A DNA stretch of 64,000 bases from Obelidium mucronatum (lineage: Eukaryota > Chytridiomycota > Chytridiomycetes > Chytridiales > Chytriomycetaceae), in contig JAIVFH010000026.1 in assembly GCA_025765595.1 (NCBI GenBank), positions 248,001-312,000 of the forward strand, given 5' to 3'. The notes beneath the pieces were generated by a model. The model was not told the DNA's origin. It made no database searches and worked only from the letters and a program-made list of their open reading frames with translations. This document shows positions 1 through 64,000 of this stretch, piece by piece. The first letter of the stretch is position 1. Each line of letters starts with the position of its first letter. Made by a program: the position numbers and the translations under genes.

Positions 1-3000
1 GCAAGGCTATCATTGTGTCGTCAAACATCCAGCGCCTCTGTGATACTCCTGCATCTGCCGCGTCCAACTTAAGCCCCAAGGTACTCGCTGCCGCCTCCCC
101 ATCTTCGGGATTTATCCAGTTTTCAGGATCAAACTACTGCTGGACCGTTGATGGATACGGCGACTTGGTTTCTACCGCTTGCTCGGGTGCCGCTAACCAG
201 AAGTTTACATTCGTTTGGGAATCATCGACCGTTCTTCGCATTAAACAAGGAAACCTTTGTGCAAATGTGGATGGCGCGAGTAAAAATGCCGGAGCTGGGT
301 TGCTCGTAAGTTCAAGGTTTTGATTTTCACATTTGTTAAATTTTCATTTTCGAAGATGTATGAGTGTGACACGGCCAAGACCGTGAGCAACGAGTTGTTT
401 AATGCTGTCGATGGACAATCAACTCAACTCAAGTACACTCTCAACACAAAGTTGTGCGTTGGATTGGATGGATCTTCCATCAAGACACTGTTGAGTGATG
501 ATATTCCCATACCTCATAATTATCATGTTGAACAGTAACCTTATATAAAATAGTAACTGTCCAGCCTCGGCTGCTACCGTGAGCATAGCAGGATTTCAGT
601 TTGATCTCGTAGCTTCTGTACCAACTGTGCCAGCCGTTGTAACCTCAGGTTTTGTTCAGGTCGAGGGATCAAACAACTGCTGGACTGTTTCTTCTGGAAG
701 TTTGACCCAATCTCTCTGTGACACCAAAAACGCGAATCAGAAATTTAACTTTGACTGGCAACCCAACGGCTTGTTGCGCATCCGCCAGGGTAAGAATTGC
801 GCCAACGTGGCCGGAGGAAGCACAACGGCTGGAGCCTCTCTAATTGTTAAGTATTCTCATGAATCAAATTGGCTTAAAAAATTGACTTTTCAAGTATGTA
901 GATGTATGCTTGTAATGCGGGTGTTCTCTCTTCAAACGACTTGTTTTCCGCCAAAGGGTCTGCTCTGGCCCAATTTAAGTATAGCATGAATACCAACTTG
1001 TGTGTCGGTGAATCTGGTACAGCGTATACCACTCAGTAAGTATTCCCTTGTTTCTTGACTTTGTGCTAAACATAAACACGACCCAAACAGGAATTGCCCA
1101 GCATCCGTAAACCAAAAGGGTTTCACCTTCAATATGGTTTCTATACCAAAATTGACCTACGAGACAAAGTCTGGATTTATTCAAGTGGATGGTACAAACT
1201 CTTGCTGGACAGGCGATGCAGACGGATACTTGACCTATTCGCGTTGTGACTCTTCGAACAGCTTCCAGAAATTTAATTTCCTAACACCAGGAGCTGGACA
1301 AATTCGAATCCAGCAAGGTAAATATTGTGCCAATGTTGCCGGGGCTGGAACCACCGTTGGTTCAGACGTGATTGTGAGTGGTCAAAAAGTGCGGCATATT
1401 CAAGTACTCAACAAAAGAATCTTAGCTTTATCCGTGTGACATTTCCACGATCGCCAAGAATGAAATATTTCTGACTAGCGGAAATACTGGAACTCTTTTG
1501 AAGTACAACTTAAACTCTAATTTGTGTTTGGGGCTCACAGCTTCAGGATCACTATCAACACAGTTAAGATATTTTTTCCTTTCTCATGAGATGTACTTTT
1601 TTTGTTAAATTTTCGGTTTTTTCTCAGGGACTGCCCGCAAGCCCCAACCAGCTTCGCAGGATTCGCGTTTAGTTTTGTTGAGACGCCTACAACTGTTCCA
1701 AATCCCCCAGCAACCGGGTTCCTAATGCTTAGCGGAACCTTAAACTGTTTAGCTGCGTATATTGACGCTGAAGGGACCGGTCTGGTTTCCAGGCTGTGCG
1801 ATGAAAACGATGCATACCAAAAGTTTAATTTGGAATGGCAATACAACGGCCTTGTACGAATCAAATCCCAGTTCAAGGGAGCTAAAAATTGCCTCAACTG
1901 CAACAGTGACAGCGCCACTCTAATTGTAAGGAAAGATAAAGCCTTTTTTTTTGATTTTTACTAAATACATTTTTTTTCCACAGCGATATGAGTGTCATCC
2001 GGCCAGTCTTCCAGAAAATGATTTGTTTGTAGCGACTTTGGATAATGCGGTACCTTTGAAAAGAAGTTTCAGTACCGACGCGTGTATTGGCTTGAAGGGA
2101 GCTGAATTCACAGCGACGTAAGTGTAATTATTCAAGACCTTCAACATGGAAAATTGACTTTCGCCGCAGAAAATGCGTTAATGGCGGTCCGCTGTTGACC
2201 CTGGTTGCCTCTCCTCCATTGAAAAAGTCGTGCCCTGCGGGATCAAAACTTATTGCAAAAGCTACTGACGCGGGATCTGCACGCAAAGGAACATTCTTTG
2301 GAACAGAGCTCTATGACCGAACAATCATTGGAGCGGCCAACTCGTATGCTCCAAAACCTATTACAGTGACAGTTCAAACAACGTCAGGAACTGCCCAGCC
2401 ATTGTGCCACGTTACTTGGACCCCTCGCCCGGCCTTCAACCACACAAACGGATGGATTTTTCCTGACGCCCCTTACACTGATTCCGACGGTGCCGTGTCG
2501 GCTTATTGGGTTGCTGGATCTGGCGCTCAACAAGTAATGGATGTTTCTATTACAAGGAATGACGGGACCATCGACAAGGTTACGATTATTGGAAAGGGGT
2601 TTGACGATCCTGGCTCTGTCACTGACGGAGGACGTATCTATTGGGAAATGCCAGATCCATGGCAAAGATTTTCAGTTGAAATAACTCCTCATACTTGGCC
2701 GAAAAAGTCGTATTATACTGCGCTGAGTCAAGGACGCTACTATGCTGGGCTTCTCTCCAACCGAATTAACTATTCCATGTGGATAAAGAACGGCATTTAT
2801 CCAGTAGTTGTTAAAAGCCACCCCAAGACTGTACACATGCAATTTGATGGGGAAGGCAGTGGAACAAACTGCATGTACATGCTGGATACGGATTCGAAAG
2901 TAAACGTCACGTATACTTTTCAAATGACAATTACTGGACCAGATCACGCTCTTCAAGTCACCAATCAGGAAACTGGTGAAGTAATTGAAGTTTGCACCAT

Positions 3001-3325
3001 GCGATATGCAAAGACCATTTATTCCCCTCGTATCAGCGCGTTTAACGAAAACTTTGGGGCGAGGGAGCTTTCTTGCTTGGATAATGAAGTTCGGTCTGTG
3101 TCTTACACAAACTGTAAATACTCTGTAGATATTACTGGGGATTGGACAGACTGTGATCCAACTTGGGCTGCTGCGAGAAATTCGTTTAATCCTGGCGGCG
3201 GCGCAATTTGCATGAATTACAAACACACACTGTCCAAGAATGGATATACACTGAGCGGAGGAGGTTTTATGACTGCCACTTCCAGAGTTCCAGGAAAGAA
3301 TCCACTGAATAGACAGGCGAATTAA
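1..3325 (+). CDS. Ricin-B-like repeat protein with DUF3472-like C-terminus (5'-truncated by window)
   Basis: The gene enters from the left edge; its start is outside the window. It holds four tandem units of about 140 residues, each encoded by a pair of exons. Each unit starts near a C-P-A-like motif, continues with SGF(I/V)Q, NCWTV-type and NQKFNF..W..NGLLRI motifs, then a CANV core and a second-exon part (MYECD, MYACN, LYPCD, RYECH) ending in N.K/NLC(V/L)G. The pattern resembles ricin B beta-trefoils, with QKF in place of QxW. Inferred exons: 357-489, 554-845, 902-1035, 1091-1373, 1426-1562, 1628-1925, 1984-2117, 2170-3325; introns alternate phase 0 and phase 2. The last exon adds about 350 residues; its FDGEGSG...Y.F segment recalls DUF3472 (moderate). 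Probably a secreted carbohydrate-binding protein; no signal peptide is visible because the 5' end is missing. Confidence 0.7.
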
Positions 3326-3571
3326 ACTTCGCCTTGTTGATAACTGAGGTTTGGAATAATAAACTGGAAGTGATGGCGACAGCATAATTTTATTGGTCAA
3401 TAATTAACTGCTTAAAGCATATAAACTGAATATAACTTATCTTTTTGTAATGCCGTTGACCAGCTATTGACATGTCGTCAATATATGCGAAAGAATTTTG
3501 GGCTTGTGTAACCCTAAGGTTACGGCCGAAGCCTCGTTTTCTAGAAGGATTTGCTTTTGAACAAAACAAAC

Positions 3572-4968
3572 ATGGAGAAGCTGTTTGGATCCATCGCTCA
3601 ACACGTTCAGAGCTCTCAAACACCAGCTTTCCAATCCGCCCCTCAACCGCAGTCAAACTCTGGACAAGTCGCTCCGTGGCTTCAAGACGGGAACTGTAAG
3701 TAAATCTCTCTCTCCACCCAGAAACAACTCCACTGTTTGGGCAGTCTAAACTGAATCTGACAAAATACAGCCAACAAACCACCACCAGTAGTGAGTCATG
3801 TAAGCTTAACTTGGAACGCACTGGAAACGCTGCTTTTACCTGCTTTTCCCCCCCAAAAAACAGTCATCTTCAGACGAACATATCCTGGTCCAACCCACCC
3901 AACAAGCAACGGATCCATATCGGCATCAAAACTCGTTTACATCCAGTGGAAAGAAAAAAGCATTGCTTATCGGAATCAACTATACTGGAACGTCTTACGC
4001 GTTATCAGGTTTATATAAAAAAAATACAGTGAATATTAGTCATAATCAAAACCATAAAACCAAAAACAAATTAAAAAGGATGCATCAACGACGCGCATAA
4101 TCTCAAAAATTTTATCGTTCAAAACTATGGATACAGCGCGTCACCAGAATCAATGGTCATGTTGAGTGAAGACAGCAAGAACGACAAAATGATTCCTACC
4201 GTCAAAAACTTGATTGCAGGATTCCAATGGCTTGTTTCGAATACAAAATCCGGCGATGAGTTGTTCTTGAGTTATTCAGGGCATGGCGCGCAGATTAAGG
4301 ATGACGATGGGGATCGAGCATCAGGGATGGATAGTACGCTGTGTCCTTTGGATTTTCTCACTGCAGGACAGATTCGAAGTGATGATGTTCATCGGTACTT
4401 GGTGGCTGCGCTTCCACAGGGTGTTAAGCTGACTGTCGTGATGGACTGTTGTCACTCGGGGACAATGATGGAGTTGCCGTACACTTACCGACCTGACGCG
4501 AATGGCAAAATGAATCCCATCGATATGGTCAAAGAAGGCATGAGAATCGCAGCACGCGCAAAGGGCCTTTTTGAAGGCGGCTTTTCAATGAACAAGATTA
4601 ACGATGCGAAAAACTTATTTGAAGATGCTCAGGCCCTGGCTGCGGCTTTCAGTGGCCGTGGGAAGAAGGCCGAGGTTGATTCTCAAGGATACAAGAAGGA
4701 GGCATTCAATGAAAACGCGGGAGCGCCGAAGCAAGTCTTTTGCCTTTCTGGATGTATGGATGAACAAACCAGTGCTGATACAAGCTTCAATGGACAAGCG
4801 AGTGGAGCGCTTACTTTTGCAATTTTGAGTGCATTGAAGGAGAACCGCGATGTGTCGTTCGAGGAGCTCTTGGTGCAACTGAGGGGGTTCATGAAGGGCA
4901 AGTTTTCGCAGATTCCCCAGCTTTCGTGCGGGGTCCCCGTTGATCCCCAGTCCAAGTTCTCGTTTTAG
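3572..4968 (+). CDS. Metacaspase, type I, short prodomain (copy 1)
   Basis: Cysteine protease of clan CD that cleaves after Arg/Lys, calcium-dependent in the family. Catalytic His lies in YSGHG and catalytic Cys in DCCHSG; the acidic DDDGDRASG loop is also present. Inferred exons 3572-3695, 3771-3790, 3864-4008 and 4079-4968 give an open frame of 392 residues. Exon 2 is a 20-bp microexon encoding SNKPPPV. The prodomain is short and Gln/Ser-rich and, unlike the two paralogues, has no WW domain. The p20 core begins at KKALLIGINYTGT. An intron present before NDAK in both paralogues is absent here, suggesting intron loss. The next metacaspase starts only 40 bp downstream. The start was chosen because MEKLFG.I matches MEKILGKI in copy 2. 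Confidence 0.9.
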
Positions 4969-5008
4969 AGTTTATTCAAAATCGTTTTTATAAAACAACA
5001 AACAACAA
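4969..5008 (+). promoter_or_regulatory. 40-bp spacer between tandem metacaspases with TATA-like element
   Basis: This is the whole interval between the stop of metacaspase 1 and the ATG of metacaspase 2. It contains TATAAAA at about 4989-4995, 14 bp before the ATG, followed by an A/C-rich leader (acaacaaacaacaa). The TATA-like element is too close to the ATG for an ordinary leader, so the promoter of copy 2 probably overlaps the coding end of copy 1, or the pair is co-transcribed. A similar TATATAA lies 27-33 bp before the ATG of metacaspase 3. Function is inference. Confidence 0.4.
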
Positions 5009-6883
5009 ATGGAGAAGATTCTCGGCAAGATTGTTCAGCAAGCCGTGGCAGGCGGCGGCAGCGGCCAAGGCCACGGCCAGGGCGGAAAGCCAAACAACCA
5101 AATGGACATGGTTGGAAAGCTGCTCCAGCAAGTCGTTGGAGGCCAGGGTGGCCAGCAGCCCCAACAGGGGTACCCCCAGCAACAGCAACAGTATGGAGGC
5201 TATCCCGGCCAGCAGCAGCAGTATCCACAGCAGCAGTATGGCCAACAGCCCCAGCAGTATGGACAACAACAGCAGTATGGCCAACAGCCGCAACAGGTGT
5301 GTTTTGTCGTTTCAAGTTTCATCACTCTGATCACTGACTGACACTCATCAGTATGGAGGATACGCTGCGCCCCAGCAGGCCCAGGCGCCTTACGGCCAGC
5401 AGCAATACCCGCAGCAGCACCAGCAACCGCCAGCGCCGGCCGGTGGTGCCAGTCAGGTAGTTGAACCCTCTCCGTCCCAAACAAGCGCTAACGCATTCCC
5501 CGCAGCCGCTTCCTCCAGGCTGGATCGTGCAATTTAGTCAGCAATATCAACGCAACTTTTGGGGTGAGTTTGGTCTTCGATATTTGTAATGAAATGTTGT
5601 CTGACCGTTCACTTGGCACAGTAAACCAAGCAACTGGACAATCTCAGGTATGCAAAACCTTTATTTAAGCAGAAATGCGACGTATTGTACTCATCATGCG
5701 TCGATTTAAGTGGACTCCACCTGAAAATTTGCCAGCTTACTCTGCTCCATCTGGTGGATTGGCCGGTGGTGCTGATCCATACCAAGTCCAACACAGTTTC
5801 CAACCCAACGGCCGAAAGAAGGCTTTGCTCATTGGTATCAACTATGCTGGAACACCGAATGCTCTCGCAGGTTTTTTTCTATTTCTTAATTCTTTAAATT
5901 ACAACGATAATCGCTTACCTAAAACAAAGGTTGCATCAACGACTGTCACAACTTGAAGCAATTTATTGTCCAAAACTACGGATACAACCCATCTCCTCAA
6001 ACAATGCTCATGCTCACTGACGACCAATACAACAACCCCCAAATGATGCCAACCCTCCGAAATATGCTCGGCGCTTTCACATGGCTTGTCTCGAATACTC
6101 AACCCGGTGACCAACTATTTTTCAGTTATTCTGGACACGGAGGTCAAGTTCCAGATGATGACGGAGATCGTGCTTCAGGAATGGACAGCACATTGTGTCC
6201 TTTGGATTTCAAAACTGCTGGACAGATTCGAAGTGATGATGTACACAGATATTTGGTCAAGGCGTTACCTCAAGGCGTCAAATTGACTGTTGTTATGGAT
6301 TGCTGTCACTCTGGAACCATGATGGAATTGCCTTACACGTACAGACCTGATGCCAGTGGTAAAATGAGTCCTGTTGATTTAGCAAAGCAAGGACTGAGAG
6401 TGGCTTTGGGCGCTCAAAAGCTCTTGCAAGGCGGTTTCTCGATGAACAAGGTTTGTTAATGGAAATTGCTATCATTTGATAACATAGCGGTTGACTATAA
6501 AATGCTTAAATTAGATGAACGACGCAAAGCGATTGTTTGCTGATGCCCAAAGCCTTGCTGCCGCGTTCGGTGGTGGCAGCCAAACCCAAACTGATGCTCA
6601 AGGATACAAACAAGAAAGCTTCAACGAAAACTCTGGCGGTCCAAAGCAAGTATTCTGTCTTTCGGGATGTCAGGACGCTCAAACCAGTGCCGATACCAGC
6701 TTCAACGGCCAAGCCAGTGGTGCCCTCACCTACGCGATTTTGAATGCCTTGAAGGACAACCGCAACTTGTCGTTTGAACAGCTTTTGATGCAGTTGAGAG
6801 GCTTCATGAGTGGAAAGTTTTCTCAAATTCCACAGCTGTCTTGTGGTGTTCCTGTGGATCCAAACTCACCTTTCTCTTTTTAA
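5009..6883 (+). CDS. Metacaspase, type I, with Gln/Tyr-rich prodomain and WW domain (copy 2)
   Basis: Seven inferred exons (5009-5296, 5352-5456, 5506-5563, 5622-5647, 5711-5870, 5930-6450, 6515-6883) give 508 residues. The prodomain starts with a helix (MEKILGKIVQQA), then a repetitive QQQYG/YPQQQ low-complexity stretch resembling prion-like yeast Mca1 prodomains. A WW domain split over four exons follows: PLPPGW ... QRNFWVN ... GQSQ|WTPP, with both signature Trp and the terminal Pro. The protease core follows, with YSGHG (His) and DCCHSG (Cys) intact and a calcium-site-like DDDGDRASG. WW domains bind Pro-rich ligands, so this prodomain may recruit partners or target the enzyme; that is inference. 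Confidence 0.9.
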
Positions 6884-7111
6884 AGAACTTTTATGCGATA
6901 TTTTGAGTGTGCGTGATGATATTTTGGCATTAAAGGAGTATAGTATTGGGAAAAGCTTCTTTTTTTATTTGGTTGTTATTCCAGTCATCAGCCTTTACTC
7001 AATACCCACCACCAGTCATCATTCCTATCACTATTTAACCCAGCCATCATTCAAAGTATCATTCCATCGTTCGATTTATCACTAAAATAATCATACCATT
7101 CTTTTCATACA

Positions 7112-8953
7112 TCACCGCTCACTCCATTCCTCATCCGCAATTTCCTCAGCGAAATCCAACACAACCAACGCAGTATCAAACGAAGTCGTCATCAATTTCG
7201 TCCCAACACAATTCAAATTCCAAACTGTCGCTGAATGATGTCTCAAAGTATACAAACACCGTCCCGATTTACGATCCCACACTTTCACAGAGTAATCCCC
7301 ACTTCCACTCACGATTTTATGGGAATCCGCTTGCAAGCAAATGACTCCTCCTTCATGGCCTTCCAAGGTTCTTTGGCATTGGCTTTTACTGGAGAGATTC
7401 CAAATTTTAATCGAGCCATCGCTTGAGCCGCTTATTAACTCGGTGTTATGGAGTTGAAGACAGTATACGTATCCTTGGTGGCCTCTGAGAATGTTGATGC
7501 ATTTTCCAGACTTCCAGTTCCTGTTTTTATCATGATACTTTTTTTTAAATTGGGCAAGGATGCAGTTGCAGAGAGAGATATTTTGAAAGGGGAAACTCAC
7601 CACACTCGAATCGAATGATCGATTGAGCCAGAAACAATCATTTCACCCGAAATCTGAACGGCGCATACTGCACCTGTATGTCCACGAAGAATCTGGAGCA
7701 GCTCTCCTGAACTTGATTTCCAGACCTTACGTTATTATGGTTTTCGTCTTTTAGAAACCCATCCCCTCAAATGTTTGTAGTCAATCATCAACGCACCCGA
7801 ATCGTGTTATCTTCACTTCCGGTTACGATAATGTGATTCCCAACTTGAATCGCCACAATTTCACTTTCATGTCCGCTCAGTGTTCTCACACATTCTTTGG
7901 TTTCAACGTTCCAGATTTTAACCGTCGCATCCACTCCTCCAGTAAGAACAAACTTTGGAGTCAACTTTTTTTGGAAAAGTCGACAGATTAAAAACGGTGA
8001 GCATTGGGACACAAATCCGAAACATAAAAAAAAATCACCTTAACCGCAGAAATAATCCCATCATGCCCACTCAACAACAAATGACAAACCCCACGTTTCA
8101 CATCCATCAACTTCCCAGGCTCACCCTGCGAAATCATCACCGCCCAATTCTCATCCACAGCCAAACAAAGCGAATTTTCGATATGTGGGAACCCGAACCC
8201 TGCAGATTTTTTCGTGTATTTCCCTGTCATCCAGTTCATAAACGTCAAGTGGTTCTGCTTATACACTGCTTTCCAAGGCGCGAGGCTCACACCTTTCCAC
8301 AATACATTGCATTTCTTGGTTCCCTTCATAAAGGCAAGCTGCGTCGACCCGCCTGTTGTAGTGGTTTTACAGCTTCGAGTGGCGCTCGTACATCGGCAGC
8401 GTAATTTTAGTGACGAAAGCTCTTGGGAAAGAAGGATCGGTGTGTAGTTTTGGACCGAGCAGAGTTGTTTCCAGAGGTTATTATCGCGGAGGAGGCGGCC
8501 CCATTTCTTGCACGTGACTGCTATGGAAGAGAGGGTTTTTGGTTGGTTGTGGAGGTGGTGGAATATTTGGAGGAGGATTTCTTCGGGGAGGGTTGAGTTG
8601 ATGTTTAAGGTGTCGCTGTTTTCTAAAGTTTGATGGAGATGGAGATCGAGTTTCTTGCGGAATAAAGCCCATTGGTTCGTTTGGTTGAGGTGGCGGTGTT
8701 GTTGCTGGACGCTGATGTAGTTTGGATTGAGGGTCTGGAAAGTCTTGAATCGCTTTAAATCGGGTTTTGGTGGGTTATTATTGACGTTGATCGCGTCTGA
8801 ATAATCTGAAAGCGCCGTTTTTGGAATATCGAGATCAAGACCCCAAGCGCTCTTCTCGGTTTTTTGGATTGTGAGGCTGGATCGCGTTGAAGTCCCTCCA
8901 CACAAAGTTACTTCCGAAGTCCTTGGTGCCTCTTGCTTGTCCATCGCTTCCAA
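7112..8953 (-). CDS. F-box/WD40 repeat protein, Cdc4/Fbw7/Met30-like SCF substrate receptor
   Basis: N-terminal region of about 110 residues without clear domains, then an F-box (LPEEILLQIFHHL ... TCKKWGRLLRDNNLWKQLC) that would bind Skp1, then a WD40 propeller. WD units are recognisable by the GH...SGS.D.S(I/V)(K/R)(I/V)W pattern; I count about seven. Exon 1 is 8039-8953; later exons begin near 7964 and continue to the stop at 7112 through short introns. The repeats resemble Cdc4/Fbw7/Pof1/Met30. The exact orthologue, and therefore the substrate, cannot be assigned by eye. Expected role: substrate recognition in an SCF ubiquitin ligase. Confidence 0.85.
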
Positions 8954-9080
8954 AAGAGATTTACAAATGATAGCTCAAGTACGTAGGTCACAATTAAACG
9001 CGGTTTATGTAGAACAGGGGGGTTGTTCTGGAAGGGGTTGACAAAAAAAAAGGATCTTATTGAACGTAATTTATTGTCTA

Positions 9081-10627
9081 CTAACCCCTTCCAAATTCGT
9101 CACCGTCATTATCCCAAATAGGAAGTTTATGCGGAATAACTGGCCAACCTTTGTCATTGTCATATTCCGGATCTTCAGCTTGTTTGAGAATATCCATCAG
9201 CATCGAGGTTGTACTTTCAAAGTCTCCAGCCCGATTCAATCCAGTCCATCCTTCATAAGTATACATGGCAGAAACAACTCCGTAAGTCTCTGTTGCTGCG
9301 TTTCCACCCGAACTTGTATTCACATACAGGCGAGTGTAGATCATGCTTCCAAAGTTGTAACCAAAGTTGATGAATCCCTCCTTCTTGGGATTCTCATTAT
9401 CGCCATACCAAACTCCCATATAGTCTTTACTGTAAGCATGCTCAGGTTTGAACTCATAGTTGGGGAAATGCCGGATAGCCAGCGCGAATATTCCTTCATA
9501 CAAAGGTTGGAAACGGTCAAAGAACCCAAACTTCCCAAGCACTTCAAGGTTTGGTTTGAGCCATCGGAAAAAAAGGGCACAATCGAGAGGCAGCAATACA
9601 TCTCTTACTTCGCCATTCTTTCCTGTGACTGGGTTTGCCTCCCTGATACGTTTTGAAGCGGCATTGAATTCCTCAGAGAGAGAATAAAGCTGAGACCAAG
9701 ACACAAGTTTATCCGGCAGAGATCTAATGGTTCCGTTCTGAGAAAGAATAATCCATTCTTGCTCACGTGTCCTATCCCATCGACGGTGTTTTGCAACTTC
9801 CTGCATGTTTGAGATACTCTTTTAAGCTCGGCCAAATTTCCAACGTAATCTGCACGCTTACCTTGAAAGTTTCATACAACTGGTCATACAGTCGAAAATA
9901 CGTTTTCAATATCTTTGTAACGATGGACCCCACTTTCCACTCCAAACCAAATGAGTCGGGAATCTGATTGAACTGCTCAAGATGTTCCTTTGGAAGCGTG
10001 ATTTCAACGTCATGGATTCCTTTTGGTAAGTGGGACAAGAGTCGTTTGGCGAGAATCTTGAAGCCGTATTGACGAAACAGAGTACATGACTGGAAGAGAT
10101 TGACTGCTGCACAGATATCAACCTACGCTTACCCTGTTTTATTAGCTCAAGCAAATAAAAGGTTAAAACAGCCACAGACTCGCCTGGAAGATGATATCAA
10201 CCAATTCATAGATCACGGGAATGGGGAGGCTTGCAACAGGAAAGCAAGAAACGGGATGATGATCCTCTATTTCGCAGGAAACTTCGGATATAGTTTCATC
10301 TGTTTTCTGAACTTCAGAAGCTCGTTCTTTTCCTTTAAAAGAACCACCCAAGTATGGTGTCTGATGCACTAATCGAGTTACTTATGTTAGAAGATCGATA
10401 ACGGTAAAAGATAGAAATCCAAAGGTTTCTTACTTTGCAAGCCTGGACATATCTGAGGTCGTGGAGCAAATCGACCCTGCCTTGCACTGTTTCCATCTGA
10501 GATAGGCAGCGTTGCATCGGGACAGTAAGACTTTGAAGCCAAAAGAACCAACAAGATAGAAGGTCAAAGAAGGCACACTGAAACCTTTTGTGGGCAATGA
10601 TGGGTCCGTCGCTCTTTTGATTCGCAT
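9081..10627 (-). CDS. Unrecognised protein family, copy 1 (paralogue of 10832-12473)
   Basis: Not recognised. Conserved blocks shared with the neighbour: SLPIPVIYELVD, KILAKRLLSHLP.GIHDVE, W(S)QL, LPLDCALFFRWL.PNLE, GVWY.(D/N)(N/S)ENPKKE.FINFGYNFG.MIYTRLYVNTS.GGNA, and YEGWTGLN. The GYNFG...YVNTS.GG part faintly recalls SMI1/KNR4 domains, but not enough to name it. The last exon ends at 9081; an intron lies before EVAKHRR near 9800. At about 10123-10183 an intron is needed whose donor is GC (CAG/GCGAGT), whereas the paralogue has GT there. The first exon (start given at 10627) and its join near 10370 are uncertain. No signal peptide or membrane segment is obvious. Confidence 0.6.
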
Positions 10628-10831
10628 TTGGTGGAGTTTTTAAAATCAGATATGACAACACTTTATCACAGCCACAACTAGCCACAGAATAACACACATC
10701 CAATAAAAATTAAGAATAGACTGTGGCGCGGTCTGCAGTCGTCGGCGCCAAAAATAACAACGGACGCACAACAATTGCATGTGCCCTTAGCTATAAATTC
10801 AAGGCAACTCCTCTCTCTTTAAACAACACAT

Positions 10832-12473
10832 TCAAAACAAAGAATTTCTAAACGGGGTATGCGGCCACCCATTTTCATTGTCATCACCGTAACTTGGATC
10901 TTCAGCATGCTTGAGCAAATCCAAAAGCATTGAAGTAATACTTTCAAACTGGCCACACTGATTCAATCCAGTCCATCCTTCATACGCATCCACATCGGAA
11001 ACCACTCCATAAGTTGTGGAGAGTGCGTTTCCTCCTGGGCTTGTATTCACATACAGGCGAGTGTAGATCATGTCGCCAAAGTTGTACCCAAAGTTGATGA
11101 AAGCCTCTTTCTTGGGATTCTCGCTGTTGGGATACCACACTCCAATGTAATCCAGAATCTCAGGATGCTCTGGCATGATCTCAAAAAAGTCATTCAGCGA
11201 AAATCTCCCTTCGTTCAGTGGCTGAAAGTTATCAAAGAACCCATATTCCTGGAGCTTTTCAAGGTTTGGACTTAGCCATCGGAAAAGCAGCGCGCAGTCG
11301 AGAGGCATCAAGATATGCAATGTTTCACCATGCTTGTCTATCGCTGGATTTGTCTCTCTGATGCCCTTGGCCTTAGAATCGAATTCTGCAGAGAAATATG
11401 CCAGCTGTGACCAAGACACAATTTTAATCGATTCCCCCTGGACATGGTTGAAGGTTTTGTCTCTGTTAAATTAAATAATGCCAGGAATTGGATCAACTTA
11501 CCTCGAAAGTTTTGTAAGCACTGTGAAACTGTTTGCGATCAATTTTCGAAACTTCCTAGCAAGCACAAATTCGTTACGAAAGACAACTCTCTACAAAAGT
11601 TTTACCTCGAAAGTTTTGTAGAAACTGTCATACACATGAAAATACGCGTTTAGGATCTTTGTGATGACAGAACCCACTTTCCACTCCAACTCGAAAGATT
11701 GGGGAATCTGCCTAAAGTATTCAAGGTGTTCTTTTGACAGCGTCACTTCAACGTCATGAATTCCGTTTGGTAAATGCGACAAGAGTCGTTTGGCTAAGAT
11801 TTTGAAACCATACTTTCGAAACAGAGAGCATGACTCGAAGAGTTTGACTGCCGAACAGATGTCAACCTGTTGTTTTGCTTTCAGTTTTTGCCATTTCGCC
11901 AGGCTGTGAGAAACCCATTTCAAGTTCACCTTGAAGACACAATCAACCAATTCATAAATGACAGGAATGGGTAAACTTGACGCAGGAAAGCAAGCAATTG
12001 GATCGGCCTATATTCCAAAAAAAAAATAAAAATAAAAATAAAAATAAAAAAAAATAAAAAAAAATAAAAAAAAAGAATAAATAAATTAAAAATTTCCAGC
12101 ATTAGGCTAATTTCAAATCCCTCACCGAATCTTTTTTCAACGCATTGATTTCGTTTTGAATACATACAGGTTCGACACCGCCTTTTGGTTCTTTTGTCAC
12201 CACTATTGGTTCCACAGCGCGTTCCTTTCCTTTTCCAGAAAGATCCGATGTTGCGGTGGGTGTTGTGGTTTTCAGCATTGTTGGATGCCACAGTCTGCCG
12301 TCTCGAGAAACGGCGGCAATATCTGAGCAAGGAACCCACACGATTGCCTCTGGGGTCGAGACAAGAGCCATCCCTTGATCAACTCTATAGCAAGCACCCG
12401 TATCATCTGTTAGGACATCGCCATCTGTGAGGATATATTTTTTTCTGAGCGCATCATTTTCTTGCTGTTTCAA
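10832..12473 (-). CDS. Unrecognised protein family, copy 2 (paralogue of 9081-10627)
   Basis: Tandem paralogue of the preceding gene with the same block order (SLPIPVIYELVD, KILAKRLLSHLP, PLDCALLFRWL.PNLE, FINFGYNFGDMIYTRLYVNTS, YEGWTGLN). An upstream exon (about 12130-12473) encodes a segment with DGDVLTDDTGACYRV, a GKGKERA motif also found in copy 1, and a Lys/Glu-rich end. It is joined to ADPIACFP through an intron containing the A/T microsatellite at 12017-12090. The true start is unclear: the first in-frame codon is not ATG, so another 5' exon may exist, or this exon may connect to the upstream nucleoporin transcript. Function unknown. Confidence 0.55.
12017..12090. repeat. A-rich (A4-9T)n microsatellite in an intron
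   Basis: Irregular run of AAAAAT/AAAAAAAAAT units on the + strand. On the minus strand it forms the T-rich region upstream of the ATATAG acceptor of an intron in the 10832-12473 gene, so it may act as an extended polypyrimidine tract. Length instability is likely. Confidence 0.85.
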
Positions 12474-12529
12474 AGGCTTAGTTCAATTGACAAAAAGCAC
12501 AGTGAAGACGTACAACAGAAATATCTGGA

Positions 12530-14318
12530 TCATCGAAAACGCATCATATCCTGGAAGGCCGTTTGCGCTGAAACGAACTTTTGTTCTCGTGGTTCAACGA
12601 TTAAAATACCAGGAATGTAGGTAAGAAAATAGGAAGGAAAGTCCGGAGAGACACATCCTTCTGCCCTGAATGGATTTATGCTGACCTGTGATTTCGGCTT
12701 GAAATGTTTACTATTCGCCAACGACTGCAATGCCGAAAAGTTTGTTCCTCGTGGAGCGAACGGCAGAGGTTTCGAATCAAATCCATCAAAAGACGTTTCA
12801 TTGGTTGGAGAAGTAACGGGAGGGTCCAGATCAGCTTTACTCCAGCCACAACAAATGCATTCTGTTGCCTTGTCCAAGTTTCGAACCAGACACGACTTGC
12901 AAGTCCATTCAATTTCTACAATATCGAATTCCAAGAGCATTCCGGTAGGAGGCATTGAAGCAGTTGGTTTTGTTATTGTCTCGGCACCAAGGGTTTCATA
13001 TTCAGTCGAACTGCTGTCTTTCATAGCGTAAACAAGAAGACCACCGGTGCTCGTCAGAGCAAAGAGGAGGAAACTCTTTTTCGTTTCCGTTCGATCCACT
13101 GTAAACAGGTCCAAGCCGACCAACTTATTGGATTGCCTTCCGAGGCAAGTAGCACAACTTGCCCCGCTTCCATGAATTACTGGATCCTTTGTTTTGTACA
13201 ATGAATGCAATATCGGCATTCAAGATGTTTCCACAAACGAGAAGAGTTTCTGTTGAATCCCTACAATTAAAGTGAGATATGGGAGATACTAAAAAATCGC
13301 CAGTCCTCACATCTGAATCAGTGCAGAAGAAATTCCATTCCAGCCATGAGTCGAAATATTGCGAGGATTTGAGTTTTCGATTCTCGCATATTCCGTTGTT
13401 CCACCTGCTGCAGCCGATCCAGTCTGCGTGATAACATATGTTTGGGATTGGTCTCCGCGCTTATATACGACCACAAATGTTTTGTCTTCCAGCCAAGAGA
13501 TGTGCGTAACTGTACATAATAAAGATTGAAATTAATGTGGATGTCCCATATTAATACACGAATAAAAAGTGTTTACCTTCGGCTCGGGCCTCGTCAAACA
13601 CAGAAGGCGGAGAGATGACATTTTTGATGATTCCTTCCAACGAAACCTGACGAATAACTCCAAGCTTGTCACCAACAGCGAGTTGTTTTCCTTTGCGACT
13701 CCAACATAGTGACGTGAAACCGCTTTTGGCCAAGAGCTTGAATCCCCTGTCGACAGAGTCAACAGAAATATCGCTCCATTATGGTCCTTGATAGCACAAA
13801 CATCAGGATGGGTTTCTGGATTGGGTAAAATTGAAATGGGACCCTTTATTGAAGCCTGAAGCGTTCGAGGAGGGGCACCATTGGCCTAACAGATGTTCAC
13901 GAGTAAGAAAAACGCACTTGATGCGTAAACATTGTAGAGAACCGACCTCACATAGTTCAGGCAGTTTTGTAAAGCAAAATCACTCCCGTGTTCAACCCAA
14001 CAACCAATGTCTCGTTTGTACAACAGAATCGAATCTGTCCCACAGAGCCGCCTGCAATGGGAAACTCTTTTACGGAAGAAAGAGCCACTTTCTTCCCTTC
14101 CGAGGCCTATCACCAGTTTTCGTTCAGTGCAAGCAAGAGACGCGAACGAGTTATTGAAAGACCTGCGCCAACTCCCAGACATTCTCACAGGACGCAACGG
14201 CAAAGCCCCCGGTGGTTCCAAAGACAACAAGGCCAAACTTGTTGGAAACAGCAAGCAGATTGCAGTGGGCGAGATCAGTCTTTGGCAACGCCAGCGGCTC
14301 AGACACGATGAGTTGGAT
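12530..14318 (-). CDS. Nucleoporin Nup159/Nup214-like beta-propeller with RanBP2-type zinc finger (5' exon unresolved)
   Basis: Cytoplasmic-face nuclear pore component in the family, acting in mRNA export. Evidence: propeller segments typical of Nup159/Nup214, in order: NLLAVSNKFGLVVFGTTGGF with ENVWELAQ; LCWSRKGKQLAVGDKLGVI; HISWLEDKTFVVVY; TETLLVCGNILNADIAFI; VGLDLF; and FALTSTGGLLVYAM. These are followed by WTCKSC...CICCGW, a C-x2-C-x10-C-x2-C RanBP2/NZF finger, which is an unusual position for this family. An intron of 76 bp (GTACAA...ATAAG) after NADIAFI would keep the frame open. The first exon upstream of 14318 and the last exon near 12530-12700 are uncertain, and FG repeats were not seen. 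Confidence 0.7.
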
Positions 14319-14538
14319 CTATGGAGACCCATGTTAGATCCGACGGCTGCTTCTCAGATGTGTGACATAAAACACTCAGTGTACGTCGAGTTGCATTGAG
14401 CTTCGATAGTGTGTGAATGTTGGTTTCAAACTATTAATAATATCAGAGTTCAAGTCGGTTTCAACAAAGAACGATCCCCTGAGATTGGTTTGAACTTCCA
14501 AAAAGCGTAATACCTGTCACAGCCAATAACTCGTTCAT

Positions 14539-17500
14539 ATGTTACGCGACTTTCATCAAAGTGGAAAAGTAACTTTGACCAAAAAAATGGCCTCACAACC
14601 AACATCCTGGGCGACACAGTCTTATCAACTCATTACTTCCCGACGAATTGCTGCTTCTTACTCTCGCGCATCTGGATCCAATCGAACTGGTACTTTCTGT
14701 GTTCATCCACCAGCAGATGTTTATATAACACTCGGTTTGTAATCTACAGAGACTTTGTGCCAGCGTTTGTCAAAGGTGGAACCTTGTATCAACGATGATT
14801 CCTGCTGGAGACTAGCGCTAGAAGGCTTCATGGGCGGGTTGCCATTGAGGTTTGTTTGTTGAGGTCAAAAGAGGACTACCAAAGGCTGAACATACAAAAA
14901 AACTACACTCAAGACGTATTCGCACGAAAGAGTTGGAAAAACGAGTTTCTCCGCAGATTTCGATTACTGAAGTGAACATCTTTTTCGTCCTTTTTGGAGT
15001 CGACGGTTAGGAAGTTGACAAGAAAAACTTGACAGGGAATGGAAAGCTGGGGGAAAACGAGTTATTCAATTTGATCCACGTATTGGGCGAATCGAGAATA
15101 TCATGGTGGACTATGAAGAAGACAGAATGTACGCGGGGTCCTTGGAGAAAGGTACGAATTGAAAACACGTGTTTTGGACTTTTCAGGAGGCAGACCAACC
15201 AACAACCCAAAAACAACAAAAGGAATTGTAATTTCGTGTAACCCAGGAACTGGAAAGGTGGAACGAGACGCCGTTTACTTTAACTCTGATCTCGAGACGC
15301 GAGAGATCTCTGCTCTTTTGATGGAAAAGTAACAACAAAACTGTAACCAATTCACATTCCCCAATTACTGATTGATTTTCTACAATAGAACGCGTATTAT
15401 TGCTGGACATTTATCGGGTCGAATCACAATGGTCACTCAATTTATTTCAAAGACTTCAACAAATCACGTTCTGAATCATTTCGCTGGATTCCATGATGGC
15501 CCTGTCACTGCGCTTTCTGCATTAGTCAATACACCCAACATAATTATCAGCGGAGGCGCGGATGGATGCATTCGGATTTGGGATACAGCTTCACTTGAAT
15601 GTTTGAGGATTTCAGCTGGTTCGTTTTTGAACCGTCTCCTAAAAAAACTGACATAACTTATGTTTTTATTCAGCCAGCCCGCGTCCAATAAACTACATAT
15701 CCTTCGACGCCAAAAATTCCATCGTCGCATGTTCAACGCAAGGCCACGTATCAGTCTGGGACTTTGACATGCTTACTCTCTCCAAAGACATCACATCAAC
15801 GGCTTTCGATAAATCCATGATTCAAATCGACCCATCTCGTGCATTCAACCACGAGGTCAATGACAACGCGATGCCCATTCACACACTCATCCACGAGCCC
15901 TCTACAAACACCCTACTTACAGCTGTAGATGCACCTCTCCCAGCCGGTATCCGAATATGTGACCTTTCATCCTCACGCAATGAATCCAGAGTCACCCTGA
16001 TACCATCGCTACCCAACAAAGCCGCTTCCATCGGCAACGTTACGCACGTTGCATGGGACCGACCCACCATGCCCCCAACGACCAACGGATTTTCAGTTCT
16101 CGTAACAGGCCACGCGGATAGTTCCTGTTTACTCTGGAATATCCCTGAACCCGCGCTTCGAAACACATCTCAATCCTCATCATCAACCACCACCACCACT
16201 ACAATCCATCCCGTCAGAAAAATCCAAGTTACAGTCTCAAGCCCATTCGCGACTCTCTCCTTGGATCCCTTCAAACTCCTCGTCAGCACTACAGATGGAC
16301 TCATTAAAATCTACGATCTGGCTACAGGCAGTGTCATCAAGACGCTTTCCGTAAGACGTAGTGGCGAGGTGGGGCCAGGTCCTGGTCCTGGCATTGGCGG
16401 CGGCGGTGGTCCGGGTGAATTCCGTGATCGACGCCTTGTGACGTGTGTTTGGGCAGGAGAATGGAATCTGATTGCAGCTACTGCAGGTGGACATGTTCGG
16501 AATTGGGACTTTGCGCCTGTGGAAGGAGCTGGAGAAAGCGGTGGTGGTAAGTATATGAAGTTGAGGGGGAAAAAGAATCGGGTTGGGAAAGGTCGGTTTG
16601 TTGGTGGGGTTGCTGCTGCTACCGGAGCGGCGGGTGCGGGTGGAAGCGCAAGATCTTCTATCACTACGACGAAAGGATTTACTGGAAAAGCGCAGTTGAT
16701 TCAAGATGTCAAAACGGAAGCACAAGCCACGAATTATGAGTTAAAGTTGGAGAAGGAGCAGGAGCAACGGAGGCTCAAACTCGTCCAAAAAATCAATGGC
16801 GTAACCAGCAGTCCACAAAATTTTGGTTTCGTTGGGATGGGAAGGACTGTTGTCGGAATGGGACCATCAGCGAGCCCCTCAAAGGCGTCCATCTCTCCAA
16901 CTGTTGGATCCACTTTAACCGAGCAAGAAATGATTGACTACGCGATTATGCTTTCTATGGAGGAAGACCCCTTCTCGTTAGGCATGGCGTACTCCACCAC
17001 TCCCTCTCGCAGTATCAATCCAACAACCCCTTCCACATACAAATCCACAAATCCTCCAAAACACCCCATCGCGAAACCACCACCAGCTCCGTCTACAAAC
17101 ACACCATCCACATCCATCCCTAGATCTCCTGCAAACCCATGGTCCACAGGGAAATCTTTCGCTTCTGTAGCCGCCGCCGCCGCTAGTGCCAGCACACCAA
17201 CCTCCTCCTCAACATCATCCATCACAACTACACCCCTCGCACATATTTCCAGCTCCTCCCTCCTCGGATTCAGTGAATCCCCTGTTGTCACCACATCCCC
17301 AACAAACCCATTCCTCATCCGATCCTCACCACAATGCCGGTTCCCAATGGCCTGGTACGACAACGACGAGGAATGGGAAGACGAAGCCGATTTCTATAGA
17401 CTCTATAGTAGCGGCGAGGGGGGTGAGGAACGGAGGTCTAGCAGCAGTCTCAGTCTTTCCCTCTCGGCGGTACTACCGCCTCCTGTAGAGGATAACGAGG

Positions 17501-17949
17501 CAGTGGTGGGGAGGAGGGAGCCTGGGGAATGGGGAGACCAACTCTGCGAAGATCAGACCTTGAATGAAGGGGCTGGTATTGAAATCGCGAAATCTTGCAA
17601 GAAGGCGGGTGGTGGTACTAGCAGCAGTAGTAGTAGTGGTTCGCTTTCTAGTTCGGCTTCGTCGACAGAGAAGAGAAAGTTTTTGTTGGGTTCTTGGGGT
17701 GCAGGAGGAGGGGAAGTTCCAAGTACCAGCTTTGGTGGGATTCATATGAGACGGAGTCCGCGATTAGGACCCATGGGAACGCATGTGAGTCCTCAGCTTA
17801 GGCCTACTGCGATTATTAGCCCGAGTTTGGCACCTACTACTCAGTTTTCTGGGGTTGGTGTTGAAGTTGCGCCGCGTGCTTCTTTTGATGATGAAGAGGA
17901 AGAGTTAATGTTTGTTCTTGCGTTATCTCTTTCTGAGCATCAAAAGTAA
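14539..17949 (+). CDS. Ufo1-like F-box/WD40 protein with C-terminal UIMs
   Basis: The F-box is clear on splicing: LPDELLLLTLAHLDPIEL (14636-14689), then an intron to about 14751, then TLCQRLSKV..INDDSCWRL. Next come SWKNEFLRRFRLL and FDPRIGRI.N segments like yeast Ufo1, WD units (GGADGCIRIWD, CSTQGHVSVWDF, GHADSSCLLWN), a Gly/Ser/Pro-rich low-complexity region, and two ubiquitin-interacting motifs: EQEMIDYAIMLSMEED (about 16922) and EEEELMFVLALSLSEHQK at the very end. In yeast, Ufo1 is an SCF receptor whose UIMs control its own turnover. The first exon is unresolved: the F-box frame lacks an in-frame ATG, so a 5' intron (about 14571-14620) is needed. Long final exon from about 15676. Confidence 0.75.
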
Positions 17950-18158
17950 AAAATAAAAAGAGCTGATAAAAGAAGCCAGTTTTGTGAGAAACAATCATTT
18001 ATTATCAAATCACAAATCATAACACGGAGTTCTTACAAATCCCCATCCTATAAAATACAAATAAAGAACTTCTTACAAACAACCCCGAAATAAAACAACA
18101 ACAACAAAAAAAACGAACATTCAACTAAGCCAACGCCTTAATAGTAACGTTGTGCTTT

Positions 18159-19835
18159 TTAGTAGGAAGAAGCGTTGGTTCTTCTGCTAATGAATTGGTT
18201 TCTGTCAAAGGTGTTCAAGTTCTTGTGCAAGACAATCTGGTAGCAGGTAGCAGAACCTTGACGAGCAACAATGGAAGACCAAGCCAAGAAGAGTTCCCAG
18301 ACACGGAACCAACGGACTCCGTACTTTCCGATAACCTTTTCCTTGTTTTGCATCCAGTTCAAGTACCATCTGTAGATGGTGGCAGAGTAGTGGACTCCAA
18401 TAGTGTCACAGTGGGCGACTTCGTATCCAGCACGCTCAGCTTGTTCCAAGACCCAGTTGAGTGGAGCAGAGGCATCAGCACCAGGGAAGACATACTTGGC
18501 CATGAAAAGACCCCAGATAAGGTCCTCGTATTGCCAAGGCACGTCTCAAACCAGCAATCTGGAGGTAAAAGATACCATCGTCTTCCAACATTTCAGCGAA
18601 CTTGAATCAAAAACTCTTGGAACTTGCGGACACCAACGTGTTCAGCCATTTCAAGACAGGTAATCTTGTCGTACTTTTCCTTTGGAATGTCACGGTAGTC
18701 CATGCAGAGGATACGAACATTGTCGGCAACACCAGCGTCGGAAGCTTTTCCCATACCCCAGGCGGTTTGGTTTCTACCAAGAGTAACACCGGTAACCTTG
18801 GCACCACGCTTGGCGGCGTGGACAGAGAGGGTTCCCCAACCACATCCGATATCGAGCATACGGTCGCCCTTCTTGAGGTTGATCTTGTCACAAACGAGGT
18901 TGAGCTTGTTGTCTTGGAGTTGTTCGAGGGTTTCAGGCTTGGTGGTGTCGGTGATGATACCAGAGGTGTAGATCATACGTGGACCGAGGAACCAGTTGTA
19001 AAAGTCGTCACCACGGTCATAGTGTTCACGGACTTGGTCTTCGTCCTGCTTCTTGGAGTGCCAGAGGGTTTCTGGGATCCATTGGGTGAGGAAGAACTTG
19101 GCGTTGCCCCAGGTGAAGACAAAGGAGGCCCATTCGTATCTGTGTTCGAGAACGTCCATCAAGTCCTTTCCCTATTATCGCATTTTGGAATGAAGAGATT
19201 AGTAAGGGGTTCGGGTTCTTTGATTTTGGGGATTGGGTGTTGAGGGTGGTGAAAAATAAATTGGGCAGGTTTTGACACCAGCTGAAACATCCAACGCCGA
19301 ACATACACCAGCTTCTCGGCCAATAAAAAGACACGATCAACTCGAATAAAACACATCCAAGAACATTGAAACAAAGCCCCTCGTGTCTCCCAGACAAGCA
19401 ATGCATGTTGTATTTTTAAAAATAAAAAAAGAGACTTACAGCAGCCAATTCGATCTTCTGGTCAAAGTAAGCTTCAAAGAAGGTTTCCATTGGGATCTTT
19501 GCAGGGAACTTTGCAGCCAGGGCAGGATCGGTAACCTTGAGGTAAGCGTCTCTGCTCTTTCCAGGCAGACCCTTCTGCACCCGCACTGGCGCGGCAATGG
19601 TAGCGTAGTACAGGTTGTAGGCGGCAAAGGATGGCAGGGCCGTCAGCAGAAAGACCAGCGGGTACCAGGCCAGCGACACTCCGAGGGCCACAGTGACCAC
19701 CAGCGGAACAGCGGCAATGGCGCCAATGAGTTGGTTGTTGGAAAACGTCAGCGAGCCCGCGCCTTCAACGGGGCACGTGGCAGGGGGCACGACGTGTTTG
19801 CACGGGGCGGAGGACGTGACGTACTGGGGGGCCAT
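18159..19835 (-). CDS. Sphingolipid C9-methyltransferase (two apparent +1 frameshifts)
   Basis: Transfers a methyl group from SAM to C9 of the long-chain base in fungal glucosylceramide. Exon 1 (19440-19835) carries two hydrophobic segments for ER anchoring; exon 2 starts at 19171 (GKDLMDVLEHR). The family core is present: DDFYNWFLGPRMIYTSGI, SAM motif LDIGCGWGTL, GVTLGRNQTAWG, CLEMAEHVGVRKF, QYEDLIWGLFMAKYVFPG and GVHYSATIYRWY. Around 18595 and 18537 the frame slips by one base twice, within 60 bp, between QEFLIQVR, EMLEDDG and WQYEDL. All three pieces match the family, so no intron can explain it. Either assembly indels or a recent lesion. ATG chosen at MAPQYV; the upstream intergenic region is shared with the divergent gene at 20005. 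Confidence 0.9.
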
Positions 19836-20004
19836 CTTGGGAGTCAATTGAGCTTCACCTTTTCACGATAGAAAAAATCGTGTAAATTGGGCGAGAAAAT
19901 CTTTGCTGGATTGGTCCAATAGAAAACTGGCTGGCTTCGAGAAGAATAACGTGGTAACAGGATGGAGGGGTAAAAATAGAACCTCCTCCAAAAAGACAAC
20001 AAGG
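19836..20004. promoter_or_regulatory. Bidirectional intergenic region
   Basis: This 169-bp interval separates the divergent starts of the sphingolipid methyltransferase (minus) and the hypothetical gene at 20005 (plus), so it must contain both promoters. No specific factor site was recognised. Confidence 0.4.
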
Positions 20005-22348
20005 ATGCGTGATGGGAGACTGTCGGCTTCCTCCAGAGCCCTTGTGCTAAAGTCTTGCGGTGCAAATATTGTTGCTCCTTCAGACCCAAAATATGGGGCA
20101 ACAACAACACGAGTGATGCTTTCGGATACCGTGATACCTTCACATCGGTCTTTTAAAACGTATCTTCCAACAAACTCGGATTCTACCCTCTTTCGGTCTC
20201 CAATACCAAGATCCTACACATCCACTGGTGCTCCGATAACAGAAAACATTCAACCTGCAAATACGCCCGTTGAAAGTTCCACCAACAGCTTGAATGCATC
20301 CCCATCATCCGCGGAAAACACTGCATGTGAGAAGGATTCTTCTCCAGAATGCAGCATGGATGCTTCCAGTGAATACACTCGCGAAACCCTTGTCAATCAT
20401 CGTGATTCTTTGGCTTCTGCATCATCCTCATCTTCAACTTCCCCAACATCGAGAGCATGTATTGGCCTCTTCGTCAACCTCCTCCCTGCAAGACACAACA
20501 CCAAAAGAAAGTAGCACACCGAAACAGACAAGCCCTTCCTCTGCTACAAATATCACAAAAAGCGCTGTAAAATCAGAACCTTCCCCAGCTTGGCACGACT
20601 CATACAAACACATTGACTGTGAGTGGAGCATGAGGACCATGGACGCACTTTTCAACGCTTCCTTTGTCGATTTCATCAAAAATGAAAAAAATTGCGAATT
20701 CAACGGTCGCCATGTGGCGCACTTGGTCAAGGTATTGTGAAAAAAAACATCCACAATTGACCAAACGCCAATTCAACCACCAAAAAAAACATCGTTGTGC
20801 AGGATTATAAACTGGATCAAGTTGTTCAAGGCATTAAATGGCTTGTTGATGGATGGGCGATAGAAAGCACTGCTCGATTGCTCAAGAGCGTGTTTGATGA
20901 TTGGTTGCCTGAATTAGCGGCATTTGCAATTGCACGAATTGGATGCGAATGGTACTCAAACTATATACTGACTCCCAATTTTTAACTTCATTATACTAAT
21001 TTTAAATCAGGCAATTGAGACCCAAGATGGGGCTGATTGTTGCATTCATGATGATGGGTGAAAGCCCTAATGTAGCGGCATTGTTTATTCGGTCTTTAAC
21101 CATTGGCTGGGACTCTGCCCAAATAACAGAGCTTATTTCGTGCCTAGGTAAAATGCAAACAAGCCTAAAGAATATTAACATATTCAATCTCAACCAGACA
21201 CTGTTCTCGAATGGGAAGACGACTATTTTACTAAATTCACCGAACTCCTCCTCCTCGAACTCAAGGAAGCTTCCCGAGTCGGCGAAATCCACGACGTCGA
21301 CCCCAACGTCATCATCAAAGCCCTTGCATCAATGTACAAAACCACAGCCGCAATGACAAACCATCGCATCGTAATGGCAGATCTCCGCCTCGCTGTCGCA
21401 AAAAGCCACTATTTGACACAGTTTGCGCATTCAATCACTTGCCAGGATTGTTTACACCGCAAACCATGTGCCTTCAGTTCTCGCGCCTTGACTCCAAATC
21501 CTGCGAGCATCATTGCTGCCATGAGAAATCGCATCCGTCCCAATGCGGGGGGTAGAGGTGGCTTTACTATACAACCAAACGGATCCGTTCAACCAACAGT
21601 ACCTTCTGAAAACTCGCCCCCACCACCGCCAAATCAATCAACCGACAACTCATCAAACGATTTTTCATATCTATTGGACAGAATCCCTCCCTCCCTCCGC
21701 GAATTCTTTGGCGCCGCCACATCAACCACAACACCTGGAGGAAGCGAAACGGAATTCACTATTCCAGAATCCACTCAAGACTTTTTATACAATTTCGATG
21801 AAGATGAATTCGCTGACTTCGATCAAGACTACGACGACGATGCCGATGACAACGATGACCTCGATGAAGACCACGATGACAGATACAATGACGAAAACGA
21901 TTCCATCTTAAACAACCCGCTTCTCACAACAAGATCCAATTCTTTGCTCAGTATTCTTCAAAGCCATGCAGTGGGACCCGTTGGTGTTGCTGCTGCTGCT
22001 GGATCAGGGTCCGTGTTTTCCAGAGGAACTTCGGAAAACTCTTTCTTGTCCGCTAGACAAGGTCCAACAGCGGTTACAGCCCCTTCTGGATTGACCTCTG
22101 GCGGGGGACTTGTGCTACCAAACACTGTTTTCGAAACACACCAGCCTAGCATGGATTCTTTCCGAAGTGCGAGTTCAATGATGTCTTTGGCGTTATCGAG
22201 TCTGGATTTGACTGGGAATAGTAACAGTGTGGGCGGTGGTGCTTTTGGAGGTGAAGCTGATGCGGGCAACTTTGTTGAAGGAAATCAGAGCCGTGTTTTG
22301 ACTAGGAATGAAAGTGCTGCTTCATTTAAAAGCTCGGAGAATCTTTGA
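20005..22348 (+). CDS. Hypothetical helical protein with acidic region
   Basis: Not recognised. A Ser/Thr/Pro-rich N-terminus of about 170 residues is followed by a helical, possibly alpha-solenoid region (MRTMDALFNASFVDFI, DYKLDQVVQGIKWLVDGW, ELAAFAIARIGCEW, KMGLIVAFMMMGESPNVAAL, ELLLLELKEASRVGEIHDV), then a CQDC..RKPC motif, a run of about 45 residues very rich in Asp/Glu (21820-21915), and a Ser/Gly-rich tail. Introns: about 20391-20454 (64 bp, weak signals, needed to join two frames), about 20734-20802, about 20953-21010 and about 21151-21200. Runs convergently into the coiled-coil gene at 22507. A role cannot be assigned. Confidence 0.6.
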
Positions 22349-22506
22349 GACTTCTGAAATCTTTCTTGTTTGCCATACAAAAAAATAATCACAAATAAAT
22401 ACATACAAAGGACTTTTTTTCATCTTTCATTATACAAAAAAAAAAGATGTGCATACTCAATGAGTTGATCCTTTTTTTATCCTTACATTTATTGACCGCT
22501 TCTTTT

Positions 22507-25500
22507 TTATTCATCCAAGTCAACAGCAAAACCCCTCCTCATTGGCGGCGTATAATCCCGCTTCAACTTTTCCTCGAATTTCGAAACTGTAAGCATCTCC
22601 TTGATCCGCGAACGAAGTTGCTCTCGCCTCCATTCCCGACACTGCTCCTCCTTCAACTCTGCAACAATCGCGCGCCATTTACGGAGGTATCTACGCGGCA
22701 TGAGTTTTTCTGCTAGGAGGACCGCTTTCCGCTCCTTTTCTCGCTCGTTTTGAAGTCGTGTGAATACGGATTCTTTGGCTTTTTGTATCCACTTTGCGAA
22801 TACTGAGTGACTTTTTTGGTTCATGTAATGAGATTGCGCAAGGCTCTCTTTCGATTTCTCGGTTTTGTATTTCTGCAAACTTTTTAGATGCTTGACAATA
22901 CAACACGTCCCTGAAGACCATACCTGACTAAACTCTTTCCAAACCCGACAGACCAAATTCTTTTCATACACAAGGCTCGCTTGCAGCTCCACTTGTTCCC
23001 GTTTATCTTGCAGCTTCCGTCGCCATTTGAGTACGCTTGGTAAACAGTCCCATTTCTGTCGAAAGGTGAAGGCGAGTGCTTCATCGTTTCGATGACACGC
23101 CACATTGATTTTCAATGGAGTCAGTCCTTTGCGCTTGAGTAGGGTTTTATGGTAATGTGAAATGGCTTTGGCGACATTTTGAGCGCGTTTTTCTTTTTCC
23201 TTTCCCTTCTCTTCTTCAGCCTATGTTGACGTTAAAACCATTGAAGCCCACGAAAAAAAAAAGATGAAAACCTTACCATTTTGCGGAGTCGGCGCTCTTC
23301 CAATTTCAACTCAATATACCTCCTTTTTTCGGTCTCTTCACGTTCGATTCGTTCTCGCTCTTCTTGATCCTTCTTGGCCTTGAGAATGAGCATCTCGTTT
23401 AATGTACAGCCTTATACAAAATAAAGACCAAAGATGGAAAAAAAAAAACTATCAATACTTGGATCTCTTGTTCTCGTTCCCTTTTTTTCTGTTCAACCGC
23501 GTTCCTTCGTTCAAGTCGTTCTGCTTCCCGTTTTTTCATTTGTTGGAGAATGTCTGGGTTTTTAAGGCTCTTGATGATTGCTGCTGGTTTTGGTTTAGTT
23601 GGCGCATGACTGGTTGAGTTGATATTGATTTGTTTTGCTGCTGCGGCTGCGGCGGCGGTGATTGGAGATGAGGCTGGAATGATGATCGTAAATGGAGGTT
23701 GTTGTTTTGCAACACTGTCTATTTGTCGGAGTTTTCCCTTCCGTACTTTAATGGTTGCAGACTTTGACGCATGAGGGCATGTATCTCGCAAAGAACTTTC
23801 TGCTCCACAGATATCGGCCACATTGCAAAAAGGAATAGTATGCGAAGATGAAATATTTTGCACGATAGTTGCCGGCGGCGGTGGAGGCGGCGAAGGAGGC
23901 GACAGTGGAGACAAGGGACGCCTTCTAGCATTCGCAACCTGCTCCTCCATCGCCTTCAAAAAATCCTGCACCTTTTTCGACCGCTCCTGATGCCTCCTTT
24001 GTAACTTTTTGTTTTCCATCTCAATCTTGTGCCACGCATGCCATGCGAGGTATACTTTCGAAAGCGTTGTTAATCGGTAATGGCGATCGGCTTTGGTTTG
24101 GTTTTCGTGGGCTTTTTTCAGGTCTCTTGTGAGGGCTTCGGAATGCCTTGCCAAAATAAAAATAAAATCGAGTTTCTTTGTTAGACTGCGACACACTCGG
24201 GTTTTTACCTTAATCCTTCTCGTCTCTTTTTCGTTGTAACCCATTTCACCCATGCTCGGTTTTGAAGTTTCCAGTTTCCAAGTACCTGACCGCAAAAAAC
24301 AAACAATATTTCATCAAAATATCCGATCACGGAATTGGTTAGGAATCTCTTACCAAAACACTGTTTAAACTCATTTTCTGACGCATAGTATGGTCACGCC
24401 AGGCAGAGAATAAAGGCTGCCAAAAAAAAATAGTTTCCTGTTGAGATGGCAGAACAAGGTTGCCCTTTTTTGTCTTGGTACCAACACTGATTGTCTTCAA
24501 ACATTTGAGCATGAATAATTCTTCGGGCGCGAGCCATTCCAATGGTTCGCTTGCGTTCGCGTTCCTCGTTGGCTCGACGGAGTTGCTCGCGTTCATATCT
24601 TGCAAGATCTTCCAACCTATGATATTCGAAAATAAAAAACATGTTAGCTAAACTATAATAAAAAATAGAGAGAGAGAGATAGAAAAACCGTTTGTTGCTC
24701 TTTTTTGGCTTCCATGGCTTTCTCCTGCTCCTGCTGTGCTTTGGCATCTGGCCTCTTTCAAGACTTCTTCAAGCTCCTGCTTTCGCGCTGGTCAGAGATA
24801 CTTCAGCCTCCCATTTATTTACAATCGCCAGCCGTTTTTCATCTTTTCCTTGTTTGTGAATCATTACATTCTTTTGGTTGACTACTGCCCCTGCTGCGGC
24901 ACGTTGAAAATCCGCTATTTCTCGACGATGTTTTGCGAGAGATTGTCTTATCGATGTCGATATTCTAGATGATGTGGTAGTAGTATTCTCAGAGGGCTTC
25001 TTTACTACACATATTGAAGTCGGCTTTGCCTGTTGTTTTTGGAGCAGGAGTCTTGAGAGAGACACGTTAGCTATACAACAACCGAAAAAAAAACAGAACC
25101 TGGTTAGCAAACCTGTTCAATCCCAACTACTTCATGAAGGATCCGGCGAATTTCGTGTACATCAATACTAGACCCATCATCGTGGTCATCATGATCGCCA
25201 GCTTTAGAAGCACATTGATTCTTGACTCGAAAAGATACATCGTTCTCGATAGGAACTGGTTCGTTTTCAATCCACTGTCGAAGAAGGTTGCGCGCTTAAA
25301 AAAAAAAAGTAAAATAAATCAATAAATCATTTAAAATCAAGAAGACATAAGCAGCAATGGCATGAAACGAGGTTATTGGAAGGAAAAAAAAAACTTGATA
25401 CCTTCGATCATGACTTCATCCGAGTTGTCAACAACCAAATTCTGAAACGCGACAGAATCCAACCTAGACTCTCTCAATCGCGTTCGATTGCAGTACAAAA

Positions 25501-25740
25501 ATCCTCATCATCGTCTTCACTCTCCTCGCATGCTTCTGACGCGTCTCCTTGCTGTCGACTATCCTCGTCAATTTGAGAGTATTTCGCATTATTGTAGTGA
25601 CGCGATGCGGAAAACAAGGGGCGACCCGTCACGCTAGAGTTGGCAGTTGTATGCAGCGGCTGTTCCAAGCGAAGGCGTTCCAGAAGAGATTCTGTCGTCG
25701 TGTTTTCGAGATCGTCTTTTTCGAGTGTTGGATGCCTCAT
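22507..25740 (-). CDS. Coiled-coil protein, CCDC191-like
   Basis: Multi-exon gene encoding long charged helices with regularly placed Trp: LFSAWRDHTMRQKM, VYLAWHAWHKIEMEN, RYLRKWRAIVAELK. It also has LKNPDILQQMKKREAERLERR, which resembles the conserved PK.L..M..RA.ERAERKR segment of animal CCDC191. The W-rich spaced helices also recall Sfi1/centrin-binding repeats. The N-terminal exon (from 25740) is acidic and Ser-rich; the final exon ends MRRGFAVDLDE at 22507. About ten exons separated by short introns, boundaries approximate. A centriolar or ciliary role would fit a zoosporic fungus, but this is inference. Alternative: another coiled-coil family with similar composition. Confidence 0.6.
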
Positions 25741-25976
25741 GGACGCGTGCGCAGGTGGTCTTGATTCTTATTTTATTCAGAAGAATTGTCTTTTTATTAA
25801 AATGGGCTGTAGAAGAGACTCTATGCAATCATGTATGCTAAACTTACAGAGTCAATCAAGGTTCTACTGAAAGGGGCTCAAAAAGCTGGGTGGCGCTGCA
25901 CAATCTGAAACGTTCAAGACAAGTCGACAAACGCCAAAAAGAATATATAAAAAAATAAAAAAACAACAACAACAGA

Positions 25977-27776
25977 ATGGGATTCATTGGAAAGCTGATG
26001 ACGAAAGTGGCAGACAAGCTGAAGGAAAAGCTTGAGGGCGAAGAGGAGGAGGAAGTCGGTGAAGAAGAATGTGAAGAGGACGAGGAGGAGGAGGATTGTG
26101 AAGACGAGGAAGCTGAAGAGGAATACGGTTTGTGTTATTAATTATGCTGTTTAATATTAATTCTCCTTTGTTTTACGCAGAAGAAGAAGACGAGGAAGCG
26201 GAAGAGGAAGGTATTCTGGCTGCCTATTGTTCAAAAACCGATGAAATCTGATCATGTTTTTCGCAAACAGAATACGAGGAAGAAGAATACGAGGAGGAGG
26301 AAGAAGAAGAAGAGTACGAGGAAGAAGCCGAGGATTGTGAGGACAAAGAGTCCGCTGTCGTGGTGAGAATATGACTCTTCTATATTTGGAACAACAATGA
26401 CTGAACACCCTTCCAGTTACCCAAAGGATGGATTCAACAGTACAGCAATCAATACAACTGCCCATTATATTGTACGTCTTGTTTTTGCTTTCTTCCTTGA
26501 CGATTGACTGTTCTTCACTTGTTCATTTCGTAGGCAACACGAAAACGGGGGAGACTCAAGTAAGAAAAGCTTTATTTCTTTTTAAATTCAATTCAAATTC
26601 TAATAAAAGTTGTCGGTTTTTCGCAGTGGCATGCGCCAGGAACGATTCCACCAAAAACCAGTGGCGCAGTTCAAAGAGATCCCTACCAAGCCCAACACAG
26701 TTTCCGTGGAACTGGAAATAAAAAAGCTCTATTGGTGGGTATTAATTATGAAGGAACGGATAGCGAACTTTCTGGTTTGTTGTGTGGTTTATCAATTATC
26801 TCTCCATTTATTCAACTACTCACTGGTATCAATTCACAAAGGATGCATCAATGACGCTATAAACCTTAAACAATTCATTGTCGAAAACTATGGATACAAT
26901 CCATCGCCTCAAACCATGCTCATGTTGACTGATGACGCGACCGATCGAAAGAAACAACCAACCCTCAAAAATCTGCTTGCTGGGTTTTACTGGCTCGTGT
27001 CCAACACCAAACCAGGCGATGAACTTTTTTTCAGTTATTCAGGTCACGGTGGTCAAATTGAAGACGACGATGGAGACCGATCGTCTGGTTTGGATTGTAC
27101 TTTATGCCCTGCGGACTATGATACAGCTGGTCAAATCCGAAGTGACGATGTCCACAAATACCTCGTTGCTGCATTACCAGAGGGAGTTAAATTGACGGTT
27201 ATAATGGATTGTTGTCACTCTGGAACAATGATGGAGCTTCCCTACACGTACAGGCCCGATGCGAACGGTAAAATGAGCCCAGTTGATTTGGTTAAAAAAG
27301 GAATCACGATTGTTTCCGGCGCTCAGAAGCTTTTGCAAGGTGGATTTTCAATGAGCAAGGTGATGTTTTATCTCTGTCATTCTCCCAATTTATTGATGGT
27401 GAAAAAAAAACAGATTAACGATGCCAAGAAACTCTTTGAAGAGGCCAAGGGACTTGCCGCGGCTTTCAACAGCGGCAAAGAAACCACACAGGGAGGATAC
27501 AAGGAAGAAGCCTTCAATGAAAACTCGGCTGCTCCAAAAATGGTATTCTGTCTCTCAGGATGCCGCGATGAGCAAACAAGTGCAGATGCAACGTTTGATG
27601 GAAAAGCCAGCGGTGCTCTAACTTATGCAATTCTGAAATCACTCGAGGCAAATCGAAACTTGTCATACGAAGAGCTGTTGCTGCAATTGCGTGGGTTTAT
27701 GAAGGGCGAGTTTTCGCAGATTCCGCAGCTTTCATGTGGTGTTCCAGTGGATCCAAAGTCCCCGTTTTCGTTCTAA
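25977..27776 (+). CDS. Metacaspase, type I, with polyacidic prodomain and WW domain (copy 3)
   Basis: Eight inferred exons (25977-26127, 26181-26210, 26271-26362, 26417-26471, 26534-26559, 26627-26774, 26842-27359, 27414-27776) give 460 residues. After a short amphipathic N-terminus (MGFIGKLMTKVADKL) the prodomain contains about 60 residues that are mostly Glu/Asp. A WW domain follows, split over three exons: LPKGWIQQYS...PLY, NTKTGETQ|WHAPGTIP. The protease core has YSGHG and DCCHSG with DDDGDRSSG. Intron positions match copy 2, including the one before NDAK. TATATAA at about 25944 lies 27-33 bp before the ATG. The acidic prodomain could act as a calcium- or charge-sensing inhibitor; that is inference. 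Confidence 0.9.
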
Positions 27777-28230
27777 TTATTTTCTGTTTACTTTCTTCTT
27801 GCAATGAAAACTTTTCTGAAACTCATCGAATTTGATTTCGTATTTAATCACTGCCAACAACATCGAGCTCTTTGTGCTACTATCGCAACAGCTGCCCGGG
27901 TTCCATTGATAGCCACTGGAATCGGTGAGACAGAACGATGTCGGCCAGTCAGGACTGTGAGACACTTGATTTCTGTCTGCCTTATGCCGCCAGCTTGGAC
28001 TCCCTGACAGCTGTGGACCTCTCGGGCTGCACACTGCTCTATATGGTGTCCGATGGTTTAGTCCTTGAGACTGACGTGTTTCTCTCGACAATCACTGTAT
28101 GTGACAATTGGAACCGCGCTGGTCATCAAGCAGCAAACTGCAGCCAGCAGATAGTTGTTTGCTTCCTTGAGTCAGAACTACTTTTGTAATCTGAAAAACC
28201 AATGCTTTATTCTTTATGAGCGTGGTCATT
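27777..28230. other. Interval without a recognisable gene
   Basis: Convergent region between metacaspase 3 (plus) and the aldo/keto reductase (minus). Frames on both strands are open for up to about 100 codons and Cys/Trp-rich, with a higher GC content than the flanks, but no frame matches a family I know, and no start, splice or coding pattern is convincing. It could be a degenerate exon of a Cys-rich protein. Confidence 0.35.
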
Positions 28231-29484
28231 TAACGAAAATAGTTGACTTGCAATGCCTTAGTTCGTGCATACGCCTCATCGAAAGCAGAAACAATATCCT
28301 ATATACATAGGGAGTAAAATTAAATACGCACTGAAATCCTTATAGACTCGTTGTTCTTCTTTTTTTTCATACCTCTGGCAAGGGTCCGTCCTCGCAATCA
28401 CTCAGATTCTGTTTGGCATGCTTCACACTTGAAACCCCAATAATCACACCATCTCCCTTCGACTGATCAATCTTGGAGTGATGGAAAATCCAACGATGAC
28501 TCGCATTAACAAGCGTGATTCCTTCGTGTTTTGATACAGCCGCCTTGACAAGCTCGACAGCGTCAAAGTAAGCGGTATTCCAGTACCTCTCCCGGTACCT
28601 CTCACCCTGAGTGGTTTTCGGATCAAAGCGCGCGCCTTGCTCAGGGTCGAGCTCGAACTTGTGGTGACCAGAGAGGATTCCACCTGCAAGCGGATTGTAG
28701 GCGACAAAGCGGATTCCAAGCTCGCGTAGGCAAGGGAACAGCTCTTTTTCGACGTCGCGGGTGAGCGCATTGTACATGCCTTGGTAAATCGAAGGTAGTA
28801 CGTAATTATTTGCTTTCGCGATTTGGTAAACCTTGTAGTTTGTTGCAGTAGGGTTACTTTTACTTATAAAAAAGTGCTGAATTAATTGACTTTACCTGCA
28901 TCACTTCCCAAGCGGCGAAATTTGACAGACCCAATTCAGTAAAAGCGCCTTGCTCGTATAAATCTTGAACAGCTCTGAGTGTTTTTTCAAATGGAGTTGC
29001 GTGATCAGGTGCGTGCAGATACAACACATCGACTTTTCCAACACCCAACGCTTTCAGAGATTTCCTTGAAGTCGAAGAAAAGGATCGTTAAAACAACAAT
29101 TGACGGCGGACTACATTAAATAAAAGAGACCAAAGTGATGACTTACGAAACAGTGGCTTTCAGCTTTTCTGGCTCATGATTGCCTGGTGTCACTGGAAAC
29201 GCTTTCGTGTGCACTTGGAAGCCTTGATTAAAGACTCCTAATTCGTTTAAAACTTCTTCCGTGTTTCCTTGAGTGTAGTTTCGGGCAGTGTCCAACTCGG
29301 TGTGTCCGTGGGCCTTGAAAATGTCAAGGATCTCTTGGATTACAGCGCGATCAGAAATTCTACCGCCACTGCCTGTGCCGAACGTCATGGTCTTTAATAA
29401 TAATCCTAATCAGTATTAAGACTTTGGTGGAGGAACGAGAGTTACCCCGAGGATGACATGTGGTTTGAAGGATGGCGTAACCAT
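28231..29484 (-). CDS. Aldo/keto reductase, AKR7-like
   Basis: NADPH-dependent reductase of aldehydes/ketones. Family features in order: MTFGTG start of strand 1, ELDTARNYTQGNTEE (catalytic Asp and Tyr), catalytic Lys in VHTKAFP, VDVLYLHAPDHATP (catalytic His), ELGLSNFAAWEV, YNALTRDVEKELFPCLRELGIRFVAYNPLAGG, and a C-terminal GDGVIIGVSSVKHAKQNL cofactor segment. The segment order matches the AKR7 (aflatoxin B1 aldehyde reductase) group. Start is MVTPSFKPHVILG at 29484, spliced to TMTFGTG; the last short exon ends ALQVNYFR at 28231. Cytosolic, no targeting signal seen. Substrate cannot be told from sequence. Confidence 0.9.
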
Positions 29485-29736
29485 TGCGTGCAAAAGTATT
29501 CCTTCAAATAGTTGACATCCAGCTCATTTTATAGCAAAGTCATTTGAAATTATGCCGTCAAATGGCATTAAATTAGTCTTTGAAAACTTAGTCTGTTTAC
29601 GTTTATAAAATATTTTATTCGCAAACACGCGCTTATCTTCATCTCGTTCATTACTGCCGGTCGATCATCTCAAAAATGGCACCCGCTACCAGCAGCCTTT
29701 CATTTTGGAATGAATCGGCTCCATTAGGCGACTCAT

Positions 29737-30333
29737 TCACAGCAATCGAAACGTTAACCGGACCAACAATCCTATTATTTCCTTGTTGTATTCCGGGCTC
29801 TCGACCTTATTTGGCTTTGGCTTCTCGGTCTTGGCGCCCAAGATCTCGGCACGGTAAACGCCTGCCGCAGGATCCACCACGCATTTGAAGTCCAAATTGT
29901 AGGTTTGGTAGTTTTGCAAGACTTCGCCTTTGCAAGAGCTGCCAGTGTAATAGTCCCAGTGGAGAGTGTTGTTGGAGACGTAAAAGAGACCAGAGAGATC
30001 AGGGCGGACGTAGTAGCACTCATTGACAACAGCGTAGAAGGCGAAAACGCTGAAGGTGCATTCACTGTCCGCAAAAATACTGAGACGGGCGTACTGTTTG
30101 TTCAAGGCATTGAATGAAGGGTCGGGGCTTGCGAGGGAGGAAACACAGGACGAGATCACTGACGAGTCGTAGAGGTGGAAGGCGCTGGCGTCGGTAGAGC
30201 AAGTTGTCTTGCCAGTTGTTGCGGACTGGCATTCGGTGGCATTGGCTGTGAGTGTCACAGTGGCAAAGGCAAGCGATCCAGAGTTGCACGCACTGTTGGC
30301 GGGGTACGCGAGGGATTGCAGGTATGTAGCCAT
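29737..30333 (-). pseudogene. Truncated paralogue of the Cys-rich protein at 30682-31659
   Basis: Clearly homologous to the downstream copy through about 185 residues (YLQSL.YPANS.CN, KTTCSTDAS, ALNKQYAR, NECYYVRPDLSGLF, NTLHWD(Y/F)YTG, CKGEVLQN, EKPKPNKVESPEYNK). Directly after PEYNK it diverges into 12 unrelated residues and a stop, so it lacks the Cys-rich C-terminal part and hydrophobic tail of the other copy. The rest of the reading frame is intact, so a shortened soluble protein could still be made. Start ATG at 30333. Likely an incomplete tandem duplication. Confidence 0.7.
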
Positions 30334-30681
30334 TATTAATTCGAAATCAGTTTTTTTTAAGCGACGAATTTTTTTTATCTTCAAAAATGCGCACATCACG
30401 TGTACAGAGCAAGTTTTTCGATTTGAGCGTTGAGAGCCAGTGGCTCTGTCATATAAACTCGCTGTTACAGTTAGCTGTATGGATTTGCGTGGGTCCTTGG
30501 TGAGTACTTGCCAGATTGGAAATGCGAAAACCAAACATGTTTCGAAGGTATTACCTAAGTACAAATTCAAGATACAAATAATTTTCATCTATCGCAGAGC
30601 AGACTATCAGTGCGCTCAAATAATAAAAAGATCTAAAAACTCGGTTTATTCTTTATCCATAGAGAATACCCTTGCCATATC

Positions 30682-31659
30682 TCAAACAAACATAGACACA
30701 AACAACGCAACGACCCCCGAAGCAAAAGCAGCACGGGATCCAGAATAGAGGCCAGTTGCTGTAGCCACTCCCTTGTACTCAGCAGTAGGCAAGGCTGGCG
30801 TCTCTGGAACATAACTCTCACAGACCTTGTAAGAAGAAGCAATCGCATTACAATCCTTGTTTCCATTGTTGTACACAGCATCCACGACCGCACAAGCACT
30901 CCCAGCGTCCTTCCAATCAGCCCCAAACTTGCAGTAGCACGCTGGATCAACAGGGAAGGTAACTCCAGCAGTACACTCACCAGTAACATCAAACAGCCAC
31001 TTGTTCAGCTTGGCGTCAGTTGGGTCTTGCAAAACAAGCGCATTGATTGCTGTGTATACATCCTTGGTGTAAACCTTGTTGTATTCCGGGCTCTCAACCT
31101 TATTTGGCTTTGGCTTCTCGGTCTTGGGTCCCAAAATCTCGGCATGGTAAGTAAAGGACCCAGTAACGTCCAAAAAGTTGGCCACAGTTGGATCCGAAGA
31201 GTCGCATTTCGAATCCAAATTGAATGCCTGGAAATTTTGCAAAACTTCTCCTTTGCAGTACCCGCCAGTGTAAAAGTCCCAGTGAAGAGTGTTGTTTGGG
31301 TAGATTGAGAAAAGACCGGAAAGATCGGGGCGGACATAGTAGCATTCGTTCAAAACAGTGTAGAAGGTGAATGTGTTTTTGGCACATGCTTTGTCAGCAA
31401 AATAACTGACGCGAGCGTATTGCTTGTTCAAGGCCTGGAAGGCGGCATTTGGGCTCTCTGGCAAAGAAACACAGGAAGATACCAAGGAGGAGTCATAGAG
31501 ATACCATTCACTAGCGTCAGTAGAGCAGGTAGTCTTGTCTGTAGTTCCGGCCATGCACTCAGTGGCATTTCCCTTCACAGCAACGGAGGCAAAGCGGAGG
31601 GAAGCAGTGTTGCACACGCTGTTGGCAGGGTACACGAGGGATTGGAGGTGGATAGACAT
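30682..31659 (-). CDS. Cys-rich protein with hydrophobic C-terminus (unknown family)
   Basis: Single exon, 325 residues, not recognised. It has many Cys and aromatic residues and several N-x-S/T sequons (GNATECM, NNTLHWD), as in extracellular proteins. A second module (TGECTAGVTFPVDPACYCKFG ... SACAVVDAVYNNGNKDC) adds more Cys. The last residues (FASGVVALFVSMFV) form a hydrophobic tail preceded by small residues (GLYSGSRAA), resembling a GPI-attachment signal. There is no classical signal peptide at the ATG (MSIHLQSLVYPANS), so either the start lies in an unseen exon or secretion is unconventional. The neighbouring truncated copy lacks the tail. Confidence 0.65.
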   Translation of the reverse strand: MSIHLQSLVYPANSVCNTASLRFASVAVKGNATECMAGTTDKTTCSTDASEWYLYDSSLVSSCVSLPESPNAAFQALNKQYARVSYFADKACAKNTFTFYTVLNECYYVRPDLSGLFSIYPNNTLHWDFYTGGYCKGEVLQNFQAFNLDSKCDSSDPTVANFLDVTGSFTYHAEILGPKTEKPKPNKVESPEYNKVYTKDVYTAINALVLQDPTDAKLNKWLFDVTGECTAGVTFPVDPACYCKFGADWKDAGSACAVVDAVYNNGNKDCNAIASSYKVCESYVPETPALPTAEYKGVATATGLYSGSRAAFASGVVALFVSMFV

Positions 31660-32194
31660 TTTTGAAAATATTGAAATTGGGGGAAGGGATTTTGTGCTCT
31701 TTTAACAGAAAATCCTTGTCACGTGCAGCAGAAAGTTTTTTCAATTTGAATATGATTTGAGCCTGTCGATTACACACCTTAACGGAACACCGCACTGAAT
31801 AGGAAATGCTATCATAATAATTCAAAGATATGTTGTTTTCACTTAGGCCACTGGAAATGCAAATTTGCCAGTGGCTTACCAGCCACCGAATATTATTCCT
31901 CATATCAAACAGCTCCAAGACTATATGTTATATTGGAAATTAAGTAATTATGTCTATATTAAACTTTCGCACCATCGCATTTGAACTTGTTAGCCTCGCC
32001 GATGAGTGTCAGACAGTCCATAGATAGTGAAAGGCCACAGGACCCCGCTGTCACCTTACGCCAAAAACTATAATAGCCCCTTTAATGTCATTTGAAATAT
32101 AGTCCGCTTTATGGCAGCAATAGAGGAGTCAGCGTGCACTTGAAATTAGGTAAGCGGAAAATACCAATTGATTGAAAATCAATCTCTCTCATTA
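31660..32194. other. Intergenic interval, no gene seen
   Basis: About 535 bp of AT-rich sequence with no coding signal that I can support on either strand. It should contain the promoter of the minus-strand Cys-rich gene (just right of 31659) and the 3' end of the KICS2-like gene. Confidence 0.4.
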
Positions 32195-34386
32195 TTATGA
32201 ACTCAAAAGGCCTCTAATACGTGTATGCTCAAGCTTTCCAATGAAACTGTTTACAAATTCCATGACATCATTCTCCCACTCGCCATTCTCTTCAACTACC
32301 AACTCGCTCGGCGGCCCACTAGAACTGCTCCGTCCACCATCAGCACCACCATTCCGACCATCCGTTTCTGAAACTAAAATCGCGCCTCCTCTTCGAACGC
32401 CTCTCCCTTTCTTTGCCCCTTCAAACAGTAACGCAATAATATACATCTCACTCACTCTCACAATCACATAGGTAACGTCGACCTTCCGATCGTAAAATAC
32501 GATGCTATGTTTTGGATCATGTCGCGCATAGAAACTCTTGGTGTCTTCACTGTTAACAAGTTGATGGTATTGGGCTGTTAATTGAGGATATCCTGGAAGA
32601 GATCCCATCCAAGATCGAGATGCTCCAGGCGTACTAGCTCCACCGCCAACAACAGTGGCGCTTCCGCTACCTCCATTGCTTACCGAAGAATACAAGCTCG
32701 AAGAAGTGCTCTCCATGATTTTCCATAAACGTCCTGACGTTGTAGTCAAATTTGAAGATATTCCAAACACTCCAACATTTGGAACGGCACTGGATTCATC
32801 AACGCTCGAGTCTGTGTCGTTGGTGTTATTATTGACAGGGCTGGATACTAGAGCTCTATCGGGGGAATATAAGGGCGACTGCTGGAGCTGCTGTTCTGGT
32901 ACAGTTTGTAGTGGATGCAAGCTGGGAATACGCGATTTACCCTTTTCGCGTTTCATGATTTGAGAGATGGGTTCGAGTTTCCGAGTTTGATGTTGAAAGG
33001 GCATTGTGGGTGGTGATTGAAGCAGTGATATTATGTTTGGCCAATGGGTTCGGATAGGTGCCGTCTTGTTTTTGAGTTTTAGAACGAGACGTTTTTTTAA
33101 ATACTCTTTAAATACCTCTGGGAAAGAGAACACAGCTGGAAAACTCGCGAGTCCGGTCGGCGGAGTATAGCCCGAGCCAGTTGGTGGCATGCAATGAAAT
33201 CCGTCGGCCCAAAAAGGAAGCGCATCCGAAACTTGGTAAATGAGAGATACATTCAGACACGTTGGATAGAAAGCCAGAAAGTCGTTTGTTCTAAGAAACC
33301 ATGAGCAAAGACATACGCCTAATTTACAAAATAAAAATTCTGAGATTTACATGTGTTCGAGAGAAGTTGTATCTGGTTTTGACAGTTGATTCGCGTTCCA
33401 GTCTTTGATGGTTGTTGTAGGTCCAAATGATTGGCATAGTACGCGCTGAAACACGATTCCAAATTTCAGGCTGATTGATTCAATAAAATGGTTCAACCAA
33501 GTTGATATGTGAATGGTTGTATGTGCTTGCTCATGTACAGCATCAGTAGTCATAGGCGATGTGGCAAACAAGTTCTGAAGCCGAAAAGCAGATGAAGAAG
33601 AAGATCTCTGTACGTTTTGGTGATATGCTAAAGATGAAGACGGAGATGGAGATCGATTCGTTGGAGAGTCCAAACGTTTCAATGTAGTCAAGGGAATGCC
33701 CATATCTTGCTGAAACGTATTCAGATCAGATAACCACTCTTTCAAGGATTTTTTAGCCTGATGCAAAGATACAGAAGCATCTTTGATGTTGAACTCGTCA
33801 ATTTGTAAATCAGCCAACAGGGATAACTTGAGCGTGGCGGCAAGACGAGCAGCATTCATGACAAAAAAGGACGCGCTTTGAATAACAGAGAATTTATCTA
33901 GAACCAGGACAAGTTCGCACAAGTCATCCCGTTGGAATCCTCTCTTCAGTAATTTGAAACTTCGAAAAAGTGCCAGTTGAATGGACAAGAACACTGCCAT
34001 TTCAGATAAATCATTTGACGGCGCGGATTCAAGTTCTCTATTGATGAGGTTCAGCAGAGATGATGCTTCGGCCTGTCGAGTTTGAGTGGTGAATGTTGGA
34101 ACATGGAAGCTCACAAAAAACAATAAACCTCCAAATCCACTTCTTGGCAATCATCTTCAAATCCGAAAGAAAACAAATTCTTCTTCTTTTTCGTAATCCG
34201 TTTCTTGTAAAACTGTAGCGACTCGCTTGCTTCGACAACACCAATCCACTGTTTAAGGTCAACCAAAGCACCAAGAAACCCATCGTCCGAAGCGACCACT
34301 AAAGACAGAGATCTGCTTTCACCGGTTCCGAAATCGGATGAAATTGCACTCGATATTCGCGATAGAAATAGGGATGTTTGCGTCAT
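32195..34386 (-). CDS. KICSTOR subunit KICS2 (C12orf66)-like protein
   Basis: In animals KICS2, with KPTN, ITFG2 and SZT2, tethers GATOR1 to lysosomes and is needed for mTORC1 inhibition on nutrient loss. C-terminal landmarks match: a FPAVFSFP segment, THWPNIISLL, HSIVFYDRKVDVTYVIVRV, MYIIALLFE and NDVMEFVNSFIGKLEHTRI, corresponding to YPAVVSLP, HWPNVI, VVHFYDDKV..TYFL and the terminal helix of the animal protein. The N-terminal half is helical (DLCELVLVLDKFSVIQSASFFVMNAARL). Exon 1 starts at 34386; an intron lies near 34080-34135 and another near 33305-33350, after which WFLRTNDFLAFYPTCLN leads into the last exon. A Ser/Thr-rich insert is present in the middle. Confidence 0.75.
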
Positions 34387-34495
34387 TGTGGTTTTTTGTT
34401 TTGGATCGGAAAATTAATTGCAAGTACTTTTATGTCTAAATACTATAATTATGGTATAATCCACATTCTATAATTCTATCCACAGTAGAAATAAA

Positions 34496-34989
34496 TTAAA
34501 TCAACAGAGCTGCCAGAACAGTCGTGCTCCACCCAGAAATCGCCAGCAATCCCAGAGTAGAGGACTTGCTTCCCGTACAAAGACTCACTAGCTGAGAAAC
34601 GTCCGATGCTGCCGCCTGGCCGGAAGTGCCACAGCTGGTGACAAGTCCTTGGACTATTTTCAGGTTGTTCTGTGGTAAACAGAAGTCACTCCTTTAATCA
34701 CAAAGTCATTTCGACAACAAGCGATCCTCACCGCTTGGCAGACACAGGCGGAAGCAGTCTGTGTATTTGCTGAAACTCCACAGCTTTGGTACATGGCCGC
34801 GACAGACTGGAGCTGCGTCAAACAAGCGGCAGTTGCCCCAGTCACAGTCGTGGGAACAACAGGAATCGAGATGGACGATGAGTTCAAGGCAGGCGCTACG
34901 CTTGTTGTTGATACTGTCGCGGTTACAATGGATTGGCCATGGACTGCCAGGGATAGTGTTGAAATGGCTATTATGCTGAGAGAGATCAT
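34496..34989 (-). CDS. Small secreted GPI-type Cys-containing protein
   Basis: N-terminal signal peptide (MISLSIIAISTLSLAVHG), a Ser/Thr/Val-rich stretch, then a Cys-containing domain (AACLTQLQSVAAMYQSCGV...ASACVCQ) and, after a phase-compatible intron of about 60 bp, NNLKIVQGLVTSCGTSG...LVSLCTG and a hydrophobic end (WSTTVLAALLI) typical of GPI-anchor signals. Six Cys in the mature part; the spacing is not that of CFEM or hydrophobins as far as I can tell. Likely cell-surface or wall associated. Stop at 34496-34498. Confidence 0.7.
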
Positions 34990-35185
34990 TTTGTTGTAAA
35001 TTGACAGTAAATTGAATAAGGATTCAAGTTGTCTTCAATCAAAACATCAAAATAATATCCCTGTTTCCGCAATTTAATTGACACGATTCATCGACATATT
35101 GGGTCGTATATTGTGCAATTTTGGTACTTTTGATGATTGATATAAAGAGAGCACTCAAATTACTGAGCAGCGAGTAATACAACCA

Positions 35186-36680
35186 TCAAATCAAAGCATC
35201 CAAAAACTTAACAAGAAACTCCGGTGCTGGAAGGTTTGCAGCACCAACTCCACGAAGATATGGTCCAGCCATTAAAGGATCCGTCAGAAGTATCACATAC
35301 ATGGTGACTAGGTTCGCACCAACAGTCTGTTAGCTCATATAGAAAAACGGACTCAATCGCTGCAAACTACTCACCTGCCCAGCGCACCCACGGCCAAAGA
35401 CCTTGCACTCCCCACAACTTTCCAAACCCAGTCACTTCTTGAATTCCAAATTCAACCACGCAAAGCAGCCCATGCACGAAAAAGAAGCAGAAGTTATCCC
35501 CAAGCGGCTGTGTTCCCAAGAAAAAGAGCCATACAAAGTATTCATGGGCTATTCCAGAGACAGTAAACGACGCGATACATCCAATAGCAGTAAATACGTG
35601 GTGAATGAATCGCCGTCCGCTTGACGACTTGTGTTTATCTTTCACAGTACCGGGGAGAAATCGGGATTCCAAAAACTTGATGGTTGGTGAAAACACCATG
35701 TGATGCAAATAGCTTTTGACGGGAATATTCCATCGACGCCCCCACTAAAACGAATCGACATTTCAATTTCATGGTAAATTCGCTGCCGAGTAGTACTCAC
35801 AAACTCACGAAGGGACGTTGACCGATGCGGAGCGTTGAAGAGCGGGATAAATGGCGCATCAAAAATTGCGAAAACCAGAGAGGCGATGGGTGTATGCACT
35901 GTTTTCATAATCAGAAACATAAATTGTTGTGCACTTCGAAAAAAAAACTGCACCCAAATCCATGATACAGAGCCCAGCCACACCCGACACAATATAATTC
36001 CTGAGTCCATTGAAATCACTAACGCTTAGAATTCCAACATGTGCAGTAAACGGGTACTTTCTGAAATAGGCTACACAGGTGCAGTAAATGACAAACACAA
36101 CACACTGACGCGCCAACAACTTCATATAATACGCAAGAGTGCGATCTTGAGGGTGTACTTTCGCTATACCAGCCATTTTCCACGCATCATGCCTGTCTTG
36201 AGCTTTTTTCTGCTTTCTAAGTGGCCGGTTGTCTGCTGTAACATAGAACTCAATGTACTCGGCGAAACTCCAATTAGATACGAGAATCGATCTTAAGAAT
36301 CGTTTGGATTTCGAGGTTAAAGTTGGGAATTGAACAATTAAGTGACGGTTTGCTCACCTTGACAGCACTCTCAATTCCAAAATTCGAAGGATCGAAAACA
36401 CGAGCATCTCCAGTTTAATAAAGAGATCGACTTGCGCATGTGGAAAAGGGAAGAGAACAGATGCAATGACATGTGGGATGGCAGTGATCAAGATCTGTTG
36501 TGCCAGGTTCACCGGTTCCTTCTGCCTCATGAGAGCATAGTGCACAATTGGCAGCACTGAAGACACGGATATCTAATCAAAAATAGATTAATGAATTCTT
36601 TCATGGCAATGCGAGATCCCCTTACACCAGCTAACAGCTCGAGCACGAACAACATTTCTGGTTAAATCCAGAAACGACAT
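35186..36680 (-). CDS. MBOAT/wax-synthase-like acyltransferase (copy A)
   Basis: Integral membrane O-acyltransferase, MBOAT_2 type (wax synthase/sterol acyltransferase-like). Evidence: multiple hydrophobic segments, SFAEYIEF and HPQDRTLAYYMKL, then TSLREF joined by splicing to WGRRWNIPVKSYLHHMVFSPTI, and the catalytic His motif VSGIAHEYFVWLFF. The final exon ends with FLVKFLDALI. Same exon plan as copies B-D. ATG at 36680 (MSFLDL) is the best supported, leaving 128 bp to the divergent CBM9/WSC gene; an in-frame upstream extension exists. Acyl acceptor unknown. Confidence 0.8.
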
Positions 36681-36808
36681 TACGAAGGCCTTGGTTCCCT
36701 TGGCAGGGACAGCCACAACAAGAACATTGAAATTAAGTGCTCTCCTCTTTTTGATTGATTGTTGACTTTGAAAAACTGGTTCGGCTCCCTTCACTTTTTC
36801 CAAACAAA

Positions 36809-39013
36809 ATGAGGATTGAACCATCAAAGGAAACGGAGGAGTTGCTCAAGCAGCAGATTGATCGCGAACAAGCATTGCATATTGCGCAAAGCTCTGGATC
36901 GACTACTAGGCGGTCATGCATCAAATGGTCTGTCTTCGTAGGAGTCTGTGTGATGATTGCTGTTGTTGCAAGCCAAACCATCCCAAAGTTGTCTCCACTC
37001 TCCACTGGAACCCAATCTGCCTCGACCGCATCTGCGATTGCTGCCCCAACGTATTCCTGTAAATTCACTACCACGAAGCCTCCTTTGGATGGATCTCTTT
37101 CTGGAGCTTGGTTGAATGCCGAACAAACTTCTTCCTTCATCGACATTACTGGTACTGGGCCCACTCCGCGATACACTACAAATGCCATGATGCTCTGGGA
37201 TAACGAATACCTGTACATTGGAGCCCGTATCCAAGATCCGGATGTCTGGTCAAACATGAAAACGCGAAACTCCCCACTCTACCAGGAAAACAACTTTGAA
37301 TTCTTTATGGATCCGGAAAGCGATGGACTCAATTACTACGAACTCGAAATCAATGCATTGGGAACATCATGGCAATTGAGTTTGGATAAGCCATACAACC
37401 AAGGGGGATATGCCACAAACCCAAACGAAATTAGCGGGTTAATCAGTAATGTTCGCGTCCAGGGAACAGTGAATCGCGCATGGGATGTGGATCAAGGATG
37501 GACTGTTGAAATTGCTATTCCTTGGAGCGGAGTCTCTCGATTCTCCAGCAAACAAGGTGCTCCCAACAACGGAAACTCTATGCGGGTCCAATTCGCCAGA
37601 AGTCAGTGGGGATTCAATGTCGATGGAAACGGTAACTACGCAAAAACGAGCCAGAGTGATACCTGGGTTTGGGCGGGTATGAACGGACAAAGCACCATTC
37701 ATGACCCATCTTCGTGGGGTACTGTTTACTTTGTTGGCGGGCCCACTATCGACCCCCCTTCCATTCCGGCTGGGTTTAATTACGTTGGCTGTTATAACGA
37801 CGACAACAACAATCGTTTGGTCGCCAACCGTCTCTACACTTGGTATGAAATGACTGTTGAGGAATGTGGGCGTTTGGCCGTTGCAGCTGGATATACTATT
37901 TTTGGTCTGCAGTACAGATACGAGTGTTGGGGCGCCAACGTCCTGTCATATGCTCCAACGTCCGGGGATCGTTGTAACATGGTTTGTCAAGGAAACCCTC
38001 TCCAAATGTGTGGTGGAGCTGGCGGTCTGTCAATCTATTCGAACCAAAACCCAGTTCCAGTAGCCCAATCAGCCAAGCCGTCTTTGCCACCAGGATACAA
38101 ATACGTGGGATGTTATCAAGACGATAACAATAATCGTCTTGTGGTGAATCGTTTGACTACGTGGCTGGAAATGACTGTGGAACAGTGTGGGCAGGCGGCC
38201 GTCGCTGCTGGATACTCCATCTTTGGGCTTCAATACGAATATGAATGCTGGGGAGCAAACATGCTGTCATATGCGCCAAGCAACAGCGATCAATGCAACA
38301 TGCCTTGTCTCGGTAACCGTGGCCAAACTTGTGGTGGCAGTGGTGCGTTGTCGATTTACTCCAATTTGAACGAACTTCCTGTCAAGCAAGCAGAAGCACC
38401 TTCATTGCCATCCGGTTTCAAGTACGCCGATTGTTATCAAGATGACAACAATAACCGTCTTCTCTCCAACCGCCTCTACTCTCAATCTGGAATGACTGTC
38501 GGCATTTGTGGACAGCTCGCCGTTGCTGCTGGATACAGCGTCTTTGGTGTGGAATACGGGTCTGAATGTTGGGCTTCCAACTCTTTGTCTTATGCGCCCA
38601 CCTCCAGTAACCAATGTAACATGCGTTGCCAAGGAAACTACAATGAAATCTGTGGTGGCAGTGGAGCAGCTTTAGTATACTCAACTCAAATTCCAGTTCC
38701 TTTCAACACGCCACAAGTTCCGTCTGCTCCTAACGGATACCGTTACGTTGACTGTTACCAAGACAACAACGGAAACCGACTTCTTCAACACAGACTTACT
38801 CCAAAGTGGCGCATGTCGCTTGAATTGTGTGCGAGTTTGGCAGATCTTGGTGGATACACAGTCTTTGGAGTGGAGTATTCGTCAGAGTGTTGGGCAGACT
38901 ATGGGTTCAGTTATAGCCCGTCAGTGAGTGGAAGATGCAACATGCCGTGTGATGGCAAAAACGACCAAGTTTGTGGTGGAAGCGGCGCGTTGTCTGTTTT
39001 TGCAAAGAACTGA
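36809..39013 (+). CDS. Type II membrane protein: CBM9-like domain plus four WSC domains
   Basis: Single exon, 734 residues from the ATG at 36809. A short cytoplasmic N-terminus precedes one membrane segment (KWSVFVGVCVMIAVVASQ). The ectodomain has a CBM9-like sugar-binding fold (PPLDGSLSGAW, NEYLYIGARIQDPDVW, FFMDPESDGLNYYELEINALG, WTVEIAIPWSG, VQFARSQWG, DPSSWGTV), then four WSC domains of about 95 residues. Each WSC has Y(V/A)(G/D)CY.D(N/D)N.NRL, ..C...A..(A/L)GY..FG(L/V)(Q/E)Y..ECW, CNM.C.GN/D...CGG.G. Such proteins would bind cell-wall or environmental glycans. Paralogues at 39051 (no WSC) and 57038 (one WSC). Confidence 0.9.
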   Translation: MRIEPSKETEELLKQQIDREQALHIAQSSGSTTRRSCIKWSVFVGVCVMIAVVASQTIPKLSPLSTGTQSASTASAIAAPTYSCKFTTTKPPLDGSLSGAWLNAEQTSSFIDITGTGPTPRYTTNAMMLWDNEYLYIGARIQDPDVWSNMKTRNSPLYQENNFEFFMDPESDGLNYYELEINALGTSWQLSLDKPYNQGGYATNPNEISGLISNVRVQGTVNRAWDVDQGWTVEIAIPWSGVSRFSSKQGAPNNGNSMRVQFARSQWGFNVDGNGNYAKTSQSDTWVWAGMNGQSTIHDPSSWGTVYFVGGPTIDPPSIPAGFNYVGCYNDDNNNRLVANRLYTWYEMTVEECGRLAVAAGYTIFGLQYRYECWGANVLSYAPTSGDRCNMVCQGNPLQMCGGAGGLSIYSNQNPVPVAQSAKPSLPPGYKYVGCYQDDNNNRLVVNRLTTWLEMTVEQCGQAAVAAGYSIFGLQYEYECWGANMLSYAPSNSDQCNMPCLGNRGQTCGGSGALSIYSNLNELPVKQAEAPSLPSGFKYADCYQDDNNNRLLSNRLYSQSGMTVGICGQLAVAAGYSVFGVEYGSECWASNSLSYAPTSSNQCNMRCQGNYNEICGGSGAALVYSTQIPVPFNTPQVPSAPNGYRYVDCYQDNNGNRLLQHRLTPKWRMSLELCASLADLGGYTVFGVEYSSECWADYGFSYSPSVSGRCNMPCDGKNDQVCGGSGALSVFAKN

Positions 39014-39050
39014 TGAATTAAAAACCATTTCTTGTTGATTTCTTCCAATT

Positions 39051-40115
39051 ATGGACATTGATACCAAACCGTCCAAGATATTGGAAGAAGAGCCCCCTCC
39101 AACTGCGCTCCAGACTTTAAAGCAATCGCTTATCAAATTGTCTGTGTTTGTTGGAGTCTGTGTGGCGGTTGCTGTAGTTGCGAGCCAGACCATTCCAAAG
39201 TTGTCTCTCACGACCGAAACTCAATCCGCCTCGAAAGCCTCTGCGATTTCGTCGCCAATTTATTCCTGTCAATTCACTTCTACGAAGCCTCCTTTGGATG
39301 GAACTCTCAATGGACCTTGGGTGAACGCTACCCAAACAGCCTCCTTCATTGACATAACCGGCGATGGACCCACTCCTCGATACAATACAACTGCAATGAT
39401 GCTCTGGGATAATGAATACCTGTATATTGGAGCCCGTATCCAAGACCCGGATGTCTGGTCAAACATGCAAGGCAGAAACACCCCGCTCTACCAAGAAAAC
39501 AACTTTGAATTCTTTATGGATCCGGAAAGCGATGGACTCAATTACTACGAACTCGAAATCAATTCGTTGGGAACAACATGGCAATTGAGTTTGGATAAGC
39601 CATATAGTCAAGGAGGAGTTGCAACGAATCCAAGTGAAATAAATGGATTAATTAGCAAAGTTGGAATCCAAGGAACGCTAAACAAATCCGGAGACGTGGA
39701 TCAAGGATGGATTGTTGAAATTGCTGTTCCTTGGAGCGGCATCTCCCAATTCTCTGGTAAACAAGGCCCTCCAAATCATGGAAACTCTATGAGAGTTCAA
39801 TTCGCGAGAAGTCAGTGGGGATTCAATGTCGATGGAAAGGGTACCTATTCGAAAACGGGAAACAGTAGTTCTTGGGTTTGGGCAGGAATGAATGGGCAAA
39901 ATACCGTCCACGATCCGTCCTTGTGGGGAACTGTTGTTTTTGAACGCAATTCCGCAGGGACTGCTATTCCGTCCACGTCAGTAACTGTAACTGGTGGAGC
40001 TGGGAATGTCACAACCAATGTGGCAACTGTGTTGCCAGTAACCAGCGCCAAGTCAACGACACCTCGTACTATGATATTTAATCCCATATTACAACTGATC
40101 TTGTGTGCGATTTAA
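39051..40115 (+). CDS. CBM9-like membrane protein without WSC domains
   Basis: Paralogue of the preceding gene, starting 37 bp after its stop. N-terminal anchor (LIKLSVFVGVCVAVAVVASQ) and CBM9-like domain (NEYLYIGARIQDPDVW, FFMDPESDGLNYYELEIN, WIVEIAVPWSGI) are retained; many codons are identical, so the duplication is fairly recent. Instead of WSC repeats, it ends in a Thr/Val-rich stretch and a hydrophobic tail (IFNPILQLILCAI) that could be a second anchor. The very short spacer leaves almost no room for an independent promoter. Confidence 0.85.
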   Translation: MDIDTKPSKILEEEPPPTALQTLKQSLIKLSVFVGVCVAVAVVASQTIPKLSLTTETQSASKASAISSPIYSCQFTSTKPPLDGTLNGPWVNATQTASFIDITGDGPTPRYNTTAMMLWDNEYLYIGARIQDPDVWSNMQGRNTPLYQENNFEFFMDPESDGLNYYELEINSLGTTWQLSLDKPYSQGGVATNPSEINGLISKVGIQGTLNKSGDVDQGWIVEIAVPWSGISQFSGKQGPPNHGNSMRVQFARSQWGFNVDGKGTYSKTGNSSSWVWAGMNGQNTVHDPSLWGTVVFERNSAGTAIPSTSVTVTGGAGNVTTNVATVLPVTSAKSTTPRTMIFNPILQLILCAI

Positions 40116-40148
40116 TTTATTTTGTAAATACACGCCTCATATCCTCGT

Positions 40149-41173
40149 TTATTCATGTGTGCCACTTAATAAGTATTCTTCAGCCTCAATGTAGCTTTGC
40201 AAGCCCCCAATATCCAATCTTCCAGTAACTCCAACAGCGTACACAGGATAATTTGCAACCAACCAAGCAATTAGCTTTCCCGCAGCGTCTCTGGCCTCCA
40301 AACCTTCCCCACGTGCGACACTATCCTTCACAAACTGATGAACCAGCGGTAAAGCCGGGGAAGAAAGGTAATAAAAGCAAGGACAAGCAAGACGCGATGA
40401 AGTCTCACTTGGGTGTGGCTTTTCAATCAATGACAGAACGCGGTTTGCATTTCCCACGCTGTCAGTAGCATCTGTGGCCAAAATCCCGGTCTTCAATGTA
40501 TCCATATCATTTGCTACCAAGTAGCTTGCGACGAAACAAGGCGGACGCGCCGTGGCCGAGTTCAACGCTGCTTTTGTAAGGAATTCCTTCAAACTAAAGT
40601 CCTTCAGAAAGAGCGTGTCGCCAGCCACAACGAGAACTGCGGAATATTTCTCTGTATTTTTCAGAGAGAAATGGGAAATCGCGAGACTGAGGTCAGTGGT
40701 TGCTCCTTACAATTATATTTGACGTTGTTGAATTTTGTATGTCAAGAGATTGATTCCTTTTCTCACCTAAGCGAGATTCATTTGTAAGAGTTCCGTCGTT
40801 GAAGATTCTGTCTTGTGGGAATACGGAGTCTTTAGCCCAAGAAAGGAACTGCGAGTGGTTGCTGGCATTGCAGATTATGAAAGCCTCCGTTGGGATACTG
40901 TCTTCGATCCTAAGGGTTTCCGAATGAGCCATGCTAGTTGCATTACCTTCCAGACACTCACTCCTTGAGTAGTTCTAGCCAGTGGCCAATTAATGGTTTC
41001 CCCGCCAGCGGCAGCAGTGCCTTTGAGACTCCTTTCTGTGCTTCGAAGCGACCTGAAGAGTCTGCTAGAATGTCTTTCTGAAGCCTTGTGCCGTATCCTG
41101 CCGCCAGAATCTAACTGCAATGAGTCGGATGTTGATATGATGATTTGTTTACCAGAACAGCGATTTTGGACAT
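40149..41173 (-). CDS. Sugar-phosphate nucleotidyltransferase-like protein
   Basis: NTP-transferase family (PF00483-like), which makes NDP-sugars from NTP and sugar-1-phosphate. Splicing of a short first exon (MSKIAVL, 41153-41173) restores the signature ILAAGYGTRL, followed by K.VSKALLPLAGKPLIGHWLELL, VLVVAGDTLFLKDFSL (metal-binding Asp), VLSLIEKPHPSE and CPCFYYLS. The C-terminus is short (YPVYAVGVTGRLDIGGLQSYIEAEEYLL), consistent with a stand-alone domain. Introns near 41115-41152 and in the 40690-40985 region. Substrate not assignable. Confidence 0.8.
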
Positions 41174-41317
41174 GGAATGACAATGGAATAATAAATATTC
41201 AAACAATACACGAATAGCAACGAATAGCTATGTTGGACACAAAATGCATCTTGATCGTGCGTTGATGCGGAAGATGCAGAATTGGTTTGGCGATGGAACT
41301 TAAAAGGATTCGGAGAA

Positions 41318-42758
41318 ATGGCCTTGGCGATAGTCCATCCCTTAGTCGCCCTCGTACGTTTAGCCGATGCATGTTATGCCATTTCCTTTCTAAAATTGAA
41401 AACAGGCAATCCCTCTCGTTCTTTCTCCTTCAATCCACTTCCACTTGCTCCGAAATCAGAATCAATCCAATGCCGTAGTAGCGGTTTTAGGAGCAGTCCT
41501 CCTTGGCCTCACACCGATATTGTTTCCGTGTAATTACTTAGAGATTGATTACAGCGTGAAGGGTGCATCCTTCTTTTTCGTAGTGAGGATCCTTGAGATG
41601 GCGACTTTTCCAAGGTCAAACCACATTACAATCTATCTAAAGTAAATGCTTTAACGAATGCGATATTAGATCCATGAATTCAAAGTGGAAGCTTGCGGAT
41701 TATGGAGAGTTCCTTGCCACTTCGAGCAATAAGCCAGTCCGGGCAATGGAGGAAAGGAAGGGCAAGCAAGCATCCAAAGACTATGGAGTCGCACGAAAAG
41801 AAAGAAAATGGATCCCTCGAATCGTGCACGCTAAAGATCGAAACTTGAAATGGTTTGTGTCGATGGGGCTGAGTCTCGTTGGGCACTGGTTATGCTACAC
41901 GTTTACATTGGCGTATTTCCAAACGTATGGGTGCAGTTCGGAGTCGTGGCTACTGAACATATTTGATATCCGGGAATTAATGGATCATGTCATGTTTGCA
42001 ATTATGTTTTACTGTGATTTTCAGATAGGTATGTTTTCTTTCCCAACTCCCCATAATATGGTACTTATGGTTGGTTTTCCAGCATATGTTTTCGGTACTT
42101 TAGGGCTAGTACTGTTTCTCGGCGCGCCATATACCCCACTCTTTGATAAACCATATTTGGCGACGTCATTGCGTGACTTTGTAAGCCCACTTAAATTGCT
42201 ATTTCTTTTATTTGAGAGTCTGAGACGAAGGCATTTATACAGTGGTCGCATCGATGGAACTACCCTATCAAATTGACATTCCATCGAATCGTGTTTACTC
42301 CAATTCTTCATGTGATGGATCCATTCAACACGAGTTCAAAAACCAAGTCCTCGAAACGCCATTCAGAGCTCCAACTCGCGATAGCAACCTTCGCGTCTTT
42401 TTTGTTTTCTGCCTTGTTTCATGAGTATACTGCAGTGTTATTGTTTTCAGGCGAGCCTTTGGCAGTCAATTCTGTATTTTTTATTATGCATGGGATCTTA
42501 TGCATCTTGCAAGTTTCGATCCAGCGTATTTCTGGCTATGGTATTAGTTGGGGAGTCGGTCCTGGATGGTCGGTTCTCGGTTGGATTGGTGAGTTGGTAT
42601 TTTCCTGTCGGTGTTTCGCTTACTATTCGCCATCAGCGACTATGATTACATTGCTAGTAACTTGCCCTTTATTCCTTGGTCAATACGCGAGAAGTGCCGT
42701 CATGGTGCAGTGCCCAGTATCACCACAAGTTCTTGCGTTCTTCAAGACAATTGTTTGA
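41318..42758 (+). CDS. MBOAT/wax-synthase-like acyltransferase (copy B)
   Basis: Same exon structure as copies A, C and D. MALAIVHPLVAL is exon 1, followed by hydrophobic segments (LGAVLLGLTPILFP, FFFVVRILEMATFPR), the soluble part KWKLADYGEFLATSSNKPVRAMEERKG split by short introns, RIVHAKDRNLKWF, APYTPLFDKPYLATSLRDF|WSHRWNYPIKLTFHRIV, and the catalytic ASFLFSALFHEY. Ends VLAFFKTIV at 42758. Very similar to copy C in places, indicating recent duplication or conversion. Acyl donor and acceptor unknown. Confidence 0.85.
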
Positions 42759-42879
42759 AGGAGACTCACTTGAGTCTGTGCGTGTTTGTTAAGGCCGTCG
42801 ATTAAAAAAATAAAAATATGGTAGAATATGCTTCCGCCTTTACAATAACTGCCATTCTGCCCATTCAAATTAGTTTATC

Positions 42880-43115
42880 CATCCCTTAGCTGCTCTGGTA
42901 CGGATATGCCATGCTCTTTATTCAATTTCGTTAACTAGTTAAGTTGCAAACCTGTCTCTGCGGATTATGGAGCAAGCATCCAAAGACTACAGAGTTGAAC
43001 GAAAAGGAAGTAAAAGAATCCTTAGGATCGTACATGCTAAAGATTGAGACATGAAATGGTTTGTGCCGTTGGGGAAACATGAAATGGTTTGTGTCGATGG
43101 GGCTGAGCCTAACTG
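42880..43115 (+). pseudogene. Decayed MBOAT fragment between copies B and C
   Basis: Contains a degenerate copy of the end of MBOAT exon 1 and its intron (gctgctctggtacggatatgcc...), fused by deletion to a piece of the third exon (GCGGATTATGG, GCAAGCATCCAAAGACTA, CGAAAAGGAAG, ATCGTACATGCTAAAGAT) with stops and frameshifts. A short segment (GAAATGGTTTGTG) is repeated within about 30 bp. It lies just upstream of the ATG of copy C, so that gene's promoter is built from MBOAT coding remnants. Confidence 0.75.
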
Positions 43116-43135
43116 AACTCAAAAAGATTGGAGAA

Positions 43136-44591
43136 ATGGCCTTGGCGACTGTCCACCCATTGGCTGCTCTGGTACGGATAGCCCATGCCCGTTATTCAGA
43201 GTTTTTAACTAGCCGAGTTGCAACTTTTTGTAGGCAATCCCGCTTGCTCTTTGTCCTTTTATCCACTTCAACCTGCTCAGAAATCAGACCTTTTCCAATA
43301 TCTTCGTAGCTAGTGTTGGAGCCGTCCTCCTTGGCATAACACCGATACTGTTTCCGTGTCCTTATTCAGAGGTTAGCGACAGTATTAAGGGTGTATCCTT
43401 CTTTTTCGTTGTAAGGATCTTGGAGGTTGCCACTTTTCCAAGGTACTCAATCTCTTTGGCGTGTATGATATTAACAATCGGATATAAGATCCATGAATTA
43501 TAAATGGTCTTTCGTTGATTATGGAGAGTTCCTTGCCACTTCGAGCAATAAGCCTGTCCGGGCAATGGAGGAAAGGAAGGGCAAGCAAGCATCCAAAGAC
43601 TATGGAGTCGCACGAAAAGAAAGAAAATGGATCCCTCGAATCGTACATGCTAAAGATCGAAACTTGAAATGGTTTGTGTCGATGGGGATGAGTCTGGTAG
43701 TGCATTGGCTGTGCTACACATTCGCCTTGGCGTATTGCCAAAAGTACAACTACCGCACTGAGACTTGGATTCTGCCAATCTTTGATTTCCGACAAGTGAT
43801 GGATCATGTCGTGTTCGCGGTTCTATTTTATTGTGACATCCAGATGTGTACGTTTACTTCCTTCTCTTTTTGACTGATGTCGTTCTCATTGTGGTTTATT
43901 TCAAGCGTATGTTTTTGGTACCTTGGGGTTGGTTTTGTTTCTCGGTGCACCATATACTCCTATTTTTGACAAGCCATATTTTGCGACGTCATTACGCGAC
44001 TTTGTAAGGCATTCTTGATTTCTCATTGACCTTCATGAAACTGAAACGATTTCTCCAGTGGTCGCATCGATGGAGCTACCCCATCAAATTGACATTCCAT
44101 CGAATTGTTTTCACTCCTCTGCTCAACATCATGGATCAATACAATTCAAGTTCAAAGACTAAAGATCAACGATTCTCGAAACGCCATTCCGAACTTCAAC
44201 TCGCGATTGCCACATTGGCTTCGTTTTTGTTTTCCTCCTTGTTCCACGAGTATATCATGGTGTTACTGATGCCGCGCGAACCTTTGGGACTCAATACGCT
44301 GTTTTTTATGTTGCATGGTGTTTTGTGTGTCTTTCAAGTGTCGATGCAGCGTATTACTGGCTATGGAATTAATTGGGGTGCTGGTCCTGGATGGTCAGTT
44401 CTCGGTTGGATTGGTGAGTCCTTTGGTTTTTTTGGTCAGTTGCTTACGTATCTTTTTTTATGGAATCAGCGACTATGATTACATTGCTAATAACTTGCCC
44501 TTTGTTCGTTGGTCAATATGCCAGAAGTGGTGTTATGATGCAGTTCCCAGTGTCGCCGATAGTGCTTGATTTCTTTAAGACAATTGTTTGA
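43136..44591 (+). CDS. MBOAT/wax-synthase-like acyltransferase (copy C)
   Basis: Closest relative of copy B. MALATVHPLAAL, hydrophobic segments ending RILEVATFPR, then KWSFVDYGEFLATSSNKP...RIVHAKDRNLKWFVSM nearly identical to copy B, APYTPIFDKPYFATSLRDF|WSHRWSYPIKLTFHRIV, catalytic FSSLFHEYIMVLL, ending LDFFKTIV at 44591. All introns needed are short and at the same positions as in copy B. Predicted ER or lipid-droplet membrane enzyme of neutral lipid or wax ester synthesis; substrate unknown. Confidence 0.85.
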
Positions 44592-44652
44592 ACAGAAAAG
44601 GAGAACACAATAACTCTATTCGTGTCATAAAATAAAAATTATATATTATATA

Positions 44653-45861
44653 TTATTCAAAATAAGAATGTCTCCTGACATCCCCCAACAACAGATTCCA
44701 AACATGTCCATGCGAACCGTTTCCCCCCTCTCTTGCTCCATCTGGTAGCGATCCCATTATGTCTACTCCTCTATTCGGAAGAATGCTCATAAACCTTACA
44801 TTTCTCAATCCACCCAACATCTCCTTGGGGATTCCTCCTTGAAACTTGTTGTGTGCAAGATGCAAGTGAACCACATTTAACCGCCCAATCTCAGCTGGAA
44901 TTTCGCCAGTGAGTTGATTCCCACTCACTGATAAGAAATGGAGATTCGAAAGAGCGCATATTTCTCTTGGTAATGGCCCTTGCAAATCATTGCTTGCCAG
45001 ATTCAGCTCATACAAGTTCCTCAAATTTCCAAGCTCTTTTGGAATAGGACCAGAAAACTTGTTTCGTTGCATTTGAAGATTGTGAAGGTTTTCCAGCTGG
45101 CCAAGTTGAGCTGGGATTTCAGAGTCCAGCATGTTATCGTTGAGGTTAATGTGTCTGATGCTGACCAGTTTGCCGATGGAGGACGGAAGCCTCCCCGAGA
45201 GAGAATTGCTTGCAAGATTCAGGTCCGCGAGGTTCTCTAAATTTCCGATTTCTTTGGGAATTGAACCAGAGAGCCCGTTGGAGCAGAGGTTGAGCAACTT
45301 GAGGTTCACCAGTTGTCCAAATGTTTTTGGAATCTTGCCAGTGAGTGAGCAAGAGCAAATCGAGAGTCTCTCAAGCTGGATAAGATTTCCAATCTCCGCT
45401 GGAAGCGATCCAGTCACTTTGGTCAAACAGATTGTGAGTGATGACAAGTTGACAAGCTTTCCAATTTCAACCGGAATTGGACCCTCCAAGTCGCTTCGAA
45501 ACAGGTCGAGAGTAACCAGCTCAGTTAATGTTCCAATCGCTTTTGGAATCGATCCATTCTTTATATTCCACCAACTTAAACTGGAGACTGACATGAGCTT
45601 CATTCTGGCATACACATTCTGGTAGATTTCTGGGAAACTGAACCAAAGGCGATCCAAAGCATCTGGCTGCATAGTGCAAGTAACAGCTTGTTGCGTTTTT
45701 TGAATAAAGCTAGACAGATTCATGGACGCAAAGTACTTGTCGCTCAAGCTGTTATGAATATGTTTACAGGCTCTTCGAAACTTGAGGGATTCAGATGGAT
45801 GTATGTAGCTGAAGATTATCTGCACAACTTCTGTTGGGACGCTGGTCTGAAGTGCGCACAT
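44653..45861 (-). CDS. F-box-like protein with plant-type leucine-rich repeats
   Basis: Single exon. Near the N-terminus, VPTEVVQIIFSYIHPSESLKFRRACKHI is F-box-like. Then come about ten LRRs of 23-24 residues of the plant-specific type, with LxxLxxL.L..N.LSG.IP.E(I/L)G.L. A short C-terminal tail follows. Start taken at MCALQTSV (45861); an in-frame ATG exists at 45924. No signal peptide or kinase domain, so it is intracellular and not a receptor. If the F-box binds Skp1, the LRRs would recruit a ubiquitylation substrate. Convergent with MBOAT copy C. Confidence 0.8.
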   Translation of the reverse strand: MCALQTSVPTEVVQIIFSYIHPSESLKFRRACKHIHNSLSDKYFASMNLSSFIQKTQQAVTCTMQPDALDRLWFSFPEIYQNVYARMKLMSVSSLSWWNIKNGSIPKAIGTLTELVTLDLFRSDLEGPIPVEIGKLVNLSSLTICLTKVTGSLPAEIGNLIQLERLSICSCSLTGKIPKTFGQLVNLKLLNLCSNGLSGSIPKEIGNLENLADLNLASNSLSGRLPSSIGKLVSIRHINLNDNMLDSEIPAQLGQLENLHNLQMQRNKFSGPIPKELGNLRNLYELNLASNDLQGPLPREICALSNLHFLSVSGNQLTGEIPAEIGRLNVVHLHLAHNKFQGGIPKEMLGGLRNVRFMSILPNRGVDIMGSLPDGAREGGNGSHGHVWNLLLGDVRRHSYFE

Positions 45862-45983
45862 TGTACCAGGAAAAGCTGGATATCTGAGCGATAAGATGTT
45901 CAAAAAACAAAAAGTCGGTGGCACTCTTCATGACGTCACGCAATTTTTTATGGCTTGACAATGTCAAAACAAAACCACAACTT

Positions 45984-47357
45984 TCAAATAAGTTTCTTGA
46001 AATACACCTTCATCGATTGGGGAACAGGAAATTCCAGGAATTGTTCTGATCTCGCAAACGGCCCATTGAAAAAGGGACTTGTAAGCAACAAGAAGAATAA
46101 CGTCACTGGCAGCAAATCAGAGTGTTAAAATAACAAATCTTAAAAAGAAAAGGCTTGTTTTCAAGCGTACTTATCCATCCAACGAAACGTTTCCAGGAAA
46201 TCGATAATGACGAAAGCAAATTCAGTCGTTCCCACAAGACACATGCTATTCCATGAGACATGAAAAAGATTGACATTTCTCCAGGAATCCATTCATGAGG
46301 AATCAGCATTATGCAAGCATATTCATGCAATAGAGCGCTTCCTGCAAAGGACACCAATGTGGCTATCATCAAATGGGTTTGCCGCGCATCCTTCGTTGGG
46401 TCAAGTTTACGCAATAAAGCAAGAGTTGGAGCAAAAAATATTCTGTGAATCGTGATTTTGATGGGCTGGTTCCAGCTTTGAAAAGTGAAGAATCAGCTAA
46501 ACGATACAGCAAAAGATAACCATATACCGATTTGACCAAAAATCCCGCAAAGACGTCGAAAAATACGGCTTGTCGAAAATGGGGGTATATGGGGCTCCCA
46601 ACAAATCCACAATCATCAAGGTTCCAGTTGTATACATCAAATCCATGGATGAGAATAATTGAGCCCCAAACATGATATTAACAAGAACACTTTTCAAATC
46701 CAGAAGATTCAAAAGCTGCATCTTCTTGGAATTTTCGCCAAATGGGTATTTTTCGAGATAGGCAGTGGTAAACGTCATGATCACAAGCATGACCAAAAGA
46801 CGAGCCGCCTGGCGCAAATAGTAACCAAGCGTTCTATCTCTAGCTTGAGCGACTTTTGGCATCCACGGATCCGTTTTGCTGAGTTTGTCTTGATGGTTTT
46901 TGGAAGTGAATTTGCGAATCGGTTCGTTGTCAGAAACGCCAATGAATTCGTAGTATTCGCGCATAGTCCACTTTGAAGTAAATGATCTAATTTTATACGT
47001 CCGAGTTAATGTTTGGTTGGGTAGAGCAAGCAATGGAACTCACCTCGGGAAAGTTGCGACTTCAAGAAACCGCATCATAAAGAAGATAAGGGAAACACCC
47101 CTCATTCCGTAGTTATAAAAGACGTGATCACAGGGGAAAAGCATTGGAGTGAGGATCAGCAGCGTAACTCCGATGGCCGTGACTGCGCTGTTGGGCAAAG
47201 TTGATCTCAGAAACTGGAAGTGCACTTGAGGAATGATAACTACAACAGCCAGCTAAGATATGTTAGAAGAGTTTTTTATGTTCGAAGGGTGGCCAAGACG
47301 TACAACCAAGAGCCATGCTGGAATGACAGCAACAATGGGAAGGATCTGGGGTCCCAT
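45984..47357 (-). CDS. MBOAT/wax-synthase-like acyltransferase (copy D)
   Basis: Exon 1 MGPQILPIVAVIPAWLLV starts at 47357. Then hydrophobic segments ending RFLEVATFPR, KWTMREYYEFIGVSDNEPIRK, QARDRTLGYYLRQ, APYTPIFDKPYFSTSLRDF, a spliced segment near 46430-46490 and the catalytic SFAGSALLHEYACIML. Last exon ends MKVYFKKLI at 45984. More divergent than copies B and C. Shares the general exon plan with the other copies. Confidence 0.8.
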
Positions 47358-47400
47358 TTCGAGTCGCCTTGGCGATCTTTTTTAAAGTTTGTTTTTTAAA

Positions 47401-47436
47401 GGAATTAGATGAGAACATTAGGAATTAGATGAGAAC
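47401..47436. repeat. Two-copy direct repeat, period 20 bp
   Basis: GGAATTAGATGAGAAC occurs at 47401-47416 and 47421-47436, between the divergent MBOAT copy D and the hydrolase gene. It could be a duplicated regulatory site or simple replication slippage. Confidence 0.8.
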
Positions 47437-47487
47437 TTTTATCTAAGCCATAAGTTAATGGCCATTTGTTGGCGTATTATTTATCTA

Positions 47488-48743
47488 ATGCCAAAAACAG
47501 AGCTTTGGACTGGTATCGCAATCGCAGCAGCACTAACAGCCGCTTTTGCTTATGCAAGAGGATCAGCAAAGAAAAGCCAGAAGAGGAAGAATGAAGTAAC
47601 AGCCTCTGCTCTTGCATTCTTTGAGCCATCTCGAACCAGAACCATTGAGACTCCATCTGCCAAATACACCTGCTACGAATACGGACCACCAGTAACTTCA
47701 GCGAAATCTGTCATTTTGTACCTTCATGGAGTGCCAGGATCGCGACTTGTTCCAATTCCAGGATTAAACGCTTTGTGTCTGTTGAGTATTTCGAGTCAAT
47801 TCAACCCGCCAGAGAACCAACAACCACCTGAACACATCTAGGGAAAAATCTATTCTCTTGATATCACCTGACCGCATTGGATTTGGTGACTCGAAGAGAT
47901 TTGGATCTGAAGAATCAAACAACGTTTCTGAGTTCAACAAATTCGCGACTGAGCTATTCCACAAGCTGGATGTCGAAGCTGCAAGATTCGTTCGTGTAAT
48001 AGTTGTGGGATACAGTTTAGGCGCGCCGTTGGCTTTGGGGCTTCTGCAAGTGATTCCTCCGGATAGTCATCGTGTCTCAAGTGTTCATATAATTGCTCCA
48101 GTTGGATTTACATCCTCCACTGGGTCTTTGGCGGGCGTGGTTCTTCCGAATAGGTTTCTTTCTTAGGTTTCTCTTTAAGTTGCCCTGATTTCTTTTTAAT
48201 GGACAGAGTGTCACACTGGATGGTTCGATATGCTCCGAATGTTCTCAAAGGGGGCTGGGCGGTCTTTGGTTCTTTCATAGCTTCTGGAGATGGTTATATT
48301 GATGCAATGATTGCGGGCTCTGGTAAAGCAGATCGCGACGGAATGACTGACCTGGATATTCTTGCCTGGGTATATATTCACGTCTGCTACCGTAGCTCTT
48401 GCTCAACTAAACCTGTAAAAAATAGAAACTTACAACTCGAGAAACAATGAAACAAGGAACTCGGGCGTTTGTTTCAAACGTCCTCGAATTCTTTGGAAAA
48501 GACGCTCCCAGTGGTTGGGGGTTTAACGTGAGAGCCCTGTTGAAGGACCACGAAAATATCCCAGTCCATTTCTATCATGGGAATCATGATGTCATCACTC
48601 CAATCTTCGCTTCCGAGGAGCTTGTTGAATTGCTGGGATTGAAGGAAACCGACGCCTTGACTGCATATCCTGATCCCTCTTTAGGGCACTTTGGAATCGT
48701 AAAAAAAGTCGTACTTGATATAGTATCTGGTTCACTGCAATGA
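47488..48743 (+). CDS. Alpha/beta hydrolase, membrane-anchored
   Basis: Start at MPKTELWTG (47488; an in-frame ATG at 47458 is also possible), followed by a hydrophobic helix (IAIAAALTAAFAYARG). Hydrolase features: ILYLHGVPGSR (oxyanion loop HG), ISPDRIGFGDS, nucleophile elbow VGYSLGA (Ser), acid in YHGNHDVITP (Asp) and catalytic His in PSLGHFGI. Introns at about 47778-47842, 48153-48207 and 48370-48460. Substrate unknown. Ends 16 bp before the convergent Nus1 gene. Confidence 0.8.
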
Positions 48744-48759
48744 TTTGGAGAGAGCGGTT

Positions 48760-49855
48760 TTATTTTCCAACTCGTTTCTCACATTTAGAATACATAAAAA
48801 CTCCATCCGCAAAATCTTTGTAGTCTGGCGTATGATATAGCTTCTCTTTCACGTGGCTATTAAAAAAACGTTCAGCTTCAATAGTCAACTAACAACAGAC
48901 TTACCATATTTCAACCAGCCGAGTTTCCCAAGGAGGATAAGAATCCAGCGTTAACGCATCTAGCTTTCCGCCAAATACATACATGAGTTCAGGTTCTGGG
49001 AAATCTGCAATTCAACCCAATTATTATTCATTCTCATCCCTCAAAAAAGACTTCACCAGTCGACAGCAGCAATGAGTCAATCATCTTGACATCAATCGAG
49101 TCACTGAATCTCGCTTTTTCGTCACTGCTACTTCCTCTTAAAATCAAGGGCCTTTTGCTGCCAACAATTTCGCTACTCTGACAAGATCAGATTTTCCGTC
49201 CCACCGCGCATCAATAAAGCGAATCGTAAAAGTGAATATTTCGGCAGCATTCTCGCTCAAATCATGCTGCCCTTGGATTTGTTCCGTTTCGGCTGCTTCG
49301 TGCGACAAAAGCGGTTGTTGTTGATGGTCAATCTCGGAGCCTTCGTTTGAAAGAGTTCCCTCCGAAACCGGAATCAATACTTTGTTCATCTCCTGCTTCT
49401 TCTTCGTCGTTGGTATCATCATCGTTGCGGAATTCTCTTGGTTTTGAAAGCTCCAATTTGATGATACATCCATGGCCAGAGTCATTTCGAGAAAGAACAT
49501 TAATTGATAAAGACGCAGCCTTTGCTTCAAACTCGGACATAAATGAATCCCTGCTGATTTGGAGGTGTGGGCAATGTATGGACACATGGGTTGACCCAGC
49601 AGCGCACGCCCATAGAGTCCATTGAGCCAGATGTGAATGGTTGTGGTCGTTTGATAGTGAAAGAGATATGTGAGATGGAAACGGCTTTGTGGTTGACGTA
49701 TGCAGAAGGAGCGCTTTGATATCAGCTAGTGACGATGGACTGGTTTGCTGGAGCTTCCATTGGAATAGCTTCAAGAATTGAGAAATCGACTGATGAATGA
49801 AAGAGGCAAATGTAAGCAGTTGGCTCAGCAAGAAGGAAAAGACGCTTGCTGTCAT
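48760..49855 (-). CDS. NUS1: Nus1/NgBR-like subunit of dehydrodolichyl diphosphate synthase
   Basis: Non-catalytic partner of cis-prenyltransferase, needed for dolichol synthesis at the ER. Evidence: hydrophobic N-terminal helix (SVFSFLLSQLLTFASFI), LADIKALLLH, SNDHNHSHLAQWTLWACAAGSTHVSI, a FIDARWDGKSDLVRVAKLLA segment, PELMYVFGGKLDAL...YPPWETRLVEIW, and the C-terminal YSKCEKRVGK, which carries the RxG motif essential in this family. A Glu/Asp-rich insert (about 49370-49440), probably with an intron, interrupts the middle. ATG at 49855 lies only 18 bp after the stop of the upstream gene. Confidence 0.85.
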
Positions 49856-49873
49856 TTTCGGTGATCTTTATTG
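49856..49873 (-). promoter_or_regulatory. 18-bp spacer carrying an AATAAA signal
   Basis: The whole spacer between the stop codon of the upstream minus-strand gene and the NUS1 ATG reads CAATAAAGATCACCGAAA on the minus strand. It contains a canonical AATAAA. Cleavage guided by it would fall inside the NUS1 coding region, so transcripts must overlap or be shared. Confidence 0.5.
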
Positions 49874-50623
49874 TCACACTGTCCGTCCCAGCAATCCATC
49901 AACATCATCTATTCTCCACTGCAAATTTGACTCGCTCCATTCAGTTGAATGATTTGACGTTAGAACCAGACTAATTTCTCCTCTTTTGTCACGCTCCAAA
50001 ACCTCCCCACTTATCTGGTTCTCAACAATGTATTCAAAGTCCCCTGCAACAAAAACACCGACAGATAAAACACATCCATCTTTCAATGCAGATTTCAAGA
50101 CTTTTTTCTGCTGGTCTGTTGATTCAAACACCGAGTCTTCTTGAGGTATTCGAAGAGAAACAGCCCGGCTCCATCGCTGGGTTAAATAGCCTTGAGATGC
50201 ATCCTCGAAACCTTTAATAGATCCATATGTAACATGCATCGAAGATACTTTGGGTTTGAAGTCCGTTGAGACAAGTTTGACAGTTGGAACCAGTTTCCTT
50301 TCCACCAACACATTCCGTCCCTCTCGAAACCGCTTCGAAATCGCCTTATGGATGAATACGTTGTTTGATTTATCCGATCCGTTGATTGTATTGAGAAGGG
50401 CCGGTAGAGATGCAGCAACAAATGAAGTCACGGAAGAAGAGAGAACAACTTTTGGTGGCAAAAGGGATCCAACACGCTTGTCAACAGTTGCAGGAGTTCT
50501 CGAGACAAGAATGCGATTAAAGATTGAAAGCGGCCTAAGTCGAGGCGGTGACTGTGAGTGGAGCCACGGAAACTCAATTGTTGACAATGCCATTTTTAGC
50601 GTTGTTCTCAAAATACAATACAT
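49874..50623 (-). CDS. Unrecognised protein, divergent relative of the 58.4-60.8 kb family
   Basis: Single exon, 249 residues. ATG at 50623 or at MALSTIEF (50593). It has no domain I can name. Its second half aligns loosely with the two proteins at 58368 and 59665: a F.P.V..MHVTYG segment matching the WITFG block, a central FVAGDFEYIVENQISGEVLERDKRGEISL matching a beta-rich segment, and LQWRIDDVDGLLG matching SWKVADLDNFLI at the end. The N-terminus is Arg/Ser-rich and could be a mitochondrial presequence. The stop codon is 18 bp before the NUS1 start. Confidence 0.6.
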   Translation of the reverse strand: MYCILRTTLKMALSTIEFPWLHSQSPPRLRPLSIFNRILVSRTPATVDKRVGSLLPPKVVLSSSVTSFVAASLPALLNTINGSDKSNNVFIHKAISKRFREGRNVLVERKLVPTVKLVSTDFKPKVSSMHVTYGSIKGFEDASQGYLTQRWSRAVSLRIPQEDSVFESTDQQKKVLKSALKDGCVLSVGVFVAGDFEYIVENQISGEVLERDKRGEISLVLTSNHSTEWSESNLQWRIDDVDGLLGRTV

Positions 50624-50944
50624 GCTCGCGTTTGTTTAGTGCAGTGTTGAATGGGTTTACAGTCCATGTGGCTTTATTTGCACGAATAACTGGCCGAAAA
50701 TGAAAGTTATAATAACCTTCAAGCCGGATGGTCGTAACAGAGGCGAGTGAAACATGGAGATGCGACAAGCGGCTCGTGCAATCCCCGAAAACTGAAAAAA
50801 CTCCCCCACAGAAATTTCATTGCATCAGCTTTGTGCATGTTGACAATAAATGTCATTATAATTCGTTTGAAATCTTATTTGCCCAGAAACGGCCAGCTCT
50901 TGCAGTTTCTTGTGTCTGTCTGTCTCTCTCCTGGCTGAATCTCG

Positions 50945-52138
50945 ATGTCAACATCTACGGACCCCCACACCACCAATGCCAGCAACTCTGCACACACTTA
51001 TCTGCTTTCGGACTTTGTTCAGTTTCCTGTTGCTAGTATCAGCAAGCCATACGAGCCCGACTACACCGCAATGGATCAAAGCGAGGACATGTTGCAGTTA
51101 ATTATGGCTGAGACACAGTGGCCGGGACAAGGCACTCAATCTCTTACCAACAGTACCTTCCAAACACCTATGGTCACACCCATTCCATCCCCACTGCCGC
51201 TGAAGAGGTCACTAGAATCTATTCAAAGTTCCACACCAATGATGGCTTCTGCCCCAAACGGAATCATGATTCCGCAAGACCAAATGGATGTTTACAAATT
51301 CCTTCTTGAAACTTCGACGGGTTTTGGAAGTTTTAACCCATTGTCAGCTGAGGCACTGTTCCGCAGCCACAGCACATCTTCAACACCGGTCAACACTCCA
51401 ACTTTCTCCCAGCTTGAACCGCATTCACAGCATCCGCAAAATCAGTCTCAGAAGCAAAGACTCCTGTCAAACGCAACTCATCATAGATCTAGAAGCTTGG
51501 ATTCTGATTTCCTCTCTCTCGTCAGTCAACATCAAAAACCGAAGCGAAAACAGAATACAAGTAGACCCCAATCTACACCGAACTCTCTCTTGTCATCACA
51601 TTTATTCATGCCATCGGATCCCAATCTGTCCCAGATCATTCAAAAGTCATACAAATCGCAGCAACATCACAACTTAGCCCTCTTGAATTCCGCCAGTCAG
51701 AGTGCGCCGAGCACACCAGCATCCAAACTCCATTCATTTCTTCCCGTGTTTTCCAGATCTACCAAATGTACCAACAGTGGCAGCAGTAGTAGCAGTATCC
51801 GAGAGTATCAAGTCGAAACTTCAGCGGCTGGATCGAATCCCGCCACATCGTTTCAGCAACAACATACTTCGAAATGTTCAAACTGCAGCGTTACAAAGAC
51901 TCCAGTTTGGCGTCGTGATGGAACGAACGGAGCCGTGCTCTGCAATGCTTGTGGGCTCTACTTCAAGATGCACAAGAAGCACCGGCCTTTAGGGTTGAAG
52001 AAGGGAGCCAAGGATGATAAGACGGATATATTCTCTATTGAAGAGGATGGTAATGATAGGAAAAGAGTACGAATGGATCTCTCATTGGGATGCGATACCG
52101 TTGCAGAAGAAGAGGAATCCAGAGAGCAGGACTTATAA
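50945..52138 (+). CDS. GATA zinc-finger protein, canonical finger (array gene 1)
   Basis: Single exon, 397 residues. One GATA finger near residue 310: CSNC, then TPVWRRDG, then [11 protein letters not shown] (C-x2-C-x18-C-x2-C), followed by a basic [10 protein letters not shown] tail and a nuclear-localisation-like DRKRVRMD. The rest is Ser/Thr/Gln-rich, as in fungal activators. Around residue 110 lies [18 protein letters not shown], the DQ..Y.FL motif repeated in the five following genes. It is the longest and least modified member and probably the founder. Expected nuclear DNA-binding protein recognising GATA sites. Confidence 0.9.
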
Positions 52139-52419
52139 GAAGAAAAGAAACAGAAGTCGGCTGGGTGCGGAGATATCTAGTTAGAACTTACACGTAGAAA
52201 AATTAAACTGAAAACTTGTGAAAAGCAATACAACGTGAAACATTTGGAATTTCATTCGTTAACAGCCTCACCCCACCAAAATGTAGATTCCCTTACCGAA
52301 TAATTCCGTTAAAGAGAGAGGGGCAAGTGAATTTATCTTTGTTAACGCGCAAAGATCTTTGAAGCGGACTCTTTCAAATTCAAGCGGCGAATTATAATCC
52401 AGGCACCTTATCCTCCAGT

Positions 52420-52830
52420 TGCAGCAAAAGAGAAACGAGACGCAAAATCTGTGTTTCTTAACGACGCCGCTAGTACAACTGCCTTATCCGTGTCAAGTCA
52501 CTTCACTCTCCAATGTCCACAGACGCCTTTCATCCAGTGCACTTCAAAACCGACCACGGTATTGCATTCTTCTTTCCTTTACTCTAAAACTCCAGAATCA
52601 CTTGATCGCTCGGTGTAACAGATTCTCTATCCGGCAGCGTCGCATGCGTTTCGAAAGCAGAGACAACAGCAAAAAATAGTACGGAGCAAGTTACGTCGCA
52701 ACTGTAGCAAACCTCTGAGTCCTCTCGTAAGATGTGTCACAATTGTTGGAGATGCACAAGGGAATCAGATATGGGTTGCACCTGAAGACGCATGGAATGA
52801 ATCGACTTAACCGGGGGCTAAAATGTAGTG
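52420..52830 (+). pseudogene. Possible decayed GATA-array copy
   Basis: In the 975-bp gap between array genes 1 and 2, a + strand frame reads KMCHNCWRC at about 52731, followed by degenerate sequence whose bases around 52790 (CCTGAAGACGCATGG) resemble the Trp-Arg-Arg codons of array gene 2. Upstream, an open stretch from about 52425 is Ser/Thr/Pro-rich like the linkers of the array. Stops interrupt the frame. This looks like the remnant of a further array member, but the match is short. Confidence 0.35.
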
Positions 52831-53113
52831 TTAGTACAACTTTCCTGACAAAGACAGGTTTTCATAAGATAGTCTTGGAGAATTGGAGGTTAAATCATAT
52901 ATGTCTTTTCGACTGCACAATAAAATCCATTTTGATGGTGCTTTCTTTTTTTTCAAGGGTTCAGAGGTTCGAAAATTTCCCTGCCGCAAAAAATTCCGTT
53001 TGAAGAGCGTGATTGATTTGGATGAAATTTTACGCTTTCTTTTTTAAAAAAAGAACTCCATTAGACTCTTGTATTTGCACTTCTTGCAGATATCAAGATT
53101 GTTGTTTACAAGA

Positions 53114-53741
53114 ATGTCACTGATTCTATGCCACCCGCACCACTCAACACAAGAACATATCCGCGTCGCTTCCAACGGACACCACATCGAACAAGATCAA
53201 TATGAAGCATACGAATACTTAGTGGAAGTTTCCACGTATTTTGGACAAAGCAAGTCCACAACTTATCAAGAAGAAGTTGCTGGGGCTTATTCTACTTCCG
53301 TAAACTCAACCCCAGCCGCTACGAGACAACCAACCCCTGAAGTTTGTCGGTTGGACACGGTGCCATTCACCGAGAATGTTTTGTCGTCAGTGAACAGATC
53401 TGGCACGTCCAGCATAGACCAAAAAGTCCAACCAGTGTGCTTCAATTCTTTGCTAGCCGAGGCGGAAGAGCAAAAAAAGGCTAAAAACAATTCAAGCAAT
53501 CAACGCAATACCGAGGGACTCTTGGATTTCGAATTGAAGGAAAGTTCCAAGCGAAGACGAACAAATGTGTTTCCAGTGCGGAATCACCAAAACTCCCGTC
53601 TGGAGACGCGATGCAGAACGTCGCAGATTGTGTAACTCGTGTGGTCTTTATAGAAAATTAACGGGATTGAAACGTCCTGTAGAACTAAATCGCGGAACGC
53701 AACAACGTAGAAAGCGTGGAATAGAAAAAGCAAAAAATTAA
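53114..53741 (+). CDS. Short GATA zinc-finger protein (array gene 2)
   Basis: ATG at 53114 (MSLILCHPHH), the DQ motif EQDQYEAYEYLVEVSTYFG, a Ser/Thr-rich linker, then a canonical finger at the end: [16 protein letters not shown], then LCNSCGLYRKL (C-x2-C-x17-C-x2-C) and a basic tail NRGTQQRRKRGIEKAKN. N- and C-terminal parts lie in different frames. A 103-bp intron (about 53437-53539, GTGCTT...TGAAG) would join them into 174 residues; otherwise there is a one-base shift at about 53564. Finger intact, including the Trp. Smaller than gene 1. Confidence 0.75.
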
Positions 53742-54070
53742 GAATAGATAATAAAATACATATTACTTTTTAAAACAAGTCGTTAACAGTGGATGTAATT
53801 ATTACCAATAGAACACTTGTATTCGCAACACGCAAGCGGAAAATTAGACAACAGCCAAGAAAATTTAGTGAACGAACCCTTCAATTTGTTTCAAACAGTG
53901 TTTCAGCCATGTTTCAGAACTTATTTTTGAAGTGGCAGCTAGGAAAAGAATCATTTTCAACATAGAACCGCTCATTAAAATGAAATTTAAATACTCAAAA
54001 AGCTATAAGAAGTAGTGCGGTCAAGGAGAAGAGTGGGGTAACTGCTATCTAGTGTCAATTCTTACAAATA

Positions 54071-54531
54071 ATGCCTCATACGCCACTTCAAGTTGTCCAC
54101 AACGACCAAAGAGAAATATATGAGTTCCTTTTGGAGGCGGCAAGTTGCCTAACTTCTCGAGCGGGTCGCAGTCCATCACCAACTCCATCGCTATACCACC
54201 AGTCCTCGAATGGGAGCTACCACGATATTCAAACCCGAGATAAGCAGCAGTTATTTTTGGACTTGGCCGGCAACTTCTACCATTCATCTCAATCTGCGTC
54301 ATCAGCCAATCTTCTTTGCCTTCACCGATTGAGCCTTTGATTGAAAGTTGTGGAACTCGAACTCCTTCCGTTTGCAGAAGAAATGCGGCTGGGGGAGTCA
54401 TCTGTGACTCGTGCTCCATTTTCCTCAAGTCAAAAGGACTAACAAACACCATGGAACTGAAACGTGGAATGGTCTCAAAGCTTCGACGAAAGGCTACTGG
54501 TGCTCAAGTGGACAAGTTTCAACCATACTAG
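54071..54531 (+). CDS. GATA-derived protein with re-wired finger (array gene 3)
   Basis: MPHTPLQVVHNDQREIYEFLLEAASCL carries the DQ motif directly at the N-terminus. A 56-bp intron (54250-54305, GTTATT...TCATCAG) joins DKQ to HQSSLPSPIEP, giving 134 residues. The finger reads ESCGTRTPSVCRRN, then ICDSCSIFLKSKG: C-x7-C-x9-C-x2-C. Compared with array genes 1 and 2, the first Cys is replaced and the invariant Trp has become Cys, while the Cys2-to-Cys3 spacing of 17 is unchanged. Basic tail KRGMVSKLRRK. Four Cys remain, so zinc binding is plausible, but canonical GATA recognition is doubtful. Confidence 0.75.
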
Positions 54532-54924
54532 AAGGAGAGAGGGCTGCGACGGAATAACTCGATAGAAGAAAGCCAAAGAAAAATATTTAGACATTAAAAT
54601 TAAAGCATTAGTACAATTTTTGATGATGGTCATTCCGTATTGATGTTACAAGCTACAATCCGATAATCCGATTATCGCTTTTACGTATATTGTGTTGCAA
54701 AAATTCATTTTCGCAGTGAGCACGTCACCGCCTCAAATTAGAATCACAAGGAAATTTTACCTGAACGATCAACAGAGATTTGAGGTTGAAGATCTCTTGT
54801 AAAAAAAGTCTTGGAAAGAGAGACATGCTGCTGGACCAAACCTGCCCCTTCTTCGAATATTCCAGCCCTCCTCAAACACCGAATATGCATCCTTCCATCG
54901 TCAATTGCGTACAACCACCACCGC

Positions 54925-55338
54925 ATGATAGCTATAATCCCTGAAGATCAACGAGACGTGTATGCCTTTCTAGTCGAGACGGCAAACTGCTTCGTAAACA
55001 ACAGGGATCTAAGTCCTGAGAAATCTGTATCTCCTACTTTTGGCCCCATGGCCACTGATTTGGTTTCTCTGGTCTTCGATTCTTTCATTCTACCATCAGC
55101 GAAGGATCATTTGCCAATCACACCGATTATTCCTTCTTCACGTCCGGCGGGATGCGGAACCAATACACGTTCAATTTGTCGTTGGAGTGTTTCCGGAGGA
55201 AAGACATGTCCTCCTTGTTCCTTTTATCTGCAGGCGAAAGGAATCAAAAGCCGCTGGTCGGGTCGAGGCTCAGTGAGTAGAATCAGGCGCTTGAAAAAGG
55301 AGGAACGGGCAAGGCTTAAAAGTAAACAACAGCATTAG
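54925..55338 (+). CDS. GATA-derived protein with re-wired finger (array gene 4)
   Basis: Single exon, 137 residues from ATG at 54925, chosen because MIAIIPEDQRDVYAFLVETANCF then begins like the other array members; the frame is open further upstream to 54811. Finger AGCGTNTRSICRWS, then TCPPCSFYLQAKG: C-x7-C-x9-C-x2-C, with Cys at the former Trp position and no first Cys. The tail is GRGSVSRIRRLKKEERARLK, nearly shared with genes 5 and 6. The middle contains LPITPIIPSS, also found in gene 5 as APIIPSS. Function unknown, probably nuclear. Confidence 0.75.
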   Translation: MIAIIPEDQRDVYAFLVETANCFVNNRDLSPEKSVSPTFGPMATDLVSLVFDSFILPSAKDHLPITPIIPSSRPAGCGTNTRSICRWSVSGGKTCPPCSFYLQAKGIKSRWSGRGSVSRIRRLKKEERARLKSKQQH

Positions 55339-55619
55339 AACATACCAGCACGTGAATAAAAATCATAGAAGCATTTATCTTCTTATTTTCAGCACGACTC
55401 GTTTACGTATCGCAATATCAAAATATAACATGAGGGGGCACCTTCCAGAAATCTAACAATATGAAAATTTTACCAATTTCAACAAATCGAAAAACTCTAA
55501 ATAACGTTTCAAGTTCCAGTTTGAGTTGACTCCAAGGCTTTTTTGATATAAATATCATTTACTTTTCTTGGCTGGTTTTAGAGTTGTCATTCATTATTAT
55601 TTTCTTTGATAAACAAGCA

Positions 55620-56236
55620 ATGATGAGGATTGAAGCCCCGCTTACCCTGCTTCAGCCAATCAATCCATTCTCGATGAGTCAATTGGATCAAATTGATGCA
55701 TACGGATTCCCTACTAGAAACTTGTTCGTCAACAAGGCCTATCGATGGCTCAAAACGACTTCCCTCTATTGAACGAGCTGCTCTTTGATACTCCTGCCTT
55801 CAACTCAACAAATGGCCTGTATTTCTCTGGAATGTATTCCGGAGAATTCCTGTTTACTCCGACTGCACTGATGACAATGATGCTACCTTCGCCATTGGAA
55901 ATGATACACTCTTTTGATTCACTCTTACAAATACCCGCCGAAGCTTCTTTATCTTTACCAATGGCGCCAATCATTCCGTCTTCACCACCATCCCAGAAAA
56001 CACTGGTATCCCACCAAAAAGCCGAGAACGATACATTTCCCTGGTGCGGAACAACGACACCATCGATTTGCCGATTAAATATGTCCGGTGGTAAAATCTG
56101 TACTTCCTGCTCAGTATACTTGCAATCTAAAGGGATCTCTAAACGTTGGGAGGGGAGAGGATCTGTGAGTCGATTAAGACGGGTTAAGAAGGAAGAAAGG
56201 CGAGATGAAAGGAGTAAACGAAAGGACATTAAATAA
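55620..56236 (+). CDS. GATA-derived protein with re-wired finger (array gene 5)
   Basis: ATG at 55620 (MMRIEAPLTLLQ). The DQ motif is partly degraded: LDQIDAYGFPTRNLF. A 50-bp intron (55728-55777, GTCAAC...AACGAG) connects it in frame to LLFDTPAFNS, giving 188 residues. The finger WCGTTTPSICRLNMSGGK, then ICTSCSVYLQSKG is C-x7-C-x9-C-x2-C with the same Trp-to-Cys change. Tail RGSVSRLRRVKKEERRDER. If the intron is not used, a 163-residue protein could start at 55745 and would lack the DQ motif. Confidence 0.7.
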
Positions 56237-56424
56237 ATTTATAGACAAATGATAATTTACTTGCGATTTCGAATTCAACCCTATGCGTTTTTGTGGTTCA
56301 AAGAGTGTGCACGAAGTCTTGGAAGCCTCAAATGGAATTTTTGATGATTCCAAGAATCTGGAACATCATAAATTGAACCGGCCAAGAGGACATCATTAGT
56401 AAGTCGACTTCAAATCAACTGCAA

Positions 56425-56847
56425 ATGATGATTTCTTTAAAAGAAGTACCTCGTGATCAAAAACAGGCCTATGAATTCCTCCTGAGCGTTGCTCATTCCC
56501 TTCACGCTGTTTGCGAGCCACATTTGACTGGTACTCCAAGCGCAAGCCCCGCTTTAGCTGCACGCCCAACGGAGTCAGCGATTTCAGCACATTATGACCT
56601 TGACTGTTTTGTGCCTGGAATTGAAGGGAAATCAGTGCTAGGAATCACGCCTTCACGTTGTGGGAGTACTACAATACCAATTTGTCGTTGGTCTGCCAAA
56701 GGATCATATTCACAACGTAAAATATGCGAAACCTGTGAGAATTACTTAAAGAAGAAATGCGTGCCCAGACGTTTGGAGCTAACTCGGGGCAGTGTGTCTC
56801 GATATCGAAGAAGGATGAAGGTGGAGAGGGAGAATCGAATAAAATAG
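56425..56847 (+). CDS. GATA-derived protein with re-wired finger (array gene 6)
   Basis: Single exon, 140 residues. Starts MMISLKEVPRDQKQAYEFLLSVAHSL, with the DQ motif at the N-terminus, then a Pro/Ala/Ser-rich linker. Finger RCGSTTIPICRWSAKGS, then KICETCENYLKKKC, with spacing C-x7-C-x13-C-x2-C: four residues are inserted relative to genes 3-5. Tail LTRGSVSRYRRRMKVEREN. Last member of the same-strand array; the next gene (CBM9/WSC) is on the opposite strand and convergent. Confidence 0.75.
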   Translation: MMISLKEVPRDQKQAYEFLLSVAHSLHAVCEPHLTGTPSASPALAARPTESAISAHYDLDCFVPGIEGKSVLGITPSRCGSTTIPICRWSAKGSYSQRKICETCENYLKKKCVPRRLELTRGSVSRYRRRMKVERENRIK

Positions 56848-56899
56848 AATTATAAGGGGATTATACATTGGCCGTAGAATTGACTCGTATTATTTTCTT

Positions 56900-56965
56900 A
56901 ATTCATGATAAAAACCGACAATGCCCCACTTCCGCCATGTACTTTCCGTCAACGGCATGTTGCCT
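56900..56965 (-). pseudogene. Relic of a WSC-domain 3' end
   Basis: On the minus strand the sequence resembles the last codons of the CBM9/WSC genes: AACATGCCGT, a degraded GATGGCAAA part, GGCGGAAGTGGGGCATTGTC (compare GGTGGAAGCGGCGCGTTGTC), GTTTTT and ATGAATTAA. Frame and several Cys codons are lost. It lies about 70-140 bp beyond the stop of the 57038 gene, as if an additional WSC repeat or gene copy had decayed there. Confidence 0.55.
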
Positions 56966-57037
56966 CCAAAGCCAACACCCGATGAAGGATTAAAAGGTAA
57001 TAAGGAGTTGTTACGGATAAATAAGTCGGATGTGTTT

Positions 57038-58309
57038 TTAGTTTTTTGCAAACACAGACAACGCGCCATTTCCTCCGCAAATTTGGCTTGTCTTTCCATC
57101 ACAAGACATATTACAACTTTTGCTCGAAACAGCATGGTTGTTGCCGAATTTAATGTCCGCCCAACACTCTGACGAATACTCCACGCCAAAAATCGTGTAC
57201 CCGGCGAGAGTCGCCAAACTGGCGCACAACTCAAGGGACATGCCACCCTTTCCACTAAGCTTATTTCGAAGAAGCCGCTTTTCATTGCTGTCTTGGTAAC
57301 AGTCGACGTAACGATATCCTTTGAGGGAAGGGGTGGGTCGTCCAACAAACCTAACCATTCCCCACGACGATGGATCGTGAACTGTGCTTTGTCCATTCAT
57401 ACTAGCCCACACCCACGCATCACTCTGGCTTGTTTTAGCGTAATTTCCATTTCCATCGATTGTGAGTCCCCATTGACTTCTAGCGAACTGAACTCTTACG
57501 GAGTCACCGTTATTGGGCGCACCTTGTTTGCTAGAGAATCGCGAGACTCCAGCCCAAGGTATAGCAAGTTCAACTGCCCATCCTCGATCAACATCACCAG
57601 GTCGATTCAAAGTTCCTTTCACTCGAACTTTACTGATTAACCCGCTAATTTCATTTGGACTTGTTGCGTGACCTACTTGGTTGTACGGCTTATCCAAACT
57701 CAATTGCCATGTTGTTCCTAATGCGTTGATTTCGAATTCATAATAGTTGAGCCCATCGCTTTCCGGGTCCAAAAAAACTTCAAAGTTGTTTTCCAGGTAG
57801 AGTGGGGAGTTTCGCGTTTTCATGTTCGCCCACACATCAGGGTCTTGTAAACGGGCTCCAATATACAAATATTGATTGTCCCAGAGCATCATCGCAGTAG
57901 TAGTGTATCGTGGAGTGGGGCCATTACCAGTGATATCAATGAAAGTTGATGTTGACGCAGCGTTAGACCAAGGTCCAGACAGGGATCCATCCAAAGGAGG
58001 TTTCTTGGAAGTGAATTTGCAGGAATAAGTAGGAGCGGAAAGTAATTGGGCATTTGAGGCAGATTGAGACCCAACTCCTGGAATAACCAAACAGACTCCA
58101 ACAAACACAGACCACTTGATACGCGACTGCCCAGTAGTCGACTTCCGAATCCTTTGAGAACCAGCCGATGTCTGTTCGCGCTCAATAAGCTGATTGAGCA
58201 TGATGTCAGTTTCGTTTGAGCAATTTAATTGCAGATGCTTCTTGTTCCACTCACGATTTACAGCAATTAACTTATTCCGCGACACCCCCATGTGAACTAG
58301 CCTAGCCAA
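57038..58309 (-). CDS. Type II membrane protein: CBM9-like domain plus one WSC domain
   Basis: Third member of the 36809/39051 family. Anchor RIKWSVFVGVCLVIPGVGSQ, then the CBM9-like part (NQYLYIGARLQDPDVW, FLDPESDGLNYYEFEIN, WAVELAIPWAGV, VQFARSQWG) and a single WSC domain (YRYVDCYQDSNEKRLL ... MSLELCASLATLAGYTIFGVEYSSECWAD ... CGGNGALSVFAKN). That WSC is closest to the fourth WSC of the 36809 gene. The ATG at 58309 gives a longer cytoplasmic N-terminus than the paralogues; NETDIMLNQLIEREQ aligns with ETEELLKQQIDREQ, so an alternative 5' exon is possible. Single exon otherwise. Confidence 0.85.
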   Translation of the reverse strand: MARLVHMGVSRNKLIAVNREWNKKHLQLNCSNETDIMLNQLIEREQTSAGSQRIRKSTTGQSRIKWSVFVGVCLVIPGVGSQSASNAQLLSAPTYSCKFTSKKPPLDGSLSGPWSNAASTSTFIDITGNGPTPRYTTTAMMLWDNQYLYIGARLQDPDVWANMKTRNSPLYLENNFEVFLDPESDGLNYYEFEINALGTTWQLSLDKPYNQVGHATSPNEISGLISKVRVKGTLNRPGDVDRGWAVELAIPWAGVSRFSSKQGAPNNGDSVRVQFARSQWGLTIDGNGNYAKTSQSDAWVWASMNGQSTVHDPSSWGMVRFVGRPTPSLKGYRYVDCYQDSNEKRLLRNKLSGKGGMSLELCASLATLAGYTIFGVEYSSECWADIKFGNNHAVSSKSCNMSCDGKTSQICGGNGALSVFAKN

Positions 58310-58367
58310 TCAGTTATCGTGGTTTTATTGATTCGTGATGGTCAAAATAGCGTGGGGTTAAACACAT

Positions 58368-59493
58368 TCATAGTCCCTTCTCCTCTTCAAGCACGCGTGG
58401 ATGAATTAAAAAGTTATCCAAGTCAGCAACTTTCCAGGACCCATCTTCAGGAAATTCCTTGACGAAATGCGATGTCTCCATCCTCACACTTATTCCATCC
58501 AAATCAACGGAGCCAGAAGCCACGACAGCCCCATCGGAAACCTGGGTCAACGAATACCCCAACTTCATATCACTTCCAGATACATCTGAATCAATGGCTA
58601 GCACCTGTCCCAACAGCATGACTTTTCGTTTCCATTGAAAATCAGGAATAGCAGCCATCACACCGTCCTCTGCGTCTTCATCGCCTTCGAGTTCCCCGGG
58701 TTCATAGACGTATTCGAAACAGATTTCCCGGAATATTTTGCGTTCCAAAGGGATTTGGAGACCATTTGTAGATGAAGGGCGCATTTTACCAGCAGTTGGT
58801 TTTGTGATAATCTTTCGCGTGAATGCAACCAAATGATATCGCGAGGTAACTGGTCCACGCAAGAGAGTTGAAGTGGCCATATGTTCTTCACCAAACGTGA
58901 TCCAAAAGTGTTTGGGCGTTACGTTGAGACCCTCTTCATCCTCTGCATCTTCTTTTGTTTCGTTGTGATTCCACTTGAGATTCAAAATAACGTCTTCTTT
59001 GAAGAGTCCTTGATGTGCTTTACTTAGTTCCGTCAATAGGCCATCTGCCACGCAGGTTCTTAGGGAGAGGCCTTGTGGTGATTGCAAGTCTCCGTCCCAC
59101 CCACTCAGGCGCTCAATGACAGCTGGTAGAGCGTATTTAACACCGTCTTGGAATTGATCAGGAAAAAAGTCAGGAGAGTCTTTGGCTTCTGGGTGGAGTG
59201 TTGAGGGGGTGCCAAATCGACCGTTGATAAATCCCGTCCCTAAAAACGAAGCACTCTGTATTTGATGACTGTGCGTGGTTTTTTCGCTTTAGTTTACCTG
59301 CAGTGAAAGCCATCTTTAGTCGCATCGGCATCAGGATGGATCGTTCATGCCAAGGGGCTCCTGGGAACTGTTCGAAATATCCCCGTCTGCTTTCACTTAG
59401 ATCCAAGAGGCGGATGGGGTAATTCGCTAGGAGTTCTTTGGAAAAGATTGGCTGGGAAGTTGTGAAGTGACGTGTTGCGAGTCGTTTTATCAT
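58368..59493 (-). CDS. Putative mitochondrial protein of unknown family (copy 1)
   Basis: Begins MIKRLATRHFTTSQPIFSKELL, a typical mitochondrial presequence. Then YPIRLLDLSESRRGYFEQFPGAPW, an intron near 59240-59300 and TGFINGRFGTP, FFPDQFQDGVKYALPAVIERLSGWDG, a long beta-rich part (FWITFGEEHMATSTLLRGPVTSRYHLVAFTR, GYSLTQVSDGAVVASGSVDL) and an end block DGSWKVADLDNFLIHPRVLEEE. Tandem paralogue of 59665-60767 with matching blocks. No enzyme motif recognised; the end block recalls NTF2-like domains of mitochondrial ribosome-associated proteins, but I do not assign it. Confidence 0.65.
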
Positions 59494-59664
59494 TTTCTTT
59501 ATTAAATTACTTTTATTAATAATACACGTATCTTTATTTCTTTCTTTCTTTGAGCCATGTATCCCGGAAGATAATATACAATATTCAAGTGGATATCCTG
59601 ACATTAAGGGTTTGAGGTTGTTCTATTTCAGCAAAGGCGGTATATTCTCTCTCCCAAAGCAAGT

Positions 59665-60767
59665 TCACACTGTCAAAACAGGTTTCCTCTCCTCCTCCAC
59701 AACCCTCGGAGATATCAAATAATGATCCACATCCGCAATCTTCCAAACCCCATTCTCTGGAAACTCTTTCCCCACAAAATGCGAACTCTCCATCCTTATT
59801 CCCATCCCCGCCAAATCCACATCCCCAGACTCCACAACAACACCATCTTCCAACCTTGTCACCTCGAAACTCAGCATACTAGCCAACACCGTGGAGTCCA
59901 CAGCAACTCTGCGGCCCATGGAAGCGTCTGATAACCTGACTGAGGGGACTTGCCAAGGAGGGATAAACTCAAAGTCTTCACCCAGTCCTTCATCATTATA
60001 AACGCATTCTAAACAGACATCCCGCCATACATGTGTTCCTTGCGTGTTGTTGTTGCGGTTCGTGTTGGAGGCAGCAATCCGTCGGGTGAACATGACTGCA
60101 TCATCGCGGTCCACCACAGGCCCTCTCAGCAACGTACTCGTGGCGTTTTTGAAGGTTCCAAACGTGATCCAAATGTTATCAGGAGCCACAGGGAATGCGC
60201 CCGTGTTTGTATCCAAGAAAGACCCAGCAATAAAGCTATCGTAGCGGAACGATATACTGTGTCCGCTTTCGGTGATTAATCCATGTATTTTCGAGAATGA
60301 GTCAAGAAGTGTTGGTGTCATGATCTTGGTGAGTTGTACATGTTGCTGTTGGTGGTGGTCCCGTCCCATCCACTTAGACGATCAAAGAGAGTGGGTAATG
60401 CTTGGGAAACTCCCTGTTGAAATTGCCGTGGGTAAAACGGCTTTCCGGAGTCCGTTTTGAAACACAGGTTCAGAAAGGTTTTGCCGGCAAATCGGGCCAG
60501 TAGTAAGCGGACGGGAAGTGAAACAAGTCTTTCGAATCTAAATATTAATAGTTTTTTTGGTTGTCGTTGAGCTCTTGTTTGTGCATTGTGGAGTGGGTTT
60601 GCAGTGTTGACATACAATGAGGCATTGGGAGCTGGAAAGTCAAAGTAGTTTTTTCGTTCGATCTCTGCAGGATACAGTCGAATCGGGTATGAGGCAATCA
60701 GCTGTTTGATTGAAGGAACCGGCGGTCGATTTTGGGTTGTTGTTGAAAAGGCCCTGAAACGAAACAT
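59665..60767 (-). CDS. Putative mitochondrial protein of unknown family (copy 2, apparent frameshift)
   Basis: Presequence MFRFRAFSTTTQNRPPVPS, then YPIRLYPAEIERKNYFDFPAPN, FYPRQFQQGVSQALPTLFDRLSGWDG, TKIMTPTLLDSFSKIHGLI, NIWITFGTFKNATSTLLRGPV, LSFEVTRLEDGVVVESGDVDL and VWKIADVDHYLISPRVVEEE. All blocks match copy 1. At about 60335-60370 the frame changes between LSGWDG and LTKIMTP. Both sides align with copy 1 without a gap, so this looks like a one-base indel rather than an intron. Function unknown. Confidence 0.65.
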
Positions 60768-60910
60768 TAATAATATTATATTATCCAAAAGAACTTTTCT
60801 TTGACATCACAGATTTATTTATAATACAATAATATATATGTACAAAATACAAATATCAGGGAAGTAACGAGGAGGTAATTCAAGTCTTGGCAATAAATGG
60901 TGCCAATTAT

Positions 60911-61195
60911 TCATCGCTTGGCTTTTGGGCGTGGTTCAAATCCTTCAATCAGCCTGCGTAAAGTCTCTACTTGGAACGGAGACAGAAGTGGTCGGGATTC
61001 ATTCGAATTAGAGCCACTGCTGCTACCAGTACTCCTGCCAGGGGAGCAAGTCCGCGTCGGCTTTGGGTTACATGCGATAGTTGTAGCTGTTTCGGGTTTT
61101 TGCCGCACGAGCAGTTGCTTGGTCAACAAAGAGATGCTAGAGTTGTCATCTTGTTGCTTTCGCGGGGAATACAATGGTTGCTTTTCAAAGAGCAT
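60911..61195 (-). CDS. Small hypothetical ORF
   Basis: 94 codons starting MLFEKQPLYSPRKQQDD and ending LSPFQVETLRRLIEGFEPRPKAKR. Ser/Thr-rich with a helical, basic C-terminus. No family recognised and no introns needed. It has an ATG and a reasonable composition, but such a length can arise by chance. Alternatively it may be an exon of a larger minus-strand transcript. Confidence 0.35.
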   Translation of the reverse strand: MLFEKQPLYSPRKQQDDNSSISLLTKQLLVRQKPETATTIACNPKPTRTCSPGRSTGSSSGSNSNESRPLLSPFQVETLRRLIEGFEPRPKAKR

Positions 61196-61563
61196 TTTTA
61201 CCTAAGTTTTTTGTCGATCGATTCTTGGCTAACACACACACATGTGGAGAAGAACAAAAAAAAAGAGGGTTTTTAGAAAAAATAACGATTCGCTGCGAAT
61301 TTGGTGTCCAAAGACTTTTGTTTCTTTCCTTCTCTATTTCGCACCTGTTTTTTTTTTGTTTGGCTGTTGACGTTCTTCAAGGGTTAACCGGGAATCACTC
61401 AAACGCAAGGCCCATTTTGTGTAAACTGCGTTGAGCAAGATCTACGTACAAACAATTCACTTCTGTTTTTTTTCAAACCTCTCATCCAATTTCAAATGAA
61501 TAATTCAAGTGGCACCATGAATAATTTCGGCCTCCCCAAATTGAACAATTTCTTTTTGTCATC

Positions 61564-61634
61564 ACCCCAAATTGAAAAAAAAAAAAATCAAAAATACCCT
61601 CAGATCACGTCAAAGTCAAAAAAAAAAAAAAAGA
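61564..61634. repeat. Poly(A) tracts in intergenic DNA
   Basis: Two A-runs of about 13-15 bases (about 61575-61588 and 61618-61633) in an AT-rich stretch downstream of the GATA factor gene. The 590-bp interval 61196-61787 shows no gene I can support. Confidence 0.7.
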
Positions 61635-61787
61635 GGAAAGAGTTTATGTAAAGATCTACTATACGTTATTTTATTATAGGGGGGAGCGGAAGGGATAGAA
61701 TCAATCACCGAAAAAAAAACACAACAAGAAAAGAATACAGCTCAAGATCCCGAAAAGAAAAAATAAACAAACAACTGGTTATTTTCC

Positions 61788-62756
61788 TTACGCAAAGTCC
61801 GCGTCACTATCTGAATCCACATCTTGAGCATGACTCACGGCCACAACAACCGCCGCTGCACCAGCACCAGGCGAAGACCGCTTTCTCTTTTTAACTTGCA
61901 CTGCATTCGGGTCCTTCACTCTCGCTCTCCGTCTCTGCACAGCCGTTCCCCCCACCTTAACAACTCTATGAACCCCATTCATGCGAAAGTAAACTCCACA
62001 AGCGTTACACACTCTGTTCCCGCTCAAATCCCGACGCCACATTGGCGTTACGCTTGTTTGGCAGTTGATGCACGTGTGTACTTTGGGCGCCAGTTGTTTG
62101 TTTGGTGATGTTGATGATGATGAAAGCGAGGATTCGTGGGCTGGCGGTGGAGATTGCATTTCAGTGACAGTGATTGGGGACGGTGACATTGCTGGAGAGT
62201 GTCTTGCTGTTACTGTACAGCTTGGTGAGATTGGTGGTGGTGTTGATGTGACTGTAGATGCCGAAGGAGTGCGATGTTGTGATGGTGGTGATGATAAGTC
62301 ATGATGAGTGATATGGTGGTTGTGGTGGTGGTTGTGGTTGAGGGGTGAAATGTCCGCCATCGAAGGCATCCCGCAACCAGCGGCATCCAGGAACTGAAAC
62401 AGTTCTTGTGTCTGTTGTTGTTGTAGAAGCTGTTGTTGTTGTTGCTGTAGCTGTCTGGCAGCGATCATGAGTTGGTTTTGGGCTGCTTGTAACTGTTCGA
62501 ATCCAGAGGTGAAGGGGAAGGCAAACTCGTTCATGAGCATTGCTGAAGGGTGGAGGAAGAAGAAGGAGGGCAGGTCACTGGACGTTGTGGCGGTGGCTGA
62601 AGAGCCACTGCCGGCAGGGGTAGTGTTGAACAGCAGCTGTTGCTGCTGTACCTGTTCAGTCTTTATCGTTGGCTGCAGACAGGGACTGGACAGTGCCGCT
62701 GGTGGAGCTGGGTTCAAAAAGTCCCACAGTGAGTCCGAGTGTTCGTTTGCAAACAT
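61788..62756 (-). CDS. GATA zinc-finger transcription factor
   Basis: Single exon, 322 residues. Finger near residue 230: TCINCQTSVTPMWRRD, then RVCNACGVYFRMNGVHR (C-x2-C-x17-C-x2-C), then a basic region RRRARVK and KKRKRS. N-terminal half has a Gln-run and a His-rich stretch (NHNHHHNHHITHHD), with Ser/Thr/Pro-rich linkers. TQELFQFLDAAG at about residue 115 resembles the Y.FL helix of the 51-57 kb array. Ends with acidic DSDSDADFA. Lies 5 kb beyond the array on the other strand; it is not one of its tandem copies but may be a distant paralogue. Confidence 0.9.
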   Translation of the reverse strand: MFANEHSDSLWDFLNPAPPAALSSPCLQPTIKTEQVQQQQLLFNTTPAGSGSSATATTSSDLPSFFFLHPSAMLMNEFAFPFTSGFEQLQAAQNQLMIAARQLQQQQQQLLQQQQTQELFQFLDAAGCGMPSMADISPLNHNHHHNHHITHHDLSSPPSQHRTPSASTVTSTPPPISPSCTVTARHSPAMSPSPITVTEMQSPPPAHESSLSSSSTSPNKQLAPKVHTCINCQTSVTPMWRRDLSGNRVCNACGVYFRMNGVHRVVKVGGTAVQRRRARVKDPNAVQVKKRKRSSPGAGAAAVVVAVSHAQDVDSDSDADFA

Positions 62757-64000
62757 GTCCGTTTCTATTTTCTTTTTCTGTGTTTTTTTTCCCTAAGAAC
62801 CTTAAGGGGGAAAGCACTGGCAAGAAAAAAAAAATCTCACTTGCAAAATTTTCGTTGCTTCGAGCCTCCCAAAAATGTCTTTTTCCCTCCCTGGCTTGAC
62901 ACATAAGCCGTCCATCTCCATTTTTTTTGTCGTTTTCTGTTATCTTTTTGACATTTCTCGTGACACGAAGCGATGTGCTGTTGCTGAACATTCCAACGAG
63001 AAAACTTCCTAGCATCTTGAAACAAAACGGCAAACACTTTTCTTTCGAAACAAGAGGGGATTCCTTTTTGCGGTGCTGTTCTGAAACAAGCTGCCCCCAA
63101 TCATGAAAATGAGACTCCAAGGGTGGCACTTTTTCTTTCCTGATGAATTTCCCTTATCATTGAAATCAAATTCGCGGATATCACTGGTATCACAGAAGCA
63201 ACATTTGTGTAGAAGCCGACTCTTTGAGAATATAATGCGTTTCTTTTTGCGTTCGACATCAATGACACATGCATGATGATAAGATCGTTCTGACATGAAA
63301 GGGGTCTTCTTGGAAAAAAAAAAAAAAAAGACACAAGCAGAAGTCCAAAAGAATCCAGAAACCTTTTCGATTTTTCCAAAGAGATTACGCTTTTCAAGCA
63401 GATTACAATGACATGAAGAAACAACATCGAAATGTCAAGGATTTCTAGAGACAACGACAATTTTCCCCACAAGTTATTGATGATGAATCGGACCGAAATC
63501 AGAAAGAGGGCCAATATTATCCACAAGACCAAAGTAGATGGGGGGGAGGAAGACGACCAAATTGGGTTCATCAATAACTGACGTTATATGCTGCATTATA
63601 TGCTCACGTCTGTGCCACCAAAATTTCCCTCCAAATAACTTGAGAATATCCTGATCGTTTTGGTTTGCGAATTCGCTCATCGCTTTCGAAAGAGAAAAAA
63701 AACGGAAGGCAGTGGGGTCGGGCTGGTTTTCCTTTCAAATCGCCGCCGCAAAGCTGAAAGAATTATCGGTAATCGTACTGCGCAACGTTGAAACGCTATC
63801 GACATAATCACTGTGACGCAAATATTCTGCCCTTCTTTTTCTCTGGGGTTCTTTTTTTATCGTTGTAAATCGTTGTAGATAGATAGAAACCGTTGGAATA
63901 CAAATAGATAGGAACCTTTTTTTTTCTATCTAAAGAGAAACAAAAGCACGCACCACCACGTGTTACTTTATTTGGGCGTTCGCTGAGATGATTTTCTATC
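62757..64000. other. Upstream region of the GATA factor; one weak ORF
   Basis: About 1.2 kb without a convincing gene, including several pyrimidine- or A-rich runs (for example 63313-63330). The only ORF worth noting is minus-strand 63474-63680 (68 codons, MSEFANQNDQDILKLFGGKF...), which has an ATG and balanced composition but no recognised homology. The region probably contains the promoter and long 5' leader of the GATA factor gene. Confidence 0.4.

Follow-up and report, generated by a model that had tools for sequence, protein, structure and literature searches.

Among the closest described systems to the locus reported here are the fungal AreA-type GATA factors (PF00320), single-finger proteins with a four-cysteine finger and a basic tail on its C-terminal side. 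A GATA-type finger is defined, in the portion of the source drawn on here, by the spacing C-x2-C-x17-20-C-x2-C (PMC5693882). The part of the nematode literature that concerns us describes MED, END and ELT-X as fast-evolving single-finger GATA factors, some of them linked (PMC7712238). In the chytrid Obelidium mucronatum (Chytridiomycetes), contig C26, six plus-strand loci at positions 50945-56847 of the window (the whole 64,000-nucleotide stretch analysed) each carry a DQ...Y module, a variable linker and a GATA-like finger, and the claim of the initial annotation that six same-strand genes here join such a module to a Cys finger is thus borne out for the loci. The AreA-type finger and tail are fully present in genes 1 and 2; relative to that type the array adds the N-terminal module and the tandem arrangement, while genes 3-6 are without the first Cys and the conserved Trp. 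The array resembles MED, END and ELT-X in that small GATA factors have duplicated and diverged within one lineage, but neither an N-terminal module nor a Trp-to-Cys change is mentioned in the portion of the nematode account used here (PMC7712238). Among the literature matches listed, an array of these genes was not found described.

Organization of the array and its copies

Gene 1 (50945..52138, plus strand, as are all six) encodes 397 aa, with its module at 51248..51337 (DQ at 51278) and a canonical finger at 51875-51952. Gene 2 (53114..53741) has DQ at 53195 and a canonical C4 finger at 53568-53642. Altered fingers follow in gene 3 (54071..54531; DQ at 54104, finger 54349-54414), gene 4 (54850..55338; DQ at 54946, finger 55153-55218, then a basic C-terminal helix), gene 5 (55620..56236; DQ at 55686, finger 56045-56110) and gene 6 (56425..56847, a 140-aa ORF; DQ at 56455, finger 56659-56736). 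In the window genes 1 and 6 are open, but module and finger lie in separate frames in genes 2, 3 and 5; gene 4 is open from module through finger, but a 1-bp insertion near 54931 alters its leader relative to two other copies of the array. The gene 5 module is disrupted by insertions near 55708 and 55741, and the segment 'LDQIDAYGFP' previously read there is a frameshift product of the first of these (1 bp); the copy on contig C338 has LDQIDAYGFLLE.

Genes 2-5 are each one intronless open frame in another copy of the array, copy A (C26:180.5-186.5 kb), where gene 3 is a single 157-codon ORF, and genes 4-6 are each one open frame in copy C338; introns are therefore not required to account for the broken frames, and we reject them as the cause. 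For the window copy alone, it is nearly an even call that the breaks are assembly indels and that the organism itself has all six genes intact. In the array stretch the window copy has 6 private 1-bp insertions to 35 private substitutions; for the neighbouring array the figures are 7 and 196 (Fisher p = 0.011). Gene 4 of C338 is identical to the window copy over 134 codons while lacking the extra upstream base. Against this, gene 1 is free of indels over its 1194 bp, and the differences between gene 3 and its counterpart in copy A are of 7, 10 and 2 bases, unlike base-calling errors.

Distribution and conservation of the N-terminal module

Of 2771 six-frame ORFs in the regions read, 36 contain DQ...Y.[FY]L, where shuffled ORFs would give 0.05; all 36 are at loci of the array's own gene family, representing copies of 12 genes. 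Six of these genes lie outside the window, 10-17 kb downstream at C26:315069-321981, and are likewise GATA-type genes with the module. Queries of the genome with the N-terminal part of gene 1, two module segments, the Physocladia obscura protein P0007 and genes 4 and 6 returned module matches only on contigs C26, C102 and C338; weak matches of the same queries on C16, C74, C679 and C154 did not cover the module core. A second GATA cluster, on C51/C334, has a short N-terminal motif of its own; the module is absent from it. Absence of the module from orthologous arrays of related species had been named beforehand as a result that would speak against the initial reading of the array. As far as the comparison was run it came out in favour, since P0007 carries both module and GATA finger, one protein in a second genus. 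Misses in this cross-species search, which requires shared exact 5-residue words, do not show absence.

Four residues of the module (D, Q, Y, L) are the same in 12/12 Obelidium representatives, chosen as intact copies, and with Physocladia in 13/13. Across the same 12 Obelidium representatives the finger is less fixed: 8/12 keep the first Cys, 7/12 the Trp and 7/12 the Asn that follows the third Cys. Most members have a turn, ASNG, followed by the helix DQ...YEFLL. Over 120 module codons of the sister array, 1 change is nonsynonymous and 4 are synonymous. The corresponding counts over 80 codons of genes 1, 4, 5 and 6 are 8 and 5, and in this array the module is no more constrained than the remaining sequence.

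An N-terminal helix had been proposed from the sequence, and AlphaFold2 indeed predicts one in gene 4 (residues 7-25; block pLDDT 82, 92, 71), but the conserved piece looks larger, as the model of the Physocladia front end comprises a beta-hairpin plus helix (block pLDDT 89, 96, 90). A possible likeness of this hairpin and helix to KilA-N/APSES units is not claimed. The view that the module belongs to no described family has stood in sequence comparison with Pfam and the PDB: the alignment of 13 members had no Pfam match at E<=5, and the best matches to PDB sequences (E 1.3 and 0.8) are regarded as chance. Fold searches returned the finger and barely probed other parts, so that the module may have a known fold. 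We also considered the module as a remnant of a second GATA finger and rejected this, the 13-row alignment profile scoring a probability of 0.1% against 9 fingers.

KIX-docking activation helices are described, in the part of the source relevant here, as amphipathic with a phi-x-x-phi-phi pattern (PMC3936767). Most modules have V/I-Y-x-F-L, and a helix is predicted in gene 4 and Physocladia, a likeness that is weak evidence given how common the pattern is; the array module differs in its invariant polar DQ. A six-frame, exon-by-exon, intron-blind search of the genome for a KIX partner gave no PF16987 or PF02172 match at E<=1, with no named control over the cut-off.

Alteration of the finger

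Genes 1 and 2 have the C-x2-C-x17-20-C-x2-C finger (spacings 18 and 17), gene 2 being the only one of genes 2-6 with a canonical C4 finger. All four of genes 3-6 are without the first Cys and fall outside the definition; instead they have C-x7-C-x9-C-x2-C (x13 in gene 6), with a Cys at the position of the conserved Trp. We therefore treat genes 1 and 2 as GATA-type members and genes 3-6 as descendants that are non-members by Cys spacing. PF00320 scores divide likewise at the curated cut-off of 26.8 bits: gene 1 (53.9) and gene 2 (43.8, copy A) lie above it and genes 3 (16.4) and 5 (12.4) below, while genes 4 and 6 were unlisted at E<=1.

In a tree of the finger (18 rows, 54 columns) genes 3-6 form one clade with support 99/99. 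Descent from a common GATA ancestor, as originally suggested, is upheld by this clade, by shared columns in a 12-protein alignment and by weak fold matches of the gene 4 model, for which Foldseek ranked GATA fingers in the first 13 places (E 0.34-1.2); the Physocladia finger model matches the AreA and GATA-3 structures. A stepwise change along gene order also finds support, from a canonical finger in gene 1, through a canonical but short one in gene 2, to gene 3 as first branch within the altered clade (inner support 91/85). Of the picture of gene 1 as a founder followed by altered mini-copies, then, GATA descent and ordered finger change stand, but gene 1 is not established as founder of the motif because the motif is also present in six further genes, one of which, the downstream gene m5, has the finger that groups with that of Physocladia (91/97).

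It is possible, though we think it rather improbable, that genes 3-6 are factors of new specificity, in which the finger would bind zinc through the Cys replacing Trp and read a new site with help from the basic tail. Four Cys are left in 4/4 genes, the C2-C3 spacing of 17 is retained in genes 3-5, and the best fold matches of the gene 4 model, though weak, are to GATA fingers. The basic tail RG.VS(R/K).RR is common to genes 3-6, with a C-terminal helix in the gene 4 model, and fast-duplicating, divergent single-finger GATA factors are known from nematodes, in the portion of that account considered here (PMC7712238). However, the finger block of the gene 4 model has pLDDT of only 60-77, and its Cys geometry is unreadable from the model. 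Recognition in GATA-1 involves the Asn after the third Cys and the Leu/Tyr after the fourth, and genes 3-6 are changed at these residues. Cross-regulation through upstream GATA sites was rejected, the six genes having no excess of such sites (9 found, 9.05 expected).

Selection on genes 2-6

Taken together, genes 2-6 are under weak purifying selection at the protein level. Pooled omega is 0.49 (p = 7e-4), with 54 of 94 changes nonsynonymous where the spacer spectrum predicts a fraction of 0.732; depending on which of 27 choices of copy pairs is used, pooled omega ranges from 0.38 to 0.63 and p from 1e-5 to 0.054, with p < 0.05 in 26/27. A serious rival to the modifier role proposed below, though on balance an unlikely one, is decay of the tandem duplicates: function would be confined to gene 1 and perhaps gene 2, and genes 3-6, under relaxed selection, would be turning into pseudogenes with different losses in each copy. 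The window copies of genes 2, 3 and 5 are indeed frame-broken, and in copy A the gene 5 module has an F replaced by S, while gene 6 carries S in place of its third Cys. An omega of about 0.5 is also compatible with decay, as are single-gene tests for genes 5, 2 and 6 (p = 0.157, 0.135 and 0.090; omega 0.91 for gene 6 as the A-W pair), and the gene 4 protein, searched by exact 5-residue words, had no match at E<=1 among 12 candidates, with no deposited copy of itself. The pooled constraint argues against decay, as do the open frames of genes 2-5 in copy A and of genes 4-6 in C338, gene 4 tested singly (3/8 changes nonsynonymous, p = 0.036) and the retention of the basic tail in genes 3-6. Between A and C338 the 2 indels within the frames of genes 4-6 are both multiples of three (21 and 9), compared with 1/7 in the spacers.

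Proposed role of the array

Our preferred reading, tentatively held at somewhat short of even odds, is of a lineage-specific chytrid GATA subfamily with a shared docking module, in which mini members that have lost GATA reading would putatively modify the full-size ones. The module would dock onto one common partner, whether co-regulator or sister protein, and the finger would supply the DNA target. Members with a canonical finger (gene 1, and m5 and m6 downstream) would act as ordinary GATA factors; genes 3-6, having kept the module and lost the GATA-reading finger residues, would therefore most probably act on the shared partner, by competing for it or redirecting it, and bind DNA poorly or differently. 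MicroProtein-type inhibitors are small paralogues that keep an interaction part and have lost DNA reading. Genes 3-6, also small paralogues, may resemble them in both respects, but retain a Cys-rich finger remnant and basic tail, and their interaction is putative.

A bolder version, which we consider improbable as a whole, is that a GATA factor became a two-part kit of hairpin-helix docking module and free finger, and that genes 3-6, rebuilt around the Cys at the Trp position, are small trans-acting modifiers competing through the module; the C51/C334 cluster would be an independent case. Should the proposal of a shared docking module hold, this would be a family of transcription factors conserved at its core in an interaction module and not in the DNA-binding domain. 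Gene 1, gene 2, gene 3 and genes 4-6 would form a natural stepwise series of finger change within one tandem array, and how a full-size factor gives rise to small trans-acting regulators would become directly testable in an early-diverging fungal lineage.

A shared N-terminal module with divergent fingers

The six plus-strand GATA-derived loci of the window (g1 to g6, 50945-56847) each pair a short N-terminal DQ...Y.FL segment, here termed the module, with a C-terminal GATA-type Cys finger, and all six motif-finger loci described in the initial annotation are present. A profile built from the six module segments matched six more GATA-type genes (m1 to m6, the m-array) on the minus strand at C26:315069-321981 (L016), together with their copies, with E values of 2e-7 to 0.006 in a search of 2771 ORFs. 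The expression DQ...Y.[FY]L matches 36 of these ORFs, copies of 12 genes, where shuffling predicts 0.05. The finger pattern is also present in 32 of the 36; the remainder are two frame-broken pieces from the window, a g6 copy short of one Cys, and an ORF close to the end of a contig. Because the ORFs come from regions chosen for their GATA genes, the telling figure is the absence of any match among the other 2735 in the regions examined.

Searched against a protein database, the combined module and finger profile recovered 7 proteins among 265 candidates, six from Obelidium and one from Physocladia obscura. The initial annotation had looked to related species for the module, and it is present in this second genus: the Physocladia protein contains ASNGAPVPIDQQSPYEFLL followed by a canonical GATA finger, which clusters with that of m5 in the finger tree (91/97, under the program's mark for firm support). 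This shows, from one thin case, that the combination of module and GATA finger extends beyond Obelidium. One of the six Obelidium records (BDR26DRAFT_801917; window 51608-53741, with a copy at C26:183.6-185.9 kb) is without the module: the deposited model splices the g1 finger onto the g2 finger, leaving out both modules, and may result from a fusion made in gene calling or reflect a genuine two-finger transcript.

The D, Q, Y and L of the module are invariant in 13 representatives, 9 of which have A(S/P/A)(N/D)G upstream. AlphaFold2 predicts strands at residues 4-6 and 12-14 and a helix at 15-32 in the Physocladia protein (block pLDDT 89, 96 and 90), and a helix at 7-25 in g4, modeled from the window ORF starting at the ATG just upstream of the module (82, 92 and 71); pTM is low for both (0.27), as expected when two small parts sit on a disordered linker. 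No relatives of the module were found in Pfam or PDB.

The fingers of g1 and g2 are C4 fingers scoring above the Pfam cut-off, those of g3 and g5 are under it, and those of g4 and g6 have no Pfam listing at E<=1; m2, which has lost the finger Trp, likewise has no PF00320 listing at that threshold. In all four of g3 to g6 the first Cys is gone and a Cys occupies the GATA-finger Trp position, so that four Cys are still present (C-x7-C-x9-C-x2-C, with x13 in g6). The residue following the third Cys, an Asn that contacts DNA in GATA fingers, is Asn in g1 and g2 and D, P, T and E in g3 to g6, which also have in common a basic tail, RG.VS(R/K).RR. These four form one clade in the finger tree (99/99) with g3 as the first branch (91/85), consistent with stepwise duplication along the array; the proposed series of progressively altered mini-copies is borne out to this extent, in a tree of 54 columns with most other forks open. 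Among 12 Obelidium representatives, 8 retain the first Cys, 7 the Trp and 7 the Asn, whereas D, Q, Y and L are kept in all 12. This is our main argument that the common feature of the family is probably the module rather than GATA reading.

Reading frames and copies of the region

The loci stand, but clean frames for six genes do not in the window copy: g2, g3 and g5 are split, with the module in one frame and the finger in another, and the leader of g4 is altered by one extra base directly upstream of the module. The assembly of this chytrid (Obelidium mucronatum, Chytriomycetaceae; 48.3 Mb, 694 contigs; window at G000:C26:248001-312000) carries the region twice on C26, inverted (145-194 kb vs 291-330 kb), in five main blocks of 2.7-18 kb each at 90-97% identity, and C338 and C102 each hold another, incomplete copy. 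The repetition may reflect haplotype copies, a false join or a true inverted duplication. Of the 69 PF00320 matches in the genome, several are copies of one locus. In the second copy of the array (copy A, C26:180.5-186.5 kb) g2 to g5 are each a single open frame without introns, as are g4 to g6 on C338, where GFLLE stands in place of the "GFP" initially read in g5, a frameshift product. Private 1-bp insertions in the window copy are in excess in the array stretch (6, with 35 private substitutions) relative to the neighbouring array (7, with 196; p = 0.011), which suggests that the frame breaks are assembly indels, although multi-base differences in g3 are unlike such errors.

CBM9_1 paralogues flank the array on both sides (window 36809-40115, plus strand; 57038-58291, minus strand), and WSC domains accompany CBM9_1 in two of these three proteins. 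A 322-aa protein encoded between the two arrays that carry the module (window 61788-62756, minus strand) lacks the module itself; its GATA finger is canonical (51.3 bits). Short, aberrant GATA-type ORFs also form a second tandem cluster (C51:163041-173731 and C334; L023-L026), a parallel case in which the N-terminal motif is a different short one, LP(S/P)(I/F/L)..(L/F)(L/F); 14 of the 2771 ORFs match it, 10 of them within the cluster.

Tests for selection on the mini genes

With the spacer substitution spectrum as neutral yardstick, and g2 and g3 compared piecewise with shifted stretches excluded, 54 of 94 changes pooled over g2 to g6 are nonsynonymous (0.732 expected; p = 7e-4, omega 0.49). 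Single-gene p values for g1 to g6 are 0.041, 0.135, 0.042, 0.036, 0.157 and 0.090. Since g4 to g6 can be compared across three copy pairs, there are 27 choices, which give omega 0.38-0.63 and p from 1.4e-5 to 0.054 (26/27 < 0.05); taken singly, g6 looks neutral between copy A and the window (omega 0.91). Between copy A and C338 the two indels inside the g4 to g6 frames are of 21 and 9 bases, and 1 of 7 in spacers is a multiple of three; the 21-base indel takes out two candidate ATGs of g5.

Across the 120 module codons of the m-array, nonsynonymous changes number 1 and synonymous ones 4; the corresponding figures are 6 and 22 for the 293 finger codons, and 94 and 80 for the 1042 remaining codons (finger vs rest p = 0.002; module vs rest p = 0.19, with too few changes). 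The module of g1, g4, g5 and g6 has 8 nonsynonymous and 5 synonymous changes in 80 codons, chiefly in g5. The g-array is less constrained than its sister m-array and parts are being lost in some copies, which keeps alive the explanation that the mini genes are decaying duplicates.

Known systems and a possible role

The array resembles the lineage-specific duplication, sometimes linked, of small divergent single-finger GATA factors described in nematodes; the N-terminal module and Trp-to-Cys finger, not seen in the parts of that account available to us (PMC7712238), are what differs here. None of the literature matches listed gives an account of this array.

These genes form a single family with two parts, one of them more constant. 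We infer that the module may dock onto a common partner, which the finger would then aim. The module helix matches the phi-x-x-phi-phi pattern described for activation helices binding KIX domains (PMC3936767), but differs by its invariant polar DQ, which speaks for a more specific contact; an intron-blind search of the genome gave no KIX match, and GATA sites are not in excess upstream of the six genes. In this picture, the members whose finger is canonical would act as conventional GATA regulators, and g3 to g6 may bind the partner but either not direct it to GATA sites or direct it to other places.
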